This document shows positions 1 to 64,000 of a stretch of 64,000 bases of DNA, piece by piece; positions within the stretch are counted from its first letter, which is position 1; each line of letters opens with the position of its first letter. The stretch comes from Nakamurella leprariae. Lineage in GTDB: Bacteria > Actinomycetota > Actinomycetes > Mycobacteriales > Nakamurellaceae. Made by a program: the position numbers and the translations under genes. The notes beneath the pieces are model-generated. The model was not told where the DNA came from, searched no databases, and was given only the letters and a program-made list of their open reading frames with translations. The stretch lies in the NCBI RefSeq assembly GCF_016918035.1, contig NZ_JAERWK010000027.1, positions 1 through 64,000 on the forward strand. The letters run 5' to 3'.

Positions 1-38
1 GAACGGGCCCAGGACCCCGTCCAACACCAAACCTGATC

Positions 39-102
39 AACGAGGCAGGCACACGCCGCCCCGCCGACCCAACGAGGCAGGCACACGCCGCCCCGCCGAC
101 CC
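39..102. repeat. Perfect 32-bp tandem duplication
   Basis: Two identical 32-base units lie head to tail at 39-70 and 71-102, each beginning AACGAGGCAGGCACACGCCG and ending CCCGCCGACCC. They lie in C-rich, apparently non-coding DNA downstream of the hydratase gene. The absence of any mismatch suggests a recent slippage duplication or an assembly artefact. With two copies and no spacers it is not a CRISPR array. Confidence 0.9.
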
Positions 103-132
103 CCCATACCCATCACCCAGCCAACACAGCAC

Positions 133-154
133 TTGACCTCAACCTCATAGGTTG
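133..154. promoter_or_regulatory. MerR-type dyad next to a TTGACC box
   Basis: TTGACC at 133-138 runs into the inverted repeat CAACCT-CAT-AGGTTG (140-154). MerR-family activators often bind a dyad in the stretched spacer after a TTGACC -35 box, and this resembles that layout. However, the dyad ends 2 bases from the stop codon of the leftward hydratase gene, no MerR gene is visible, and the implied promoter would point into that gene. It may instead be a weak terminator hairpin or a relic. Confidence 0.3.
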
Positions 155-155
155 C

Positions 156-995
156 TCAGCCGAGCTCGGCCGCCAGTTCGCCGAGCCGGCGCTCGCCCTC
201 GGGCGTCTGCCCGCCGCGGGCCAGGAAGTTCGTCATGGCCGCCCGGGTCGACGGATCGGCCAGCGTCCCGGAGAAGGCATGGGACTCGGCCAGCAGGTCC
301 TCGACGACGCCGACCTCGGCCCGCACCACGCTGGCCTTGGCTGCCGCCACGGCGTGCGGCGGGAAGGATGCGAGGCGCGCGGCGAGCCGGTCGACGAACG
401 GACCCAGCTCGTCCGCCGGCAGCACCCGGTTGACCCACCCCCAGCGCTCGGCGGTGACGGCGTCGATGTCGTCGCAGCCGAGGATCGCCTCGAGCGCCCG
501 GCTCCGACCGATCAACCGCGGCAGGCGCACCGTCCCGGTCCCGCCCGGGATGATCCCCAACGCGACCTCGGGCTGGTTGAACACCGCGTCCGGCCCGGCG
601 AAGCGCATGTCGCAGCTGAGCGCCACCTCGCTGCCCCCGCCGCCGACCCGGCCCTCGATCACCGCGATGGTCGCCTTGGGCATCCGCCGCAGGCTCTCGC
701 ACATCAGGTGGTACGTGCTCAGCTCGGTCGGCGGCGCGGTCGGCTCGGAGGGGAACTCGAGGATCGCGGCCACGTCGAAATGGGCGATGAACCATTCCGG
801 GTTGGCCGACCGGAACACCACGACCCGGACGTCGCCGTCGGCGGCCAGCCGGTCGATGACCGCAGCCAGCTCCAGGTAGACGGGGACCGTCATCAGGTTC
901 ACCGGCCCGGCGTCGACGACGACCGTTGCCACCCCGGCGCCCACGGACACGGTCAGCGCACTGGCAACCTCTTCGGCTGCGTCATCGGAGCCCAC
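156..995 (-). CDS. Enoyl-CoA hydratase/isomerase family protein
   Basis: Crotonase-fold protein of about 279 residues, the usual length for the family. Such enzymes hydrate, isomerise or cleave acyl-CoA thioesters in fatty-acid or amino-acid breakdown. Visible signatures are the G-G-G-S-E-V-A-L-S-C-D block near residues 119-129, where crotonases carry the oxyanion-hole and catalytic region, and Q-P-E-V-A-L-G-I-I-P-G-G near 142, matching the second conserved Glu region. The first oxyanion segment reads W-F-I-A-H-F-D rather than the common A-F-C-A-G-A-D, so activity on a standard enoyl-CoA is not assured. The start is uncertain: GTG at 995 is used, an in-frame ATG lies at 1028, and neither has a clear ribosome site. 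It is divergent from the Nei-type gene. The substrate is unknown. Confidence 0.82.
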   Translation of the reverse strand: MGSDDAAEEVASALTVSVGAGVATVVVDAGPVNLMTVPVYLELAAVIDRLAADGDVRVVVFRSANPEWFIAHFDVAAILEFPSEPTAPPTELSTYHLMCESLRRMPKATIAVIEGRVGGGGSEVALSCDMRFAGPDAVFNQPEVALGIIPGGTGTVRLPRLIGRSRALEAILGCDDIDAVTAERWGWVNRVLPADELGPFVDRLAARLASFPPHAVAAAKASVVRAEVGVVEDLLAESHAFSGTLADPSTRAAMTNFLARGGQTPEGERRLGELAAELG

Positions 996-1048
996 GTGAT
1001 CACTGTGCCAGAGCGCTGGAAGATCCACCCGGCGGGAACAGTGCCGGT

Positions 1049-1858
1049 GTGCCCGAAGGCGACACCGTGTTCCAGCTCGCGCGCCGACTCCGGCCGGCGC
1101 TGGACGGGCACACCATCACCCGCGGCGAGCTGCGGGTCGCGGCGCTGGCCGACGTCCGGCTGGCCGGGCTGACCGTCCTCGGGCACGACACCCACGGCAA
1201 GCACCTGCTCACCCGGCTGTCGGGCGAGCTGACCCTGCACACCCACCTGAAGATGACCGGCTCCTGGACGATCACCCGCCCCGGCCGGCAGCTCCCCCGC
1301 CGGCTGCTGCCCGACGTCCGGGTGCTGCTCGCCCTGGCCAGCGGGACGACCGCGTACGGGATCCTGTTGCCGGTGGTCGAGCTGGTCCCCACCGCGCGGG
1401 AGGCGGACGTCATCGGCCACCTCGGGCCGGATCCGCTGCGGGCCGACTGGGATTCGCTCGAGGGGGTGGCCCGGCTCGCCGCGGACCCGGCCCGGCCGTT
1501 GGTCGCCGCGCTGCTCGATCAGCGCAACCTGGCCGGGCTGGGCAACCTGTGGGTCAACGAGCTCAGCTTCCTGCGTGGGCACAGCCCGTGGACCCCGGTC
1601 GGCGAGGTCGACCTGGCCGCGACGGTGAAGCTGGCCGCCCGGGCGCTGCGGTACTCGGCCACCACACCCGGGGCGATGCAGGTGACCACCGGGAACACCC
1701 GCCCCGGCGAACAGCACTGGGTCGCCGGCCGGGCCGGAGAACCGTGCCGACGCTGCGGCACGACGATCCAGGTGGTGGCCGAGGTGCCCGGCGACCCGGA
1801 GCGGCGGCGGACCTGGTGGTGCCCGCACTGCCAACCAGGTCCCAGGCCCGACCGCTGA
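1049..1858 (+). CDS. nei: Fpg/Nei family DNA glycosylase (endonuclease VIII type)
   Basis: Base-excision-repair glycosylase/AP lyase of 269 residues that removes oxidised pyrimidines. The GTG start gives M-P-E-G-D-T-V; Pro2 is the Schiff-base nucleophile and Glu3 the general acid after Met removal, which fixes the start at 1049. Further family marks are H-L-K-M-T-G (conserved DNA-binding Lys, about residue 71), the helix-two-turn-helix block L-D-Q-R-N-L-A-G-L-G-N with W-V-N-E, and a C-terminal zinc finger C-R-R-C-G...W-W-C-P-H-C ending near residue 262. PEGDT is the Nei2-type N-terminus seen in actinobacteria. It stands alone, divergent from the hydratase gene. Confidence 0.93.
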   Translation: MPEGDTVFQLARRLRPALDGHTITRGELRVAALADVRLAGLTVLGHDTHGKHLLTRLSGELTLHTHLKMTGSWTITRPGRQLPRRLLPDVRVLLALASGTTAYGILLPVVELVPTAREADVIGHLGPDPLRADWDSLEGVARLAADPARPLVAALLDQRNLAGLGNLWVNELSFLRGHSPWTPVGEVDLAATVKLAARALRYSATTPGAMQVTTGNTRPGEQHWVAGRAGEPCRRCGTTIQVVAEVPGDPERRRTWWCPHCQPGPRPDR

Positions 1859-1890
1859 CAGTGCGCGTCATCACGTCCGCGCCCGCCCGG

Positions 1891-1896
1891 TAGCGT
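1891..1896 (+). promoter_or_regulatory. Candidate -10 box (TAGCGT) for the alpha/beta hydrolase
   Basis: TAGCGT fits the actinobacterial TANNNT -10 pattern and lies 41 bases before the hydrolase ATG, leaving a short leader that contains the GGAGGA ribosome site at 1922-1927. No convincing -35 box was seen. Confidence 0.35.
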
Positions 1897-1937
1897 CGGG
1901 GTGCCCGTTGTGCGCCGATCCGGAGGACCCGACCGCC

Positions 1938-3017
1938 ATGTCGCCCGACCTGCCGTCCGACCACCCGCACCACCTCGGCATCACCGTGAGCATGGTGCCG
2001 ACCGAGCGCCTCACCGTCTGCGTCCGCGAGGTCGAGGGCCGGGAGGCGGGCTGGCCGGTGGTCTTCGTGCACGGCAACGTCTCGTCCTCGCCGTTCTTCT
2101 TCCGGGCCATGCAGGCCCTGCCCGACCAGTACCGCCCGATCGCCGTCGATCTGCGCGGCTTCGGCGGCACGGACACGGCGCCGGTCGACGCGACCCGCGG
2201 GCTGCGCGACTTCGCCGACGACGTCCGCGCCACCCTGGACGCGCTCTCGCTGGATCGGGCCCACCTGGTGGGCTGGTCGATGGGCGGCGGTGTGGTCATG
2301 CAGGTGATGCTGGACGCCCCGAGCCGGGTCCGGTCGGCCGTGCTGATCAACCCGGTGTCGCCGTACGGCTTCGGCGGCACCACCGGCACGGACGGCGCCC
2401 TGGTCGCGCCGGACGGCGCCGGGTCGGGCGGCGGCACGGTGAACGCCGATTTCGTGGCCGCGCTGTCCGGCGAGGCCGTGGCCGACGAGAACCCGAGCTC
2501 GGTGCGCAGCGTGCTGCGAGCGTTCTACGTGGCCCCCGGCTGGGACGGGGCGGACGAGGAGGCGTACGTCGCGTCGATGCTGTCCACCAGCGTCGGCCCG
2601 GACAACTACCCCGGCGACTCGGCGCCGTCGGACCACTGGCCGGGCGTGGCGCCGGGCCGCCTCGGCGTGCTGAACACCATGGCGCCGACCCACCTGGACC
2701 TGTCGGGCATCGCGGACATCGACCCGAAGCCGCCGCTGCTGTGGATCCGTGGCGAGCTGGACCAGATCGTCTCGGACACCTCGATGTTCGATCTGGCCCA
2801 GCTGGGCGCCCTGGGCGCGGTGCCGGGCTACCCGGGCGCGACCGTGCTGCCGCCGCAGCCGATGATCGCGCAGACCCGGTCGGTGCTGCAGGCGTACGTG
2901 GCCGGTGGCGGCCACGCCCGCGAGGCCGTCATCGCCGGCGTCGGGCACTCCCCGCACATCGAGCGCACCGACGAGTTCGTCGCGCTGGTCGCCGAGCACC
3001 TGGACGGCGTGAGCTGA
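1938..3017 (+). CDS. Alpha/beta hydrolase
   Basis: Serine hydrolase of about 359 residues. The fold is shown by V-V-F-V-H-G-N early (oxyanion HG), the nucleophile elbow G-W-S-M-G-G, an acid-bearing strand L-W-I-R-G-E-L-D near residue 275, and the catalytic His in G-V-G-H-S-P-H near 340. The family includes esterases, epoxide hydrolases, haloperoxidases and C-C bond hydrolases; nothing here identifies a substrate. A Gly/Ser-rich insert follows the elbow in the lid region. GGAGGA ten bases before ATG 1938 decides the start over an upstream ATG at 1908. The gene converges on the regulator gene that ends 22 bases further on. Confidence 0.85.
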   Translation: MSPDLPSDHPHHLGITVSMVPTERLTVCVREVEGREAGWPVVFVHGNVSSSPFFFRAMQALPDQYRPIAVDLRGFGGTDTAPVDATRGLRDFADDVRATLDALSLDRAHLVGWSMGGGVVMQVMLDAPSRVRSAVLINPVSPYGFGGTTGTDGALVAPDGAGSGGGTVNADFVAALSGEAVADENPSSVRSVLRAFYVAPGWDGADEEAYVASMLSTSVGPDNYPGDSAPSDHWPGVAPGRLGVLNTMAPTHLDLSGIADIDPKPPLLWIRGELDQIVSDTSMFDLAQLGALGAVPGYPGATVLPPQPMIAQTRSVLQAYVAGGGHAREAVIAGVGHSPHIERTDEFVALVAEHLDGVS

Positions 3018-3039
3018 CCCTGGGGCGGCAGCTGTCGGC

Positions 3040-3942
3040 TCAGCGGGACTCCCGTGCCGGTCGAGCGGTCGGTCCTGGCTCCCCGGCGTGTGCGGTCAAC
3101 GACCAGCTGGCCAGCAGATCGAGCGACTCGCGGTCCACGGTGCCCGCTCGCGCGGTGTAGAGGAACAGCGTCTGGTCGTCGTCCCCGGGCAGGGTCAACG
3201 ACTCGTACTGCAGGGTGAGGTCACCGACGATCGGGTGGTGGAACCGCTTGTCGCCCCACGTCCGCTGGAACACCCGGTGTTCCTGCCACCACGCGGCGAA
3301 CTCGGGGCTGGCGATGGTGAGCTCGCCGACCAACGTCTGCGTGGCGGCGTCCAGCGGATCGCGGCCGGCTTCGAGCCGGAGGTTCTCCACCACCACCCGA
3401 GCCTGGTCCGCCCAGTCGGTCAGCAGCTCACGGGTGTCCGGGGCCAGGAACATCCACCGGGCGTAGTTCCGGTCCCTGGCCGGCATGGTCGCGAAATCGG
3501 TCAGCAGGGCGCGGGCCATGCGATTGGCGGCCAGCACGTCGGTCCGCCGGCCCAGCAGCAGCGCCGGGACACCGTCGAGGGTGTCCATCAGCTGCAGCAG
3601 CCCGGGCCGGGGCCGCTGTGCCGGCGCGCGACGCGGTTGCCGGTCCCGTCCGGTCCGGCCGATCAGGTGCCGCAGGTGCTCGTGACCGGCCGGACCGAGT
3701 TCCAGGGCGCGGGCGATGGCGTCGACGATCACCGGTGACGGAGTGATCGGCCGGCCCTGTTCCAGCCGCGTGTAGTAGTCCGACGACACCTGCGCCAGCT
3801 GGGCCACCTCCTCGCGCCGGAGCCCGGGGACGCGGCGGACCCGCCCGTCGGCCGGCAGCCCGGTCCGGTCCGGGTCGACCTGGCTGCGAGCACGACGGAG
3901 GAAGTCCGCCAGTTCCTGGTTCCGTTCGGCCACGCCGATCAT
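3040..3942 (-). CDS. XRE-family regulator with MmyB-like ligand domain
   Basis: Transcription factor of 300 residues. The N-terminal helix-turn-helix (about residues 8-85) contains V-P-G-L-R-R-E-E-V-A-Q-L-A and S-S-D-Y-Y-T-R-L-E-Q-G-R, hallmarks of the MmyB-like subgroup. The C-terminal half has the typical M-D-T-L-D-G-V-P-A-L-L-L-G...N-R-M-A-R-A-L and A-R-W-M-F-L-A-P segments of the PAS-like MmyB ligand domain, which in relatives binds fatty acid-like ligands. It is divergent from the SDR gene at 4099 across 156 bases holding a perfect palindrome; this regulator/SDR pairing is common in actinobacteria, so repression of the SDR is a reasonable inference. Confidence 0.9.
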   Translation of the reverse strand: MIGVAERNQELADFLRRARSQVDPDRTGLPADGRVRRVPGLRREEVAQLAQVSSDYYTRLEQGRPITPSPVIVDAIARALELGPAGHEHLRHLIGRTGRDRQPRRAPAQRPRPGLLQLMDTLDGVPALLLGRRTDVLAANRMARALLTDFATMPARDRNYARWMFLAPDTRELLTDWADQARVVVENLRLEAGRDPLDAATQTLVGELTIASPEFAAWWQEHRVFQRTWGDKRFHHPIVGDLTLQYESLTLPGDDDQTLFLYTARAGTVDRESLDLLASWSLTAHAGEPGPTARPARESR

Positions 3943-4018
3943 TGTCGGGCACCACGCCCACCGGCTGCCTGGGTCGCTGCGTCCCAGGTTGCGGCGGGCC
4001 GGCTGTGTGACCCCACGA

Positions 4019-4032
4019 CGGTCCGCGGACCG
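4019..4032. promoter_or_regulatory. 14-bp perfect palindrome, candidate operator
   Basis: CGGTCCGCGGACCG is fully self-complementary and lies midway in the divergent region between the MmyB-like regulator and the SDR gene, where an autoregulatory operator would be expected. A second, shorter inverted pair (CTCCT...AGGAG, near 4048-4066) lies closer to the SDR. In such GC-rich DNA short palindromes also arise by chance. Confidence 0.35.
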
Positions 4033-4098
4033 GCAGGCTGGGATCACCTCCTCGGGTTTCCAGGAGACCACATTGCCGCTCGCAGAACGGATCTCGTC

Positions 4099-4950
4099 AT
4101 GACCTACCCCACTGAGCGTCCCGCCACCTGGTTCGTCACCGGCGCTTCCCGCGGGCTGGGCCTGCAGCTGGTCCGGACGCTGCTCGACGTCGGCGTCAAC
4201 GTGGCCGCGACGACCCGGTCGACCGAGCGACTGCTCGGTGGGCTCGGCGCCGTGGACACCTCCGCGCTGCTGCCGCTCGAGGTCCGGCTCACCGACCAGG
4301 CCGACGTCGCCCGGGCCGTCGCCGAGGCCGAGACTCGCTTCGGCTCGATCGATGTCGTCGTCAACAACGCCGGGTACGGCTACCTGGGCGCGGTCGAGGA
4401 GACCACCGACGCCGACATCCGCGCCATGTTCGACGTGCAGATCACCGGGACCTGGAACGTGCTGCGAGCCGTGCTGCCCGGCATGCGGGCGGCGGGAACC
4501 GGTCACATCATGAACGTCTCGTCGATCCTCGGGTTGGTCGCCTTCCCGGGGTGGGCGTTGTACTGCGCGGCCAAGTACGCCCTGGAGGGGCTGACCGAGT
4601 CGCTCGCCGCCGAGGTCGCCGGGCACGGCATCCGCACCACCATCGTGGAGCCCGGCTACTTCGACACCGACTTCCTCACCAGCTCGCTCGCGCTGCCGGA
4701 GGCGACCACCGACGCGTACCCGGCGATCCGGGAGATGGTGACCGCGCACCTGGCCATGCCCGGGACGCAACTGGGCGATCCGGCCCGGGCCGCCGCTGCG
4801 TTCCTGAGCATCGCCCGGCAGGACACCGGTCCGCTGCGGCAGCAGTTGGGGTCGGACTCGTCAGGCTTCGCGGCCGCCAAGGTCGACACGCTCGCCGCCG
4901 ACATCGCTGCCGGCCGGGAGCTGGCCCTGACCACGGACCGGGACCGTTGA
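4099..4950 (+). CDS. SDR family oxidoreductase (MmyB-regulated type)
   Basis: Classical short-chain dehydrogenase/reductase of 283 residues using NAD(P). The cofactor motif T-G-A-S-R-G-L-G is at residues 14-21, N-N-A-G at 89-92, the active-site Ser near 141-142 (N-V-S-S), and Y-x-x-x-K as Y-C-A-A-K at 155-159. The P-G-Y-F-D-T-D-F segment after the active site is typical. The Arg-rich turn after the second strand (T-T-R-S) suggests NADP preference. The substrate is unknown. It is the divergent partner of the MmyB-like regulator. It ends four bases before the stop codon of the convergent SDR on the other strand; the two SDRs are only distantly alike. Confidence 0.9.
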   Translation: MTYPTERPATWFVTGASRGLGLQLVRTLLDVGVNVAATTRSTERLLGGLGAVDTSALLPLEVRLTDQADVARAVAEAETRFGSIDVVVNNAGYGYLGAVEETTDADIRAMFDVQITGTWNVLRAVLPGMRAAGTGHIMNVSSILGLVAFPGWALYCAAKYALEGLTESLAAEVAGHGIRTTIVEPGYFDTDFLTSSLALPEATTDAYPAIREMVTAHLAMPGTQLGDPARAAAAFLSIARQDTGPLRQQLGSDSSGFAAAKVDTLAADIAAGRELALTTDRDR

Positions 4951-4954
4951 GTGG

Positions 4955-5752
4955 TCAGGTCCGGCCGGCCGAGTTCACCTTCGCCGCGATGGACCGGACC
5001 AACGATCGCGGCGCCAGCCGGGCCGCGGTGGTGAGCACCCTGTAGAACGCGGTCGGCACGGACAGGATGCGGGCCCGGTCCAGGTCGGCCAGGCAGTCAC
5101 GGACCAGCCGGTCGGCGTCGACGTACAGCCAGGACGGGGTGCTGCTCATGTCGATCCCGGCCCGCCGGTGGAAGTCGGTGCGGACGAACCCCGGGCACAG
5201 CGCGAGCAGCCGGACGCCGCGGCCGCGCACCGCCGTGGCCAGACCCTCGGTGAACGAGATCACCCACGCCTTGTCGGCCGAGTAGGTCGAGCCGCGGCCC
5301 GGCACCAGCCCGGCCACGGACGCCACGTTCACGATCGCTCCCGACCCGCGGGCCAGCATGGCCGGCAGCGCGGCGTGGGTGAGGTCGAGGACGGCGACCA
5401 CGTTCACCGCGAGCTGTCCGTGCAGTGCGTCCAGGTCGGCCTCCGGGAAGTCCTGCCCGGTGGTCAGGCCCGCGTTGTTGACCAGCAGGTCGATCGGCGC
5501 GCCGGCGTCCCGCAGCCGGTCGGCCACCGTGTCCCTCCCCTGCTCCGTGGCCAGGTCGGCCGACAGCAGTTCGACCGACGGCGCCCCGGCGGCCAGCAGC
5601 TCGGCGCGACGTTCGGCCAGGGCGTCCTCGTCGCGGGCGACCAGGACCAGTGCGGTGCCCCGGGCGGCCAGGTTCCGGGCGAAGGCGGCACCGATGCCGG
5701 ACGTGGCCCCGGTCACCAGGGCGTTCGATGCAGGCGGCGGGGGCGGTGTCAT
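4955..5752 (-). CDS. SDR family NAD(P)-dependent oxidoreductase
   Basis: Classical SDR of 265 residues: T-G-A-T-S-G-I-G at 14-21, N-N-A-G at 92-95, active-site Ser near 145 and Y-S-A-D-K at 157-161. The D-E/R-x-D-R-R-A-G-I-D-M block and the C-terminal V-x-R-A-x-A-R-L-A-P-R segment resemble dehydrogenases acting on lipid or ketone substrates, but the substrate cannot be read. It is the last gene of a three-gene leftward operon. An in-frame GTG at 5773 overlaps the preceding stop codon (GTGA) and would add seven residues, allowing coupled translation; ATG 5752 is used because it opens the conserved domain with a normal-length N-terminus. Neither start has a strong ribosome site. Confidence 0.88.
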   Translation of the reverse strand: MTPPPPPASNALVTGATSGIGAAFARNLAARGTALVLVARDEDALAERRAELLAAGAPSVELLSADLATEQGRDTVADRLRDAGAPIDLLVNNAGLTTGQDFPEADLDALHGQLAVNVVAVLDLTHAALPAMLARGSGAIVNVASVAGLVPGRGSTYSADKAWVISFTEGLATAVRGRGVRLLALCPGFVRTDFHRRAGIDMSSTPSWLYVDADRLVRDCLADLDRARILSVPTAFYRVLTTAARLAPRSLVRSIAAKVNSAGRT

Positions 5753-5769
5753 GGACCCGACCGTACGGG

Positions 5770-6780
5770 TCACCCGCCGGCAGGCGAGCCGGGCACCGGG
5801 GTGGGCGCGGCCCGGCCGGCCAGCACATCGGCCACGTTCCGCACCGCGAGCAGACCCATCGCGTCCCGGGTGGCCTCGCCGGCGCTGGCGGTGTGCGGGG
5901 TCAGCACCACCTGGTCGAACTCGAGGAGCCGCGGGTCGACCCGCGGCTCGCCGACGAAGACGTCCAGCGCGGCGCCGCGGAGCCTGCCGCTGCGCAGCGC
6001 GTCGACGAGCGCGTCCTCGTCGACGACCCCGCCGCGGGCGGTGTTCACCAGGTACCCGCCGGGTCGCATGGTGGCCAGCGCCGCGGCGTCGATGAGGTGC
6101 CGGGTGGTCGGCGTCAACGGCGTGTGCACCGAGACGACGTCGCTGTCGGCCAGCACCTGCTCCAGCGTGCCGAAGGTGACCCCGTCCTGCTCGGTGCCCG
6201 GCCGCCGGGACGGCGAGGCGGCCAGCACGGTCATGTCGAAGGCGCGGGCGCGGCGGGCCACCGCCTGGCCGATCCGCCCGTAGCCGACGATGCCGAGCGT
6301 GGCGCCGGCGCTGACGTCCAGTCCGACCAGCATCCGCGGCCCCCACACCCACGGCTGCCCGCTGCGCACCAGCCGGTCGCCCTCGGCCACCCGCCGGCAC
6401 ACGGCCAGGACCAGCGCGAAGGCGTGGTCGGCGGTGGCCCGGTCGAGCACGCCGGGGGTGTTGGTCACCACGACGCCGCGCTCGGCCGCGGCGGCGACGT
6501 CGATGTGGTCGAAGCCGACCGACACGGTGGCCACCACCCGCAGCGCCGGCCCGGCCGCGTCCAGCGCGGCGGCGTCGACCCGCTCGGTGACCGTGACGAC
6601 GGCGGCGGCCGCCCCGGCCAGCCCCGCGTGGAGGGCGTCCCGGTCCGGCGGCGCGTCGGATCCGCCGACGACGGGTCGGCCCAGGTCGGCCACCGCGGCC
6701 GCAGCCCGGTCGGTGAGGGCGCGGGCCAGGTACAGGTGCCCGGTCGGGTCGGTCGGGTCGGTCGGGCGGGGGTCGCTCAC
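5770..6780 (-). CDS. D-2-hydroxyacid dehydrogenase (glyoxylate/hydroxypyruvate reductase type)
   Basis: Enzyme of 336 residues that interconverts a 2-keto acid and a D-2-hydroxy acid with NAD(P)H. The Rossmann motif G-Y-G-R-I-G is at 166-171, catalytic Arg249 sits in N-T-A-R-G-G, Glu278 in F-V-G-E-P and His296 in T-P-H-T-A-S. The Arg/Ser-rich stretch after the second Rossmann strand (A-S-P-S-R-R) favours NADPH, as in glyoxylate/hydroxypyruvate reductases. The GTG start overlaps the stop of the upstream oxidase (GTGA), so the two are translationally coupled. With a membrane-type FAD/Fe-S hydroxyacid oxidase upstream, the pair could cycle glycolate/glyoxylate or lactate/pyruvate; this is inferred from context. 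Confidence 0.9.
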   Translation of the reverse strand: MSDPRPTDPTDPTGHLYLARALTDRAAAAVADLGRPVVGGSDAPPDRDALHAGLAGAAAAVVTVTERVDAAALDAAGPALRVVATVSVGFDHIDVAAAAERGVVVTNTPGVLDRATADHAFALVLAVCRRVAEGDRLVRSGQPWVWGPRMLVGLDVSAGATLGIVGYGRIGQAVARRARAFDMTVLAASPSRRPGTEQDGVTFGTLEQVLADSDVVSVHTPLTPTTRHLIDAAALATMRPGGYLVNTARGGVVDEDALVDALRSGRLRGAALDVFVGEPRVDPRLLEFDQVVLTPHTASAGEATRDAMGLLAVRNVADVLAGRAAPTPVPGSPAGG

Positions 6781-9653
6781 CCGAGCATCGTGCCGGAGGT
6801 GGTGCGGGGCGCCGTGCCGGCCCGCTCGGCGAACAGCTCGGCCAGGTGCCGGGTCGGCGCGCCGGCCAGGTCGTCGAGCTGGACCCGGCAGGACATGCCG
6901 TCGGCGAGCAGGACGGCGTCGGGATGGGTCCGCACCGCCGGCAGCAGGTGCGTCTCGGCGACGGCGACGCTGACCTCGTAGTGCCCCCGCTCGACCCCGA
7001 AGTTGCCGGCCAGGCCGCAGCACCCGGCCACCTCGGTGACGGTCGCTCCGGCCCGGCGGAGCAGCTCGTGGTCGGTCTCCCAGCCGAACACGGCCCGCTG
7101 GTGGCAGTGCGGCTGGGCGACGATCTCCACCCCGGTCAGGTCGGGCAGCGGCAGGTCCAGCCGGGTCACCAGCTCGGCGAAGCTGAGCATCCCGCCGGCC
7201 ACCAGCTCGGCCTCGTCGGTGTCGGACAGTTCCCGGGCGTCGCTGCGCATGGTGGCCAGGCAGGACGGCTCCAGCCCGATCACCGGGACACCACTGGCCA
7301 CGTACGGCGCCAGCGTGCGGACGGCCCGCCCGACGATGGTCCGGGCCGCGTCGAGCTGCCCGGTGGTGATCCAGGTGAGCCCGCAGCACGCGGACTCCGG
7401 GATGACCCGGGCGGTCAGCCCGTGACCCGCCAGCCAGGAGATGGCGGCGAGTCCGGAGCCCGGGAAGAAGTGGTCGGTGAACGAGTCGGCCCACAGCCAC
7501 ACGTCCGGGGTCGCGCTCGCCCGGGTCGCACGACCGGCCGACCGGCGCAGCGTACGGCGGGCGAACTGCGGCACCGACCGTCGCTGGTCGATGCCGGCCA
7601 CCCACTTGGCCACCCGTGCGACCGGCGGGATCCGCAGCGCCCGGTCGGTGACCGGGGCCAGCGGCGCCCCGAGCCGGGCCCATCGGGGCAGCCGGCCGAG
7701 CAGCCGGTGCGACCGCGGGCGCCGGACGCCCTGCACGTCGTGCCGCTGGTGCAGCGCCTCGCTCTTGTAGGTGGCCATGTCCACCCCGCTCGGGCAGTCC
7801 GTCGAGCAGCCCTTGCAGGACAGGCACAGGTCGACGGCCTCCACCACGGCGGGATCGGCCAGTCCGTGGACCAGCTCCCCGTCCAGTGCCTCCTGCAGCA
7901 CCCGGGCGCGACCCCGGGTGGAGTCCCGCTCCTGCCGGGTGGCCAGGTAGGACGGGCACATCACCCCGATCGTCCGGGGGGCCACGCACTTGCCGACGCC
8001 GGTGCACCGGTGCACCGCGGCGCCGAGGTCACCGTGGTCGTGCAGCAGCCGCAGTCCCGGTCGGACGGCGGCCCGGGGCCGGGTCGGGCGCAGGTCGTCG
8101 GTGATCGGGACCGGGTCGGCGATGATGCCGGGGTTGAGCACACCGTCGGGATCGCAGACGGCCTTGACCGCGGCGAACAGCGCGATCGAGGTCCCGTCGT
8201 ACATCAGCGGCAGCAGCTCGCTGCGGACCCGCCCGTCACCGTGCTCGCCGGACAGCGACCCGCCGTACTCGCGCAGCCGGGTCGCACACGCGGTCATGAA
8301 CTCCCGGAACCGGCCTCCGGACGCGGGATCACCCGCGCGGAACGGGAAGTCGATGCGGCAGTGCACGCAACCGTCCCCGAAGTGCCCGTACGGGACGCCG
8401 TGCAGACCGTGCGCGTCGAGCAGCTCGTCGAAGTCACGGAGCCAGGCGCCGAGCCGCTCCGGCGGCACCGCCGCGTCCTCCCAGCCGCTGTGGGCGGGTT
8501 CGGCCAGCGACCGGCCGGCCAGGCCGGCGCCGTCCTCGCGGATGCGCCAGAGCGCGGCGGCCTCCCGGGCGTCGCTGATGAGCCGGGTGTCCAGCGCGCC
8601 GCTCGCCGCGGCCAGCCGGCGCAGCACGTCGGTCGAGTCCTCACCGGCGACCTCGGCGAACAGCCAGCCCGCGCCGCGCGGCAGGTCCGGCAGGGCAGTG
8701 CCCTTGGCCCGCACCAGGTCCACGATGCGGGCGTCCATGCCCTCGCAGGCGATGAGCCGGCCGGCGGCGGTGGCCAGCAGGGTGGGGACGGCGTCGGCGG
8801 CCTCGGCCATGCCGGGATAGCCGAGCACCAGCAGCCGCCGGCCCGGGGCGTCCTGGACCAGCCGCACCGTCGCCTCCAGCACGACGGCCAGGGTCCCCTC
8901 GCTGCCCACCAGGAACCGCTCGATCCGGCGCCGTTCCGGCAGCAGGTGCTCGAGGCTGTACCCGCTGATCTGCCGACCGAACCGGCCGAACACGGTCCGC
9001 AGGTGCGCCAGGTTCGCGTCCCCGATCGCCGCGAGCCGCGTCGCCGTCGGGCCGTCCGCGACTCCGTCGGCCAGCGCGGCGATCTCACCGTTGCCGTAGA
9101 CCACCCGCAGGGCCTCGACGTTGTCGGCCGTCCGCCCGTAGCCCAGCGCGCGGGAGCCGCAGGCGTTGTTGCCGATCATGCCGCCGATGGTGCAGCGGGT
9201 GTGCGTCGACGGGTCGGGACCGAAGCGCAGGCCGTGCACCGCAGCCGCGCGTTGCAGGTCGGCGTGCACCACGCCCGGCTCGACGCGGGCGGTCCGGGCG
9301 ACCGGGTCGATCTCGAGGATCCGTGCCAGACCGCGGGTGTCGATCACGACGCCCGGCCCGACCGCGTTCCCGGCGATGCTGGTCCCGGCGCCGCGCAGGG
9401 TCACCGAGGTGCCGGCCGACCGGGCCACCTGCACCGCGGCGACCAGCTCGTCCGGCACCGACGCCTGCACGACGACCTGCGGCACCACCCGGTACAGGCT
9501 GGCGTCGGAGGAGTACAGCGCCCGGGCCAGCGACGAGGAGTCCACCGCGAGGCCGGCCCGGCGCAGCTGGTCGGCCAGATCGGCGGCGGCGGCCGGCTCC
9601 GCGGCCGGGTCGACGGCACGGTCGCGCCGGGTGGGGAGCGGGTGCGCCTGCAT
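6777..9653 (-). CDS. FAD-binding and Fe-S D-2-hydroxyacid oxidase (GlcD-GlcF-like fusion)
   Basis: Large oxidoreductase of about 958 residues joining two modules that are separate subunits in glycolate oxidase. Residues ~30-500 are a PCMH-type FAD domain (L-R-G-A-G-T-S-I-A-G-N, I-G-G-M-I-G-N-N-A-C-G) followed by an FAD-oxidase C domain with G-H-F-G-D-G-C-V-H and G-E-H-G-D-G-R-V. Then comes a ferredoxin-like region with C-T-G-V-G-K-C and C-L-S-C-K-G-C-S-T-D-C-P (4Fe-4S ligands), and two cysteine-rich repeats with C-C-G-L-T and C-C-G-L-A-G-N-F-G. This architecture belongs to D-lactate/glycolate dehydrogenases that pass electrons to the respiratory chain. GGGGGA ten bases ahead favours ATG 9653 over 9671. 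First gene of the operon. Confidence 0.92.
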   Translation of the reverse strand: MQAHPLPTRRDRAVDPAAEPAAAADLADQLRRAGLAVDSSSLARALYSSDASLYRVVPQVVVQASVPDELVAAVQVARSAGTSVTLRGAGTSIAGNAVGPGVVIDTRGLARILEIDPVARTARVEPGVVHADLQRAAAVHGLRFGPDPSTHTRCTIGGMIGNNACGSRALGYGRTADNVEALRVVYGNGEIAALADGVADGPTATRLAAIGDANLAHLRTVFGRFGRQISGYSLEHLLPERRRIERFLVGSEGTLAVVLEATVRLVQDAPGRRLLVLGYPGMAEAADAVPTLLATAAGRLIACEGMDARIVDLVRAKGTALPDLPRGAGWLFAEVAGEDSTDVLRRLAAASGALDTRLISDAREAAALWRIREDGAGLAGRSLAEPAHSGWEDAAVPPERLGAWLRDFDELLDAHGLHGVPYGHFGDGCVHCRIDFPFRAGDPASGGRFREFMTACATRLREYGGSLSGEHGDGRVRSELLPLMYDGTSIALFAAVKAVCDPDGVLNPGIIADPVPITDDLRPTRPRAAVRPGLRLLHDHGDLGAAVHRCTGVGKCVAPRTIGVMCPSYLATRQERDSTRGRARVLQEALDGELVHGLADPAVVEAVDLCLSCKGCSTDCPSGVDMATYKSEALHQRHDVQGVRRPRSHRLLGRLPRWARLGAPLAPVTDRALRIPPVARVAKWVAGIDQRRSVPQFARRTLRRSAGRATRASATPDVWLWADSFTDHFFPGSGLAAISWLAGHGLTARVIPESACCGLTWITTGQLDAARTIVGRAVRTLAPYVASGVPVIGLEPSCLATMRSDARELSDTDEAELVAGGMLSFAELVTRLDLPLPDLTGVEIVAQPHCHQRAVFGWETDHELLRRAGATVTEVAGCCGLAGNFGVERGHYEVSVAVAETHLLPAVRTHPDAVLLADGMSCRVQLDDLAGAPTRHLAELFAERAGTAPRTTSGTMLG

Positions 9654-9782
9654 GGGAGCACCGTCCCCCATCGGTGCCGTCGGCGCGAACCCGACGCTCC
9701 GGCGACGCGCGGCGGGACCATGGTCCCTGGCCGACCGCGCCGCCGTCGGCGATGATCAACGGCAACTGCCGGGAAGCAGCGC

Positions 9783-9820
9783 AGCGGCCGCCCCACCGGT
9801 CATCCGGCGGGGCGGCCGCT
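9783..9820 (-). terminator. Strong stem-loop downstream of clpB
   Basis: A perfect 12-bp stem, AGCGGCCGCCCC (9783-9794) with GGGGCGGCCGCT (9809-9820), closes a 14-base loop 41 bases after the clpB stop. No U-tract follows, as is usual for actinobacterial terminators. It would separate clpB from the oxidase operon that starts at 9653. Confidence 0.7.
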
Positions 9821-9860
9821 GGTCTTCACCGGGTCAGCGCCCGGGACCCGAACCCGGTCG

Positions 9861-12530
<2,670 letters not shown>

Positions 12531-12634
12531 GGTCTCTTTCTCGCTCATGGCTGGTGTGGCCCCGGTGGGCTGATGGGTGGCGGTCGTCCGGGAAGACCCG
12601 TCGACCGGCCGTCTGCTCGGTTCAACGCCGTCAA

Positions 12635-12655
12635 GTTGAGTCTATTCCGCTCAAG
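12635..12655. promoter_or_regulatory. HAIR operator (HspR site) upstream of clpB
   Basis: GTTGAGT-(7)-GCTCAAG matches the HspR-associated inverted repeat CTTGAGT-N7-ACTCAAG at 12 of 14 half-site positions. It is 105 bases upstream of the clpB start. Read leftward, the spacer contains TAGACT, a possible -10 box, so a bound HspR would block the promoter. The divergent CYTH-CHAD gene starts 149 bases on the other side. Confidence 0.85.
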
Positions 12656-12803
12656 TCTGCCGGATCGGGGTCCGAGGTGGAAGGCTGGGTGGGTGCGCCG
12701 GAGCCAACGGCGACCAGGCGCGCCAGACCGACCGCAGGGGCGCCGTGCCCTCCGGCGTCACGCCGTCGTCAGTCGGAACCATCCCCGAAGGAGCAGCTCC
12801 CCC

Positions 12804-14837
12804 ATGCCGTCGGACCGCCTCGTCGCCCGCGCCGCACGATCCGGCCCGGAACCGACCGGATCCGCTGTACCCGTACGCGCGCTCGAGGTGGAGACCAAGC
12901 TGGAACTACCGGGTCCGGACGACGGCGCGACCCTGCCGGTGGCCGGCCTGCTGACGGGCAGCGAGGGCCTCCGGCGGGTGGGCGTGGCGTCGGTCGCCGA
13001 GCCGTCGGTCCGCGAGCTGGACGCCTGGTACTTCGACACGGACCGCTTCGACCTGCTGGCGGCGCGCGCGACCGCACGCCGACGGACCGGCGGGCCGGAC
13101 GCCGGATGGCACGTCAAGCTGCCTCCGGCTCCGGGCAGCGACGGCCGCACCGAACTGCACTGGCCGCTCGACGACCCGTCCGGCGCCGACCGGATCCCGG
13201 ACGCCGGCTCCGGCGCCGTGCCGCCGCCGGGGATGGCCGCCGTGCTGCGCGGTACCGCACGCGGGCGGAACCTGCGCCCGATCGCCCGGTTGCGCACCCG
13301 TCGCACCGTCCACCTGCTGCTGGACGCCGACGGGAGCACGCTGGTGGAGGTGGCCGAGGACGAGGTGGCGGCGTCCGCCTTCGACTGGGACGCGGACACG
13401 GTCACCCCGGTGCCCGGCAGCCAGCGCCCCAGCCGGTGGCGGGAGCTCGAGGTCGAACTGGTCGCCGGGACCACCCAGCAGCTCGCCGCCACCGTCGCGG
13501 TGCTGACCGGGGCCGGCGCGCGTCCGTCACCGTCGGTGTCGAAGCTGCGCCGGGCCCTGGAGGCGCCCGTCGAGCCGATCAAGCCCGGCAAGAAGACCAA
13601 GGACGGCAAGACCGGGAAGGCAGCCCGTTCGGGCAAGGACAAGGTCAGCGACAAGAGCGGGGCCAGGAGCGGCAAGGACCGGTCGGCGGTCGATCGCACC
13701 CCGCCGGACCGCATCCGGGACGAGCTGGTGACCACACTCCGCCGGTACCGGGACGCCCTGGTGGTGGCGGACCGTGCCGTCCGCATCGCCCTGCTCGACG
13801 TGGAGGCCGGCGCTCATCCGGGTTTCCCCGGGCACCACCACCTCACCGCCGTCCGGGACCTGCTCACCGCCGGCCGGCGCTGCCGCGGCGTCGCGCTGGC
13901 GTTCGGTCCGTTGCTCGGCGGGCCGACGGCACCGGCTCGGGCCGGCGGCGCCGACCTGTCCGCGACCGGCGCCGCGATCGACGCGGCGATCGATGCCGGC
14001 ATCCGGGAGGTGGGCCGCGCCGGCACCGCGCTGCTGCGCCGCCAGGAGGCCCTCGCCCGGGTGTCACGTCAGCTCGCCGACGAACCCGAGCCGTACGCCG
14101 GCCGGGCCCGGACCCTGCTCGATCCCGAGCTGCTCGCTCCGGAACCGGATCCCACCCTGCTCGATCCCACCCTGCTCGATCCCACCCTGCTCAATCCCGC
14201 GACCCTCGATGCCGCCCTGATGGATCCGGCGCCGCTCGATCCGGCGCGTCCGGTTGACCGCTCCAGCACCGCCGACGCGGTCGATCCGGTGGCCGAACTG
14301 ACCCGCGCGCTGGACGATCCGGCGCTGTTCACCTCGTTCCGGGCGATCGACGACCTGCTGGTCCCGCGACCGGACGGTGGTGACGCGCGCGGCCCGCTGA
14401 CCGCGGACGACGTGGTCGCCGGGGTCGCGGCCGTCTTCGCCGGACTGACCGACGCGGTGCACGCCGCCGGGATCGACGGCCACAGGCCGGAGGCGACGCA
14501 GCCGGTCGCCGTGCAGCGACTGGCGGACGCCGCCGCAGTCGTCCGGGCCGCGCTCGAGGCGGTCGTCGAGCCGCTGGGTGATGACGCGGCCGTGCTGGCC
14601 GCCGGCGTGGAGGAGATCGAGGAGTCGGCCGAGGAGTACCTGGCCACCCGGCGGACCGGGGTGCTGCTGGCCGAACTGGCGTTGCGGCCGGCCGCCGATG
14701 GCGCGGCGGGCTTCGTCCTGGGCCGGTTGCACGCCTTCGAGGAAGCCTTCGCGCTCGGTGCCGCCGACGACCTGCGCGACGCCTGGCACCGGGTGCTGGA
14801 CGCGGCGCTCACCGCGAGACTGGCCGCGGCGCACTGA
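12804..14837 (+). CDS. CYTH and CHAD domain-containing protein
   Basis: Protein of 677 residues. Residues ~20-250 form a CYTH (triphosphate tunnel) domain: E-V-E-T-K-L-E-L near 31 is the ExExK signature, followed by D-A-W-Y-F-D-T, W-H-V-K-L-P and R-W-R-E-L-E-V-E-L strands. A Lys/Gly/Ser-rich linker (~255-295) leads to an all-helical region (~297-677) with His/Arg-rich segments (P-G-H-H-H-L-T-A-V-R-D-L, R-R-T-G-V-L-L-A-E-L) that fits a CHAD domain. CYTH domains bind triphosphates or polyphosphate, and CHAD domains bind polyphosphate, so a link to polyphosphate metabolism is likely. A pentapeptide repeat tract interrupts the CHAD part. AAGGAG precedes ATG 12804. Divergent from clpB across the HAIR site. 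Confidence 0.85.
   Translation: MPSDRLVARAARSGPEPTGSAVPVRALEVETKLELPGPDDGATLPVAGLLTGSEGLRRVGVASVAEPSVRELDAWYFDTDRFDLLAARATARRRTGGPDAGWHVKLPPAPGSDGRTELHWPLDDPSGADRIPDAGSGAVPPPGMAAVLRGTARGRNLRPIARLRTRRTVHLLLDADGSTLVEVAEDEVAASAFDWDADTVTPVPGSQRPSRWRELEVELVAGTTQQLAATVAVLTGAGARPSPSVSKLRRALEAPVEPIKPGKKTKDGKTGKAARSGKDKVSDKSGARSGKDRSAVDRTPPDRIRDELVTTLRRYRDALVVADRAVRIALLDVEAGAHPGFPGHHHLTAVRDLLTAGRRCRGVALAFGPLLGGPTAPARAGGADLSATGAAIDAAIDAGIREVGRAGTALLRRQEALARVSRQLADEPEPYAGRARTLLDPELLAPEPDPTLLDPTLLDPTLLNPATLDAALMDPAPLDPARPVDRSSTADAVDPVAELTRALDDPALFTSFRAIDDLLVPRPDGGDARGPLTADDVVAGVAAVFAGLTDAVHAAGIDGHRPEATQPVAVQRLADAAAVVRAALEAVVEPLGDDAAVLAAGVEEIEESAEEYLATRRTGVLLAELALRPAADGAAGFVLGRLHAFEEAFALGAADDLRDAWHRVLDAALTARLAAAH
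14148..14252. repeat. Seven 15-bp repeats coding for D-P-x-x-L pentapeptides
   Basis: Seven in-frame 15-base units, the first three identical (GATCCCACCCTGCTC), then progressively diverged, encode DPTLL, DPTLL, DPTLL, NPATL, DAALM, DPAPL, DPARP (residues ~449-483 of the CYTH-CHAD protein). Identity fading along the array suggests expansion from one end. Confidence 0.9.
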
Positions 14838-15060
14838 TCCGGCCGTGCTCCGCCGCACTGACGGAGCCCGGCACCGCCGCGGGATCGGTCAGCCGGCGGC
14901 CCGGCGGGTCAGCTCGACGATCCGTGCGCACGTCTCCTCGGTGGGCTCGGTCAGCGCGTGCCGCCCGTGCCATCGTCTCGGTCCGAGTGAGGTGATCTCC
15001 GGACACGGTACGGACGTCGGACTGGGGCGGTCTTCTCGATTCCTGATCAGGACCGGATGA
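14838..15060. other. Intergenic, with a possible short gene remnant
   Basis: No complete gene. On the minus strand, 14975-14889 reads W-H-G-R-H-A-L-T-E-P-T-E-E-T-C-A-R-I then eight or nine more residues to a TGA, with normal codon use and amphipathic helix character, like the C-terminal tail of a lost protein; the preceding sequence does not continue it. A perfect palindrome TCCTGATCAGGA (15041-15052) lies just after the stop of the epimerase gene and could serve as a weak terminator. Confidence 0.3.
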
Positions 15061-16503
15061 TCAGGAGGCGGCCGGGATCGCCGAGGCGCAGACGCCGCGC
15101 CGATCCAGCTCGTCGAGCACGGCGGTCCGCACCCGACGATCGTCCGACCAGAACCGGGCCTCCGGCAGCGAGCGGAGCAGTGTCACGTGCCGGACCAGCA
15201 CCTCGGTGTCGATCGTCCGCAGGGTGCTGGCCAGCAGCGACCAGCCGACCGCGTCGACCCGTCCCCGGAGCACGGCGGTGTCCACCTGATCGGCGGCCGC
15301 GGCGCGGATGCGGTCGATGGCCACGTCGGTGCGGGCGTCGGCGGTCGGCGGGGCCACCCGGAAGGCATCGACGTCGGGCGACCCGGCGGTCTCCCCGACC
15401 GACGCGCCCTCCCAGGCGTTGAACAGCGGACTGCAGGTGCCGGACACCCGTGGGTCGTACAGCCCGGGGTACGGCGCGCGCTCGTAGCCGGCCTCGAAGC
15501 CGCAGACGTAGATCGGTGAGGTCACCCCGTGTTCCGCGCGGGCGCGACCGACGAAGCCGATCGCCAGGTCCAGCAACGACACCGGCCAACCGAGATCGCG
15601 GATGGCGTGGATCCGGAACTCGCCGACCGGCACGTCGAGCCCGGCGCACAGCAGCAGTTCGGCCGCTTCGCCGGCGCACTGCAGGTAGAACATCGACTCC
15701 ACACTGTGCAGCCGGACCGGCTCGCCCGAAGCGGTCCACTGCGACAGGCGGTTGCCGATGATCGAGTTGTCGACGACGTGGGTGAAGCGGACGGCGCTGC
15801 AGCGGAGCCCGTCGCGGTCGGTGGCGCGGGACAGCACCCACTCGGCCATCTTCTTGGAACCGGCGTAGACGTCCCGGCTGAACGGGCGCAGCGCCTTGCC
15901 GGTGGAGGCGTGCACCAGCACGGTCCCGGGCAGCCGGCGACACACCTCGACGACGTTCGCGGTGCCGGTGACGTTGGTGGACAGCGTGCCGGCCACATCG
16001 ACCTCGGCCAGGCCCGGGTCGTGCTGGGCGGCCAGGTGGTACACCACGTCGGGTCCCACCTGGATGAGCAGGGCGGTGAGCCCGTCCAGATCACGGACGT
16101 CGACGTACCGGTACTCGACGCCGGGGACCACGCGGACCGGCTGCTTGCGGCCGCGGCTGATGCTGATCACGCGTCCGGGCCGGAACTCCCGGAGCCGCTC
16201 CAGCAGGGCGGAGCCGATGCAGCCGGTGCCGCCGGTGACTACGACGGTCCGGCCGGTGAGCTGCTCGCCCAGGGCGGCGACGTCGAGCGTCAGCCGACGC
16301 TCCGAGATGGCCTGGAAGGTGCGGTACTCGGCGCCGCCCTCGGCCTGCGAACGGTCCACGAGCTCGGCGGTGATGTCGGACAGCGCCGTGCGTTCCGCCC
16401 GGGTCAGCGTGTGCCGGCCCGGCTCGACCGCGTCGACCAGCGCCTCGATGAGCTGCGGACGACTCAGGAGGCCGCTCACCGCGACGCTTCCGGACAACAA
16501 CAC
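15061..16503 (-). CDS. NAD-dependent epimerase/dehydratase family protein with N-terminal extension
   Basis: Extended/atypical SDR of 480 residues. The Rossmann motif T-G-G-T-G-C-I-G lies unusually deep, near residues 88-95, after an ~80-residue helical N-terminal extension (L-I-E-A-L-V-D-A-V onward). H-L-A-A-Q-H-D-P, typical of nucleotide-sugar epimerases, is near 160, a Thr/Ser in H-A-S-T-G-K and Y-A-G-S-K for the catalytic Tyr/Lys near 205-210. A helical C-terminal ~80 residues follow the catalytic domain. Relatives act on nucleotide sugars in polysaccharide synthesis, but no glycosyltransferase is nearby. Start GTG 16503 has AGGAG seven bases ahead; an upstream in-frame GTG at 16608 lacks one. 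Its job is unknown. Confidence 0.8.
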   Translation of the reverse strand: MLLSGSVAVSGLLSRPQLIEALVDAVEPGRHTLTRAERTALSDITAELVDRSQAEGGAEYRTFQAISERRLTLDVAALGEQLTGRTVVVTGGTGCIGSALLERLREFRPGRVISISRGRKQPVRVVPGVEYRYVDVRDLDGLTALLIQVGPDVVYHLAAQHDPGLAEVDVAGTLSTNVTGTANVVEVCRRLPGTVLVHASTGKALRPFSRDVYAGSKKMAEWVLSRATDRDGLRCSAVRFTHVVDNSIIGNRLSQWTASGEPVRLHSVESMFYLQCAGEAAELLLCAGLDVPVGEFRIHAIRDLGWPVSLLDLAIGFVGRARAEHGVTSPIYVCGFEAGYERAPYPGLYDPRVSGTCSPLFNAWEGASVGETAGSPDVDAFRVAPPTADARTDVAIDRIRAAAADQVDTAVLRGRVDAVGWSLLASTLRTIDTEVLVRHVTLLRSLPEARFWSDDRRVRTAVLDELDRRGVCASAIPAAS

Positions 16504-16946
16504 ATCTGGACTCCTGGTGTCAGGCACGAAGACGACGGCGCAGCGCTCCGGCGACCCGAGTCCCTGCCTCGGATCGGCGTTCCGAGGCGCGAGCCCGATG
16601 GTGGTCACCGAACGTTCGCAGCGTCATTGCCGCTCCTGCACCGTCAGTGTCCGCAGACCACTCACCCGTGTCCACTCCAACGCCCTGTGACGCATTCGTG
16701 GTGATCGCCATGATCGGGCGATCGGGTGACAACGACTCGCGTCAGTGCGGCACACGGGTGTCCGTGGAGCAATTCGGTCGGTCGATCAACGCATCGACGC
16801 ATGCGTCCTCAACCACTGCGCTGCGTCCGTGCCTCGCATGCCGAACACGCGCCATCGACCGGGTCATGGATTCACTCGACCGGCTGTCTGTAACGGCGTG
16901 GACGCGATGCGCGACGGACGGCCACACGCCCCGTCCGATCGGACGA
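16504..16946. other. Non-coding region of 443 bases between two leftward genes
   Basis: No ORF here has credible codon use. GC content is visibly lower than its neighbours. It holds the promoter region of the epimerase gene and the 3' side of the GntR gene. Two perfect palindromes stand out: GACGCATGCGTC (16796-16807) and CGTCCGATCGGACG (16932-16945); the latter begins one base after the GntR stop codon and could form a short terminator hairpin. Confidence 0.6.
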
Positions 16947-17834
16947 TCAGTGCGCCCAGGACGACAGGGACACCCGATCCGCCCGGAACAACGTGCTGGT
17001 CACCTCGCGAACGGTCCCGGCCGCGTCGCGCAACCGGAGCTGCCGAGCCAGCACGACCGTGCCCGCGGGGACCCCGAGCAGCTCGGCGGCGGCACCGGAC
17101 GCCAGCCCCACGGACAGCAGGCTGCGCTGCTCGCCCAGCGGCACGCCGTGAACGGCGCAGAACGCGGTGGCGGCGTCGAGATGCGGGACCGGGTGCAGCG
17201 CCTCGTCGGGCGGACCGGGCCGGTCGGCGGGCAGGGCCAGGTGGGCGACGCGGACGAACAACGGCGACCGGGCGTCCCGGCCGAACTGCTCGAGGCGGTG
17301 CACCGCGCCGGTCCACCCCTGCAGATCGGCCGGGAAGTCCGGGTCCGTCGTGTCCGCCCGATCGGCGACGAGGGTGCGGATCCGAAGGCCGGCGTCGGCG
17401 TCCGGCCCGGGAGCGGCGTCCGGTGGCAGCAACGACGCGGCCGGGACATCCGGGATGGGCGCCGAGTAGATGGGCGCGGACTGCCGGGTGCCGACCTTGG
17501 TCCGGCGGATCAGCAGGCCCTCGTCGGCGAGCATCTGCAGGGCCCGCCGGACCGAATTGCGGCTGGCCCCGAGCTCACGCATCAGCTCCAGCTCGGACAA
17601 CGTGCCCTCGCCGCTGAGCTCACCGGTGCGCAGTCCGGCGCGCAGCTGTTCGTAGGCCCGGCGGGCGGACGTGTGCCGGCCGGTGGCGTGCAGCCGGCGG
17701 TTGCGGTCATGCTCGGCCCGGCGCGCGAGCTCGCCGTCGGGATCCGGGAAGCGGTGCGGCACGCGGCCCCTCCCGATCGCCGGGGGCAGAACAGGACGGA
17801 CGTGCGTGCGGGGAACAGGCAGCGGCGAGGTCAC
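16947..17834 (-). CDS. GntR-family regulator with UTRA domain
   Basis: Regulator of about 295 residues. After a ~50-residue Arg-rich N-terminal stretch comes a winged helix (~53-120): A-Y-E-Q-L-R-A-G-L-R-T-G-E-L, S-E-L-E-L-M-R-E-L-G-A-S-R-N-S-V-R-R-A and L-x-x-E-G-L-L-I-R-R. Residues ~150-295 form a UTRA ligand domain ending in V-T-S-T-L-F-R-A-D-R-V-S. HutC-type GntR proteins of this kind repress catabolic operons until they bind a substrate. It starts 7 bases after the last monooxygenase stop, so it is co-transcribed and probably autoregulated. GTG 17834 lacks a well-spaced ribosome site, so a downstream start in the basic leader is possible. Confidence 0.88.
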   Translation of the reverse strand: MTSPLPVPRTHVRPVLPPAIGRGRVPHRFPDPDGELARRAEHDRNRRLHATGRHTSARRAYEQLRAGLRTGELSGEGTLSELELMRELGASRNSVRRALQMLADEGLLIRRTKVGTRQSAPIYSAPIPDVPAASLLPPDAAPGPDADAGLRIRTLVADRADTTDPDFPADLQGWTGAVHRLEQFGRDARSPLFVRVAHLALPADRPGPPDEALHPVPHLDAATAFCAVHGVPLGEQRSLLSVGLASGAAAELLGVPAGTVVLARQLRLRDAAGTVREVTSTLFRADRVSLSSWAH

Positions 17835-17841
17835 GGGGCGA

Positions 17842-19131
17842 TCAGAACTCCAACAGGTTGTCGCGGAACCGGTCGTGGGAGTACCCGGACCGCATCAGCC
17901 GTCGGCGCCGCAACGCCGGCGCCAGGCCGTCGGCCACCTCGGCGATGTTCTTGCGGGTCGGCGCGGACGCGATGAGGAAGCCGTCACCACCGACGTGGTC
18001 CATCACCTCGGCCATCTGCACGGCCACGCTGTCCGGCGTACCGATCAGGTCGACCGATCCGAACCGGTGGTTCGACGCGATCTCGCGCAGCGTGCGGCCG
18101 CCCTGGGCCAGGCTCTGCATGGTCGAGACGTGGCCGTTGTTCCCGGACAGGTCGGGCATCGGGCCGTCGAGGTCGAACTTCGAGAAGTCCATGCTGGTGA
18201 AGTAGGACATCGCGGCCAGGGTGCCCTCGAGGTTCTGCTCGTGCGCCGCCCGGATCCGGTCACGCTTGTCGTGCGCCTCGGCGTCCGTGTCGGCCATCAC
18301 CGGGTCGACCAGGAACAGCACCTTGACGTCGGAGGGTTTGCGGCCCTTGGCCCGCAACCGGGCCGAGATGTCGTCCCGGTACTCCTTCATCGCCTCGACG
18401 CCGTAGACCTGGGCGATGATGGTGTCGGCGTGCGCCGCCCCGAACTCGCGGCCGGCCGGCGATCCCCCCGCCTGGCACAGCACCGGCCGGCGTTGCGGGC
18501 CGGGCACCGTGTTCAGCGGGCCGCGGGTCCTGTAGAACCGTCCCTCGAAGTCGGCCCGGTGGATCCTGGTGTGATCGGCGAAGACGCCGCTCTGCTCGTC
18601 CAGCTGCAGGGCCCCCTCCTCCCACGTCTCCCACAGCGCCTCGACCGCCCGGACCCATTCGTCGGCCATCTCGTACCGCAGGTCGTGCTCGAAATGCTGG
18701 TCGTGACCGTAGTTCTGGGCGGCCGCGTGCGGGCTGGCGGTGACCAGGTTGACACCGATCCGGCCACCGGTCAGGTGGTCCAGCGTGGTGAACAGCCGTG
18801 CGGCCAGGAACGGCGGGTAGAAGGTGGTGGCCACGGTGCCGATCAGCCCGATGTGCCGCGTCTCGCGAGCCAGGATGGGCAGCAGCGGCAGCGGGTCGTG
18901 CCGGATGACGACACCTGCCTTGACCGAACTCTCGAAGGTGCCCTGGTAGATGTCGGGCAGCACCGAGGAGTCCTCGAACATCAGGTAGTCGAACCCGGCG
19001 TGTTCGAGCGCCTGGGCCATGCCGATGTAGAGCTCGGGCTGGGCGACGTCGGAGCGCACGTTGCCGGACCACTGCCCGTTCCAGCCGTACACGCCGAAGC
19101 CGGTCGTCAGGAACCATCCCATGTGGAACAT
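17842..19131 (-). CDS. LLM-class flavin monooxygenase A (NtaA/SnaA/DszA family)
   Basis: FMN-dependent two-component monooxygenase of 429 residues with a bacterial-luciferase TIM barrel. Family features are M-F-H-M-G-W-F at the start, G-F-D-Y-L-M-F-E-D-S-S near 47-57, P-F-L-A-A-R-L-F-T-T-L-D-H-L-T-G-G-R and N-L-V-T-A-S (~107-135), the Y-G-H/H-D-x-R-Y-x-M-A-D-E-W segment, and G-P-Q-R-R-P-V-L-C-Q-A-G-G-S (~220). Relatives oxidise nitrilotriacetate, EDTA, dibenzothiophene sulfone or dimethyl sulfide using FMNH2 from a separate reductase, and none is seen here. Last of four tandem paralogues; AGAGG precedes the ATG; 35 bases after copy B and 7 before the GntR gene. Confidence 0.93.
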   Translation of the reverse strand: MFHMGWFLTTGFGVYGWNGQWSGNVRSDVAQPELYIGMAQALEHAGFDYLMFEDSSVLPDIYQGTFESSVKAGVVIRHDPLPLLPILARETRHIGLIGTVATTFYPPFLAARLFTTLDHLTGGRIGVNLVTASPHAAAQNYGHDQHFEHDLRYEMADEWVRAVEALWETWEEGALQLDEQSGVFADHTRIHRADFEGRFYRTRGPLNTVPGPQRRPVLCQAGGSPAGREFGAAHADTIIAQVYGVEAMKEYRDDISARLRAKGRKPSDVKVLFLVDPVMADTDAEAHDKRDRIRAAHEQNLEGTLAAMSYFTSMDFSKFDLDGPMPDLSGNNGHVSTMQSLAQGGRTLREIASNHRFGSVDLIGTPDSVAVQMAEVMDHVGGDGFLIASAPTRKNIAEVADGLAPALRRRRLMRSGYSHDRFRDNLLEF

Positions 19132-19166
19132 GTGTCGCCTCTGCTCTTGTCGTGTGGTCCGGACGG

Positions 19167-20468
19167 TCAGAACTCGAGCAGGTTGTCGCGGAACCGGTCG
19201 TAGGAGTAGCCGGACCGGATCAGACCGCGGCGGCGCAGCTCCGGGGCCAGACCGTCGGCGATCTCGGCGATGCTCTTGCGGGTCGGCGGGGTGCCGATGA
19301 GGAAGCCGTCACCACCCGCGTGCTCCATCGCCTCGCCCATCTGCGCGGCCACCGAAGCCGGCGTGCCGACCAGCGGGATCGACTCCACCACCTGCCGGCC
19401 GAGCGCGACCTCGCGCAGTGTCTTCCCACCCGCCGCAGCGTTCTGATAGTCCTTCATGCTCGACTGGTGGCCGTTGACCTTGCCGGTGAGATCCGGGAAG
19501 GGCGCGTCCGGATCGAACTGCGAGAAGTCCTTGCCGGACAGGTACGACAGACCGGCCAACGCACCCTCCAGATTGTTCTGCCGCGCGGTCATGGCGCGCT
19601 CCTGCTTGGCGCGCGCATCCTCCTCGGTGTCGGCCAGCACCGGATTGACCAGGAACAGGACCTTCGCGTCCTGCGGTTTCCGACCGTGCGCGATCAGCCG
19701 GCGGCTCATGTCGTCCCGGAACTCTTTCATCGCCTCCACGCCGACGACCGCGGCCACGATGGTGTCGGCGTGCGCCGCGGCCAGCTCACGGCCGGCCGGC
19801 GACCCGCCGGCCTGACAGACCACCGGCCGGCGCTGCGGCCCGGGCACCGTGTTCAGTGGTCCCCGGGTCTTGTAGTACTTCCCGTGGAAGTCCGCCCGGT
19901 GGATCTTGGTGTGGTCGGCGAAGACCCCGGCCTGCTCGTCGAGCTGCAGCGCGTCCTCCTCCCAGGTCTCCCACAGCGCGGAGACCGCCTGCATCCACTC
20001 GTCCGCCATGGCGTACCGCTCGTCGTGCTCGAAATGCTCCTCGTGGCCGTAGTTCTGGGCCGCGGCGTGCGGGCTGGCGGTGACCAGGTTGATGCCGACT
20101 CGGCCGCCGGTGAGGTGGTCCAGCGTGGTGAACAACCGGGCGGCCAGGAACGGCGGGTAGAACGGGGTGGCGATGGTGCCGATCACGCCGATGTGCCGGG
20201 TGGCCCGGGCGATGAGCGGGATCATCGGGATGGGGTCCATCCGGATCACCCCGGTGCGGGCGGAGTGCCGGAACGATCCCTGGTAGATGTCGGGCAGGAC
20301 CGAGGAGTCCTCCAGCATCATGTAGTCGAACCCGGCGTTCTCCAGCGCCTGCCCCATCCCGATGAACAACTCCGGGTTGGCCACGTCGCGCGAGGCGTTG
20401 CCCGACCACTGACCGCCCCAGCCGTACACCCCGAAGCCGTAGCCCAGGAACCACCCCATGTGGAACAT
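19167..20468 (-). CDS. LLM-class flavin monooxygenase B
   Basis: Paralogue of 433 residues with the same block order as copy A: M-F-H-M-G-W-F, F-D-Y-M-M-L-E-D-S-S, the F-T-T-L-D-H-L-T-G-G-R flavin-site region, N-L-V-T-A-S-P-H-A-A-A-Q-N-Y-G, and the C-terminal R-S-G-Y-S-Y-D-R-F-R-D-N-L-L-E-F shared almost word for word with A and C. Its closest relative by eye is copy C (equal length, long identical runs such as G-R-E-L-A-A-A-H-A-D-T-I-V-A-A-V-V-G-V-E). Substitutions cluster around residues 65-85 (S-F-R-H-S-A-R-T-G-V-I), near the expected substrate entrance, suggesting the copies accept different substrates. GAGAGGA precedes the ATG. Confidence 0.93.
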   Translation of the reverse strand: MFHMGWFLGYGFGVYGWGGQWSGNASRDVANPELFIGMGQALENAGFDYMMLEDSSVLPDIYQGSFRHSARTGVIRMDPIPMIPLIARATRHIGVIGTIATPFYPPFLAARLFTTLDHLTGGRVGINLVTASPHAAAQNYGHEEHFEHDERYAMADEWMQAVSALWETWEEDALQLDEQAGVFADHTKIHRADFHGKYYKTRGPLNTVPGPQRRPVVCQAGGSPAGRELAAAHADTIVAAVVGVEAMKEFRDDMSRRLIAHGRKPQDAKVLFLVNPVLADTEEDARAKQERAMTARQNNLEGALAGLSYLSGKDFSQFDPDAPFPDLTGKVNGHQSSMKDYQNAAAGGKTLREVALGRQVVESIPLVGTPASVAAQMGEAMEHAGGDGFLIGTPPTRKSIAEIADGLAPELRRRGLIRSGYSYDRFRDNLLEF

Positions 20469-20537
20469 CGACGCTGTCCTCTCGGTCGTCCGGCGGCGAC
20501 GCCGGCGGAGTGGGCGGCCGCAGCCACCCGGTCGTGG

Positions 20538-21839
20538 TCAGAACTCGAGCAGGTTGTCGCGGAAGCGGTCGTAGGAGTACCCGGACCGGATCAGACCGCG
20601 CCGCCGCAGCTGCGGCGCCAGCCCGTCGGCGATCTCGGCGATGCTCTTGCGCGTCACCGGGTTGGCGATGAGGAAGCCGTCTCCGCCGGCGTGCTGCATC
20701 GCCTCGTCCATCTGGGCGGCCACGGTGGCCGGCGAGCCGACCAGCGGCACCGACTCGACCACCGCCCGCTCCCGGGCGACCTGCCGCCACGTCTTCCCCC
20801 CGGCGGCGGCGTCCTGGTAGTCCTGCATGGTCGACTGGTGACCGTTCACCCGGCCGGTCAGATCGGGGAACGGCTCGTCGGGGTCGTACTGCGAGAGGTC
20901 GATGCCGCTGGTGTACGACAGGCCGGCCATGAAGCCCTCGACGTTGGCGGCCCGCGCCTCGACCATCCGGTCGTACTTGGCCTGTGCCTCGGCGTCAGTG
21001 TCGCCCAGCACCGGGTTGACCAGGAACATGACCTTGGCGTCCTGCGGCTTGCGGCCATGTGCGATCAGCCGCCGGCTGATGTCGTCCCGGTACTCCTTCA
21101 TCGCCTCCACGCCGACCACCGCGGCCACGATGGTGTCGGCGTGCGCCGCGGCCAGCTCACGACCGGCCGGCGACCCGCCGGCCTGGCAGATGACCGGCCG
21201 GCGCTGCGGCCCTGGCACCGTGTTCAACGGCCCACGGGTCTTGTAGAAGCGGCCCTGGAAGTCGGCCCGGTGGATCTTGCTGTGGTCGGCGAACACGCCG
21301 GTCTGCTCGTCCAGCTGCAGCGCGCCCTCCTCCCAGGTCTCCCACAGCGCGGAGACCGCCTGCATCCACTCGTCAGCCATCTCGTAGCGCAGGTCGTGCT
21401 CGACATGCTGATCGAGACCGTAGTTCTGTGCCGCGGCGTGCGGGCTGGCGGTGACCAGGTTGATGCCGACCCGGCCACCGGTGAGATGGTCCAGCGTGGT
21501 GAACAACCGCGCGGCCAGGAACGGCGGGTAGAACGTGGTGGCCGCGGTGGCGATGACCCCGATGTGCTTGGTGGCCCGGGCGATGAGCGGCACCAGGGGC
21601 ATCGGGTCGTGGCGGACGGTGGCCGTCTTGAGCGCCATCCGCGGCGAGCCCTCGTAGATGTCCGGCAGGACCGAGGAGTCCTCCAGCATCATGTAGTCGA
21701 ACCCGGCGTGCTCCAGGGCCTGCGCCATCCCCATGAACAACTCCGGCCGGGCCACGTCCCGCGAGACGTTGCCCGACCACTGACCACCCCAGCCGTACAC
21801 GCCGAACCCGGTGGTCAGGAACCAACCCATGTGGAACAT
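20538..21839 (-). CDS. LLM-class flavin monooxygenase C
   Basis: Paralogue of 433 residues, nearest to copy B. It keeps all family blocks, including V-G-I-N-L-V-T-A-S-P-H and Y-G-L-D-Q-H-V-E-H-D-L-R-Y-E-M-A-D-E-W-M (where B has Y-G-H-E-E-H-F). The variable segment after I-Y reads E-G-S-P-R-M-A-L-K-T-A-T-V, different from A and B. The 63- and 69-base gaps on either side and the strong AGGGAG ribosome site before the ATG suit independent translation within one transcript. The extended DNA identity with copy B (e.g. around 19750-19860 against 21110-21240) marks a tandem duplication that could recombine. Confidence 0.93.
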   Translation of the reverse strand: MFHMGWFLTTGFGVYGWGGQWSGNVSRDVARPELFMGMAQALEHAGFDYMMLEDSSVLPDIYEGSPRMALKTATVRHDPMPLVPLIARATKHIGVIATAATTFYPPFLAARLFTTLDHLTGGRVGINLVTASPHAAAQNYGLDQHVEHDLRYEMADEWMQAVSALWETWEEGALQLDEQTGVFADHSKIHRADFQGRFYKTRGPLNTVPGPQRRPVICQAGGSPAGRELAAAHADTIVAAVVGVEAMKEYRDDISRRLIAHGRKPQDAKVMFLVNPVLGDTDAEAQAKYDRMVEARAANVEGFMAGLSYTSGIDLSQYDPDEPFPDLTGRVNGHQSTMQDYQDAAAGGKTWRQVARERAVVESVPLVGSPATVAAQMDEAMQHAGGDGFLIANPVTRKSIAEIADGLAPQLRRRGLIRSGYSYDRFRDNLLEF

Positions 21840-21902
21840 CCGGACTCCCTGCGGATCTCGACGGACGATGGAGCGGACGGACCGATGCTCGGACGCGACC
21901 GC

Positions 21903-23192
21903 TCAGAAGGCGAAGAGGTTCTCCCGGAACGTCGGCCAGTCGTAGCTGTCGCGGGCCAGGCCGCGCCGACGCAGCTCGGCGCCCAGACCGTCACTGACCT
22001 CGGCGACCTGACGGCGCTCGATGCCGCCACCGATGAGGAACCCGTCGGCGCCGGTCTGCGCGGCGATGTCGGCCATCTCGTCCGCGATGGACTCCGGGGT
22101 CCCGGTGAACGAGATCGACTGACTGATCGGCTTGGACATGACCTCGCGCACGGTCTTGCCCTCGCTGCCGATGAGGTAGTGCTGCAGGACCGACTGGGCG
22201 TTGTTGGTGGTCAGCTCGGGGAACGGCGCATCCAGATCCAGCGTGGATCCGTCGATGCCGCTGGCGAACGACAACGAGGCCAGGTTCAGCTCCAGGTTGA
22301 GCGCCGCGTCGTTCTCCCGCACGGCGCGGAAGGCGTCGGCCTCCGCCATGGTGGCGAAGACATGCACATCGCAGATGAACAGCACCTTGACGTCCTGGGG
22401 CTTGCGGCCGTTGGCGATCAGTCGCCGCGAGATGTCGTCCCGGTACTCCTTCATCCGCTCCACGCCGCGGGCCTGGGCGATGATGGTGTCCGCGTGCCGG
22501 GCGCCGAACTCGCGTCCGGTCGGCGAGCCACCGGCCTGGCAGATGACCGGCCGGCGCTGCGGGCCCGGCTGGCAGTTGAGCGGCCCGCGGGAGCGGTAGT
22601 ACTTGCCCTCGAAGTTGATCGGGTGAACCTTGCTCGGGTCGACGTAGGTCCGGGTGACCGGATCGTTGACGATGGCGCCCGGCTCCCAGGCGTCCCAGAG
22701 CTGCGACACCACCTGCATCCACTCATCGGCCCGGGCGTAGCGCTTGTCGTGGTCCCAGTCGTCCTGCAGACCGTAGTTCTCGGCCGAGCGGATGTTGTGC
22801 GCGGTGACCAGGTTCATCCCGACCCGACCCTTGGTCAGGTGGTCGAGCGTGGTCAGCAGCCGGGCGGCGAAGAACGGCGGGTACCAGGATGTGGTGACCG
22901 TGCCGATGAGACCGATGTTGTCGGTCTCCCGGGCGATCGTGGCCAGCAGCGGCAGCGGATCGAGCTTGGGTGCGGCCGCGGCGTTCCGCAGCGCCCAGTC
23001 CTGCGAGGAGCCGTAGACGTCCGGGATGAAGGACCCGTCCTCGAACATCATGTAGTCGAACCCGGCCCGCTCGAGCGCCCGCGCGGCCTCGATGTACTGC
23101 TCGGGCTGCGTCCACTCCTCGCCGCCGCGCCCGGACCAGGTCCGGCCCCACGACTGGACGGTGTAACTCAGGAACCATCCGAAATGCAGCAT
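21903..23192 (-). CDS. LLM-class flavin monooxygenase D (divergent copy)
   Basis: The most divergent of the four paralogues, 429 residues, and first of them in transcription. It begins M-L-H-F-G-W-F-L-S-Y-T-V-Q-S-W-G, has F-D-Y-M-M-F-E-D-G-S rather than E-D-S-S, N-L-V-T-A-H-N-I-R-S-A-E-N-Y-G in place of T-A-S-P-H-A-A-A-Q-N-Y-G, and ends Y-D-W-P-T-F-R-E-N-L-F-A-F. The change of S-P-H to H-N-I at the flavin/substrate pocket implies a different substrate or reaction step. GAGAGAGAG six bases ahead supports ATG 23192; an in-frame ATG at 23219 would add nine residues without a ribosome site. It follows the MFS gene by 109 bases. Confidence 0.92.
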   Translation of the reverse strand: MLHFGWFLSYTVQSWGRTWSGRGGEEWTQPEQYIEAARALERAGFDYMMFEDGSFIPDVYGSSQDWALRNAAAAPKLDPLPLLATIARETDNIGLIGTVTTSWYPPFFAARLLTTLDHLTKGRVGMNLVTAHNIRSAENYGLQDDWDHDKRYARADEWMQVVSQLWDAWEPGAIVNDPVTRTYVDPSKVHPINFEGKYYRSRGPLNCQPGPQRRPVICQAGGSPTGREFGARHADTIIAQARGVERMKEYRDDISRRLIANGRKPQDVKVLFICDVHVFATMAEADAFRAVRENDAALNLELNLASLSFASGIDGSTLDLDAPFPELTTNNAQSVLQHYLIGSEGKTVREVMSKPISQSISFTGTPESIADEMADIAAQTGADGFLIGGGIERRQVAEVSDGLGAELRRRGLARDSYDWPTFRENLFAF

Positions 23193-23301
23193 GTGGCGCT
23201 CTCTCTCGCTGATCGTCATGCCTGGCCGTCAGGCCACCCGGTCCGGTCGCGGGCCGGCTCCTCACGGCGTGGGAGGAGCATGGCAGCGCCATGTTGTCCG
23301 G

Positions 23302-24705
23302 CTATTGCGCCGGTCGGTCGGAACGGTCCGTCCGCGTCAACGTCTCGTGACCGGCAGGTGACGCACCGGGATCCTGGGGCAGCGCCTCGACCGCCGCTTC
23401 GGCGGCGGCGGCGACCTGGTCCTCGGCGCCCTGCACCAGCGGGACCGATGCCGCGGCTTCCTCGACCTCCAGCGGCGGCGGCATGGCGGCCAGCGTGCGC
23501 CGGCCGAAGAAGTAGATGAGGGCCGCCACGGTCGAGAACACCGCGATGCAGGCGTGCATCGCCTCGACCGGCCCGGGTAGGTCCAGCCCGGAGAGCGGGA
23601 CGGTCAGCCCGCCGATGATGAACTGGGCCATGCCGACCAGGCCCGACACCCGGCCGGCGTGCGACCGCTCGACCATCATCGCCATGGCGATCAGGTTCGC
23701 GCCGAGGAAGCCCTGGGCCAGCACCAGCAGGAACAGCAGCGTCAGGGTGATCCACAGTCCGCCGCCCAGCAGGGCCACCAGCACCAGCACCCAGCCGACG
23801 GCCGTCACCGCGGGCAGGGCGACGTTGAGGATGCTCTCGCTCGAGTACCGGCGCAGCAGCCGCGCGTTCATCGTGGTCGCGGTGACCAGGCCGACGGCGT
23901 TGGCGGCGAACACCCAGCTGTACTGGGTGGCCGACAGGCCGTACCCGTCCTGCAGGACGAACGGCGAGGCGGCCAGGTAGGCCATCAGGGCGCCGCTGAC
24001 GAACGCCATGGCGCCGCAGGCGATGAGCACCCGACGTCGGGACGGCCGGCTCAGCCGGGTGCCCCGGGCCTGCACCGACCGGTGTTCGCGGGTGTGGGTC
24101 TCGGGCAGCAGCACGACGACCATCAGCGCACCCAGCACACCGAGCCCGGTGATCATCCCGAAGATCATTCGCCAGGAGCCGATCTCGAGCAGCCACGCCC
24201 CCACCATCGGGCCCACGATCGGAGCGATCGCCGTCGCCGCGCCGAGGTGCGAGAAGAACCGGGCCAGCTGCGGCCCGGCCAGCAGGTCACGGCCGACGGC
24301 CCGGGCGGTGGCCACCCCGCCAGCCGCAGTCAGGCCCTGCAGGAACCGCGCGATGATCAGGAAGGTGATGGTCGGGGCCAGCGCGCACGCCACCGACGCG
24401 ATCACGTACCCGATCATCGAGATGACCACGGGGCCCTTCCGGCCGAACCGGTCGCTCAGCCGGCCGGCGATGATCTGCCCCAGGCACATACCGAAGATGA
24501 CGGCGCTGAGCGTCAGCTGCACGGCCGTGTCGGTGACGTCGAACTCGTCGGCCAGGGCCGGGAAGCTGGGACTGTAGGCGTCCAGCGAGAACGGTCCCAG
24601 CCAGGACAGGGTGATGGCGACGGCGGTGATGCCCTTGGTCAGCCGGGGGCGGCCGGCTCCGAGCCCATCGCTGTGCAGCTCACTCTCGGCGTTCCGGACG
24701 GCCAT
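23302..24705 (-). CDS. MFS multidrug transporter, Bcr/CflA type
   Basis: Inner-membrane proton-coupled exporter of 467 residues with 12 predicted membrane helices. Motif A reads G-R-L-S-D-R-F-G-R-K-G near 82-92, A-R-F-L-Q-G-L-T-A-A-G-G-V-A is the motif B region of the fourth helix, and A-I-A-P-I-V-G-P-M-V-G-A-W matches motif C of antiporters (drug/H+). D-A-Y-S-P-S-F-P-A in helix 1 is typical of Bcr/CflA. An acidic, Ala-rich cytoplasmic tail of about 70 residues follows. Its ATG overlaps the stop of the UTRA-only gene (TGATG), so the two are coupled. In this cluster it could export the oxidised product or protect against the substrate; this is inference. Confidence 0.9.
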   Translation of the reverse strand: MAVRNAESELHSDGLGAGRPRLTKGITAVAITLSWLGPFSLDAYSPSFPALADEFDVTDTAVQLTLSAVIFGMCLGQIIAGRLSDRFGRKGPVVISMIGYVIASVACALAPTITFLIIARFLQGLTAAGGVATARAVGRDLLAGPQLARFFSHLGAATAIAPIVGPMVGAWLLEIGSWRMIFGMITGLGVLGALMVVVLLPETHTREHRSVQARGTRLSRPSRRRVLIACGAMAFVSGALMAYLAASPFVLQDGYGLSATQYSWVFAANAVGLVTATTMNARLLRRYSSESILNVALPAVTAVGWVLVLVALLGGGLWITLTLLFLLVLAQGFLGANLIAMAMMVERSHAGRVSGLVGMAQFIIGGLTVPLSGLDLPGPVEAMHACIAVFSTVAALIYFFGRRTLAAMPPPLEVEEAAASVPLVQGAEDQVAAAAEAAVEALPQDPGASPAGHETLTRTDRSDRPAQ

Positions 24706-25346
24706 CAGCGCACCACCGGTCGGTCGCAGGCGGGCAGGTCGCGGCGGACCACGGCGTAGTCGTCGGTCTGGTCGACCGCGGCGAGATGCTCCATGACGAT
24801 CCGGTCGCCGCGGTAGTGGGTGAAGCTCAGATCGAGCACGACCCCGGACGTGTCCCGCACCTGCATCTCCCGCAGCAGGATCGGCGAGCCCTCGTCCACC
24901 TCGAGCAGTTCGGCCGTCCGGCGCTCGCACGGCACCGACTCGTACGTCGTCCAGCTGTCCCCGAACGGACGTTCGAACAGTACCTGGATCGCCTCCGGGA
25001 CAGCCGGTGTCGGGTCCAGCTCGTTGAGCTCATGGATGCGCCGCGACAGCGTGCGCGGGTCGGTGACGTCGGTGCGCAGGTAGCTGACCCGCAGGTACAG
25101 CGGCGTCCCGTCCAACACGGCCACCTGCTCGGTCATCAACAGGGTGGGCAGCGGCCCCAGCCGCGACTGCAGCAGGGGCGTCGACGGGACGACCCGGTGC
25201 TTCAGGTCGGTGACGGTGAACCGGCGCCCGGCCGTCCCACCGGGCGAGTCAGTCGACTCGTCGAGGGTGGGCACGATCGCACCGGTGTCCATCAGGACGG
25301 GCACCGGGCGGGGTGCGATGAGGGGGCGGGACAGCAGGCGGGGCAC
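24705..25346 (-). CDS. UTRA-domain protein lacking a DNA-binding domain
   Basis: Protein of about 213 residues. Residues ~45-200 read as a UTRA ligand-binding domain: L-P-T-L-L-M-T-E-Q-V-A-V-L-D-G-T-P-L-Y-L-R-V-S-Y-L-R, R-T-A-E-L-L-E-V-D-E-G-S-P-I-L-L-R-E-M-Q and V-L-D-L-S-F-T-H-Y-R-G-D-R-I-V-M-E. UTRA proteins normally begin with a GntR winged helix; here the N-terminal ~45 residues are Pro-rich with none, and only 167 bases separate it from the upstream gene, too few to hide one. TGGAG eight bases ahead selects GTG 25346. It may sense the substrate without binding DNA, perhaps pairing with the GntR-UTRA regulator at the end of the cluster. Confidence 0.8.
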   Translation of the reverse strand: MPRLLSRPLIAPRPVPVLMDTGAIVPTLDESTDSPGGTAGRRFTVTDLKHRVVPSTPLLQSRLGPLPTLLMTEQVAVLDGTPLYLRVSYLRTDVTDPRTLSRRIHELNELDPTPAVPEAIQVLFERPFGDSWTTYESVPCERRTAELLEVDEGSPILLREMQVRDTSGVVLDLSFTHYRGDRIVMEHLAAVDQTDDYAVVRRDLPACDRPVVR

Positions 25347-25439
25347 GGCGTTCACTCCAGATCTCACGGCAGGCGGTCGGGCGCTCGCACCGAGCACCCG
25401 GGGCCGGCGACCTGCACCACGGCAGCGCCGGCCGGACGT

Positions 25440-25489
25440 GCCGAAGGCCGGTCGTCCCCGCGGGTGCGGGAACGACCGGCCGACTCGGC
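25440..25489 (-). terminator. Long stem-loop after the binding-protein gene
   Basis: GGCCGGTCGTCCCCGC (25446-25461) pairs with GCGGGAACGACCGGCC (25466-25481) around a 4-base loop; the single non-Watson-Crick position is a G-U pair only in the leftward transcript, implying selection on that RNA. An outer GCCGA/TCGGC pair extends it. It lies 25-74 bases after the binding-protein stop and before the UTRA gene: a partial terminator or 3' stability element. Confidence 0.75.
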
Positions 25490-25513
25490 GATCACGGGTT
25501 CATGGACAGGCGA

Positions 25514-27217
25514 TCACCCGGTCTTGGTCAGGATGCTGAAGTCGATGACGTTGTCGGTCCGATGGGCGAACCCGTCGATGTTCGACCGGGTGACCATGAG
25601 CGGCTGGGCCTTGGCGATCTGGATCTGCGGCCGGTTCTCCTGCCACACCAGCTGCGCCTGGTTCCAGAACTTGCCGGCCTCGGGGCTCAGCGAGTCGCCA
25701 GCCGCCACACCGGCCTTCACCGCGGCGTAGAAGTCCGGATCGTTGAACGCGGTGGTGTTGCGGCCCGGGTTGTTCTCCGGGAAGGCGAGCAGCAGGGAGT
25801 ACGGCGGCGACTCGTAGGACACCGACATGTCCCGCATCAAGTACGACTGGTACTCGCCGGCGCTCTGCTTGGCCTGCATGGCCGGCGGCGGCAGCACCTC
25901 CAGGTTGATCTTGAAGCCGGCCTCCTCGGCGGCGGACTGCATCTGGATCGCCGCCTCCTGCAGATCGGGCACCGCGTTGCTCATCGACAGGGTGAACTCC
26001 ACCGGGGTGGACACGCCCGCCTCGGCCAGCAGCTCCTTGGCCTTGGCCGGGTCATAGGTCTGCTCGAGCAACCCGGTCGCGTCGTAGCCGGGGGCGTTCG
26101 GGTCGAGCAGGCCGACGACCGGGTTGGCCCGGCCCTTGTAGACCTGGTCGATGATCTGCTGGTACGGCACCGCGTAGAACAGCGCCTGGCGGACCAGCGG
26201 ATCGTCGAACGGGGCGTTCTTGTTCGAGATGAACTGCCAGAGGAAGTTGTTGGTGTCGACCGAGTAGGTCTTCAGGTTGCTGTCCGACGTCATGTCCGCG
26301 ACGTCGGAGGGGCGCAGCTGCACGGCCACGTCGGCGTCCCCGCTCTTGACGAGCTGGGCCCGGTTGGCCGCGTCCGGCACCACCCGCTGGATGATCCGGT
26401 CGACGGCCGGCTTGCCCAGGGCGTAGTCCGGGTTGGCGTGGTACGTGATCTGGGACCCGTCCTCGTAGGTGTCCATGATGTACGGCCCGAACCCGAAGTT
26501 GCCGTTGGTGTTCGACCACTCGACCGCGTACGGGTCGTCGGCCGTCGCGTGCTCCTTGAGGTAGTCGCTGTCGTAGATCTCGCCGGAGATCTTGGAGATC
26601 ACCGCCATCATCGGGAAGCCGTGCCCGGGCTCGGCCACGGTCCACGAGACGGTGTAGTCGTCGACCTTCTTGAGCTGGGTCGACGGATCGGTGATGCCCG
26701 GCAGCGAGATGCTCGGGGCGATCGACGTGCTGTTCCACTTGCGTTCGTAGGACCAGAGCACGTCGTCGGCGGTGAGTTCGTTGCCCTGCACGCTCATCAC
26801 GCCCTGGCGGAGGTGGAACGTGTAGGTGAGCTGGTCGTCGCTGACCTCGTAGCTCTCGGCCAGCACCGGCTCGAAGTCGTACAGGTCCTGGGTGGTGGCG
26901 TTCTCGTCGTCGGGCGCCTGGACGTACGGGTTGCGGATGAGCGTGGCGCCGGTGAGCAGGGTGTACTCGAACGCCTCGTAGCCGCCGGGCTTGGAGTCGA
27001 ACGCGAGGCCGCCAGGCATGGTGGCCACCGCCTCGACGATGACCGAGCCGTCGCCGCCGCCGCCGGTCTCGCCGCCGCCCGAGCCGCCGCTGTCCCCGCC
27101 GCCGCAGGCGGCGAGGAACAGCACGGCGACCGAGGTCGCGGCGAGCGCCGAACGGCTGCGGCGTCGCAGCCGGGAACGCGGAGGGTGTCCGGAGGACACC
27201 GGGCCGAGCAGTCTCAT
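25514..27217 (-). CDS. ABC transporter substrate-binding lipoprotein (oligopeptide/nickel class, SBP family 5)
   Basis: Extracellular receptor of 567 residues. The N-terminus has an Arg-rich start, a hydrophobic stretch and lipobox L-A-A-C with Cys38 as lipidation site, then a flexible G/S/D-rich linker. The mature part shows SBP_bac_5 features: P-V-L-A-E-S-Y-E-V-S-D-D-x-L-T-Y-T-F-H-L-R-Q-G-V, L-T-A-D-D-V-L-W-S, A-L-F-Y-A-V-P-Y-Q-Q-I-I and Y-D-P-A-K-A-K-E-L-L-A-E-A-G. The ligand class of such proteins ranges over peptides, nickel chelates and other organics. It is encoded last in the transporter block rather than first, and its gene is bracketed by stem-loops at 27244-27269 and 25440-25489. 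GGAG five bases ahead supports ATG 27217. Confidence 0.93.
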   Translation of the reverse strand: MRLLGPVSSGHPPRSRLRRRSRSALAATSVAVLFLAACGGGDSGGSGGGETGGGGDGSVIVEAVATMPGGLAFDSKPGGYEAFEYTLLTGATLIRNPYVQAPDDENATTQDLYDFEPVLAESYEVSDDQLTYTFHLRQGVMSVQGNELTADDVLWSYERKWNSTSIAPSISLPGITDPSTQLKKVDDYTVSWTVAEPGHGFPMMAVISKISGEIYDSDYLKEHATADDPYAVEWSNTNGNFGFGPYIMDTYEDGSQITYHANPDYALGKPAVDRIIQRVVPDAANRAQLVKSGDADVAVQLRPSDVADMTSDSNLKTYSVDTNNFLWQFISNKNAPFDDPLVRQALFYAVPYQQIIDQVYKGRANPVVGLLDPNAPGYDATGLLEQTYDPAKAKELLAEAGVSTPVEFTLSMSNAVPDLQEAAIQMQSAAEEAGFKINLEVLPPPAMQAKQSAGEYQSYLMRDMSVSYESPPYSLLLAFPENNPGRNTTAFNDPDFYAAVKAGVAAGDSLSPEAGKFWNQAQLVWQENRPQIQIAKAQPLMVTRSNIDGFAHRTDNVIDFSILTKTG

Positions 27218-27243
27218 GCGGACTCCAGGGGCAGGAGGGTGGA

Positions 27244-27269
27244 CCGGCCGGAGGTCAGCATCCGGCCGG
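27244..27269 (-). terminator. Stem-loop between permease and binding-protein genes
   Basis: A perfect 9-bp stem, CCGGCCGGA (27244-27252) with TCCGGCCGG (27261-27269), and an 8-base loop sit in the 79-base gap after the second permease stop and before the binding-protein ribosome site. It may act as a processing or protection element that lets the receptor mRNA accumulate separately from the permease mRNA. No U-tract. Confidence 0.6.
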
Positions 27270-27296
27270 ATGAGGGGGAAACCGAGGTGGAGCTGG

Positions 27297-28211
27297 TCAG
27301 CGGGCCGTGCGTCGCTTGCCGAAGATGGCCTGCGAAGCCAGGGCGGCGGCCGCCACGGCGAAGAACAGGAACAGGGCGGGGAACGCCGCGGCCCACCAGC
27401 GGCCCGAGATGACGTCGCCGGCACCGGCGTTCAACATCGAGCCCCATTCCGGTGCGGGCGGCGGCAGCCCCACGCCGATGAAGCCGAGGGCTGCGGTGAC
27501 GATGATGCTGACCGCGAAGATGACCGACATGTTCTGCAGGGCAGCCCAGGCCGAGTTGGGCAGCACGTGCCGGACGGTGAGTCCGAACTCGGACAGGCCG
27601 GCCATCCGCGCCGCGTCCAGGTAGGCGTCGTTGCGCACCCGCAGCACCTCGGTGCGCACCAGCCGGATCTGGATGGGCGAGAGGATGACCGACATGATGC
27701 CGGTCAGCGTGGTCGCGCTGGCGCCGAAGAAGGACACCACGACCAGGCCGGTCAGCACGGCCGGCACCGCTTCGGTCAGATCCACCGCGCGACCGCAGGC
27801 CCGCGCCACGAAGCCCAATGGGCCGCGGGACGACTCGTTCATGCCGATGAGCAGGCCGAACACGCAGCCGATGAGCGTGGCCAGCACCGCCACGGTCAGC
27901 GCGATGAGCAGGTTGGTCCGGGTGGCCACGATGACCCGGGAGAAGACGTCCAGGCCGGAGGCATCGGTGCCGAAGAGGTGGTCACCGCCGGGTGCGATCG
28001 ACGCGCCGCCGATCACCTTCTCCGGGTCGAACGGCACCCACCACGGCCCGGTGACGGCCAGCACGATCAGGATGGCCATCGGGATGAACTTGGCCCAACG
28101 ACTGGCGGGCCAGCGGGTGCTGCGGCGCCGGGCCGGGGCGGCCGGGGTGGCGGGCCCGGCGACGGTGGTGGAAGGGCCGGTGAGCACCGGGTCCATCGGT
28201 TCGACGGTCAT
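27297..28211 (-). CDS. ABC transporter permease, DppC/OppC type
   Basis: Membrane subunit of about 304 residues. After a Pro/Ala-rich cytoplasmic N-terminus and one helix (~40-60) comes H-L-F-G-T-D-A-S-G-L-D-V-F-S-R, the signature of OppC-like permeases, then five more helices. The ATPase-coupling EAA-like loop reads A-A-R-M-A-G-L-S-E-F-G-L-T-V-R-H-V-L-P-N near 200-220. F-I-G-V-G-L-P-P-P-A-P-E-W-G is the typical OppC segment before the last helix. Its start overlaps the stop of the preceding permease: ATG 28211 forms TGATG, and a GTG three bases earlier would form GTGA. Either gives translational coupling. Confidence 0.92.
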   Translation of the reverse strand: MTVEPMDPVLTGPSTTVAGPATPAAPARRRSTRWPASRWAKFIPMAILIVLAVTGPWWVPFDPEKVIGGASIAPGGDHLFGTDASGLDVFSRVIVATRTNLLIALTVAVLATLIGCVFGLLIGMNESSRGPLGFVARACGRAVDLTEAVPAVLTGLVVVSFFGASATTLTGIMSVILSPIQIRLVRTEVLRVRNDAYLDAARMAGLSEFGLTVRHVLPNSAWAALQNMSVIFAVSIIVTAALGFIGVGLPPPAPEWGSMLNAGAGDVISGRWWAAAFPALFLFFAVAAAALASQAIFGKRRTAR

Positions 28212-29248
28212 CACGCCTCAGCTCGGATGCCGGGGCGCCGGCGGGGGTCCAGCGCCATGTTCACCAGGTCGACGATCAGGAAGACGAGCAGCGAGAGCGC
28301 CGCGATGACCAGCAGGAATCCCTGCATGGCCGGGAAGTCGCTGGAGTTCACCGCATCCACGGCGTAGGAGCCGATCCCGGTGAAGCCGAACAGCGACTCG
28401 AGGATGACGGCGCCGCCGAGCATGTAGCCGAACAGCGCGCCGGTCATCGTCACCGCGGGCGGCGCGGCCCGCCGGTAGACGCTCTTCAGCACCGTCCACC
28501 GGCTCGATCCGCAGGCCACCCGGAACAACGTCGGTGCGGCGTCGATCTGTTCGTCCACGCTGCTGACCAGCAGCCGGATGATCAGCGGCGACAGGGCCAG
28601 CACCAGCACGACGATCGGCAGCACCAACCGGGCTGTCATGGCCGACGTGGCCTCGAAGTTCCCGGTCAGGATGGTGTCCAGCCACGGCGCACCGGTCACC
28701 TTCGGCGGGGTGACCATCGACGTGGGGAGCCGGCCGGTGGGGGCAGGGGCCCAGTGCAGCACGGCGTAGAAGACGAAGATGGCGATGATGGCCAGGACGT
28801 ACTCGGGGATGGCTCCCGCGGCCTGCGAGTACGCCCGGATCAGCCGGGCCGCCGGGTTCCGCGGCCACATCACCGCGACGTATGACAGCAGCAGACTGAC
28901 GATCACCGCGCAGATCAGGCCCATGACGGCGAGTTCCACGGTGGCCGGCAGACGAGTGGTGAAGTCGTCGACGATCTCGCGGCCGCTGATCAGGGAGGTG
29001 CCCAGGTCCAGGCGGACCACGCCGGTGAGGTAGTTCCACAGCTGCTCACCGGTCGAGCCACCGAGACCGAGTGCCGCCTGGAGCTTCTCGTACCCCTCCG
29101 GCGTGTAGTTCTGGCCCATCAGGGTACGGACCGGATCGCCCGGCACCAACCGGACGATCAGGAACGCGATGATGACGAACAGCAACAGGTGCAGCGGCAG
29201 CACCAGGATCCGGCCCAACCACCACCGGTTGCGTTGCAGGAAGTGCAC
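28211..29248 (-). CDS. ABC transporter permease, DppB/OppB type
   Basis: Membrane subunit of 345 residues with six predicted helices. R-L-V-P-G-D-P-V-R-T-L-M-G near 32-44 is the OppB signature that follows the first helix. R-L-D-L-G-T-S-L and R-L-P-A-T-V-E-L-A are also characteristic, and the coupling loop lies near R-V-A-C-G-S-S-R-W-T-V-L-K-S-V-Y-R-R-A-A. The C-terminal G-G-A-V-I-L-E-S-L-F-G-F-T-G-I-G segment is nearly canonical. The GTG start is five bases after GGAGA. It follows the ATPase gene by 74 bases that contain a short tandem repeat and overlaps the OppC-type gene by one base. Confidence 0.93.
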   Translation of the reverse strand: MHFLQRNRWWLGRILVLPLHLLLFVIIAFLIVRLVPGDPVRTLMGQNYTPEGYEKLQAALGLGGSTGEQLWNYLTGVVRLDLGTSLISGREIVDDFTTRLPATVELAVMGLICAVIVSLLLSYVAVMWPRNPAARLIRAYSQAAGAIPEYVLAIIAIFVFYAVLHWAPAPTGRLPTSMVTPPKVTGAPWLDTILTGNFEATSAMTARLVLPIVVLVLALSPLIIRLLVSSVDEQIDAAPTLFRVACGSSRWTVLKSVYRRAAPPAVTMTGALFGYMLGGAVILESLFGFTGIGSYAVDAVNSSDFPAMQGFLLVIAALSLLVFLIVDLVNMALDPRRRPGIRAEA

Positions 29249-29294
29249 GGTGTCTCCAGGGTTCTCCGGCGCGGCGAGGTCCTCGGCGCTCAGA

Positions 29295-29333
29295 TCAGGA
29301 CGCGGGCATCAGGACGCGGACATCAGGACGCGA
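29295..29333. repeat. Three tandem 14-bp repeats at the end of an ATPase gene
   Basis: TCAGGACGCGGGCA (29295-29308), TCAGGACGCGGACA (29309-29322) and TCAGGACGCG (29323-29332, continuing ACGG) follow in register. The third copy contains the ATPase stop codon read leftward; the other two are in the gap before the OppB-type permease. Each unit supplies a TGA in the same leftward frame, i.e. repeated stop codons. Confidence 0.85.
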
Positions 29334-30195
29334 CGGTCAAGGCGGGGTCGAGGTCGTCGTCGCCGACCGGCTCCAGGGTGGGTTCGCCGCGGTAGGCGTT
29401 CAGCAGGCTGCGGGTGTACGCGTGCTGCGGGTCGGCGAACACCTGGGCGGACGGTCCACGCTCCACCATCCGGCCGTGGTACATGACCAGCAGTTCCTGG
29501 GCCACGAAGCCGGTGGCCGGCAGGCCGTGCGAGACGAAGATCAAGCCGGCCGAGTGCTGCTCGCAGTAGTCCTTGATCAGGTTGAGGATGGCGCCCTGCA
29601 CCGAGACGTCCAGCGCCGACACCACCTCGTCGCAGACCAGGATCCGTGGCCGCACCACGAGCCCGCGCGCGATGGCGAACCGCTGCCGCTGGCCGCCGGA
29701 CACCTCGAACGGGTACCGGGAGGCCAGAGCGACGGGGAGCCGCAGGGCGTCCAGCGTCTCGGCCATCCGGGCGCGGGCCTCGCCGTCGGACAGGCCCAGC
29801 AGTGTCCGCAGCGGCAGCAGCACCGAGTCGTCCAGCCGCCGGCGGGGATCGAACGACGACGTGGTGTCCTGACCGATGAACTGCACCGCCCGGCGGAAGT
29901 CCATCCGTCCGCTCCTGGACTTGACCACCTGGGCCACCGACTCGCCGTTGAACGTGACGCGGCCGCCGTTGGGCGTCTCGAACCCGACCAGCATCTTGGC
30001 CAGTGTGGACTTGCCGGAACCGGATTCGCCCACCACGCCCACGGTCTGGTCGCTGGTGAAGGTGGCGGTGACCGCGTCGACCGCGGTGAAGCGGCTGCGC
30101 GCACTGCCGTACTGCTTGGTGGCGGCATCGAGCACGAGCTCGACGTACGCGGGCCTGGGGCCGTGGGTGCCGGCGGTGGACTGCGGCTCAGACAC
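29323..30195 (-). CDS. Oligopeptide-type ABC transporter ATPase (OppF-like)
   Basis: Cytoplasmic ATPase of about 290 residues. Walker A is G-E-S-G-S-G-K-S-T near 55-63, the Q-loop F-I-G-Q-D, the signature V-S-G-G-Q-R-Q-R-F near 161-169, Walker B I-L-V-C-D-E-V-V-S-A-L-D, and a switch His in F-V-S-H-G. Signature and Walker B are intact, though E-V is followed by V-S rather than the usual P-T/S. The C-terminal H-A-Y-T-R-S-L-L-N-A is the oligopeptide-subfamily extension. GTG 30195 lies inside the end of the upstream ATPase gene (8-base overlap), giving coupled synthesis of the two ATPases. Confidence 0.92.
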   Translation of the reverse strand: MSEPQSTAGTHGPRPAYVELVLDAATKQYGSARSRFTAVDAVTATFTSDQTVGVVGESGSGKSTLAKMLVGFETPNGGRVTFNGESVAQVVKSRSGRMDFRRAVQFIGQDTTSSFDPRRRLDDSVLLPLRTLLGLSDGEARARMAETLDALRLPVALASRYPFEVSGGQRQRFAIARGLVVRPRILVCDEVVSALDVSVQGAILNLIKDYCEQHSAGLIFVSHGLPATGFVAQELLVMYHGRMVERGPSAQVFADPQHAYTRSLLNAYRGEPTLEPVGDDDLDPALTVAS

Positions 30196-31102
30196 TGCTG
30201 CCCACCAAGGTCGCCGGCATGAAGTCGTCCAGGGTGGGCAGCCGGTCGGTGGTGACCGACTCCAGCGTCGGGATGCAGGCGAGCAGGCCCCGGGTGTAGG
30301 GGTGCCGGGCGTCGGCGGCAATGGTCGCGGCGGGTCGGTGCTCGACCACCTCGCCCCGGTACATGACCACGACGTCGTCGCAGAACTCCAGGCAGAGGTT
30401 GATGTCGTGGGAGACGACCAGCAGTGACGTGCCGACCGACTCGGTGAGCTCGACGATCAGGTCCATCATCCCGCGGGACAGGGACGCGTCCAGCGCGCTG
30501 GTCGGTTCGTCGGCGATCAGCAACTGCGGCGAGGTGCACAGCGCGAGCGCCATCATCACCCGCTGCCGCATGCCACCGGAGAGTTCGTACGGTCGGGCGT
30601 TCATCACCCGCTTGCTGTCGGTGAGGCCGACCCGGGCCAACCACTCCCGAGCCAGGTCGCGGGCCGCGGAGCGGGACACCTTCGAGGTGGTGCGCAGCAA
30701 CGACGTCAGCTGCTTGCCGATCGGGAACACCGGGTCGAGGGACGTCATGGCGTCCTGGAAGAGCATCGAGATTCCGGGCGTGCGCTGCGGGATCCGGGTC
30801 ACCTTGCGAGCGAGCAGATCGATGCCGCGGAACTGCATGGTCGCCGCCCGGACGTCGACGCCGACGGGCAGGAATCCGGCCACCGCCATGGCGAGGGTGG
30901 TCTTGCCCGACCCGGACTCGCCGACCAGGGCGACCCGGCGGCCGGGGGCCATGAGCAGGTCGATGCCGGCGATGGCCGGGGTGTCCGGTGTGCTCGGGTA
31001 CGTCACCGACAGGTCACGGACCTCCACCAACGGGACGTCGGTGAGTGCGACGGGGTCCGTCGGGTCCAACAGGGCTCGGTCGGCCCGGTCCACCAGGGTC
31101 AT
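30188..31102 (-). CDS. Oligopeptide-type ABC transporter ATPase (OppD-like)
   Basis: ATPase of 304 residues and first gene of the cluster. Walker A G-E-S-G-S-G-K-T-T is near 60-68, signature L-S-G-G-M-R-Q-R-V near 174-182, Walker B L-L-I-A-D-E-P-T-S-A-L-D, and switch His in V-V-S-H-D. The C-terminal R-H-P-Y-T-R-G-L-L-A-C-I-P segment is the OppD/DppD peptide-transporter extension; in some relatives Cys residues there bind an Fe-S cluster, but here only one Cys is visible. GGAG six bases before the ATG. It is preceded by a 273-base gap after hspR containing a strong stem-loop, so transcription of the cluster probably starts there. Confidence 0.93.
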   Translation of the reverse strand: MTLVDRADRALLDPTDPVALTDVPLVEVRDLSVTYPSTPDTPAIAGIDLLMAPGRRVALVGESGSGKTTLAMAVAGFLPVGVDVRAATMQFRGIDLLARKVTRIPQRTPGISMLFQDAMTSLDPVFPIGKQLTSLLRTTSKVSRSAARDLAREWLARVGLTDSKRVMNARPYELSGGMRQRVMMALALCTSPQLLIADEPTSALDASLSRGMMDLIVELTESVGTSLLVVSHDINLCLEFCDDVVVMYRGEVVEHRPAATIAADARHPYTRGLLACIPTLESVTTDRLPTLDDFMPATLVGSSV

Positions 31103-31222
31103 GCCAGGCTCCGCATCGGTCGGGCGGCGACGGCGTCTCCGTCGTGGTCCCTACCGTTGTCGGATCGTGTTTCCGCAGCGTCGTGGGTTGCGTGAAGCGT
31201 CCATTGCGCCGGTTGCGCGCCA

Positions 31223-31253
31223 CCGGTGGTGCCGATGTTCGGCACACCACCGG
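31223..31253. promoter_or_regulatory. Imperfect inverted repeat upstream of the transporter cluster
   Basis: CCGGTGGTGCCGA (31223-31235), loop TGT, then TCGGCACACCACCGG (31239-31253): a 13-bp stem with a 2-base bulge. It lies between the hspR stop (31376) and the first cluster gene (31102). It may terminate the dnaK-operon transcript or act as operator for the GntR/UTRA regulators of the cluster; the sequence alone cannot decide. Confidence 0.5.
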
Positions 31254-31375
31254 GCGGTCCGCCGTTCGCGCAGGTCAGCAGGCGTGCCGGCGATCGATCG
31301 AGCGGCGCTGAACGCCGTCGCGTCAGATCACGACGACGTGTCGGACGCGGCGTGATCGCGCGCACACCGGCCGGT

Positions 31376-31954
31376 TCAGCCCCGGCGCGGCGGTCGCAGC
31401 CACGGCGCGACATCGCCCGCGGTGGTGCGCCACGGCACCACGTCGCGGCGCAGCCCGGCCACCGCGTTGGCGGCCGCGTTGGCCGCGTCCATCCGGGACT
31501 GGACGAGATCGGCGCGCAGTTCGGCGTTCTCCACGGACAGTTCGGCCAGTCGGGCCCGGAGGGCGTCGACCTGGGCCTCGAGTTCGATGATCCGGCGGAT
31601 GCCGGCACGGTTCACACCATCGTCCTGGCTGAGCCGCTGCACCTCGCGGAGCAGCTCGATGTCCCGCTGCGAGTAGCGTCGCCCACCACCGCTGGACCGG
31701 CCCGGCGAGACCAGTCCCTCGCGGTCGTAGGACCGCAGGGTCTGGGCGTGCATGCCGGCCAGCTGGGCCGCCACCGAGATGACGAACAGCGGGGCGTCCG
31801 CGTCGATCCCGGCCTGTCCCGCGGCCTCGATGCGGGCCTCGATCCGCAGCTCGGCCCGCTCGCCGGTCACCGGAGCGCGCCGCGGGTCGCCGGCCGGGTC
31901 ACCGCCGCCGTCACCGGCGGGAGCCGGCCGGCGGGGGTGCGTCCGGTCGTCCAT
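31376..31954 (-). CDS. hspR: Heat-shock repressor HspR (MerR family)
   Basis: Repressor of 192 residues. After a Pro/Gly/Arg-rich N-terminal extension of about 55 residues comes the MerR-type domain: L-F-V-I-S-V-A-A-Q-L-A-G-M-H-A-Q-T-L-R-S-Y-D-R-E-G-L-V is the HspR hallmark, then G-G-R-R-Y-S-Q-R-D-I-E-L-L-R-E. A coiled coil follows (I-I-E-L-E-A-Q-V-D-A-L-R...). HspR binds HAIR sites, with DnaK as co-repressor in Streptomyces. It is the last gene of the dnaK operon; its ATG overlaps the dnaJ stop (TGATG). Targets visible here are two HAIR sites before dnaK and one before clpB. Confidence 0.95.
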   Translation of the reverse strand: MDDRTHPRRPAPAGDGGGDPAGDPRRAPVTGERAELRIEARIEAAGQAGIDADAPLFVISVAAQLAGMHAQTLRSYDREGLVSPGRSSGGGRRYSQRDIELLREVQRLSQDDGVNRAGIRRIIELEAQVDALRARLAELSVENAELRADLVQSRMDAANAAANAVAGLRRDVVPWRTTAGDVAPWLRPPRRG

Positions 31955-33195
31955 CACGCACCCGCCGGGGTCTGGGCGGACCGCACCGCCTGACTGACGC
32001 CGGGACGCGGGTCCTCGGTCGACTCCGCCGCGAACGTCTCCAGTGCCTCCCGCGCCGCCGGCGAGAGCCGTTGGGGCACCGCGACCTCGACGGTGACGAT
32101 GAGGTCGCCGGTGCGGTCCTTGCGCTTGACCCCCGCGCCCTTGACGCGGAACTTGCGACCGGACGCGGTGCCCGCCGGCACCCGCAGCGACACCGGGCTG
32201 TCCAGTGTCGGCACGGTCAGCGTGGTCCCTAGGGCGAGCTCGGGGAAGCTGACCGGCACGGTCAGGGTCAGATTGTCGCCGGAACGGCCGAACAGCTCGT
32301 GCGGGGTCACGTGCACGACGACGAACAGGTCGCCGGCCGGGCCACCGTTGAGCCCCGGCTCGCCCTTGCCGGACAGCCGGATGCGCTGCCCGTCCGAGAC
32401 ACCCGCCGGGATGCGAGTGGTCAGCGTGCGGGTGGTCATGACCGTCCGCTCGCCGTGGCAGGTCGGGCACGGGTCGTCGATCACCGAACCGGTGCCCGAG
32501 CAGTTCGTGCACGGCTCGGAGAAGGCGAACGAGCCCTGGTTGCGCGTGGTGAGCCCGGAACCGTTGCACACCGGGCACTCCCGCGGGACGGTCCCCGGAC
32601 GAGCGCCGGTGCCGTGGCAGGTCGGGCAGCTGCCCCGCTCGGAGAGGCGCAGCGGCAGCGTCACGCCGTGCACCGAGTCCAGGAAGCTGATCCGCGCCTC
32701 GGTCTCCAGATCCGCGCCCTGCCGGGCCCGGTTGGCCCGGGCCTGGCCGCCGCCGGTCGTGCCGCGGTTGAACAGCCCGGAGAAGATGTCCGAGAAACTA
32801 CCCGCCCCGGTGCCGTTGGTGCCCTGCCCGGCGCCCGCGCGGGCGTCGCGCAGCAGGTCGTCGAGGTTCACGCCCCCGGCACCGCCGAAGCCACCGGCGC
32901 CGCCGGGGAAGCCGCCGCCGGACCCACCGCCCCCCGGGAAGCCGCGGAAGGCGCCGGAGGCCATCAGGTCGCGGGCCTCGTCGTACTCCTTGCGCTTGGC
33001 GTCGTCGGAGAGCACGTCGTAGGCCTCGGACACCGCCTTGAAGCGCTCCTCGGCCGTCTTGTTGCCGGGGTTCTTGTCCGGGTGCAGGTCCCGGGCCAGC
33101 TTGCGGTACGCCTTCTTGATCTCGGCGGCCGAAGCCGTCTTGGAGACGCCCAGCTCCCGGTAGAAGTCCTTCTCGTAGTAATCCTTCGCGCTCAC
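31954..33195 (-). CDS. dnaJ: Co-chaperone DnaJ
   Basis: Type I Hsp40 of 413 residues. J-domain at ~9-75 with H-P-D-K-N-P (the HPD that triggers DnaK ATPase), a Gly/Phe-rich stretch (~85-130), four zinc-finger repeats [24 protein letters not shown] and C-P-T-C-H-G-E-R (~190-250), then the two beta-barrel substrate domains. The GTG start is decided by GGAGG six bases upstream. It begins 183 bases after grpE, a gap holding a strong stem-loop and a hexanucleotide repeat, so expression relative to dnaK-grpE may be damped. The 3' end overlaps hspR by one base. Confidence 0.96.
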
Positions 33196-33231
33196 CCGGA
33201 ACCTCCTTCCGTCCTGATGCTGATCTCGTCC

Positions 33232-33257
33232 GTGCTGGTGCTGGTGCTGGTGCTGGT
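33232..33257. repeat. GTGCTG hexanucleotide repeat between grpE and dnaJ
   Basis: Just over four copies of GTGCTG run uninterrupted, followed by degenerate relatives to about 33292. In the leftward transcript this is a CAGCAC repeat 37-63 bases before the dnaJ start codon and upstream of its ribosome site. Length changes by slippage would alter leader length but not the coding frame. Confidence 0.8.
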
Positions 33258-33335
33258 CGTACTCGTGCTGGTCATGGTGCTGTGGAGGTCGGATCGGGCT
33301 GGCTCATCGGGTCGGACCGCGGTGGCGGACCGGAC

Positions 33336-33376
33336 GGACCGGGCCGGCACCCGCCTGGGGTGCCGGCCCGGGGTCC
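33336..33376 (-). terminator. Intercistronic stem-loop immediately after grpE
   Basis: GGACCGGGCCGGCACCC (33336-33352) pairs with GGGTGCCGGCCCGGGGTCC (33358-33376): 17 base pairs with a 2-base bulge and a 5-base loop. It begins two bases after the grpE stop. Such a structure should partly terminate transcription or protect the upstream mRNA, lowering dnaJ-hspR relative to dnaK-grpE. Confidence 0.75.
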
Positions 33377-33378
33377 GG

Positions 33379-34047
33379 TCAGCCGGCCGGGGTCTCCCCC
33401 GCTGCCGGACTCTCGTGCTCGGGACCGGTCACCACGACGACCGCCGGCCGGACCAGCCGGTCACCGAGCCGGTAGCCGTGCCGGAACACCGCGCTCACCG
33501 TCGGTTCGGTCACCTCGGCCGAGGTCTCGAACTGCACCGCCTCGTGCTGCGCCGGGTCGAAGACGTCGCCCTGCGCCCCGACGGGTTCCAGGCCGAGCTT
33601 GCTCAGCACGCCCTGCAGCTTGTCCGCCACCGCCTTGAACGACCCGGTCAGGTCGCCGTGGGCGGCGGCCCGGTCGAGATCGTCGAGCACCGGCAACAGA
33701 TCGGCGATCACCGAGCCCTTGGCCGCGGTGACCACCTGCTCGCGGTCACGGTCGACCCGGCGGCGGTAGTTGGCGTACTCCGCCGTCACCCGCTGCAGGT
33801 CGGCCGTGCGCTCCGCCGCCTCCTGCCGGGCCTGCTCGAGCTCCACCGCGGCGACCGGGTCGGCCAGTTCCGCGTGCAGGGCCTGGGCGGCCTGGTTCGG
33901 GTCGCCGGGAACCTGGCCGGGCGAGCCGGCCGGGAAGGGGCTGCCCGCACCGGGACCGGCGTGCGCCTGGTCGGCTCCCGGCTCGGCGCCCGAGCCGCGG
34001 AGCGTGCCGGACTCGGGATCGATGCGCCGCTTGTCGCGGATCACCAC
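33379..34047 (-). CDS. grpE: Nucleotide exchange factor GrpE
   Basis: DnaK nucleotide exchange factor of about 222 residues. An unstructured Pro/Gly/Asp-rich N-terminus is followed by a long helix (~85-130: L-Q-R-V-T-A-E-Y-A-N-Y-R-R-R-V-D-R-D) that dimerises, and the C-terminal beta-wing with the signature F-D-P-A-Q-H-E-A-V...V-F-R-H-G-Y-R-L-G-D-R-L-V-R-P-A-V-V-V-V. GGAGGAGG eight bases before GTG 34047 supports that start, giving V-V-I-R-D-K-R-R-I. An upstream GTG at 34095 overlaps the dnaK stop (GTGA) and would add 16 residues by coupled translation; the ribosome site argues for the shorter form. Confidence 0.94.
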   Translation of the reverse strand: MVIRDKRRIDPESGTLRGSGAEPGADQAHAGPGAGSPFPAGSPGQVPGDPNQAAQALHAELADPVAAVELEQARQEAAERTADLQRVTAEYANYRRRVDRDREQVVTAAKGSVIADLLPVLDDLDRAAAHGDLTGSFKAVADKLQGVLSKLGLEPVGAQGDVFDPAQHEAVQFETSAEVTEPTVSAVFRHGYRLGDRLVRPAVVVVTGPEHESPAAGETPAG

Positions 34048-34091
34048 TCTCGGTTCCTCCTCCGGGTGCCTGGGTCCAGATGCCGGGCCGG

Positions 34092-35978
<1,887 letters not shown>

Positions 35979-36123
35979 GCGTTCTCCTCCTGCTGTGATC
36001 CGCCGGCGGGATGTCCTCGGCGGTCGGTTCTGTCTGTGGTCTGTCTGGGCGCGCCCGCTCGGGCGGACGCGCGTCGTGGTCTTCGGTGGTGCTCCGGTGG
36101 TGCGGTGGCCTGAAGTCGAGCCG

Positions 36124-36144
36124 GTTGAGTCCCCCTGGCTCAGG
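36124..36144. promoter_or_regulatory. HAIR operator 1 upstream of dnaK
   Basis: GTTGAGT-(7)-GCTCAGG matches the HAIR consensus with three half-site changes. It is the one nearer the gene, about 146 bases before the dnaK start, and its centre is 52 bases (about five helical turns) from the second site, so HspR dimers could bind on the same DNA face. Confidence 0.75.
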
Positions 36145-36175
36145 TTGCCTCCCGGACTCCGGGATGTCAAACCTT

Positions 36176-36196
36176 CTTGAGTGGACTCCGCTCAAC
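36176..36196. promoter_or_regulatory. HAIR operator 2 upstream of dnaK
   Basis: CTTGAGT-(7)-GCTCAAC keeps one half-site perfect and differs from consensus at two positions in the other. The better of the two dnaK HAIR sites, about 198 bases before the start codon. It probably overlaps the promoter of the dnaK operon; no confident -10/-35 pair was picked. Confidence 0.85.
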
Positions 36197-36301
36197 TTTG
36201 CTGTCCGGTACAACGCACCGCTGCGCCCGATGTTTCCGTCGGCCGAGATCCACCGGAATGGGTGACCGCCCCCACCCCACCCCGCCTCCGCGACGCGGGA
36301 C

Positions 36302-36595
36302 TCAGGGCCGGACCCCGACCTGCCGGCCCCCACGGGTCCGCCGGGCCACCAGGTGCACGCAGACGCCCACCGCCGCCCCCAGCGCCACGCCGCCGACGAC
36401 GTCCGAGACCCAGTGGGCGCCGACGTGCACCCGGGAGAAGGCCACCGCCGCCGCGACCGGGACGAGCGGCAGGTCCCGGCGCGGCGAGACCAGCACCGCC
36501 GCGGTCGTGAACGCGACCGCGTTCGCCGAGCGACCCGACGGCCAGGCGGTCGTCCGCGGTGACCGACCGAGGCGCCGGGCCGCGGCCGCGGGCAC
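36302..36595 (-). pseudogene. 5'-truncated PAP2-family phosphatase remnant
   Basis: The 97-residue reading frame carries only the C-terminal half of a PAP2 (type 2 phosphatidic acid phosphatase) protein: P-S-G-R-S-A-N-A (motif P-S-G-H-S-A with the catalytic His replaced by Arg) and S-R-V-H-V-G-A-H-W-V-S-D-V-V-G-G (motif SRxxxGxHxxxD intact), followed by a last membrane helix. The N-terminal helices and the KxxxxxxRP motif are absent, and the sequence before it does not encode them in any frame. With half the family length and a lost catalytic His it is almost certainly non-functional. Its broken end faces a broken VOC gene 15 bases away. Confidence 0.75.
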
Positions 36596-36609
36596 GAAGG
36601 GAGACGCCC

Positions 36610-36783
36610 GTGCCGGTCCTGACCATCGACGTCGACGGGATCGACGACGCGCTCAACCAGATCGAGGCCGAACGGCGGTGGGACCGTCATCCCGCGGACG
36701 CCATCCCCGGGATGGGGGGCCACGCCTCCTTCCGGGACTCCGAGGGCACCATCGTCGGGCTCTGGGAGACCACCGGGTCCTGA
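36610..36783 (+). pseudogene. 5'-truncated VOC (glyoxalase-like) remnant
   Basis: Reading from GTG 36610 gives 57 residues: V-P-V-L-T-I-D-V-D-G-I-D-D-A-L, then I-P-G-M-G-G-H-A-S-F-R-D-S-E-G-T-I-V-G-L-W-E. This is the second half of a VOC-fold protein of the kind ending F-x-D-P-E-G-N-x-x-G-L-W. The first beta-alpha-beta module is missing and upstream DNA belongs to the PAP2 remnant on the other strand. A GGGAG lies before the GTG, so a short peptide could still be made, but a metal site cannot be complete. Confidence 0.7.
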
Positions 36784-37213
36784 GCGACCCGATGCCCCGG
36801 GCGATGCAGGCTGCCGCCCATCACCGGGCGGCGTCCGCGTCACGGGCGGTCGGCACGTCCGCGAGGGCGTCCCGCCCACCTGGCGACCGCATCCCGGCTC
36901 GGCCGGAACGCACACGAACCGACAGCTCACAACAGTCCTGCCGAACCGACGACAAGTTCCAACACCCCCCGTGGCGATGGACACATGCCGTGGACGGAGC
37001 CGAACACCTCGGTGAGCTCCGTTGTCCAGCAGCCGGTCTCACCTGCAGCCAGGGGGCGCCACCGGCGCCGACCAGCGCGTGGTGTAACGCGGGCCACCTC
37101 CCGCAGGCGTATCCAACCGGCGGCGCCCTCCCTACCCTTCGATGATCCGGTGCGCCCGGCGGGTCGATCACCCGGCCGGCCACCGCAGCCGACGGGAAAG
37201 GACATCGACGACG
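36784..37213. other. Non-coding region upstream of adk
   Basis: No credible gene in 430 bases. A locally less GC-rich segment (36905-36975) and a GGCGCC-ACC-GGCGCC hairpin (near 37050) are visible. TACCCT at 37133-37138 is a possible -10 box for the adenylate kinase gene, giving a leader of about 70 bases, with AAAGGA at 37197-37202 as ribosome site. Confidence 0.5.
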
Positions 37214-37786
37214 ATGCGACTGCTGTTCTTCGGCCCACAGGGCGCCGGCAAGGGGACCCAGGCCGGGCTGCTGTCCCCGCACCTGGGGGTCCCGCACATC
37301 TCCACCGGTGACCTGTTCCACGCCAACGTCGCCGACGACACCCCGCTGGGTCGCGAGGCCGCGGCGGCGGTGAACGCCGGGGAGCTGGTGCCGGACGTGG
37401 TGACCCAGGGCATGCTGGCCGACCGGTTGCGGCAGCCGGACGCCCAGGCCGGGTTCCTGCTGGACGGCTTCCCGCGCAATCCGGCCCAGGCCGACTGGCT
37501 CGACCACTGGCTGGTGGGCACACCCGGTCTGGATGCCGTCGTGCTGCTGACCGCCCCGGTGGACCTGCTCATCGAGCGGGCGCTGCGGCGTGGCCGGTCC
37601 GATGACACGGAAGAGTCGCTGCGCCGACGCCTGGCCATCTACCGGGAGAGCACCCAGCCGCTGCTGGATTTCTACGGCCCGCTGGTCATCCCGGTCGACG
37701 GGGTCGGCCCGGTCGAGCTCATCCACCAGCAGATCGTGGCCAAGCTCGCGTCCGTCAACCCGGTCGCCCTGGCCGCCGGGCACTGA
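37214..37786 (+). CDS. adk: Adenylate kinase
   Basis: Nucleotide monophosphate kinase of 190 residues catalysing ATP + AMP to 2 ADP. P-loop G-P-Q-G-A-G-K-G-T at 7-15, H-I-S-T-G-D-L-F (AMP-binding Thr), D-G-F-P-R-N near 84-89 and R-R-R-L-A-I-Y-R-E-S-T-Q-P-L for the LID and catalytic Arg residues. It has a short LID without a zinc motif, like the small actinobacterial enzymes. The essential adk of actinobacteria normally sits beside secY; none of those neighbours is here, so this may be a second, divergent copy (note A-N-V-A-D-D-T-P-L-G in the NMP domain). The ATG has AAAGGA 11 bases upstream. Confidence 0.88.
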   Translation: MRLLFFGPQGAGKGTQAGLLSPHLGVPHISTGDLFHANVADDTPLGREAAAAVNAGELVPDVVTQGMLADRLRQPDAQAGFLLDGFPRNPAQADWLDHWLVGTPGLDAVVLLTAPVDLLIERALRRGRSDDTEESLRRRLAIYRESTQPLLDFYGPLVIPVDGVGPVELIHQQIVAKLASVNPVALAAGH

Positions 37787-37842
37787 CCGCCTGCACCGCT
37801 CATGCCGGCATCGCGGCTGGACCCCGACGGCGGACTGCCGTC

Positions 37843-38340
37843 GTGACTGTGCCGCGGGACCTGCTGCCGCACCTGCGGCGGGCGCGGGACCTGATCGACC
37901 GGGAGTACGCCGCGGAGCTCGACCTGACCGCGCTCGCCCGGGCCGCCGGGGTCTCCAAGTTCCACTTCCTGCGCTGCTACTCCTCGGTCTACGGCCGGAC
38001 GCCCGCGGCGGCGCTCACCGAGCGCCGCATCGAACGCGCCCAGGACCTGCTGCGCGCCACGAACCTGACGGTGACCGAGGTCTGCTTCGCGGTCGGCTAC
38101 CGCAGCCTCGGGTCGTTCAGCTCGAGGTTCCGCACCCTGGTCGGGGCCAGCCCGTCGGAGTACCAGGCTCGCTGGGCACGTTCCGGCGCCCCGGTCATAC
38201 CCGGGTGTTTCGTGCTCATGCACGGGCTCAGTGATCGCGCCGCCCGACCGTGCCAGACTGCTCCCGCACCGTCCGACGCCGCCGGTCCGTCCTCGTCGCC
38301 CGTCGGACGCGTGCCGACCGGGCCGATGGACGAGAGGTGA
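37843..38340 (+). CDS. AraC-family transcriptional regulator (short form)
   Basis: Protein of 165 residues. Residues ~10-108 are the double helix-turn-helix of AraC/XylS: L-T-A-L-A-R-A-A-G-V-S-K-F-H-F-L-R-C-Y and V-T-E-V-C-F-A-V-G-Y-R-S-L-G-S-F-S-S-R-F. There is no N-terminal ligand domain; a P-G-C-F-V-L-M segment follows, as in the short AraC proteins usually paired with a VOC/glyoxalase gene. Here that partner is absent; instead an FAD-linked oxidase starts four bases after the stop, so it may control that gene. The Pro/Ser-rich tail (~115-165) looks like an extension. GTG start without a strong ribosome site. Confidence 0.85.
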   Translation: MTVPRDLLPHLRRARDLIDREYAAELDLTALARAAGVSKFHFLRCYSSVYGRTPAAALTERRIERAQDLLRATNLTVTEVCFAVGYRSLGSFSSRFRTLVGASPSEYQARWARSGAPVIPGCFVLMHGLSDRAARPCQTAPAPSDAAGPSSSPVGRVPTGPMDER

Positions 38341-38344
38341 GCAC

Positions 38345-39724
38345 ATGACCGAGGTCGCCGCACCGGTGCTCGACCTGGTGGCCGCGCTGCCGGACGACGT
38401 GGTCGTCACCGATCCCGTCCGGACCGACAAGTACCGGTGGGACCGGGCGATGGACCCCGACGCCGGCGTGCCCCTGGCCGTGGTGCGGGCCGAGTCCACC
38501 GAGCACGTCCAGGTGGCCGTCCGGTGGGCCGCCCGGCACGGTGTGCACGTGATCACCCGCGGCGCCGGCTCCGGTCTGTCCGGCGGCGCCACCGCCCGCG
38601 ACGGGGCCATCGTCATCACCACCGAACGCATGCGGGCGGTGTCCATCGATCCGGTCACCCGGGTCGCCGTGGTGCAGCCCGGCCTGCTGAACGCCGAACT
38701 CAAGCAGGCCGTCGCGGCGCACGGCCTGTGGTACCCGCCGGACCCGTCGTCGTTCGAGATCTGTTCCGTCGGCGGCAACGTCGCCACCAACGCGGGTGGC
38801 CTGTGCTGCGTCAAGCACGGCGTCACCACCGACTACGTGATGGGCCTGCAGGTGGTGCTGGCCGACGGCACCGCGGTGCGCCTGGGCGGCCCGCGGATCA
38901 AGGACGTCGCCGGGCTGTCCCTGGTCAAGCTGTTCGTCGGCAGCGAGGGCGCACTCGGCATCGTCACCGAGGTGACGGTGCGGCTGCTCCCGGCGCCGGC
39001 CCCGCCGAGCACTCTGGTCGCCACCTTCCCGACGGCCGCCGCGGCCACCACCGCCGTCCTGACGATCACCGCATCGATCCGCCCGTCGATGCTCGAGTTC
39101 ATGGACAACGCCTGCATCAACGCGGTCGAGGACGTGCTGCGGATGGGCCTGGACCGCGCCGCGGGCGGGATGCTGGTCGCCCAGAGCGACGCCGCCCAGC
39201 CGGTCGGAGCGGCCGAGGTCGCGGTCATGGAGGCGGCGTGCGCGGCGGCCGGTGCCACCGAGGTGGTCAGCACCGACGACCCGGAGGAGGGCGCCGCGTT
39301 CGTGGTCGCCCGCCGGGCGGTGATCCCGGCCGTGGAACGCAAGGGCCGGCTGCTGCTCGAGGACGTCGGCGTCCCACTGCCGCTGCTGCCGCAGTTGGTC
39401 GACGGCGTGGCGACCATCGCCGAGGACCGACGACTGACCATCGCGGTCGTCGCGCACGCCGGCGACGGCAACACCCACCCGCTCATCCTGTTCGATCCGG
39501 CCGATGCCGACGAAACGGCGAGGGCCCACCTGGCGTTCGGCGAGATCATGGACCTGGCCATCGGTCTCGGCGGCACCATCACCGGCGAGCACGGCGTCGG
39601 GCGACTCAAGCAGCCCTGGCTGGCCGATCAGGTCGGCGCCGACGTCATGGAGCTGACCCGCAAGGTCAAGGACGCCCTCGATCCGCAGCGCCTGTTCAAC
39701 CCGGGCGTGATCCTGCCGGCCTGA
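38345..39724 (+). CDS. FAD-linked oxidase, glycolate oxidase subunit GlcD-like
   Basis: Flavoprotein of 459 residues of the D-lactate/glycolate dehydrogenase family. PCMH-type FAD domain with T-R-G-A-G-S-G-L-S-G-G near 68-78, C-S-V-G-G-N-V-A-T-N-A-G-G near 141-153, and V-G-S-E-G-A-L-G-I-V-T-E near 199-210. The C-terminal FAD-oxidase domain has V-A-H-A-G-D-G-N-T-H-P (catalytic/metal His) and G-E-H-G-V-G-R-L-K near 417-425, ending L-F-N-P-G-V-I-L. It oxidises a 2-hydroxy acid to the keto acid, passing electrons to another carrier; no GlcE/GlcF partner is adjacent. GAGAGG precedes the ATG, and it probably shares a transcript with the AraC gene. Confidence 0.93.
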   Translation: MTEVAAPVLDLVAALPDDVVVTDPVRTDKYRWDRAMDPDAGVPLAVVRAESTEHVQVAVRWAARHGVHVITRGAGSGLSGGATARDGAIVITTERMRAVSIDPVTRVAVVQPGLLNAELKQAVAAHGLWYPPDPSSFEICSVGGNVATNAGGLCCVKHGVTTDYVMGLQVVLADGTAVRLGGPRIKDVAGLSLVKLFVGSEGALGIVTEVTVRLLPAPAPPSTLVATFPTAAAATTAVLTITASIRPSMLEFMDNACINAVEDVLRMGLDRAAGGMLVAQSDAAQPVGAAEVAVMEAACAAAGATEVVSTDDPEEGAAFVVARRAVIPAVERKGRLLLEDVGVPLPLLPQLVDGVATIAEDRRLTIAVVAHAGDGNTHPLILFDPADADETARAHLAFGEIMDLAIGLGGTITGEHGVGRLKQPWLADQVGADVMELTRKVKDALDPQRLFNPGVILPA

Positions 39725-39731
39725 GCCGGGG

Positions 39732-40313
39732 TCAGGGCGTCCGCAGCACGCTGCGGATCGCGGTGTCCAGCACGCCGCGCTCCTGGTCCGGGTCGAGCCG
39801 CTCGAACGGCACGGCGCGCGAGACGGAGATCCCGTCGACCACGGTGAGCAGGAAGTCGGTGTGCCCACGCACCGACCCCTCGGCCAGCACGCCCTCCTCG
39901 CGCAACAGCTCCAGCCAGGTCGTACCGCGTTCCCGGGCCCGGGTGGCCGCGGCGCCCCATGCCGTCCGGCCGGCCTCCGGACCACCCGGCCGGAGGATGT
40001 CGGCCAGCAGGATGATCCAGCTCGGGTTGCTCGAGTCGTCCGACTGCAGGGGCGGGAGCAGCTGCTCCAGGCACTCCCGCAGTCGCTCGTCGGCCGGCAC
40101 CGAGCGGTCCCGGATGCGGAAGTCACTGATCAAGCCGTCCGCGCCGGCGTCGAAGACGGCGCGGAACAGGTCGCGCTGGGTCGGGAAGTAGTGCCGCAGG
40201 GTGCTGGCCCCCAACCCGGCCCGCGCCGCCACCGATCGGACGCTCAGCGTGCCGTCCCCCTCGGCCAGCAGCGACTGTGCCGCCTCGATGATCTGTGTCC
40301 GCCGGTCGCCCAC
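39732..40313 (-). CDS. TetR-family regulator
   Basis: Repressor of about 193 residues. N-terminal TetR helix-turn-helix: R-R-T-Q-I-I-E-A-A-Q-S-L-L-A-E, L-S-V-R-S-V-A-A-R-A-G-L-G-A-S-T-L-R-H-Y-F-P-T-Q-R-D-L (~6-52). The C-terminal helical domain with G-G-P-E-A-G-R and V-V-D-G-I-S-V is TetR_C-like. GTG 40313 follows GGGAGG by six bases; the reading frame continues upstream through the microsatellite but without a start signal. Divergent from an ABC efflux pair, with candidate operators in between, so it most likely represses both itself and the pump. Confidence 0.92.
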   Translation of the reverse strand: MGDRRTQIIEAAQSLLAEGDGTLSVRSVAARAGLGASTLRHYFPTQRDLFRAVFDAGADGLISDFRIRDRSVPADERLRECLEQLLPPLQSDDSSNPSWIILLADILRPGGPEAGRTAWGAAATRARERGTTWLELLREEGVLAEGSVRGHTDFLLTVVDGISVSRAVPFERLDPDQERGVLDTAIRSVLRTP

Positions 40314-40352
40314 GCCGTTCCTCCCGTCCCCTGCTGACCGGCCCACCCTAGC

Positions 40353-40391
40353 GGCACACTGTGCTGGCACGCTGTGCTGGCACACTGTGCT
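40353..40391. promoter_or_regulatory. Three tandem 13-bp operator-like repeats
   Basis: GGCACACTGTGCT, GGCACGCTGTGCT and GGCACACTGTGCT follow without gaps. Each holds the near-palindrome GCACA-C-TGTGC. They begin 40 bases upstream of the TetR start codon. A 13-base period puts successive centres a little over one helical turn apart, so several repressor dimers could bind cooperatively. Likely the operator of the TetR/ABC divergent promoter. Confidence 0.7.
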
Positions 40392-40405
40392 AACTTCGGG
40401 TACGG

Positions 40406-40426
40406 CGTTGGTACGCCGTACCAACG
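40406..40426. promoter_or_regulatory. Perfect 10-1-10 inverted repeat, TetR operator candidate
   Basis: CGTTGGTACG-C-CGTACCAACG is a perfect inverted repeat of the size TetR dimers bind. It overlaps a second perfect pair, GGTACGGCG (40399-40407) with CGCCGTACC (40414-40422), so two alternative dyads share the same DNA. Both lie on the pump side of the 13-bp repeats. Confidence 0.7.
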
Positions 40427-40452
40427 GCAGCCGCGGGCGACGACCGCCACCC

Positions 40453-40521
40453 GCCACCGCCACCGCCGCCACCGCCACCGCCACCGCCACCGCCACCGCC
40501 ACCGCCACCGCCACCGCCACC
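40453..40521. repeat. GCCACC hexanucleotide microsatellite in the pump leader
   Basis: Two copies of GCCACC (40453-40464), a GCC interruption, then nine uninterrupted copies (40468-40521) end 16 bases before the ABC ATPase ATG. Arrays of this length can gain or lose units by slippage, changing the distance between operator/promoter and ribosome site. It is not part of a credible protein on either strand (minus-strand reading gives Ala-Val repeats). Confidence 0.95.
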
Positions 40522-40537
40522 GATCCGAGAGGCGCAC

Positions 40538-41431
40538 ATGTCCACGACTGCGGTCATCGACGTCGAGCACCTGAACCTGCAGTACGGCGACTTCCACGCC
40601 GTCCGTGATCTGTCCTTCCAGGTGCGGCGGGGCGAGCTCTACGCCCTGCTCGGCACCAACGGCGCCGGCAAGACCTCGACCCTGGAGATCATCGAGGGCC
40701 ACCGGGACGCCACCTCCGGCACCGTCCGGGTGTTCGGTGAGAGCCCGCGCGACCGGCGCGCCGTCCGACCGCGGATCGGCGTGATGTTGCAGGAGAGCGG
40801 GTTCTCCCCCGATCTGACGGTGCGCGAGTCGGTCGGCCTGATCGGGACGCTCAGTGGCCGCACCGACGTCGTCGAGCGGGTGCTCGACGTCGTCGGCCTG
40901 ACGACCAGGGCCCGCACCCGGGTCGCCCAGCTCTCCGGCGGCGAGAAGCGGCGGCTGGACTTCGCGACCGCCGTCTGGGGCACGCCCGAGCTGGTCGTCC
41001 TGGACGAACCGACCACCGGGCTGGACATCACCTCGCGCGACGATCTGTGGGCGTCGGTGGACCGGCTCCGCGAGCACGGCTCGACCGTGGTGCTCACCAC
41101 CCACTACCTGGAGGAGGCCCAGCAGCGCGCCGACCGGATCGGGCTGATGCACCAGGGCGCGCTGATCCGCGAAGGCACCGTCGCGGAGTTGACCGCGACG
41201 CTGCCCGCATCGATCCGATTCGCCCTGCCGGGCACGACGACGGCCGGCCCCGTGCAGGTGCCGGTGGCCGCCACCCGGCAGCCCGACGGCCGCCTCCTGG
41301 TCGAGACCTTCGACCTGCAGGGCGATCTGCTGACCCTGCTGACCTGGGCGCGAGCCAACGACATCGAACTGCAGCAGCTCGACGCCGGGCCGACCCGGCT
41401 CGACGACGTCTTCCGCGCCGTCTCCGCCTGA
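40538..41431 (+). CDS. ABC transporter ATP-binding protein (drug-efflux type)
   Basis: ATPase of 297 residues. Walker A G-T-N-G-A-G-K-T-S-T near 39-48, Q-loop V-M-L-Q-E-S, signature L-S-G-G-E-K-R-R-L near 133-141, Walker B L-V-V-L-D-E-P-T-T-G-L-D and switch His in L-T-T-H-Y-L-E-E-A. The C-terminal domain with L-V-E-T-F-D-L-Q-G-D-L and L-D-D-V-F-R-A is typical of DrrA-like exporters. GAGAGG lies before the ATG, just past the microsatellite. The permease partner follows at 41481. Presumably exports a toxic compound and is repressed by the divergent TetR protein; the substrate is unknown. Confidence 0.93.
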   Translation: MSTTAVIDVEHLNLQYGDFHAVRDLSFQVRRGELYALLGTNGAGKTSTLEIIEGHRDATSGTVRVFGESPRDRRAVRPRIGVMLQESGFSPDLTVRESVGLIGTLSGRTDVVERVLDVVGLTTRARTRVAQLSGGEKRRLDFATAVWGTPELVVLDEPTTGLDITSRDDLWASVDRLREHGSTVVLTTHYLEEAQQRADRIGLMHQGALIREGTVAELTATLPASIRFALPGTTTAGPVQVPVAATRQPDGRLLVETFDLQGDLLTLLTWARANDIELQQLDAGPTRLDDVFRAVSA

Positions 41432-41480
41432 GGCCCCGGCCCGACGTCCGATCCCCACCCGCCACGCCAGAGGAGTTCCG

Positions 41481-42200
41481 GTGCTGTCCATCGCCTCGAG
41501 TGAACTGATCCAGATCTTCCGCAACCGGCTGGTGCTGGTGACCAGCCTGGTGATGCCGGTCGCGGTCAGCGCGTTCTTCATCTATCAGCACGAGACCTTC
41601 ACCCAACTTGGCAGTCTCGGCTACATCGCCGCCATCGTGATGTTCACCGTGCTGGCCTTCGGCCTGTACACGACGGCGGTCACCACCCTGGCCTCCCGCC
41701 GGCAGAACCTGTTCCTCAAGCGACTGCGGTCCACCGCGGCGAGCGACGCCGGCATCCTGTCCGGTCTGCTGCTGCCGGTGACCGTGATCGCGGCCGTCCA
41801 GATCGTCGCCATCCTGGTCGTGCTGGCGGTGGTGACCACCACGCCGGCCGACATCGCGCTGCTCGCCGCCGGTCTGATCGCGACGGTGGTGATGATGATC
41901 GGCCTGGCCCTGGCCACGGCCGGGGTGACCAACTCACCGGAGCACGCACAGGTGACGACCCTGCCGATCAGCCTGGGCGTCATCGCCGTGGCCAGCTGGG
42001 TGGGCATCGCCGGCACGGAGGAGCTGACCCTGCTGAAGCGGCTGCTGCCGGGCGGCGCCGCCACCGAGCTGGTGTCGAACGCGTGGAACGGCGGCGTCCC
42101 GCTCACCGAGTCGCTGCTGCTGCTGGCGCCCACGCTGGCCTGGGTCGTCGTCGCGATCGCCCTGGCCGCCCGGATCTTCCGCTGGGAGCCGCGGCGCTGA
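41481..42200 (+). CDS. ABC-2 type transporter permease
   Basis: Membrane protein of 239 residues with six predicted helices (around 20-38, 48-66, 95-117, 122-146, 155-173 and 212-232), the layout of ABC-2 permeases. F-R-N-R-L-V-L-V near 13-20 and L-K-R-L-R-S-T near 78-84 match the cytoplasmic elements contacting the ATPase; L-P-G-G-A-A-T-E-L near 190 is also common in these exporters. GTG 41481 has AGGAG five bases ahead. Partner of the ATPase 49 bases upstream. Confidence 0.9.
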   Translation: MLSIASSELIQIFRNRLVLVTSLVMPVAVSAFFIYQHETFTQLGSLGYIAAIVMFTVLAFGLYTTAVTTLASRRQNLFLKRLRSTAASDAGILSGLLLPVTVIAAVQIVAILVVLAVVTTTPADIALLAAGLIATVVMMIGLALATAGVTNSPEHAQVTTLPISLGVIAVASWVGIAGTEELTLLKRLLPGGAATELVSNAWNGGVPLTESLLLLAPTLAWVVVAIALAARIFRWEPRR

Positions 42201-42295
42201 CCCCAGCGCACTGACCCACGCCGCTGACCCACGGCGCTGACCCCCCGCGGCACCATCCGCGCAATTCTGGAGAAGCACCGACCGGGCCGCGCCCC

Positions 42296-42301
42296 TAGCG
42301 T
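42296..42301 (+). promoter_or_regulatory. Leaderless -10 box (TAGCGT) for the VOC gene
   Basis: TAGCGT ends seven bases before the A of ATG 42309, the spacing expected if transcription starts at the start codon. No ribosome site is present between them, which supports a leaderless mRNA. Confidence 0.55.
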
Positions 42302-42308
42302 CGTCGGC

Positions 42309-42743
42309 ATGATCACCAACGTCTCCCTCATCACCCTGTGGGTCACCGACCAGGACGCGGCCAAGCGCTTCTACACCGAGCACCTCGGCTTCGTCGAGGG
42401 CACCGACGTCTCGATGGGCGACGGCTTCCGCTGGGTCACCATCCACCACCCGAAGCACCCCGAACTGCAGGTCACCCTGATGGTCCCGGGACCGCCGCTG
42501 GACCCGGGCCTGGCCGAGGCGGTCGGCCGGTCGCTGGCCGCCGGGACCATGGGCGGGTTCGGCCTGACCACCGACGACTGCCGCGGTGACCACGCCGCCC
42601 TCAGCGCCGCCGGGGTCGAGTTCGTGCAGCCACCGTCGGACCGCCCGTACGGGGTGGAAGCGGTGATGCGGGACAACTCCGGCAACTGGATCGTGCTGGT
42701 CGAACAGCACGACTACCGCGGCGAGGACTTCCCGCACGCTTGA
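42309..42743 (+). CDS. VOC family protein (glyoxalase/bleomycin-resistance fold)
   Basis: Protein of 144 residues. The start I-T-L-W-V-T-D-Q-D-A-A-K-R-F-Y-T-E-H-L-G-F and the end V-E-A-V-M-R-D-N-S-G-N-W-I-V-L-V-E-Q mark the two beta-alpha-beta-beta-beta modules. Such proteins are metal-dependent lyases, isomerases or dioxygenases, or simply bind drugs; the ligand cannot be read. F-G-L-T-T-D-D-C-R-G-D-H is a slightly unusual middle segment. It appears to be transcribed alone from a leaderless promoter. Confidence 0.9.
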   Translation: MITNVSLITLWVTDQDAAKRFYTEHLGFVEGTDVSMGDGFRWVTIHHPKHPELQVTLMVPGPPLDPGLAEAVGRSLAAGTMGGFGLTTDDCRGDHAALSAAGVEFVQPPSDRPYGVEAVMRDNSGNWIVLVEQHDYRGEDFPHA

Positions 42744-43151
42744 GATCGCCTGTCGCAAGTGGGGTCTTGCGTCCGACCCGGCCCGGGTGTCCAGTGGTGC
42801 CGGGCACCGTCGAGGTGGAGCGCCCAGGTGCTCGCACGGTGGTGCCCGGTCGACGGGGCGGCTCGGGTGGCGGCACCGTGCCGGTTCCGGCCGCCGGTGC
42901 GACGGCCGCCAGGTCGCGCGCTGGCGCCGATGCCGGTGTCCGGCAGCTTCTTCGACACGCTCAGGGACGCCGCCCGCATGCTCGCCGGCGTCCTGCTGGG
43001 CGACGCCGTCGGTGGGTACTACGGCCACCAGTTCGCGCAGCAGTACCCGCCGAGCACCTGGTTCGAGTGAGCGGAACTCCGTACATCGTCAGAGGTCAGG
43101 CCGTGATCGCGGCGGTGCGTGGACCAGCCGCGGGGTGGGCACCATGACCGG
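42744..43151. other. Mostly non-coding region of 408 bases
   Basis: A small hairpin CGCAAG-(6)-CTTGCG (42754-42771) follows the VOC stop and may terminate it. The rest lacks a convincing gene except for a possible 46-codon ORF at 42930-43070. The sequence just before 43152 holds the promoter of the DHA2 exporter. Confidence 0.5.
42930..43070 (+). CDS. Possible 46-residue small protein
   Basis: ATG 42930 opens a frame reading M-P-V-S-G-S-F-F-D-T-L-R-D-A-A, then M-L-A-G-V-L-L-G-D-A-V-G-G-Y-Y-G and a C-terminus rich in Gln/Pro ending T-W-F-E. Codon use is normal (GC-rich third positions, Phe as TTC). No ribosome site is evident, and it matches no family I recognise; it could equally be the tail of a decayed gene. 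Confidence 0.3.
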   Translation: MPVSGSFFDTLRDAARMLAGVLLGDAVGGYYGHQFAQQYPPSTWFE

Positions 43152-44684
43152 GTGAATGCACCGCAGCACCCCACCGCCGGCGCCTCGGACGGCCCCCGTC
43201 CGCCGGACCGCGGCGACCAGTCACCCGATCGGAACCGGTGGCGCGCCCTGGCCGTCTGCCTGGTCGGCAGCTGCATGGTGCTGCTGGATGTCTCGATCGT
43301 GAACGTGGCCCTGCGGTCGATCACCGAGGGACTGGACGCGTCCGGTTCGCAGATCCAGTGGGTGCTCTCGGGGTACGCGCTGGCGTTCGGGTTGCTGCTG
43401 GTGCCGGCGGGCCGACTCGGTGACGTCCTCGGCCGCCGGCGGATGTTCCTGATCGGCGTGGCCGCGTTCACCGCGGCCAGCGCGTTGTGCGGGGCGGCGC
43501 AGTCCGCGATCTGGCTGGTGCTGGCCCGGCTCGTGCAGGGTTTCGCCGGCGGCATGATCACCCCGCAGGTGAGCGCGCTGATCCAGCAGATGTTCCCGGG
43601 CAAGGAGCGGGCCCGGGCGTTCGGACTGCTGGGGTCGGTGATCGGCGTGTCCACCGCGATCGGCCCACTCATCGGCGGCCTGCTCATCCAGGCGTTCGGC
43701 GACACCAACGGGTGGCGCTGGGTGTTCTTCGTGAACCTGCCGATCGGACTGGCGATCCTGCCCATCGCCCGCCGCCTGCTGCCGCGCCACCCGTCCGAGG
43801 CGCGCCGGGGTCGCCAGTCCTACGACCCGGTCGGCGTCGTGCTGCTCGGCGTCACCGTGGTCGTGCTGCTGCTGCCGTTCGTGCAGGAGCAGCAGTGGAC
43901 CGGGTCGGCCAAGTGGTGGCTGGTCCCGGCCGCGGCCGCCCTCGGCGTCGGCTTCGTGCTCTGGGAGCGGCGGTACCGGGCCGGCGGCCGAGAGCCGCTC
44001 GTCGACCTCGGCCTGTACAAGGTCCGTTCCTTCTCCTTCGGCAGCGGCATGATCACGGCCTACTTCGCCGGCTTCACGCCACTGTTCTTCGTGCTCACCC
44101 TGCTGCTGCAGTTCGGTCTGGGCTACTCGGCGCTCCTGGCCGGGGTGACCACCGCGCCGTTCGCCATCGCCTCCGGGGTGATGGCCGCGGTGGCCGGACG
44201 GTTCGTGTTCCGCTTCGGTCGTCCGCTGGTCGCGATCGGCCTGACCCTGGTGCTCATCGGCGACCTCGGCATCATCCTGGCCGTGCACCTGGCCGACTCG
44301 TCGCCGTCGACCGGATGGTGGCTGGTGGCTCCGCTCGTCGTGGCCGGGCTGGGATCCGGGATGGTCATCTCGCCGAACCAGTCGCTGACGCTGTCGCAGG
44401 TTCCGGTGGAACGCGGCGGTACCGCCGGCGGCCTCATCCAGGTCGGGCAGCGGGTCGGCGCCGCGGTGGGCATCGCTGCGGTCGGGTCGATGTTCTACGC
44501 CCGCGTCGATGACACCCGGGGCGACTACGCCGCCGCCCTGCAGGTCGGCCTCTTCATCGGCATCGGCTTCGTGGTGCTGGCCCTGGTCATCGCGCTGATC
44601 GACATCCTGGTCGACCGGCGGCACCGGACCGACCCGTCCGAGCCCGAGCGGTCCGCGGACCACGCTCCCGCCCCTGCGGACTGA
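43152..44684 (+). CDS. MFS exporter, DHA2 family (EmrB/QacA type)
   Basis: Inner-membrane drug/H+ antiporter of about 510 residues with 14 predicted helices. Helix 1 has L-L-D-V-S-I-V-N-V-A-L (motif D1 of the 14-helix family), motif A reads G-R-L-G-D-V-L-G-R-R-R near 85-95, A-R-L-V-Q-G-F-A-G-G is motif B, and S-T-A-I-G-P-L-I-G-G-L-L motif C. The C-terminal tail is charged and Pro/Asp-rich. Substrates are usually cationic drugs or dyes, but none can be assigned here. The GTG at 43152 is chosen because upstream residues are not family-like; no regulator is adjacent. Confidence 0.92.
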   Translation: MNAPQHPTAGASDGPRPPDRGDQSPDRNRWRALAVCLVGSCMVLLDVSIVNVALRSITEGLDASGSQIQWVLSGYALAFGLLLVPAGRLGDVLGRRRMFLIGVAAFTAASALCGAAQSAIWLVLARLVQGFAGGMITPQVSALIQQMFPGKERARAFGLLGSVIGVSTAIGPLIGGLLIQAFGDTNGWRWVFFVNLPIGLAILPIARRLLPRHPSEARRGRQSYDPVGVVLLGVTVVVLLLPFVQEQQWTGSAKWWLVPAAAALGVGFVLWERRYRAGGREPLVDLGLYKVRSFSFGSGMITAYFAGFTPLFFVLTLLLQFGLGYSALLAGVTTAPFAIASGVMAAVAGRFVFRFGRPLVAIGLTLVLIGDLGIILAVHLADSSPSTGWWLVAPLVVAGLGSGMVISPNQSLTLSQVPVERGGTAGGLIQVGQRVGAAVGIAAVGSMFYARVDDTRGDYAAALQVGLFIGIGFVVLALVIALIDILVDRRHRTDPSEPERSADHAPAPAD

Positions 44685-44701
44685 CGCCGCGGCCGACGGC
44701 A

Positions 44702-45012
44702 TCACCAGCCCAACGTGCCCGGCCCGCCCTTGAACGGCTCCGTCGGCCGCTCGTCGCTCCCGGCCGCCGCGGGCAGCAGCGCGCCGTCGGCGCCCGGCTC
44801 GTCCCAGGAGGTCGCGACCCCCTTCCACTCGCAGACCGTCGGGCCCGCCGACGACCGTCGCAGTGCGACGCGGACGTCCTCGTGGGGCAGGGACCAGGTC
44901 GGCGGATGGCCGGTATCCAGCACCCGGACGGCGGCGCTGGTCCGGCGACGACCTCGCCGCCGGACCGCACCAGGATGCGCCGGGGGGACTGTTCCAGAGG
45001 CACCGTCGCCAC
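44702..45012 (-). pseudogene. DUF427-domain gene split by a frameshift
   Basis: Two reading frames together encode one DUF427 protein. The first, from GTG 45012, gives S-P-R-R-I-L-V-R-S-G-G-E-V-V-A-G; the second picks up with S-A-A-V-R-V-L-D-T-G-H-P-P-T-W, D-V-R-V-A-L-R-R-S-S and C-E-W-K-G-V-A-T-S-W (the family signature) and ends E-P-F-K-G-G-P-G-T-L-G-W at 44702. The switch lies at about 44936-44948, where one base appears lost or gained (GGACC where a GACACC-like sequence is expected). The function of DUF427 is unknown. A sequencing error would look the same. Confidence 0.75.
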
Positions 45013-45095
45013 CGGCGGACGCCGCCCGCTTCGAGATCCGCGATCCGGCCGGGCAGGTCGTCACCGACGGGCCGATGCACCCCTGATCGGGGCGC

Positions 45096-46295
45096 TCACC
45101 CGGACAGCTCCCGCTCCAGCGGCGTCCGGAACCGAGGGGTGATCCGGATGCCGGCGAACCACTCGGTGAGTCGCTCCCGCTCGGCCTCCATCGCAGCGGT
45201 GGCCACGGTCCCGACGTCCTCGAGCAGACGCACGGCGACCGTGCCATCCGGTCGTTGGCCCCACCCGCCGACGATCCGGCCGTCCACCCACACCGTCGGC
45301 CCGACGTTGCCGAACCGGTCGAACAACGCTCCGCTGTGCGGGCCGAGGAACCAGTCGCGCTGCTTCCACCCCATCGGAGTGGGGTCCAGGGCCGGCAGCA
45401 GCGCGACCGAGGACCCGGGATCGGCGGTGCCGTCCATGTCGTCGTCCAGGTCGTCGTCCAGGTCGTCGTCCAGGTCGTCGGCCAGCACCAGGCCGCGGAC
45501 GCCGGGCCCGAGGTCGACCTCGACCGGCTGCACGTCCCGCAGCGCCGCCGTGGTGTCCCGACCCGACCAGCCCGTCCACCACTGCACGTCGTCCGCGGTC
45601 GCCGGCCCGAAGGCGGCCAGGTACCGGCGCACCAGCTCCGCCCGCGCCGCGGCCTTCGACCACGGCGCCGGCTCGGCCGGCAGCCATCCGGCCATCGGTG
45701 CCCACTCGTACTGGCTGCTCACCCAGCTGCCCCGGGGCCGGCCGCGGACGATGTGCCCGTCGGCGGACAGCAGCAGCAGGACCCAGGTGGTGATGCCGGT
45801 CGGGCCGCCGTAGGACTTGTCCGGGTTGACCATGATCCGGGTGCGCAGCGCCGGCACCCGGGCCGAGAGTTGGGCGCCGGTGGCCGTCCCCAGGTCAGTG
45901 AGCGCGGCCAGCGTGTCCGCCTCCACCGCGCGCAACCAGGCTCCGTCGCCACCGCCGCCGTCGGCGATGAGCTGCTGGTAGCGCTTGCGCTGGGTCACCG
46001 CGACCGCGTCGGTGGCCGCGGCCTGCATGACCGGGACCAGGTCTGTCGGCACCACGAACACGGTGCGCCGGATGCCGAGCATCCGGACCAGCGCCCGGTC
46101 GGCATACAGCACGGCCTCGGTCGCGGCCACCGGCAGCCCGGTCCGGGCCTGCACGCTGACGTGCACGCTGGCCGGGTCGGTGGCGTGCAGCGCGACCACC
46201 GCGCGCGCCGCCTGCACCGGGTCGGCCGCGCGGACGGCCAGCCGGTGCCGGACGGCCAAGCGGCGACGTCGCTGCTCCGGGGTGATCCGCTGCAC
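45096..46295 (-). CDS. Winged-helix DNA-binding protein, AlkZ-like (HTH_42)
   Basis: Protein of 399 residues resembling the AlkZ/YcaQ superfamily of winged-helix DNA glycosylases, which excise bulky or crosslinked bases; several relatives guard antibiotic producers. It has V-Q-A-R-T-G near 49, R-T-V-F-V-V-P near 75, and T-G-I-T-T-W-V-L-L-L-L-S-A-D-G-H-I-V-R-G-R-P-R-G-S-W near 150-175, characteristic of the family, with V-A-L-L-P-A-L-D-P-T-P-M-G-W-K-Q-R-D and W-V-D-G-R-I-V-G-G-W later. Near residue 37, where AlkZ-type enzymes have a catalytic Q-x-Q/D, it reads L-H-A-T-D-P, so catalysis may differ. It contains a D-D-D-L repeat. Leaderless-type GTG start, divergent from the AIM24 gene. Confidence 0.85.
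   Translation of the reverse strand: MQRITPEQRRRRLAVRHRLAVRAADPVQAARAVVALHATDPASVHVSVQARTGLPVAATEAVLYADRALVRMLGIRRTVFVVPTDLVPVMQAAATDAVAVTQRKRYQQLIADGGGGDGAWLRAVEADTLAALTDLGTATGAQLSARVPALRTRIMVNPDKSYGGPTGITTWVLLLLSADGHIVRGRPRGSWVSSQYEWAPMAGWLPAEPAPWSKAAARAELVRRYLAAFGPATADDVQWWTGWSGRDTTAALRDVQPVEVDLGPGVRGLVLADDLDDDLDDDLDDDMDGTADPGSSVALLPALDPTPMGWKQRDWFLGPHSGALFDRFGNVGPTVWVDGRIVGGWGQRPDGTVAVRLLEDVGTVATAAMEAERERLTEWFAGIRITPRFRTPLERELSG
45438..45480. repeat. 12-bp repeats coding for an Asp-rich loop
   Basis: Three exact copies of GTCGTCGTCCAG and a partial fourth lie inside the AlkZ-like gene, encoding repeated D-D-D-L units (an acidic loop at about residues 272-287) between two conserved segments. 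Slippage would keep the frame and only lengthen or shorten the loop. Confidence 0.9.
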
Positions 46296-46340
46296 CCGCC
46301 CATCCCACCATCGGGTCCGGACAGGCCGCGCACGGCCCGA

Positions 46341-46346
46341 TACCGT
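46341..46346 (+). promoter_or_regulatory. Leaderless -10 box (TACCGT) for the AIM24 gene
   Basis: TACCGT followed by six bases and then ATG 46353, with no ribosome site between, is the pattern of an actinobacterial leaderless promoter. The intergenic space to the divergent AlkZ-like gene is only 57 bases. Confidence 0.6.
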
Positions 46347-46352
46347 TCGATC

Positions 46353-47066
46353 ATGCAGGTCCAACTCCGGCACAGTCCGTCGTTCACCGTCGCTCGGGCG
46401 TTCCTCTCGCCGCACGAGCAGATCAAGCTCGAAGGCGGCGCGATGATGGCGCACAGCGCCGGCATGACGTTGGAGGCCCGGTCCGAGGGCGGCATCATGG
46501 CCGGGCTCAAGCGCTCCGTGCTGGCCGGTGAGTCGTTCTTCGTCACCACCTACACCGCGCCCGGCGACGGCGGCTGGCTGGACATGGCCGGGGTGCTGCC
46601 CGGCGACATCGCGGTCATCGACGTCACCCCGGACCGGCCGTACTACCTGGCCAAGGGCAACTGGATCGCCAACGCCTCGACGGTCACCGTCGACACCCAG
46701 TTCGGCGGCATGTCCAACCTGTTCGGCGGTGAGGGCGGATTCGGGTTGCGCGCCAACGGATCCGGGCCCGCCGTGGTCAGCGTGTACGGCGCCATCGACG
46801 TCTTCGACCTGCAGCCCGGCCAGCAGGTCACCATCGACACCGGCCACGTGGTGGCCTACGAGCTCAACATCCGCTTCTCGATGCGCAAGGCGGCGGCCGG
46901 CATCCTGAACTCGCTGAAGAGCGGCGAGGGCTGGGTCTTCGACTTCACCGGGCCGGGACGGGTGCTGCTGCAGACCCGCAACCCGTCCGCGTTCGCGCAG
47001 TGGGCCGGATCGGTGGCGCCCGGCAGCAACCCCAAGGGCGGACTGGGCGGCGTCTTCGGCCGCTGA
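46353..47066 (+). CDS. AIM24/TIGR00266 family protein
   Basis: Protein of 237 residues belonging to the AIM24-like family: E-Q-I-K-L-E-G-G-A-M-M-A-H-S-A-G-M near 23-39, G-G-I-M-A-G-L-K-R-S-V-L-A-G-E-S-F-F near 46-64, and L-P-G-D-I-A-V-I-D-V and G-H-V-V-A-Y-E further on, forming a double beta-barrel of tandem repeats. The family is widespread and named after a yeast mitochondrial inner-membrane organisation protein; its bacterial role is not settled. The C-terminal G-R-V-L-L-Q-T-R-N-P is nearly invariant. Single gene with an apparent leaderless promoter. Confidence 0.92.
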   Translation: MQVQLRHSPSFTVARAFLSPHEQIKLEGGAMMAHSAGMTLEARSEGGIMAGLKRSVLAGESFFVTTYTAPGDGGWLDMAGVLPGDIAVIDVTPDRPYYLAKGNWIANASTVTVDTQFGGMSNLFGGEGGFGLRANGSGPAVVSVYGAIDVFDLQPGQQVTIDTGHVVAYELNIRFSMRKAAAGILNSLKSGEGWVFDFTGPGRVLLQTRNPSAFAQWAGSVAPGSNPKGGLGGVFGR

Positions 47067-47104
47067 TCCCCCAACGCGGTGATCATCGGACCGGACGATC
47101 CGGA

Positions 47105-47110
47105 TACGGT
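47105..47110 (+). promoter_or_regulatory. Leaderless -10 box (TACGGT) for the PH-like gene
   Basis: TACGGT, six bases, then ATG 47117 with no ribosome site in between. Same arrangement as before the neighbouring AIM24 gene. Its conservation suggests the broken gene downstream was, or still is, expressed. Confidence 0.55.
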
Positions 47111-47116
47111 GCCGCG

Positions 47117-47721
47117 ATGGATCCGGTCGCCGCCCGCGCTGCCCTGCAGCCGTTCCTGCGTCCCTCCGACGGGCTGCTCTGGGCCGGCGGACCGGATCCG
47201 AGGCGCCGGTTCGCCAAGGCCGACGCCGTGCTGATTCCCTTCTCGATCGTCTTCCTGGGCTTCGGCTGCTTCTGGGAATTCATGGTCGTCACCCAGAGCG
47301 GCGCACCGTGGTTCTTCGCGGCGTTCGGCGCGGTGTTCATCGTCATGGGGCTGTGGATGGCGATCGGGCGGTTCCTGTACAAGGCGCGTCGCCGCGGGCC
47401 ACCGCGTACGGGCTGACGCCGACCCGGGCGCTGATCGTCAGCCGCGGATCCCTCACCGAGCACCGTCTCAGCCGCGCCCCGCTGACCGTCAGCCGATCGC
47501 GCGACAACACCCACGCCAGCCTCCGCCTGGCCGAGGACGACACCGGCGGCTGGTGGCGGGGCAACTCGCTGCCGGCCGAGAACTCCGGCATGGAGATGCT
47601 CAGTCGCTCCAGCTACGCCAATGCCTTCCACGACGTCGCGGACGTCGACGGTCTGCTGCGCGCGCTGGATTCGATCACCGACGATCCGACCGGCCGGCGG
47701 GTCGACGACGAGCCCGGCTAG
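47117..47721 (+). pseudogene. Membrane PH-like domain gene with a frameshift
   Basis: From ATG 47117 the first frame encodes M-D-P-V-A-A-R-A-A-L-Q-P-F-L-R-P-S-D-G-L-L-W-A-G-G-P in pieces, then two membrane helices (~35-57 and ~66-88), and stops early at TGA 47414-47416. The -1/+2 frame continues naturally with A-T-A-Y-G-L-T-P-T-R-A-L-I, W-W-R-G-N-S and a final D-V-A-D-V-D-G-L-L-R-A-L to TAG 47721, the profile of bacterial PH-like membrane proteins (about 200 residues in total). The switch is at the GC run near 47391-47403. One lost C, or two extra Gs, explains it; sequencing error is possible. The stop codon overlaps that of the convergent dehydrogenase (CTAG). Confidence 0.75.
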
Positions 47722-48719
47722 CAGTACTGCTCGCCGATCGCCACCCGGTCCGGCACGCCGTTCGTCACCCAGCGCACCGGCTCGCCCAGCACTGCGCGGC
47801 GAACGTTCTCCGCGGTGGCCTGCACCACGGCGGCCAGTGCGGTGGTGCTGCTGCCGGCCACGTGCGGGTTCAGCAGCACGTTCGGCAGCGTCCGCAACGG
47901 CGAGTCGGTCTCGAGCGGTTCGGTGGTGAAGACGTCCAGACCCGCGCCGGCCAGCCGGCCGTCCTGCAGGGCGGCGATGAGCGCGGGCTCGTCGACGACC
48001 GGACCGCGGGCGATGTTGACCAGCACCGCCCCGGCCGGCAGCGAGGCCAGCAGGTCCGCCGAGACCAGCCCGCGCGTCTCGGGTTGCAGCGGTACGGCCA
48101 CCACCAGGATGTCGGTGGTCGCCGCGAGCTCGGGCAGCGACCGTGCCGGCCACGGCAGCTCCAGCCGCGGCGACCGGTTCCAGAACGCGACCGGTGACCC
48201 GATGGCGGCGAAGATCTCGCCGATGCGGCGGCCGATCGCCCCCATGCCGATGATGCCGACCCGGCGGGCCGCGACGTCGACGATGCCCCGGGCCGACTCC
48301 GCCGGCCAGCCCCCCTCGACCATCCGTTGGTGCAGCGGCAGGAACCGTCGCTCCAGGGCCAGGGCCGCCCCGACCGCCCACTCGGCGACCGACTGCGCGT
48401 TCGCGCCGGCGCAGTTGGCCACCGGCACCGACCGCTCCGCCCAGGCGGCCAGGTCGATGGTGTCGACCCCGGCGCTGGGCTGCTGGACGAACCGCACCCG
48501 GGTGCCGATCGCAGCCTCGGCCGCCGCCAGCCAGAACTGACCGGTCCAGTCGCCGATGACGACGTCGGCCTCAGCCAGCTCCCGGTGGAAGGTGGCCGGG
48601 TCGCGGTCCGGCAGCATCCGTACGTCGGCCACGTCGTCCAGGTGCCGGCCCAACGTCTCGCGCAGGCCGTCCGCAGGCGGGGTGAGGACGAGGACGCGCG
48701 GGTGATCGGCTGAGGTCAT
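47718..48719 (-). CDS. D-2-hydroxyacid dehydrogenase family protein
   Basis: NAD(P)-dependent enzyme of 333 residues. Rossmann motif G-M-G-A-I-G near 158-163, catalytic Arg in N-I-A-R-G-P near 239, Glu in F-T-T-E-P-L near 268 and His in N-P-H-V-A-G-S near 286. The substrate-domain segment Q-Q-P-S-A-G-V-D and C-A-G-A-N-A-Q-S-V-A-E-W are typical. W-N-R-S after the second strand favours NADPH. It is only distantly related to the dehydrogenase at 5.8 kb. GGGGAGGA seven bases before ATG 48719. Monocistronic, and its stop overlaps the convergent PH-like gene. Confidence 0.9.
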   Translation of the reverse strand: MTSADHPRVLVLTPPADGLRETLGRHLDDVADVRMLPDRDPATFHRELAEADVVIGDWTGQFWLAAAEAAIGTRVRFVQQPSAGVDTIDLAAWAERSVPVANCAGANAQSVAEWAVGAALALERRFLPLHQRMVEGGWPAESARGIVDVAARRVGIIGMGAIGRRIGEIFAAIGSPVAFWNRSPRLELPWPARSLPELAATTDILVVAVPLQPETRGLVSADLLASLPAGAVLVNIARGPVVDEPALIAALQDGRLAGAGLDVFTTEPLETDSPLRTLPNVLLNPHVAGSSTTALAAVVQATAENVRRAVLGEPVRWVTNGVPDRVAIGEQYC

Positions 48720-48833
48720 CGCGACATCCTCCCCGGCCACCGACCTGCGCTCCGCCGCCGCCCCGGACTGCTGGACCGGACCAGCCGGCCACACCGCCCG
48801 CCGCGACCGGCGCTGGTGCGCAAGGATCGGGGC

Positions 48834-49760
48834 ATGGCCGATCAGCATCCCGTCCCGTCCCCCACCGCGCCGCACGTCGATCCGGACCAGACCCAGCCGC
48901 CCCGTGCCCGCGTGGTCGTCGGGGTCGACGGCAGCGACGGCTCCCGGCATGCGGCCCGGTGGGCGGCCGCGGAGGCCGACCGGCGGGGCGCCGAACTCGA
49001 CCTGATCCACGCCGTCTCGCTGCCGGTGATGGGCTTCGCCGGCTTCAACCCGTTCGACCGGGACGTCCAGGACCTGCTCCGACGGGAGAGCGAGCACCTG
49101 CTGGACACCGTGCACGAGCAGGTGCGGCAGGCCCATCCGCACCTGCCGATCCGGTCGCGCGCGGTCCTGGAACGCCCGGCCGAGGCGCTGGTGCACGCCT
49201 CGACCGACGCCGCCTTCGCCGTGGTCGGGGCGCACGCCTCTCGGTTCACCGGGGCGGTGCTGGGCTCGGTGTCGCTGGCCGTGGCCTCCGGCAGCCGGGT
49301 GCCGGTGGTGGTGGTGCACGAGCGGGACGAGCCGGCGGCGACCGGCCCGGTGGTGCTGGGCCTGGACGGAGACGGCACCGCCGACCAGGCGATCGACGTC
49401 GCCTTCGCCGAGGCACAGCTGCGCGGCGCGCCGCTGCGGGTGGTCAGCTGCAGGGACGAGCTCCGGGTGGTGCTGCCCGAGTACCTCGGCGCCGAGGACG
49501 CCGCCCGGGCCGAGCAGGAGCACCGGGCCGCGATCACCGACCGGCTCAGCGACCGGCACGCCCGGTTCCCGGACGTCGCCGTCGAGGTGGTGCTGCAGCA
49601 GGGACCGGCCAAGCCGGCCCTGCTGCTGGCGTCGGAGGCGGCGTCCGTGCTGGTCGTCGGCAGCCGTGGGCGGGGCGGGATCGCCGGTCTGCTGCTCGGG
49701 TCGACGAGCCAGGCCCTGATGGCACACGCGGGCTGCCCGGTGGTCGTCTGCCGCGGCTGA
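48834..49760 (+). CDS. Universal stress protein, tandem UspA domains
   Basis: Protein of 308 residues with two Usp domains. Domain 1 (~30-165) opens V-V-V-G-V-D-G-S-D-G-S; domain 2 (~170-308) opens V-V-L-G-L-D-G-D-G-T. The ATP-binding pattern G-x2-G-x9-G-S/T is visible in domain 2 (G-S-R-G-R-G-G-I-A-G-L-L-L-G-S-T-S); in domain 1 the corresponding stretch reads V-G-A-H-A-S-R-F-T-G-A-V-L-G-S-V-S and lacks the second Gly. Tandem Usp proteins in actinobacteria respond to dormancy, hypoxia or stress. AAGGA seven bases before the ATG. It ends ten bases before the end of convergent copA. Confidence 0.93.
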   Translation: MADQHPVPSPTAPHVDPDQTQPPRARVVVGVDGSDGSRHAARWAAAEADRRGAELDLIHAVSLPVMGFAGFNPFDRDVQDLLRRESEHLLDTVHEQVRQAHPHLPIRSRAVLERPAEALVHASTDAAFAVVGAHASRFTGAVLGSVSLAVASGSRVPVVVVHERDEPAATGPVVLGLDGDGTADQAIDVAFAEAQLRGAPLRVVSCRDELRVVLPEYLGAEDAARAEQEHRAAITDRLSDRHARFPDVAVEVVLQQGPAKPALLLASEAASVLVVGSRGRGGIAGLLLGSTSQALMAHAGCPVVVCRG

Positions 49761-49770
49761 CCCGGATCCG

Positions 49771-52095
49771 TCAGGCCGGTCCGGTGGGCGCGACCGCGCG
49801 GAACCCGCGCAGCCGCAGACTGTTCGACACGACGAACAGCGAGGACGCCGCCATCGCCAGGCCGGCCAGCATCGGGGTGAGCAGACCCGCGGCGGCCAGC
49901 GGGATCGCGGCCACGTTGTAGGCGAAGGCCCAGAACAGGTTGCCCTTGATCACCGCCAGGGTGCGCCGCGACAGCCGGATCGCGTCGACCGCGACCCGCA
50001 GGTCGCCGCGCACCAGGGTGAGGTCGGACGCCTCGATGGCCACGTCGGTGCCGGTGCCCATGGCCAGGCCCAGATCGGCCTGGGCCAGTGCGGCGGCGTC
50101 GTTCACCCCGTCGCCGACCATCGCGACCACCCGGCCCTGCTCCTGCAGCCGGCGCACCACCGCGACCTTGTCCTGCGGCAGCACCTCGGCGATGACGGCG
50201 TCCTCGGGGATGCCGACCTGGCGGGCCACGCTGTGCGCGGCGCCGGTGCCGTCGCCGGTCAGCAGCATCGGCTGCAGACCGAGGGCGACGAGCTGCCTGA
50301 CCGCCTCGGCCGACGAGGCCTTCACCTCGTCACCGACGACGACCAGCCCGCGCACCTCGCCGTCCCAGGCCACCGCGACGGCGGTCCGGCCGGCGTCCCC
50401 GGCGGCCGCCGCCGCCACCTGCAGCGACTCGGGCAGCGCGACCGACCACTCGTCACGCAGCCACGAGGGTCGCCCCACGGCCACGGCCCGGTTCCCGACC
50501 ACGCCCTGCACCCCGAGCCCGCCGGTGGCGGCGAAGCCATCGACCGCGGGCAGGTCACCGCGACGACCGGCCGCCTCGGCCACGGCCCGTCCGATCGGGT
50601 GCTCCGACCCGGCCTCCACCGTGCCGGCCAGCCCGAGCACCTCGCCGACGTCCTGGCCGGCGACCGGCACCACGTCCAGCACGGTCATCACACCGGTGGT
50701 GACCGTGCCGGTCTTGTCCAGCAGCACGGTGTCCACCCGCCGGGTCGACTCCAGCACCTCGGGACCCTTGATGAGGATGCCGAGCTGGGCCGCCCGGCCG
50801 GTGCCGACCATGAGCGCGGTCGGCGTGGCCAGCCCCAGCGCGCACGGGCAGGCGATGATCAGCACGGCCACGGCCGCGGTGAACGCGACGGCGGCGGCGG
50901 CGCCGGACAGCAGCCAGCCGACCAGCGTCCCCACCGCCAGGACGAGCACCACCGGCACGAAGACGCCGGAGATCCGGTCGGCCAGCCGTTGCACCTGGGC
51001 CTTGCCGGTCTGGGCGTCCTCCACCAGCTGGGCCATCCGGGCCAGCTGGGTGTCCGCGCCGACCCGGGTCGCCCGGACCACCAGCCGTCCTCCGGCGTTG
51101 ACCGTGCCGCCGATGACCGCGTCCCCCGCGGTGACCTCCTGCGGGACCGGCTCCCCGGTCACCATCGAGGCGTCCACCGCGGACGAGCCGTCCAGGACTT
51201 CGCCGTCGGTGGCGATCCGCTCGCCCGGGCGGACCACGAACCGGTCCCCGACCAGCAGAGCAGCCACCGGGATCCGCTCCTCGCGGCCGTTCCGCAGCAC
51301 CGCGGCGTCCGGCGCGCCGAGCCTCAGCAGGGCCCGCAGCGCGGCACCGGACCGCCGTTTGGACCGGGCCTCCAGCCACCGCCCGGCCAGCAGGAAGGTG
51401 GTGACGCCGGTGGCCGCCTCCAGGTAGATGTTGCCGAGCCCGCTCCTGTCGGCCGATGCGGCGTTCCGGTCGATGCTCAGCGAGAACTCGTGGGTCATCC
51501 CGGGCATCCCGGCATGCCCGAAGAACAGCGCGACGACGGACCACACGAATGCGGCGGTGACACCCAGCGAGATGAGCGTGTCCATGGCGGCGGCGCCGTG
51601 CCGGGCATTGGTCCAGGCGGCCCGGTGGAACGGCCATGCCCCCCACACCGCGACCGGCGCGGCCAGGGTGAGCGAGGCCCACTGCCAGTTCGTGAACTGC
51701 AGCGCCGGGATCATCGCCATCGCGACGACCGGCACGGTGAGGACCGCACTGATCCACAACCGCTGCCGCAGTGCGTCCGTCGCGGTGTCCGCACCGTCGG
51801 CCCGGTCGGCCACGTCGCCGCCGGCCACGGCATCGACCGGCTCCGGCTCGGGCAGTCGCGCCCGGTACCCGGCCTGCTCGACCGCGGCGACCAGCGCCGC
51901 CGGATCCACCGTCGCCGGGTACCGGACCCGGGCCTGCTCGGTCGCGTAGTTGACCGACGCACTGACACCCTCGAGCTTGTTGAGCTTGCGCTCGATGCGG
52001 TTGGCGCAGGACGCGCAGGTCATCCCCTCGAGGGAGAGGTCGACGGTGTGCAGGTCCGAGGGCGGGGTGAGGGGTGGGACGGTGCTGGGGGACAT
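49771..52095 (-). CDS. copA: Copper-exporting P1B-type ATPase CopA
   Basis: Copper-transporting ATPase of 774 residues. One N-terminal metal-binding domain has M-T-C-A-S-C (~25-30). Eight membrane helices are predicted; the sixth carries the C-P-C (A-C-P-C-A-L-G) metal site, as in Cu+ pumps. Actuator domain T-G-E-P, phosphorylation site D-K-T-G-T-V-T-T, nucleotide-domain H-P (S-E-H-P-I-G) and hinge M-V-G-D-G-V-N-D-A are all intact. The N-terminal ~130 residues include an acidic linker. Last gene of csoR-copZ-copA; AAGGAG five bases before the ATG. Expected to be induced by copper through CsoR. Confidence 0.95.
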   Translation of the reverse strand: MSPSTVPPLTPPSDLHTVDLSLEGMTCASCANRIERKLNKLEGVSASVNYATEQARVRYPATVDPAALVAAVEQAGYRARLPEPEPVDAVAGGDVADRADGADTATDALRQRLWISAVLTVPVVAMAMIPALQFTNWQWASLTLAAPVAVWGAWPFHRAAWTNARHGAAAMDTLISLGVTAAFVWSVVALFFGHAGMPGMTHEFSLSIDRNAASADRSGLGNIYLEAATGVTTFLLAGRWLEARSKRRSGAALRALLRLGAPDAAVLRNGREERIPVAALLVGDRFVVRPGERIATDGEVLDGSSAVDASMVTGEPVPQEVTAGDAVIGGTVNAGGRLVVRATRVGADTQLARMAQLVEDAQTGKAQVQRLADRISGVFVPVVLVLAVGTLVGWLLSGAAAAVAFTAAVAVLIIACPCALGLATPTALMVGTGRAAQLGILIKGPEVLESTRRVDTVLLDKTGTVTTGVMTVLDVVPVAGQDVGEVLGLAGTVEAGSEHPIGRAVAEAAGRRGDLPAVDGFAATGGLGVQGVVGNRAVAVGRPSWLRDEWSVALPESLQVAAAAAGDAGRTAVAVAWDGEVRGLVVVGDEVKASSAEAVRQLVALGLQPMLLTGDGTGAAHSVARQVGIPEDAVIAEVLPQDKVAVVRRLQEQGRVVAMVGDGVNDAAALAQADLGLAMGTGTDVAIEASDLTLVRGDLRVAVDAIRLSRRTLAVIKGNLFWAFAYNVAAIPLAAAGLLTPMLAGLAMAASSLFVVSNSLRLRGFRAVAPTGPA

Positions 52096-52161
52096 CGGAA
52101 CTCCTTGCCGTGCAACATGCCCACGCCGGCTGGCATCGGCGCGACGCGGGACGGGGGCTCG

Positions 52162-52368
52162 TCAGCCGACGAGCTGGTAGCCGGCCTCCTCGACCGCGGC
52201 GCGGACGGCGTCCGGCGCGACCGGCGCGTCACTGCGTACGGTGAGTGCCCCGGAGGCCAGGTCGACGGCGACCTCGCGGACACCGGGAACCTCGCCGACC
52301 TCCTCGGTCACCGACGCCACGCAGTGCTGGCAGGTCATGCCGGTGACGGTCCAGGTCTGTTCGGTCAT
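52162..52368 (-). CDS. copZ: Copper chaperone CopZ (heavy-metal-associated domain)
   Basis: Single HMA-domain protein of 68 residues. G-M-T-C-Q-H-C at about 10-16 is the metal site; the beta-alpha-beta-beta-alpha-beta pattern continues through V-A-V-D-L-A-S-G and ends A-G-Y-Q-L. It delivers Cu+ to CopA, whose gene lies 66 bases downstream, and may also hand copper to CsoR. TGGAGG six bases before the ATG. The copper chain is complete: sensor, chaperone, pump. Confidence 0.94.
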   Translation of the reverse strand: MTEQTWTVTGMTCQHCVASVTEEVGEVPGVREVAVDLASGALTVRSDAPVAPDAVRAAVEEAGYQLVG

Positions 52369-52436
52369 GCGGTGCCTCCAGGGCAGACGGGAGCGCGAGC
52401 GCGCTCGGGAGCCGACGGTCGGTCGCCGGCCGGCGG

Positions 52437-52793
52437 TCAGGAGCGGACGAGCCGGGCGATGGCCTCGGAGGCCTCCCGGACCTTGGCCTGGGCCTCGTCG
52501 CCGCCGGCCGCGGCCGCACTGACCACGCAGTGCGAGAGGTGGTCGTCGAGCAGCCCGAGGGCGACCGACTGCAGCGCCTTCGTCATGGCCGAGACCTGCG
52601 TGAGGATGTCGATGCAGTACTTGTCGTCCTCGACCATCCGCTGCAGACCACGCGCCTGCCCCTCGATGCGGCGCAGCCGCTTGAGGTAGTCCTCCTTGCC
52701 GGAGATGTACCCGTGGGGACCGGTGTGCGCGGGGTCCGCATCAGGATGCCGGTGCACCGATCCGGTCGTCGTCTCGTCCACGCCACCAACCAT
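52437..52793 (-). CDS. csoR: Copper-sensing repressor CsoR
   Basis: All-helical repressor of about 118 residues that leaves DNA when Cu+ binds. The W-x-Y-z fingerprint is visible: D-Y-L-K-R-L-R-R-I-E-G-Q-A-R-G-L, then Cys in K-Y-C-I-D-I-L-T-Q-V-S-A and His/Cys in D-D-H-L-S-H-C-V (the C-H-C copper ligands). The N-terminal ~30 residues are an extension with extra His (V-H-R-H, T-G-P-H-G-Y). ATG 52793 sits inside the operator-like inverted repeat with TACCCT eight bases upstream, consistent with a leaderless mRNA; GTG 52781 is an alternative. First gene of the copper operon, divergent from a PPOX gene. Confidence 0.94.
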   Translation of the reverse strand: MVGGVDETTTGSVHRHPDADPAHTGPHGYISGKEDYLKRLRRIEGQARGLQRMVEDDKYCIDILTQVSAMTKALQSVALGLLDDHLSHCVVSAAAAGGDEAQAKVREASEAIARLVRS

Positions 52794-52807
52794 ACCCCCG
52801 TAGGGTA
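52793..52807. promoter_or_regulatory. CsoR-type operator overlapping the csoR start
   Basis: TACCC-(5)-GGGTA is a perfect inverted repeat with the G/C tract characteristic of CsoR sites. Read leftward it contains TACCCT, a -10 box eight bases before ATG 52793. CsoR bound here would cover -10 box, transcription start and start codon of its own operon. The divergent PPOX gene begins 73 bases away and may share control. Confidence 0.7.
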
Positions 52808-52879
52808 CTGAGCGCCAGGTGCGACGGGTCCGTCGGTCCGCCGGGGAACGGGACGGCCGCCCGATCGGTTGGACCAGCC

Positions 52880-53305
52880 ATGACTGACACCGACGGACTG
52901 ACCGAGCAGGACCTCGAGCTCCTGCGCCGTCCGCTGTACGGGTTCCTGTCCGTGGCCGCCGGACCGACACCGGCGCAGCCCCGGCCGGTGTGGTTCGAGG
53001 CGACCGATGAGGGCACGGTCCAGCTGTTCACCGGTCCGGGCACCGTGAAGATCCGCCGGTTGCGCCGGGATCCGCGGGCCTCGCTCGTCGTCGCCTCCCC
53101 CGTCGGCGAACCCGAGCGCTGGGTGTCGGTGGCCGGCCGGGCCACCATGACGGCGGACGGCGCCCACGACCTGGCCGGCCGGCTGGCCGAGCGCTACTGG
53201 GATCTCCGCGATCCGGCCCGCGCCGCCGCGCTCGCCGACATGCTGGCGCAGGACCAGGTGCGCATCATCATCGACCCGGAGACGGTGCGGCGGTTCGTGG
53301 ACTGA
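52880..53305 (+). CDS. PPOX/F420-type flavin-binding protein
   Basis: Protein of 141 residues with the split-barrel fold of the pyridoxamine 5'-phosphate oxidase superfamily: Y-G-F-L-S-V-A near 20, P-V-W-F-E-A near 36, T-G-P-G-T-V-K-I-R-R-L-R-R-D-P-R-A near 51-67 (cofactor-binding Lys/Arg motif T-x-x-x-x-K...R-x-x-R-D-P) and W-V-S-V-A-G-R-A near 82. In actinobacteria this subgroup usually binds F420 or FMN and reduces diverse substrates; which cofactor applies here is not clear. Divergent from csoR. The stop lies inside a short MFS remnant on the other strand. Confidence 0.88.
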   Translation: MTDTDGLTEQDLELLRRPLYGFLSVAAGPTPAQPRPVWFEATDEGTVQLFTGPGTVKIRRLRRDPRASLVVASPVGEPERWVSVAGRATMTADGAHDLAGRLAERYWDLRDPARAAALADMLAQDQVRIIIDPETVRRFVD

Positions 53306-53489
53306 AGAACCGGTCGGCCAGCAGTCCGGTGGAGATGACGCTGGCCGAGAGGGCGAGCGTGGACACGCTCGCGGCCAGGGCGAGCAGTCCACCGGCCATG
53401 TCCAGGCTGCGGCCGGCCCCGTCCAGCGCCGTACTGGCGATGTCCGGGTCGGCGCCCTGGACCCCGGCCAGCGAGCCGAGCAACGGCAC
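53300..53489 (-). pseudogene. Fragment of an MFS transporter N-terminus
   Basis: Leftward from GTG/ATG-like start 53489 the frame reads M-P-L-L-G-S-L-A-G-V-Q, then L-L-A-L-A-A-S-V-S-T-L-A-L-S-A-S-V-I and S-T-G-L-L-A-D-R-F before running into the end of the PPOX gene. L-A-D-R-F-(G) is the beginning of MFS motif A; the next residues (F-S-P-R-T) do not match. About 60 residues remain of a protein that normally has 400 or more. Probably the stump of an exporter deleted from the motif A codon onward. Confidence 0.45.
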
Positions 53490-53594
53490 CGCTCAACGGG
53501 ACACGACCGACGCCCCGTCCGGCGACGGAACCTGCTGCTTCGCTCGCCGATGCGACCGGGCGACCGGCGACACCTCGGTGGTCATGACCTGCGC

Positions 53595-55310
53595 TCAGCA
53601 GGCGTGGCCGGGTACGGCCAGGTGCGCGTGACCGCTGGGGTCGACCGCCTCGACCTGGGCCAGGAAGGCGCCCAGGTCGATCCGGCGGCCGCCGCGCCAG
53701 GTTCCGAGCACGGCGACCTGGTCGATGAACGCCGTCGGGTCGACCTGGTGCGGGTCGGCGGACAGCTCGACGAAGTCGGCCAGTTTGCCCGGCTCGATCG
53801 AGCCGATCTCGTGCTCGCGGCGCAGAGTGCGGGCCGCGTTCACGGTGTGGGCGGCCAGCGCCTGCTCCAGCCCGATGCGCTGCTCCGGCCCGTGCAGCGT
53901 CCCGGACGGCGTCCGTCGCGTGATCGCGGCCTGGATGTTCAGCAGCGGCAGCGGCGGCGTCACCGATCCGTCGTTGTGGAAGGACAGGCACGTCCCGGCC
54001 CGCTCGGCGTCACCGAAACGCTGCCACTGCGACCCGATCTCGGGCGCGAACAGGGTCCCGTCGAGCAGGTCGCCCCAGTAGATGAACTGGAACGGGCTCA
54101 TCGACGGGTACAGGCCGAGATCGGCGATCCGGTCGAACTGCTCGGCCCGGGCGCCGCCCACGTGCTCCACCCGCCACCGGTGGTCGGAGCCGAGCAGCCC
54201 GAACCGCTCCAGCACCTGCTGGTAGGCCGCGAGCACCACGTCCAGACCGGCGTCGCCGTTCACGTGGAAGGCCATCTGCCAACCGGACGGCACGTACCGG
54301 GCCAGGATGTCCTGCAGCTGCTCGAGCGAGTAGTTCATCGTCGTCGTGCCGCTGGGCCCGAGCGGGATGCCGGCGGTGCGGACCGTCTCGGTGTCCAGGT
54401 ACGGGTAGGTCAACGCGGCGGAGCCGACCCACGGTGATCCGTCCGCCCACAACTTGATGCCCTGTTTGCGCAGCAGCACCTCCGGGACCGCGCTGACCAG
54501 CGGCTCGTCCGCGTCCGGTTCGGTCGACATGTGGTACAGCGACACCCGCAGCGGGCAGTCGGGCATCGAGGCGAGCGCCTCGTATCCCTTGAGATACGCA
54601 GAGCTGTAGGTCATGTCGCTGGTGGTGGTGATGCCGCCGCGGGCCATGAGGGCGTAGAACTGCGCCGCCGAGTGCAGTGGGTGGGTGACCACCTGGGCCA
54701 TCAGGGGTTGGATCACCGCCATCACGGCGGCCAGCTCGGACGCCCGGCCGTCGGGCGTGCCGTCGGCGTGCCGGCCGAACGCCGCACCGACCGGGTCCGG
54801 CGGCGGTGCAGCCTCCCAGCCCAGCAGCTTCGCGGTCGCGGTGTTGAAGAAGGCCATGTGGCCGGAGTTGTCGAGCACGGCGACCGGCCGGTCCGGGAAG
54901 AACCCGTCCAGCAGTTCGATGTCGGGCTCCGGGGCCTGCTGCAACAGCCGGTCCAGCCCGTTGAACAGCAGGGGCACCCCGGGCGGTTGCTCGGTCTGGC
55001 AGCGGCGGAAGAGCGCCTGCACGTCGTTCCACGACGGGTAGCCGACGTACGGGGCGATCCAGATGGCCGGCGGCTGGGTGGCCACCCCGGAGACGAACGG
55101 GTGACCGTGTGGCTCGATGAGCCCGGGTGCCAGCACCGCGGCGCCGAGGTCCGTCTCCCGGGCGCCGGGCGCGGCCGCCCGGCACTCGTCGAGCGTGCCG
55201 ACCGCGACGATGGTGCCGGCGGCCGTGTCCAGCGCGACCGAGGTCGCCCGCGGGCGCGCCGGATCCATCGTGACGATCGTGGACGCCGACAGCACGTGAT
55301 CAGCCGTCAT
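53595..55310 (-). CDS. Amidohydrolase, YtcJ-like
   Basis: Metal-dependent hydrolase of 571 residues of the amidohydrolase family 3 type. After a small beta-domain (~1-60) comes G-L-I-E-P-H-G-H-P, the position of the H-x-H metal ligands. L-D-N-S-G-H-M-A-F-F-N-T, G-I-K-L-W-A-D-G-S, F-H-V-N-G-D-A-G-L-D, R-V-E-H-V-G and S-F-H-N-D-G-S-V are conserved blocks, the last holding the catalytic Asp. It ends with I-E-P-G-K-L-A-D-F-V-E-L, typical of the returning beta-domain. Relatives cleave amides or N-acyl compounds; the substrate is unknown. GGGGGAG before ATG 55310. Divergent from the GH15 gene; 220 bases between them. Confidence 0.92.
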   Translation of the reverse strand: MTADHVLSASTIVTMDPARPRATSVALDTAAGTIVAVGTLDECRAAAPGARETDLGAAVLAPGLIEPHGHPFVSGVATQPPAIWIAPYVGYPSWNDVQALFRRCQTEQPPGVPLLFNGLDRLLQQAPEPDIELLDGFFPDRPVAVLDNSGHMAFFNTATAKLLGWEAAPPPDPVGAAFGRHADGTPDGRASELAAVMAVIQPLMAQVVTHPLHSAAQFYALMARGGITTTSDMTYSSAYLKGYEALASMPDCPLRVSLYHMSTEPDADEPLVSAVPEVLLRKQGIKLWADGSPWVGSAALTYPYLDTETVRTAGIPLGPSGTTTMNYSLEQLQDILARYVPSGWQMAFHVNGDAGLDVVLAAYQQVLERFGLLGSDHRWRVEHVGGARAEQFDRIADLGLYPSMSPFQFIYWGDLLDGTLFAPEIGSQWQRFGDAERAGTCLSFHNDGSVTPPLPLLNIQAAITRRTPSGTLHGPEQRIGLEQALAAHTVNAARTLRREHEIGSIEPGKLADFVELSADPHQVDPTAFIDQVAVLGTWRGGRRIDLGAFLAQVEAVDPSGHAHLAVPGHAC

Positions 55311-55530
55311 GGTGCTCCCCCAAGCACTCGAGCGCGTCACCCGGACCCACGGGGCGCAGCGGTTCGCACGGACGACCGGCCCCCACCGGCTCCTTCCGCG
55401 ATCCCGGGGCGTCGATCGCTCGATCGCCCGCGCGATGATCACGTTGCGTGGTGAGTTTGACACGCCCCGGATCGGGAAGACAAGGGTCGATCCTGGCGGT
55501 CGACACCGCCGACGTGAGGGGGAGGACCGC

Positions 55531-57642
55531 ATGGCCGACAATGAGCCGATGGTGGACACCGAGTCGACAGCGACCGCAGCCAAGACCGCCAACGGGCCGG
55601 AGTCAGCCCGGCGCCGCCCGCTGAGCCGGGGTGCCGACGACACCGCCGACGGCCTCGGCGCGCAGCTGACCGCGGACAAGCCGATCCCGGACGGCCGCCC
55701 CGCCCAGCGCCTGGCCCCGAGCCCGCACACCCCGGACCATCCGGAGGACTCGTTCCACTCGTCCGGGAACTTCCCGAACATCGCCGACTACGCGTTCCTC
55801 TCGGACTGCGAGACCAACTGCCTGATCGCCCCGTCCGGCGCGGTCGAGTGGATGTGCTTCCCCCGCCCGGACTCGCCGAGCGTGTTCAGCCAGCTGCTGG
55901 ACCGTTCCGGCGGTTCGTTCCGGGTCGGCCCCTTCGGGGTCCAGGTGCCCGTGGCCCGGCGGTACCTGCCCGGGACGCTGGTGCTGGAGACGACCTGGCA
56001 GACCCCGACCGGCTGGCTCACCGTCCGGGACGCGCTGATCATGGGGCCCTGGCACAACGTCGAGGCCAGGTCCAAGACGCACCGCCGTTCCCCCACCGAC
56101 TACGACGCCGCGCACACGCTGCTGCGCACCATCAAGTGCGTGAACGGCACCGTCGACCTCTCGGTGAACTGCGACCCGGTGTTCGACTACGCGCGGACCA
56201 GCGGTGAGTGGACCTACCCCGGCGACGACTACTCCGTGGTCGAGGCGGTGCCGCAGGGCGAGAACGGACCGAAGATCACCCTGACCAGCTCGCTGCGCCT
56301 CGGCGTGGAGGGCCGCTCGGTGCTGGCCCGCACCAAGATGTCGCTCGGCGACACCCATTACGTGGCCCTCAGTTTCTCGGACCTGCCGGCGCCCCGTGAC
56401 GTCGCCGAGGCCGAGGACCAGATGTGGCGCACCGGCGAGTACTGGCGGGAGTGGCTGACCCGCGGCACGTTCCCGGACCACCCGTGGCGGATCTACCTGC
56501 AGTCCTCCGCGCTCGCGCTCAAGGGCCTGTCGTACGCGCCGACCGGGGCGCTGCTGGCCGCGGCGACCACCTCGTTGCCGGAGACGCCCGGCGGCGAACG
56601 CAACTGGGACTACCGGTTCTCCTGGATCCGGGACTCCACCTTCGCCCTCTGGGGCCTGTACACCCTGGGCTTCGACCGGGAGGCCAACGACTTCTTCTAC
56701 TTCATCCACGACGTCTGCAAGGACAACCCCAACGACCTGCAGATCATGTACGGCGTCGGCGGTGAGCGGACGCTGACCGAGGAGGTCCTGGACCACCTCG
56801 GCGGGTACGACGACGCCCGGCCGGTACGCATCGGCAACGGCGCCTACAACCAGAAGCAGCACGACGTCTGGGGCGCGCTGCTCGACTCCATCTACCTGCA
56901 CACCCGGTCCCGGGAGCAGATGCCCGAGGAGCTGTGGCCGATCGTCGTGGCCCAGGTGGAACAGGCCGCCGCGCACTGGCGCGCGCCGGACCGCGGCATC
57001 TGGGAGGTCCGCGGCGAGGAACAGCACTTCGTGTCGTCCAAGATCATGTGCTGGGTGGCCATGGATCGCGGCGTCCGGCTGGCCCGGCTGCACGACTCCA
57101 AGGAGACCGCGGACAAGTGGCAGGCCATCGCGGACGAGATCCACGAGGACATCTGCACCAACGGCGTCGACGAGCGCGGCGTCTTCGTGCAGCGGTACGG
57201 CTCCGACGCACTGGACGCTTCGCTGCTGCTCATGCCGCTGCTGCGGTTCCTCCCGCCGCACGACGAGCGGGTCCGCAAGACCGTGCTGGCCATCAACGAT
57301 GAGCTCAACGAGTCGGGGTTCATCCTGCGGTACCGGGTCGACGAGACCGACGACGGCCTGTCCGGTGAGGAGGGCACGTTCACCATCTGCTCCTTCTGGA
57401 TGGTCTCCGCGCTGGTCGAGATCGGCGAGGTGGACATGGCCCGGCAACTGTGCGAGCGGCTGCTGTCCCACGCGTCCCCGCTCAACCTGTACGCGGAGGA
57501 GCTGGACCCGACCACGGGCCGGCACCTCGGCAACTTCCCGCAGGCATTCACCCACCTGGCGCTGATCAACGCAGTCACCCACGTCATCCGGGCCGAGGAG
57601 AGTTCGCGGCTGTTCGGGTTCAACCCGGCCAACCGGCACTGA
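55531..57642 (+). CDS. Glycoside hydrolase family 15 protein (trehalase/glucoamylase type)
   Basis: Enzyme of 703 residues. A disordered, charged N-terminus (~1-80) precedes the N-terminal beta-domain starting I-A-D-Y-A-F-L-S-D-C-E-T-N-C-L-I-A-P-S-G and V-E-W-M-C-F-P-R-P-D, then the (alpha/alpha)6 barrel with W-D-Y-R-F-S-W-I-R-D-S-T-F (~360), the GH15 signature, and further conserved G-N-G-A-Y-N-Q-K-Q and S-K-I-M-C-W-V-A-M-D-R-G. This subgroup in actinobacteria includes trehalases; glucoamylase is the alternative. GGGGGAGGA precedes ATG 55531. No signal peptide, so it is cytoplasmic. TTGACA at 55457-55462 is a possible -35 box. Confidence 0.93.
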   Translation: MADNEPMVDTESTATAAKTANGPESARRRPLSRGADDTADGLGAQLTADKPIPDGRPAQRLAPSPHTPDHPEDSFHSSGNFPNIADYAFLSDCETNCLIAPSGAVEWMCFPRPDSPSVFSQLLDRSGGSFRVGPFGVQVPVARRYLPGTLVLETTWQTPTGWLTVRDALIMGPWHNVEARSKTHRRSPTDYDAAHTLLRTIKCVNGTVDLSVNCDPVFDYARTSGEWTYPGDDYSVVEAVPQGENGPKITLTSSLRLGVEGRSVLARTKMSLGDTHYVALSFSDLPAPRDVAEAEDQMWRTGEYWREWLTRGTFPDHPWRIYLQSSALALKGLSYAPTGALLAAATTSLPETPGGERNWDYRFSWIRDSTFALWGLYTLGFDREANDFFYFIHDVCKDNPNDLQIMYGVGGERTLTEEVLDHLGGYDDARPVRIGNGAYNQKQHDVWGALLDSIYLHTRSREQMPEELWPIVVAQVEQAAAHWRAPDRGIWEVRGEEQHFVSSKIMCWVAMDRGVRLARLHDSKETADKWQAIADEIHEDICTNGVDERGVFVQRYGSDALDASLLLMPLLRFLPPHDERVRKTVLAINDELNESGFILRYRVDETDDGLSGEEGTFTICSFWMVSALVEIGEVDMARQLCERLLSHASPLNLYAEELDPTTGRHLGNFPQAFTHLALINAVTHVIRAEESSRLFGFNPANRH

Positions 57643-57750
57643 CGACCGATCCGCCGACCGGCTGACAGGATCGACGGGTACTGACGGTCGAGTGCCGCGC
57701 CCGGTCAGTCCGGACCGACCCGCGGCCGACCATCCGGGAGGGAACTGCTG

Positions 57751-59853
57751 ATGCCCATGCCGACGTCCGAGCCCGCCGCCCGCCTACCCGCGTCCACGCG
57801 GGCCGGGCGGGTGGCCCGCGCCGTCGGGGTGGCGCTGCTGCTGCTCGTCGGCGGTGCGCTGAGCGCGCCGTCGGCGGGTGCGACCCCGCCGTTCCGGCTG
57901 CCGCAGCCGATCACCGACCAGGTCGGGGTGCTAGGCACCGACACCGCGGCGGTGCAGTCGGCGATCTCGGACCTGGAGACCCAGCGGCAGATCCAGTTGT
58001 GGGTGGTGTACGTCGAGACGTTCGACGGGCAGGACGGGAACGCTTGGGCGGCCTCTACTTTCGACGCCTCCGGCTTCGGGTCGGACGCGATGGTGTTGGC
58101 GGTGGCGGTCAACGACCGCGCGTACGGCTACTGGTCTGCAGACGAGTTCCCGCTGACCGAGACCCAGCTCGACACCGTCGTCACCGACGAGGTCCGACCG
58201 CAGCTGTCCCAGGGTGATTGGAGCGGAGCGGCGATCGCGCTCGCCGACGGCCTGAACCAGAGATCCAGCGGCAGCAACTCCGGCGCGATCATCCTCGGCG
58301 CTGGCGCCGTGGTGCTGCTCGGCGGTGGTGGCTGGCTGCTCTACCGGCGGTCCCGCAAGCACAGGACCGAGCACGCCGGTGCCACCAGCGCCGAGCCGGA
58401 GGAGCCGTTCCAGCAGCTGTCCGACCGCAGCGTGGCCGCGCTCATCGAGACCGACGACGCGGTGCGCCGCAGCGAGTTCGAGCTGTCGGCGGCGCGGGAC
58501 CAGCTCGGCGCGCCGGCCACCGCCCCGTTCCAGCAGGCGTTCGAGGCGGCGCGGGCCTCGCTGACCGCGGCCTTCGAGCTGCGCCAGCAGATCGACGACG
58601 AGGTCCCGGAGAGCGAAGCCGATCGCCGCCGGATGATGCAGGAGATCCTGCGCCGGTGCGCCGAGGCCGACGCCAGCCTGGACGAGCAGAGCGCCGAGTT
58701 CGAGGCGCTGCGCGACCTGAAGACCCGCCTGCCGGAGGTCGTGGCCCAGCTGCCCGGAGAGATCCAGGCGCAGCGCGCCCGGGTGCCGGGAGCGACCGAG
58801 ACCCTGCGGTCGCTGCAGCAGCGGTTCTCCCCGGCGGCGCTGGACACCGTGCTGGACAACGTCACGGAGGCCGAACGGCGGCTGGAGTTCGCCGACGAGG
58901 CCGTGCGGGAGGCCACCGACGCGCCCACCGCGACGGAGTCCGGTGGCTCCGACACGGTGGCCGCCGCGACGCCCGCGGCAGCCGCGGATCCGGCCCTCGC
59001 GGCCTCTGCCCTGGCCAGTCCGGCGGTGCCGGCCGTGCTGGCCGCCCGGCGGGCGCAGGAGTCGGTGGCCCAGGCCCGCACCCTGCTGGACGCCATCGAC
59101 CGGACCGGACGAGACCTGGCGGACGCCGCCGCCCGGCTGACCGGAGCCACCCATGCGGTGCGCGCCGAACTGGCCCAGTGCCGGACCGCCCTGGCTCAGG
59201 CGCCGACCGGGGCGGCCGCGGGCGACCTCACCGGACGGATGGACCAGGTGGAGGCGGTGCTCGCGGTGGCCGACTCGGCCGCGGGGACCGCCGATCCGCT
59301 GACGGCGCTGGCCAAGGTGCAGGAGGCCGACCAGGCGCTGGACGTCATCCTGGCCAACACGCTGTCCGCCCAGCAGTACCAGGAGCGCGCGGCGACCCAG
59401 CTGCAGCAGGCGTTCAGCACCGCCCAGGCCGAGGTGGCCCAGGCCGAGGACTACATCGGCACCCGCCGCGGTGCGGTGCTGGCCCAGGCCCGGACCCGGC
59501 TCACCGAGGCCCATCGGCACCTGGACCGGGCGGCCGGTATGGCCGGAGCCGACCCGGACGGTGCGCTGCAGGAGGCGCAGCAGGCGCGCACGCTGGCCCG
59601 AGAGGCCATCCGGCTGGCCCAGTCCGATGTCTCCGGTTTCAGCGGCGGGTCCCGCGGCGGCGGTAGCGATTTCGCCGGGGCTCTGATCGGCGGCATCCTC
59701 GGCGGGATGCTGTCCGGCGGCAGCCGCCGCGGTGGCGGCTACGGCGGCGGGTTCGGCGGCGGCTACCGCGGCGGCGGCTTCAGCGGCGGCGGACGTGGCG
59801 GCGGCGGCAGCTTCGGCGGAGGAGGCGGGCGCGGGGGCGGCGGACGCTTCTGA
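57751..59853 (+). CDS. TPM-domain membrane protein with Gly-rich tail
   Basis: Protein of 700 residues. Signal peptide (~1-46, cut near A-G-A-T), then an extracytoplasmic TPM domain (~50-165): I-T-D-Q-V-G-V-L, Q-L-W-V-V-Y-V-E-T-F-D-G, then a turn and A-V-A-V-N-D-R-A-Y-G-Y. One membrane helix (~178-197) is followed by a long cytoplasmic, Glu/Gln/Ala-rich coiled-coil region (~215-620) and a Gly/Ser-rich C-terminus (~635-700) ending in G-G-G-G-R-F. TPM proteins are linked to photosystem repair in plants and to membrane-protein quality control or cell-envelope roles in bacteria; the exact role is open. GGGAGGGA seven bases before the ATG. Confidence 0.88.
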   Translation: MPMPTSEPAARLPASTRAGRVARAVGVALLLLVGGALSAPSAGATPPFRLPQPITDQVGVLGTDTAAVQSAISDLETQRQIQLWVVYVETFDGQDGNAWAASTFDASGFGSDAMVLAVAVNDRAYGYWSADEFPLTETQLDTVVTDEVRPQLSQGDWSGAAIALADGLNQRSSGSNSGAIILGAGAVVLLGGGGWLLYRRSRKHRTEHAGATSAEPEEPFQQLSDRSVAALIETDDAVRRSEFELSAARDQLGAPATAPFQQAFEAARASLTAAFELRQQIDDEVPESEADRRRMMQEILRRCAEADASLDEQSAEFEALRDLKTRLPEVVAQLPGEIQAQRARVPGATETLRSLQQRFSPAALDTVLDNVTEAERRLEFADEAVREATDAPTATESGGSDTVAAATPAAAADPALAASALASPAVPAVLAARRAQESVAQARTLLDAIDRTGRDLADAAARLTGATHAVRAELAQCRTALAQAPTGAAAGDLTGRMDQVEAVLAVADSAAGTADPLTALAKVQEADQALDVILANTLSAQQYQERAATQLQQAFSTAQAEVAQAEDYIGTRRGAVLAQARTRLTEAHRHLDRAAGMAGADPDGALQEAQQARTLAREAIRLAQSDVSGFSGGSRGGGSDFAGALIGGILGGMLSGGSRRGGGYGGGFGGGYRGGGFSGGGRGGGGSFGGGGGRGGGGRF

Positions 59854-59886
59854 CCGCCACGCGCCCGGACCGGAACCGCCGGGTCG

Positions 59887-60198
59887 TCAGCTGCCGAGCT
59901 TGCCGATCACGACCTGCGCGGGCGGGTTGGTCAGCGCCGAACCGTCCGCGAACACGACGGTGGGCACGACCCGGTTGCCGCCGTTGAGCTGCTTGACCAG
60001 CTCGCCGGCCTCCTCGTCCTCGTCCACGTCCACCGCGTCGTACTCGACACCGGCGGCGTCGAGCTGGGCGACGAGACGGTTGCAGAACGGACACCACGAG
60101 GTCAGGTAGATCGTGGGACGATCGGAGTCGGGGCGGGAGTCGACTGCGCTGGTGGTCACGGGAGGGACAACCAGCCGGTCAGGGTCGGCATTCCGCAT
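59887..60198 (-). CDS. Glutaredoxin-like protein (mycoredoxin type)
   Basis: Thioredoxin-fold protein of up to 103 residues. I-Y-L-T-S-W-C-P-F-C-N-R near 30-41 has the C-x-x-C redox pair in the W-C-P-F/Y-C form of mycoredoxins, which reduce mycothiolated proteins; V-P-T-V-V-F (cis-Pro) and N-P near 92 follow the fold. The last residues P-P-A-Q-V-V-I-G-K-L match mycoredoxin-like ends. Start uncertain: ATG 60198 or GTG 60159, the latter removing 13 unstructured residues. Convergent with the TPM gene and divergent from the zinc-ribbon gene. Mycothiol dependence is inferred from the family and the host. Confidence 0.88.
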   Translation of the reverse strand: MRNADPDRLVVPPVTTSAVDSRPDSDRPTIYLTSWCPFCNRLVAQLDAAGVEYDAVDVDEDEEAGELVKQLNGGNRVVPTVVFADGSALTNPPAQVVIGKLGS

Positions 60199-60314
60199 CC
60201 GACCGAGTGGGGCCGACAGCAGGGGGAGCAGGTCATGCGACGGTGGCGGGGACCGGCACGGGCAGGGAGCCGGACGACCGGGGGCGAACGGCCGGCGGAT
60301 CGGGGCACGACGCG

Positions 60315-61517
60315 ATGAGCGTGCCCTGCCCGGTCTGCAGCCGCCCCACCAGCGACGGCACGGTGTGCCTGCACTGCGGCGCGATCAACGCGCCCACGAG
60401 CCCGCCCGCCGGCGGTGCCACGCCGGCTCCCGACCCGACCGGAGATCCGGGGCCGGACGGGCCGATCACCGAACCCGTCCCGGTGGTCGGCGGAGCGTCC
60501 GGGGCGGTGCCGGCCGCGGCGTGGACCACAGCCCCGGCCGAGCCCGGGGCGGCCGATGCCGGGCCGACCGACGCCGAGGTGCGAGCCGATCCCGATCCCG
60601 ATGTTCGGGACGAGGACGCCACCACGGTGCTGCCGGCGACCGCCGGGATCGGCGGCCCCGGGGTCGTCGTCGGAGCACCCCCAACCGTGACGCCCCCACC
60701 GGCGACGCCGCCTATCGCAACGCCGCCGCCCGGCACCGTTCCGGACCCCGCCCGACGCCGGCGCCGGGCCACCGCGACGGCCGTCGCGCTGGGTGCGCTG
60801 GCAGCGCTGATCATCGCGGGCGCCTGGCTGGGCGGGTACTGGTTCGGCGGTCGCGACGACTCCGGCAGCTCGACGCTGGCCGATCGGTCCACCACCGCCG
60901 ACGTCGCGGCCGGGTCCGGCGGCACCTCGACCGTGCCCCCGCCGGATCGGCCGCCGAACGACCCCGGCGACGACTCGTTCCCGACCGATGACGACGGGTC
61001 GAGCGACACCGCCCTGCCGACGCTGCCGTTCGACCCGGTCCCGGTGGATGGCACCGCCACCTGCACGGCGCCTCAGGGGATGGACAGCGCCGGCGTGCCG
61101 CAGACCTACGACCCGGCCAATGCGTTCGACGGTCTGCCGGACACGGCGTGGCGCTGTCAGGGTGACGGCGTCGGGCAGACCCTGACGGTCGACTTCGGCG
61201 CACCCGTCACCCTCACCGAGGTCGGGATCATCCCGGGCTACGACAAGATCGACGAGGTGGACGGTTCCGACCGGTTCGTCCAGGGCCGGACCGTGCTGCG
61301 GGTGCAGTGGGAGTTCGACGACGGCACGGTCGTCGAGGCCACCCCGGCCGGGCAGCGCGACCTGCAGTGGACGCCGGTCTCGACCACCACCTCGACCGCG
61401 CGGATGACCGTCCTGGAGACCGCCCCCGGCCGGACCATCACCGACGACACCGGTGCGCAGTGGGCCGCGGTCGACACCATGGCGGTCAGCGAGGTGGCGT
61501 TCCGCGGGCTGGAGTGA
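60315..61517 (+). CDS. Zinc-ribbon membrane protein with C-terminal glycan-binding-like domain
   Basis: Protein of 400 residues. The N-terminus is a zinc ribbon (C-P-V-C...C-L-H-C-G, ~5-23), followed by an extended Pro/Ala/Asp-rich region, an Arg cluster (P-A-R-R-R-R-R) and one membrane helix (~155-175). After a Ser/Thr/Asp-rich linker, residues ~250-400 form a beta-rich extracytoplasmic domain with Y-D-P-A-N-A-F-D-G-L-P-D-T-A-W-R-C and L-T-V-D-F-G-A-P-V-T-L-T-E-V-G, the pattern of discoidin/NADase-type glycan-binding domains. Such proteins are common in actinobacteria, with the ribbon inside and the domain outside. Role unknown. It ends just before the terminator at 61518. Confidence 0.85.
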   Translation: MSVPCPVCSRPTSDGTVCLHCGAINAPTSPPAGGATPAPDPTGDPGPDGPITEPVPVVGGASGAVPAAAWTTAPAEPGAADAGPTDAEVRADPDPDVRDEDATTVLPATAGIGGPGVVVGAPPTVTPPPATPPIATPPPGTVPDPARRRRRATATAVALGALAALIIAGAWLGGYWFGGRDDSGSSTLADRSTTADVAAGSGGTSTVPPPDRPPNDPGDDSFPTDDDGSSDTALPTLPFDPVPVDGTATCTAPQGMDSAGVPQTYDPANAFDGLPDTAWRCQGDGVGQTLTVDFGAPVTLTEVGIIPGYDKIDEVDGSDRFVQGRTVLRVQWEFDDGTVVEATPAGQRDLQWTPVSTTTSTARMTVLETAPGRTITDDTGAQWAAVDTMAVSEVAFRGLE

Positions 61518-61538
61518 GACCCCGGCGCAGCCGGGGTC
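61518..61538 (+). terminator. Terminator hairpin after the zinc-ribbon gene
   Basis: GACCCCGGC-GCA-GCCGGGGTC is a perfect 9-bp stem with a 3-base loop starting at the base after the stop codon. No U-tract follows. Confidence 0.75.
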
Positions 61539-61755
61539 AGCCCGACCGACCGGCCGCGAGCCGTTTGCAGGAAGCCCGGCATCCGGCCGCACCGAAGTCG
61601 TCGAAGCAGGCCCACGTCGGCCGCGCGGTGAGCCGTGCCTGCTGCTGGTGCATCGCCGTGACATGGTGCTCGAGCCCGCCCGCACACCGACAGCGCCTCC
61701 GCCGTCTCCGGTGTGCCGCCGGAGTCGACGGCTTCTTCACCGACCAACCGGACAT
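61537..61755 (-). CDS. Possible small Cys/His-rich protein
   Basis: The frame from ATG 61755 encodes about 72 residues: an Arg-rich start (P-A-A-H-R-R-R-R-R-R), then C-R-C-A-G-G-L-E-H-H-V-T-A-M, and a middle with H-Q-Q-Q-A-R-L-T-A-R-P-T-W and A-C-F-D-D-F-G-A-A-G-C-R-A-S-C. Cys/His spacing suggests metal binding and codon use in the second half matches real genes here. The first third has atypical codons (AGA, TGT, ACT), so the true start may be downstream. It partly overlaps a gene remnant on the other strand and matches no family I recognise. Confidence 0.35.
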   Translation of the reverse strand: MSGWSVKKPSTPAAHRRRRRRCRCAGGLEHHVTAMHQQQARLTARPTWACFDDFGAAGCRASCKRLAAGRSG

Positions 61756-61795
61756 CGGGGTGCTCGCCCGCGACCAGTTCGTCGAGCGTCGTTGA
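61715..61795 (+). pseudogene. C-terminal fragment of a glycerophosphodiester phosphodiesterase
   Basis: Reading 61715-61795 gives A-A-G-V-D-G-F-F-T-D-Q-P-D-I-G-V-L-A-R, then eight residues to a TGA. G-V-D-G-x-x-T-D-x-P-D is the C-terminal signature of GDPD/GlpQ enzymes. Nothing upstream in any frame resembles the rest of the ~230-residue barrel, so only the tail survives. Confidence 0.6.
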
Positions 61796-61820
61796 TCCCG
61801 AGTCCGTCGACCGGGACCCG

Positions 61821-61855
61821 GCCGGGGGTGCGGGGCCATCGGGCCGCACCCCGGC
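61821..61855 (-). terminator. Terminator hairpin after the ECF sigma gene
   Basis: GCCGGGGGTGCGG (61821-61833) pairs with CCGCACCCCGGC (61844-61855), one bulged G, 10-base loop, beginning directly after the leftward sigma-factor stop codon. Confidence 0.65.
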
Positions 61856-63166
61856 TCAGGCCGTGGGGACGCCGGCGCGCGCCACCGCCAGCCGACGCGC
61901 CAGGTGCCGCTGCTCGGCCGGTGCGGTGACCAGCTCCAGCGCCCGGTCGAACGACGCGGCCGCGGCCGCGGCATCACCGGCCCGCAGGGCGAGCTCAGCA
62001 GCGGCTGCGTGGAACAGGTGGTACCGGTCCAGACCCGAGATCGTCGCCAGCACGGCCAGTCCCGCCGGAGCGCCATCGGCCTCGGCCGTCGCCACGGCCA
62101 GGTTGAGCCGTTCGACCGGCGAGCCGGTCATCGCCACCAGCTGCCGGTAGAGCCGGACGATCGCCGGCCAGTCCGTGTCCGCTGCGGTCCGCGCGTTCGC
62201 GTGCTCGCCGGCGATGAGCGCCCGGACCTGGAACGGCCCCGGGGCGGCCCGCCGGAGCGCGGCGGTCAGGACCCGGTTGCCGCGATCGATGCAGGTCCGG
62301 TCCCAGCGGGTGCGGTCCTGCCGATCCAGGGTGACCAGGTCACCGTCCCCGGTGAACCGCGTGGTCTCGCGGGACCGGGTGAACCACTGCAGCGCCAGCA
62401 GACCACCCACCTCGGCCCGGTCGGGCAGCAGACCGGCCAGGAGTTCGGTGAGCCGGACCGACTCGGCGAGCAGGTCCACCCGCAGGGGCCCGGTGGTGCC
62501 GTGCGCCAGGTATCCCTCGTTGAACACGAGGTACAGGACCGTGAGCAGCACGTCGAGCCGGCCGGTCAGATCGGCCGGCACGGTCAGCGGGATCCGCGCG
62601 GTGCGGATCTTGTGCTTGGCCCGGACGATGCGCTGCGCCATCGTCGTCTCCGGGACCAGGAACGCGGCGGCCACCTCCGAGGTGCTCAGGCCGCCGACCA
62701 GGCGCAGCGTCAGGGCCACCTGGGCGTCCCGGTGCAGGGCCGGATGGGTGCACAGCAGCAGCAGACGCAACTGGTCGTCGCGGATCTGCCCCTCGTCGCG
62801 CACCAGCGTCACCTCCCCCTCCGCTCCACCAGGCTCCCCCGCCGCCGGCCTGACGTGGTCGACGTCCGCACCGCGGGCGACCACCTCGGGTGCCACCGCT
62901 GCCACCCGCCGCTGTTCGGCGGCGGTGCGGCGCAGCCGGTCCAGCGCCTTGCGGTGCGCGACCGTGGTCAGCCAACCCGGCGGGTTGTCCGGAACACCGG
63001 TGTCGGGCCAGCGCTGCCACGCCTCGACGAGCGCGTCCTGCACGGCGTCGTCGGCCAGCGCCACGTCGCTGTACCGACCGGCCAGCGCGGCGACCAGCGC
63101 ACCACCGTGCCGCCGGGCGAGCGCGCCGATCACTCGGTCGATCTCGCCCGGCGTCGCGGCGGTCAT
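61856..63166 (-). CDS. ECF sigma factor with C-terminal TPR-like extension (ECF42 type)
   Basis: RNA polymerase sigma factor of 436 residues. Region 2 (~25-85): D-V-A-L-A-D-D-A-V-Q-D-A-L-V-E-A-W-Q-R-W and W-L-T-T-V-A-H-R-K-A-L-D-R-L-R-R. Region 4 (~145-190): L-R-L-V-G-G-L-S-T-S-E-V-A-A-A-F and Q-R-I-V-R-A-K-H-K-I-R. The remaining ~245 residues are helical, with L-V-F-N-E-G-Y and paired helices ending E-Q-R-H-L-A-R-R, typical of the ECF42 group, which works with a DGPF/YCII protein instead of a normal anti-sigma factor. That partner gene lies 13 bases upstream in the same operon. Confidence 0.92.
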   Translation of the reverse strand: MTAATPGEIDRVIGALARRHGGALVAALAGRYSDVALADDAVQDALVEAWQRWPDTGVPDNPPGWLTTVAHRKALDRLRRTAAEQRRVAAVAPEVVARGADVDHVRPAAGEPGGAEGEVTLVRDEGQIRDDQLRLLLLCTHPALHRDAQVALTLRLVGGLSTSEVAAAFLVPETTMAQRIVRAKHKIRTARIPLTVPADLTGRLDVLLTVLYLVFNEGYLAHGTTGPLRVDLLAESVRLTELLAGLLPDRAEVGGLLALQWFTRSRETTRFTGDGDLVTLDRQDRTRWDRTCIDRGNRVLTAALRRAAPGPFQVRALIAGEHANARTAADTDWPAIVRLYRQLVAMTGSPVERLNLAVATAEADGAPAGLAVLATISGLDRYHLFHAAAAELALRAGDAAAAAASFDRALELVTAPAEQRHLARRLAVARAGVPTA

Positions 63167-63179
63167 CGGGGACTGCCGG

Positions 63180-63545
63180 TCATCCGGCGTCCGGACGGGA
63201 GGCCACCGGCCGCACCTCGACGGACGCGTCCCGGATGGGCAGGGCCCGGGCCAGTTCCAGCGCCACGTCCAGATCGGGCGCCGAGATGAGGTAGTAGCCG
63301 CCGAGCTGTTCCTTGGTCTCGGCGTACGGCCCGTCGGTCACCGTGCCCGGAGCGCTGCCGTTGCCGTCGAGCCGCACCGTCGTGGCGGTGTCGCTCAGCG
63401 CCAGCGCGCCCCCGGTGATCCAGTGGCCACCGTCGATGAGGCGCTGGTTGAACGCGAGCCAGCCGGCCAGCATCTGCCCGTGCTCCGGGCTGCCGGGCTC
63501 CGGCGCATCGGCTTCGTCGCGGTAGATGAGGATCATGTAGTCCAT
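63180..63545 (-). CDS. YCII/DGPF-family protein, partner of the ECF sigma factor
   Basis: Protein of 121 residues of the YCII-like fold: M-D-Y-M-I-L-I-Y-R-D-E near the start, then V-T-D-G-P-Y-A-E-T-K-E-Q-L-G-G-Y-Y (the DGPF motif with Tyr for Phe) near 70-86 and a final V-E-V-R-P-V. YCII proteins paired with ECF42 sigma factors are widespread in actinobacteria; whether they regulate the sigma factor or are part of its regulon is not fixed. AGGAG five bases before ATG 63545. First of the two genes. Confidence 0.92.
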   Translation of the reverse strand: MDYMILIYRDEADAPEPGSPEHGQMLAGWLAFNQRLIDGGHWITGGALALSDTATTVRLDGNGSAPGTVTDGPYAETKEQLGGYYLISAPDLDVALELARALPIRDASVEVRPVASRPDAG

Positions 63546-63737
63546 CTCGGCTCCTGCCGTCCGGGCGGCTCGTGTGCCGCCGTCACACCGGTGACGCAGG
63601 CGGCCCCGCAGATCGACAGCCAAGCGCAGAATTCCTCGGGCGGGAAGCGGTCACCGCCGGAACGGGCACCGCTGAATCGCTCGGTGTCCGGCGGTCGGTC
63701 CCTGCGTGCCCCGTCCGTCGATGCGAAGGAGTCGTCC

Positions 63738-64000
63738 ATGACCGAGTCACGCCCAGCCTGGGCCGCCGATCCCGATCTGCATCCCGCAGCGCAGGCGATC
63801 GCCGAGGTCGCCGCCGGGATCACCGACGACCAGCTGACCGGCCCCACACCGTGCGCGCAGTACCGGGTGGGCGACCTGCTCGACCACGTCATGGGCCTGT
63901 CGGTCGCGTTCACCGTGGCGGCGGACCGGACGGATGACCCGGCGCTGCGGGCGGAGTTGCAGCAGGAGTCGGTGCAGGGGCAGGCCACGCTCGAGCACTT
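63738..64000 (+). CDS. TIGR03086/DinB-like metal-binding protein, cut by the window end
   Basis: The frame runs to the window end; the first 87 residues show H-P-A-A-Q-A-I-A-E-V then P-T-P-C-A-Q-Y-R-V-G-D-L-L-D-H-V-M-G (~38-55), the TIGR03086 signature with the metal-binding His of DinB/mycothiol-dependent maleylpyruvate isomerase-like proteins. The family usually has about 190-200 residues, so roughly half is missing. AAGGAG six bases before the ATG. Divergent from the YCII/sigma pair with 192 bases between, so it could be one of that sigma factor's targets. Confidence 0.85.
   Translation, partial: MTESRPAWAADPDLHPAAQAIAEVAAGITDDQLTGPTPCAQYRVGDLLDHVMGLSVAFTVAADRTDDPALRAELQQESVQGQATLEH

Follow-up and report, generated by a model that had tools for sequence, protein, structure and literature searches.

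The window analyzed here, a stretch of 64,000 nucleotides from Nakamurella leprariae, contains a tetR gene and a divergently oriented ABC pump operon that are separated by 13-bp repeats, overlapping palindromes and then a GCCACC array. The elements of the locus are as follows.

39732-40313, minus strand: tetR, a TetR/AcrR-type repressor of 193 aa (TetR_N and BetI-type TetR_C_6 domains) with a GTG start, from Pfam and the starts of homologues
40345-40350, minus strand: candidate tetR -10 box TAGGGT, from the sequence, 2 nt off the operator array
40353-40391, no strand: three predicted tandem 13-bp operator copies (40353-40365, 40366-40378 and 40379-40391), all perfect matches to RGYACRNYGTRCY
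40391-40396, plus strand: candidate pump -10 box TAACTT, from the sequence, with the last base of operator copy 3 in common
40399-40411, plus strand: degenerate copy or half-site GGTACGGCGTTGG, overlapping the next site, with 3 mismatches to the consensus and a matching left half
40408-40424, no strand: isolated full 17-bp predicted operator TTGGTACGCCGTACCAA, a consensus match with its core at 40410-40422, 31 bp from copy 3
40443-40522, plus strand: GCCACC hexanucleotide array of 2 + 9 perfect units with one GCC interruption and flanking partial units
40527-40532, plus strand: candidate ribosome-binding site GAGAGG of the pump ATPase gene, from the sequence
40538-41431, plus strand: ABC transporter ATPase of 297 aa, DrrA-like (Pfam PF00005; best NCBIfam match TIGR01188, drrA, below cut-off)
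41481-42200, plus strand: ABC-2-type permease of 239 aa (PF12698 and PF01061, both below the Pfam cut-off)

A preliminary description of this DNA had reported three gapless, near-palindromic 13-bp repeats, two overlapping perfect inverted repeats and an 11-copy GCCACC array ending just before the ribosome site of the pump. The repeats are present at 40353-40391, where the units GGCACACTGTGCT, GGCACGCTGTGCT and GGCACACTGTGCT start at 40353, 40366 and 40379 without gaps, each near-palindromic and the first and third holding a perfect 11-bp core GCACA-N-TGTGC. The two inverted repeats likewise occupy 40399-40426, with arms at 40399-40408/40413-40422 and 40406-40415/40417-40426. For the array, the count holds, with nine uninterrupted perfect copies at 40468-40521 and two more at 40453-40464, but one GCC sets the two groups apart; a twelfth unit lies at 40446-40451. 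The array indeed ends 4 nt from GAGAGG, ahead of the ATG at 40538. Elsewhere in the window, an imperfect period-13 tandem array of CGCTGACCCACGC (42195-42243, 3.7 copies), unrelated in sequence to the operator, starts at the permease stop codon and precedes a glyoxalase-fold gene, and TRF detects tandem repeats at 14148-14242 and 59715-59843 (period 15, GATCCCACCCTGCTC; a CGG-rich 27-mer array).

The product of tetR scores 30.8 bits against TetR_N (PF00440, cut-off 24) and 30.1 bits against PF13977 (cut-off 27), which assigns it to the TetR/AcrR family. Its AlphaFold2 model (pLDDT 80.5) is nearly all helix and has TetR-family regulators as its best Foldseek matches (TM about 0.5-0.7), in agreement with a TetR fold; sequence matches in the PDB are distant only. 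The perfect 17-bp palindrome and the stack, which are kept with the clade described below, would provide the palindromic operator beside its own gene that is characteristic of this family. The recognition helix region reads GASTLRHYFPTQRDL. Identification as BetI was rejected (22.8 bits for the NCBIfam equivalog against a cut-off of 201.3), as was identification as FasR, for which the score is far under the cut-off. The GTG start has GGGAGG 6 nt upstream (40320-40325). A longer tetR reading frame of 262 aa from 40520, in which the hexamer is read as (AV)n, was discarded: homologues start near 40313, and this frame would turn the operators into coding sequence.

We fetched homologues of this TetR, read the DNA upstream of their genes and derived a consensus from those loci. 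The consensus site is RGYACRNYGTRCY, with a full form TTAGYACRNYGTRCTAA that is seen where the site stands alone (for example, TTAGCACAATGTGCTAA in locus L032). One to four copies, usually abutting, are located directly upstream of tetR in Microbacterium, Herbiconiux, Serinicoccus, a Nocardioidaceae MAG and Cryobacterium, and stacked sites share their outer CTAG/CTGG bases with their neighbours at 13-bp spacing. In the window, the palindrome at 40408-40424 and each of the three 13-bp repeats match the core without mismatch; perfect RGYACRNYGTRCY sites are expected at 0.0055 per kb under a second-order Markov model of the window, and four are observed within 70 bp. According to pattern searches, on which the counts for the organism's own genome rest, the perfect TTRGYACRNYGTRCYAA occurs once in 4.47 Mb, at 40408-40424, and the perfect tandem pattern at this locus only.

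A profile built from nine of these TetRs and run on 395 genomes of the class Actinomycetes detected the clade in 28 of them; locus L062, where the profile match fell on the wrong stretch, was set aside. A site with at most one mismatch is present within 200 bp upstream of tetR in all 34 clade loci, a count that, like those that follow, measures association and not independent trials, the homologous loci being partly interrelated. Abutting 13-bp copies, up to five in a row, occur in 18 of the 34, and the other 16 have spaced or single sites only; stacking is thus common but not obligatory. The intervals between neighbouring sites are exactly 13 bp in 28 of 43 cases and at least 24 bp in the rest, with none of 14-23 bp. 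In held-out loci, which were not used for the consensus, perfect sites numbered 29 in the 5.8 kb ahead of tetR and 2 in the other 97.6 kb, a 244-fold enrichment. When the perfect two-unit tandem was searched without reference to the protein, it was found in 7 of the 395 genomes (0 for the reversed control pattern), in 6 of these 7 directly upstream of a clade tetR gene (Fisher p 5e-7); the seventh match, inside an NRPS-like coding region, is apparently due to chance. Upstream of the TetRs at the edge of the profile, which have another recognition helix (L069-L071), no site was found. The longest stack, of five abutting copies (L010, positions 2128-2192), precedes the gene for a clade TetR about 35% identical to ours in a genome of the same genus; divergent from that tetR is a gene for a predicted membrane protein that matches no Pfam family.

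These comparisons bear on the claim that the elements of the window form an operator array for the TetR, which comparative footprinting strongly supports, albeit in a simpler form than proposed, palindromes and repeats being predicted to represent one site type. The operator part of the preliminary description was right, as judged from homologous loci, and more general than its author could see from the window. Literature searches on the operator sequence, on TetR together with GPP34 and on tandem operators of TetRs did not turn up this operator; a specific predicted operator can now be assigned to a TetR clade for which no description was found.

The genes divergent from the clade tetR genes encode GPP34 and DUF418 proteins, Rce1-like proteases, a protein with a weak small-multidrug-export match, and unnamed proteins, the usual neighbours being GPP34 or membrane-protein genes. 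Because the divergent genes vary among the homologues, the TetR is the common factor. In 12 loci (L025, L026, L028-L030, L046-L048 and L050-L053), tetR is divergent from genes for GPP34 (Golgi phosphoprotein 3-like) proteins, several of them apparently leaderless, with two of the proteins assigned by Pfam and the rest by sequence similarity; this arrangement suggests a conserved repressor-GPP34 module in actinobacteria. In six Microbacterium/Herbiconiux loci (L025, L026 and L028-L031), the arrangement is GTGCTAANNT: the last operator copy runs into TAANNT, and the start codon follows 7 nt (in one case 6 nt) past this motif, which suggests that TAANNT is the -10 box of a leaderless message. The window has the same operator/TAANNT junction, GTGCTAACTT, from which pump transcription would begin near 40403, with the isolated operator spanning about +6 to +22. 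The predicted start of tetR transcription, on the minus strand, is near 40338. A TANNNT motif like the candidate tetR -10 box is also found near the proximal site in homologous loci. Scans for sigma-70 promoters and terminators found none, and the promoters are placed from the TANNNT boxes only.

The TetRs nearest to that of the window (L048 and L050-L052, up to 52% identity) adjoin a GPP34 gene and have two sites, which lie 31-33 bp apart in the loci in which the pair can be recognized. The window keeps a 31-bp spacing (40379 to 40410) and has two extra proximal copies. Each of its three copies agrees with its neighbours at 12/13 positions, compared to a mean of 9.7/13 for adjacent copies generally and 9.2 between loci; these values suggest that duplication was recent in the window, and that in other loci the register is under selection. 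The stack was probably built up by local duplications, starting from one ancestral proximal site.

The pump has a different distribution. The ATPase has orthologs at 29 loci in the genus and the class (67-76% identity), followed in nearly all other genomes by the permease (62-80% identical). Neither the clade TetR nor its operator was found upstream of the 29 orthologous pump loci; orthologous pumps of the genus had been considered as carriers of the same operator, and this possibility was dismissed. Within our genome sample, only the window combines this TetR with the pump. From this sample, which also sets the direction, we infer that the TetR-operator module joined the pump in this lineage. 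Such an event would represent a rewiring of a regulator to a new target, whereby a pump that elsewhere lacks this repressor is now under it in one lineage. A different element, similar to CCAGTGACRCYRCGTCAT, precedes the start codon of the orthologous pump ATPase by about 75-105 bases at L018, L019, L083, L084, L087, L090, L094, L095, L098 and L099, and resembles a response-regulator site conserved in this pump family. At L018 and L019, which share a GTGACRCYRCGTCAT-like element, the divergent gene encodes a histidine-kinase-like protein (named from sequence).

Several alternative explanations of the locus were considered. The 13-bp array and the GGTACG palindrome could be two operators, the former serving autoregulation by one regulator and the latter binding another that acts on the pump: the groups differ in sequence (GCACA..TGTGC versus GGTACGNCGTACC) and flank the inferred pump -10 box on opposite sides. 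However, both fit one degenerate consensus, and the layout of a distal site and a proximal stack is common to many loci. Furthermore, GCAC- and GTAC-type copies alternate inside one gapless stack, for example at L010, L024 and L031; given this mixture in homologous stacks, the two groups of the window are best read as one site, and we consider a second operator unlikely. That the 13-bp array is a functionless by-product of slippage would fit the near identity of the three window copies, as after recent duplication, but is highly improbable considering that the register and the palindromic core are kept across genera despite the divergence of the copies, and only upstream of this TetR clade. 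The palindrome and the 13-bp repeats of the window are, on the comparative data, four copies of one predicted operator.

The other alternatives involve the GCCACC array, which lies between the operator and the ribosome site, within the inferred pump leader. The preliminary description envisaged that slippage here alters the length of the leader and renders pump expression phase-variable or graded. In favor of this view, the nine perfect units belong to the only (CCACCG)4 array of this genome, in which NucS is present and MutS was not found; given that NucS does not repair indels (PMC8228993), changes in the length of the array are plausible. However, gain or loss of a hexanucleotide in a leader leaves the reading frame unchanged, and none of the 29 orthologous pumps examined has the array upstream. 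Among 17 genomes of the genus, 6, counting the present one, have arrays of at least four units; in the five others they are located elsewhere than at the pump, those examined being in long open frames. Control by slippage thus finds no support in these comparisons, and we regard it as quite unlikely. Being C-rich and G-poor, the array could alternatively set pump expression at a step after transcription initiation, either as a loading site for Rho or as an unstructured standby site for translation: the 80-nt stretch from 40443, with 53 C and 14 G, shows the largest C-minus-G excess of the window on either strand (about 40; mean 0.5, sd 7.3). This composition, though, is a trivial consequence of the repeat unit, orthologous leaders do not conserve the array, and Rfam has no match above a family cut-off in the region, with one below-threshold miRNA match outside the leader, so that such a role also appears improbable. 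Coding of the pump N-terminus by the array was rejected, there being no in-frame start codon upstream. The array looks like an ordinary leader microsatellite, for which the comparisons revealed no regulatory role. The strong part of the original finding, the operators, is thereby separated from the weak part, phase variation through the microsatellite.

Taken together, we believe with considerable confidence that the locus is best explained by one TetR operator type stacked over both promoters, in a module that was joined to the pump, next to what looks like an ordinary microsatellite. Dimers of the divergently encoded TetR would bind the 13-bp repeats and the palindrome. The operator region holds several copies of this predicted site next to each other, and dimers side by side on the three-copy stack would cover the tetR -10 box on one side and the pump -10 box (TAACTT) on the other, blocking both promoters. 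A further dimer on the isolated site would strengthen repression of the pump, and the stacked occupancy would produce a tight, probably cooperative switch, from which a ligand of the BetI-type C-terminal domain would release the promoters. In this scheme, binding, cooperativity and ligand release are modeled on TetR biology (PMC9210681, PMC4150764, PMC3993263, PMC5812520); graded or cooperative repression, in particular, would follow from the fixed 13-bp register by analogy with known multi-dimer TetR repressors. With a spacing of 13 bp, adjacent 17-bp sites have outer bases in common, so the dimers would be about a quarter turn apart; contact between adjacent dimers is our guess. The pump could have other regulators as well. 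A bolder generalization, which we consider possible but somewhat doubtful, is that this TetR clade assembles as a chain of dimers on 13-bp ladders whose number of rungs, from 1 to 5, varies between species and tunes repression, the ladder having been moved here onto an ABC pump promoter and lengthened. The natural series of 1-5 predicted operator copies could be used to measure the effect of site number and 13-bp spacing on repression and cooperativity.

Among known systems, RaaS and EthR were likened to the window by operator layout. EthR of Mycobacterium tuberculosis, which controls ethA, differs in having another operator sequence and longer repeats. It binds cooperatively, as an octamer, to a 55-bp operator of direct and inverted repeats (reviewed in PMC9210681). 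RaaS (Rv1219c) of M. tuberculosis/BCG is, like the regulator of the window, an actinobacterial TetR repressor tied to ABC efflux genes, with an operator beside its own promoter that consists of two direct repeats, each an inverted repeat and both needed for binding (PMC3993263). However, the RaaS repeats are of 12 bp and of another sequence (within GATGAACGTACGTTTA and TGAACATGCGTTCA) and are separated by the -10 box, with the genes in one operon (PMC3993263), whereas the copies in the window abut and the genes are divergent. QacR, CgmR, RolR, CprB and MS6564 place two dimers on each operator, cooperatively in QacR and CprB (PMC9210681, PMC4150764); these operators have a fixed length of 22-32 bp, in contrast to the 1-5 sites on a 13-bp ladder in the present clade, where the copy number differs between species. 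SimR/simX involves an MFS pump, and the part of the source available to us describes single SimR dimers on 17 bp and no tandem stack (PMC5812520). The pump itself resembles DrrAB-type ABC exporters, in that drrA (TIGR01188) is the best match of its ATPase in NCBIfam and an ABC-2-like permease comes next; at 196.5 bits against a cut-off of 312.45, the ATPase falls outside the daunorubicin-type DrrA family. Thus, multi-dimer TetR operators are already known from EthR, QacR and RaaS, and what is new is the predicted clade-wide 13-bp ladder of variable length, found here with an ABC pump.
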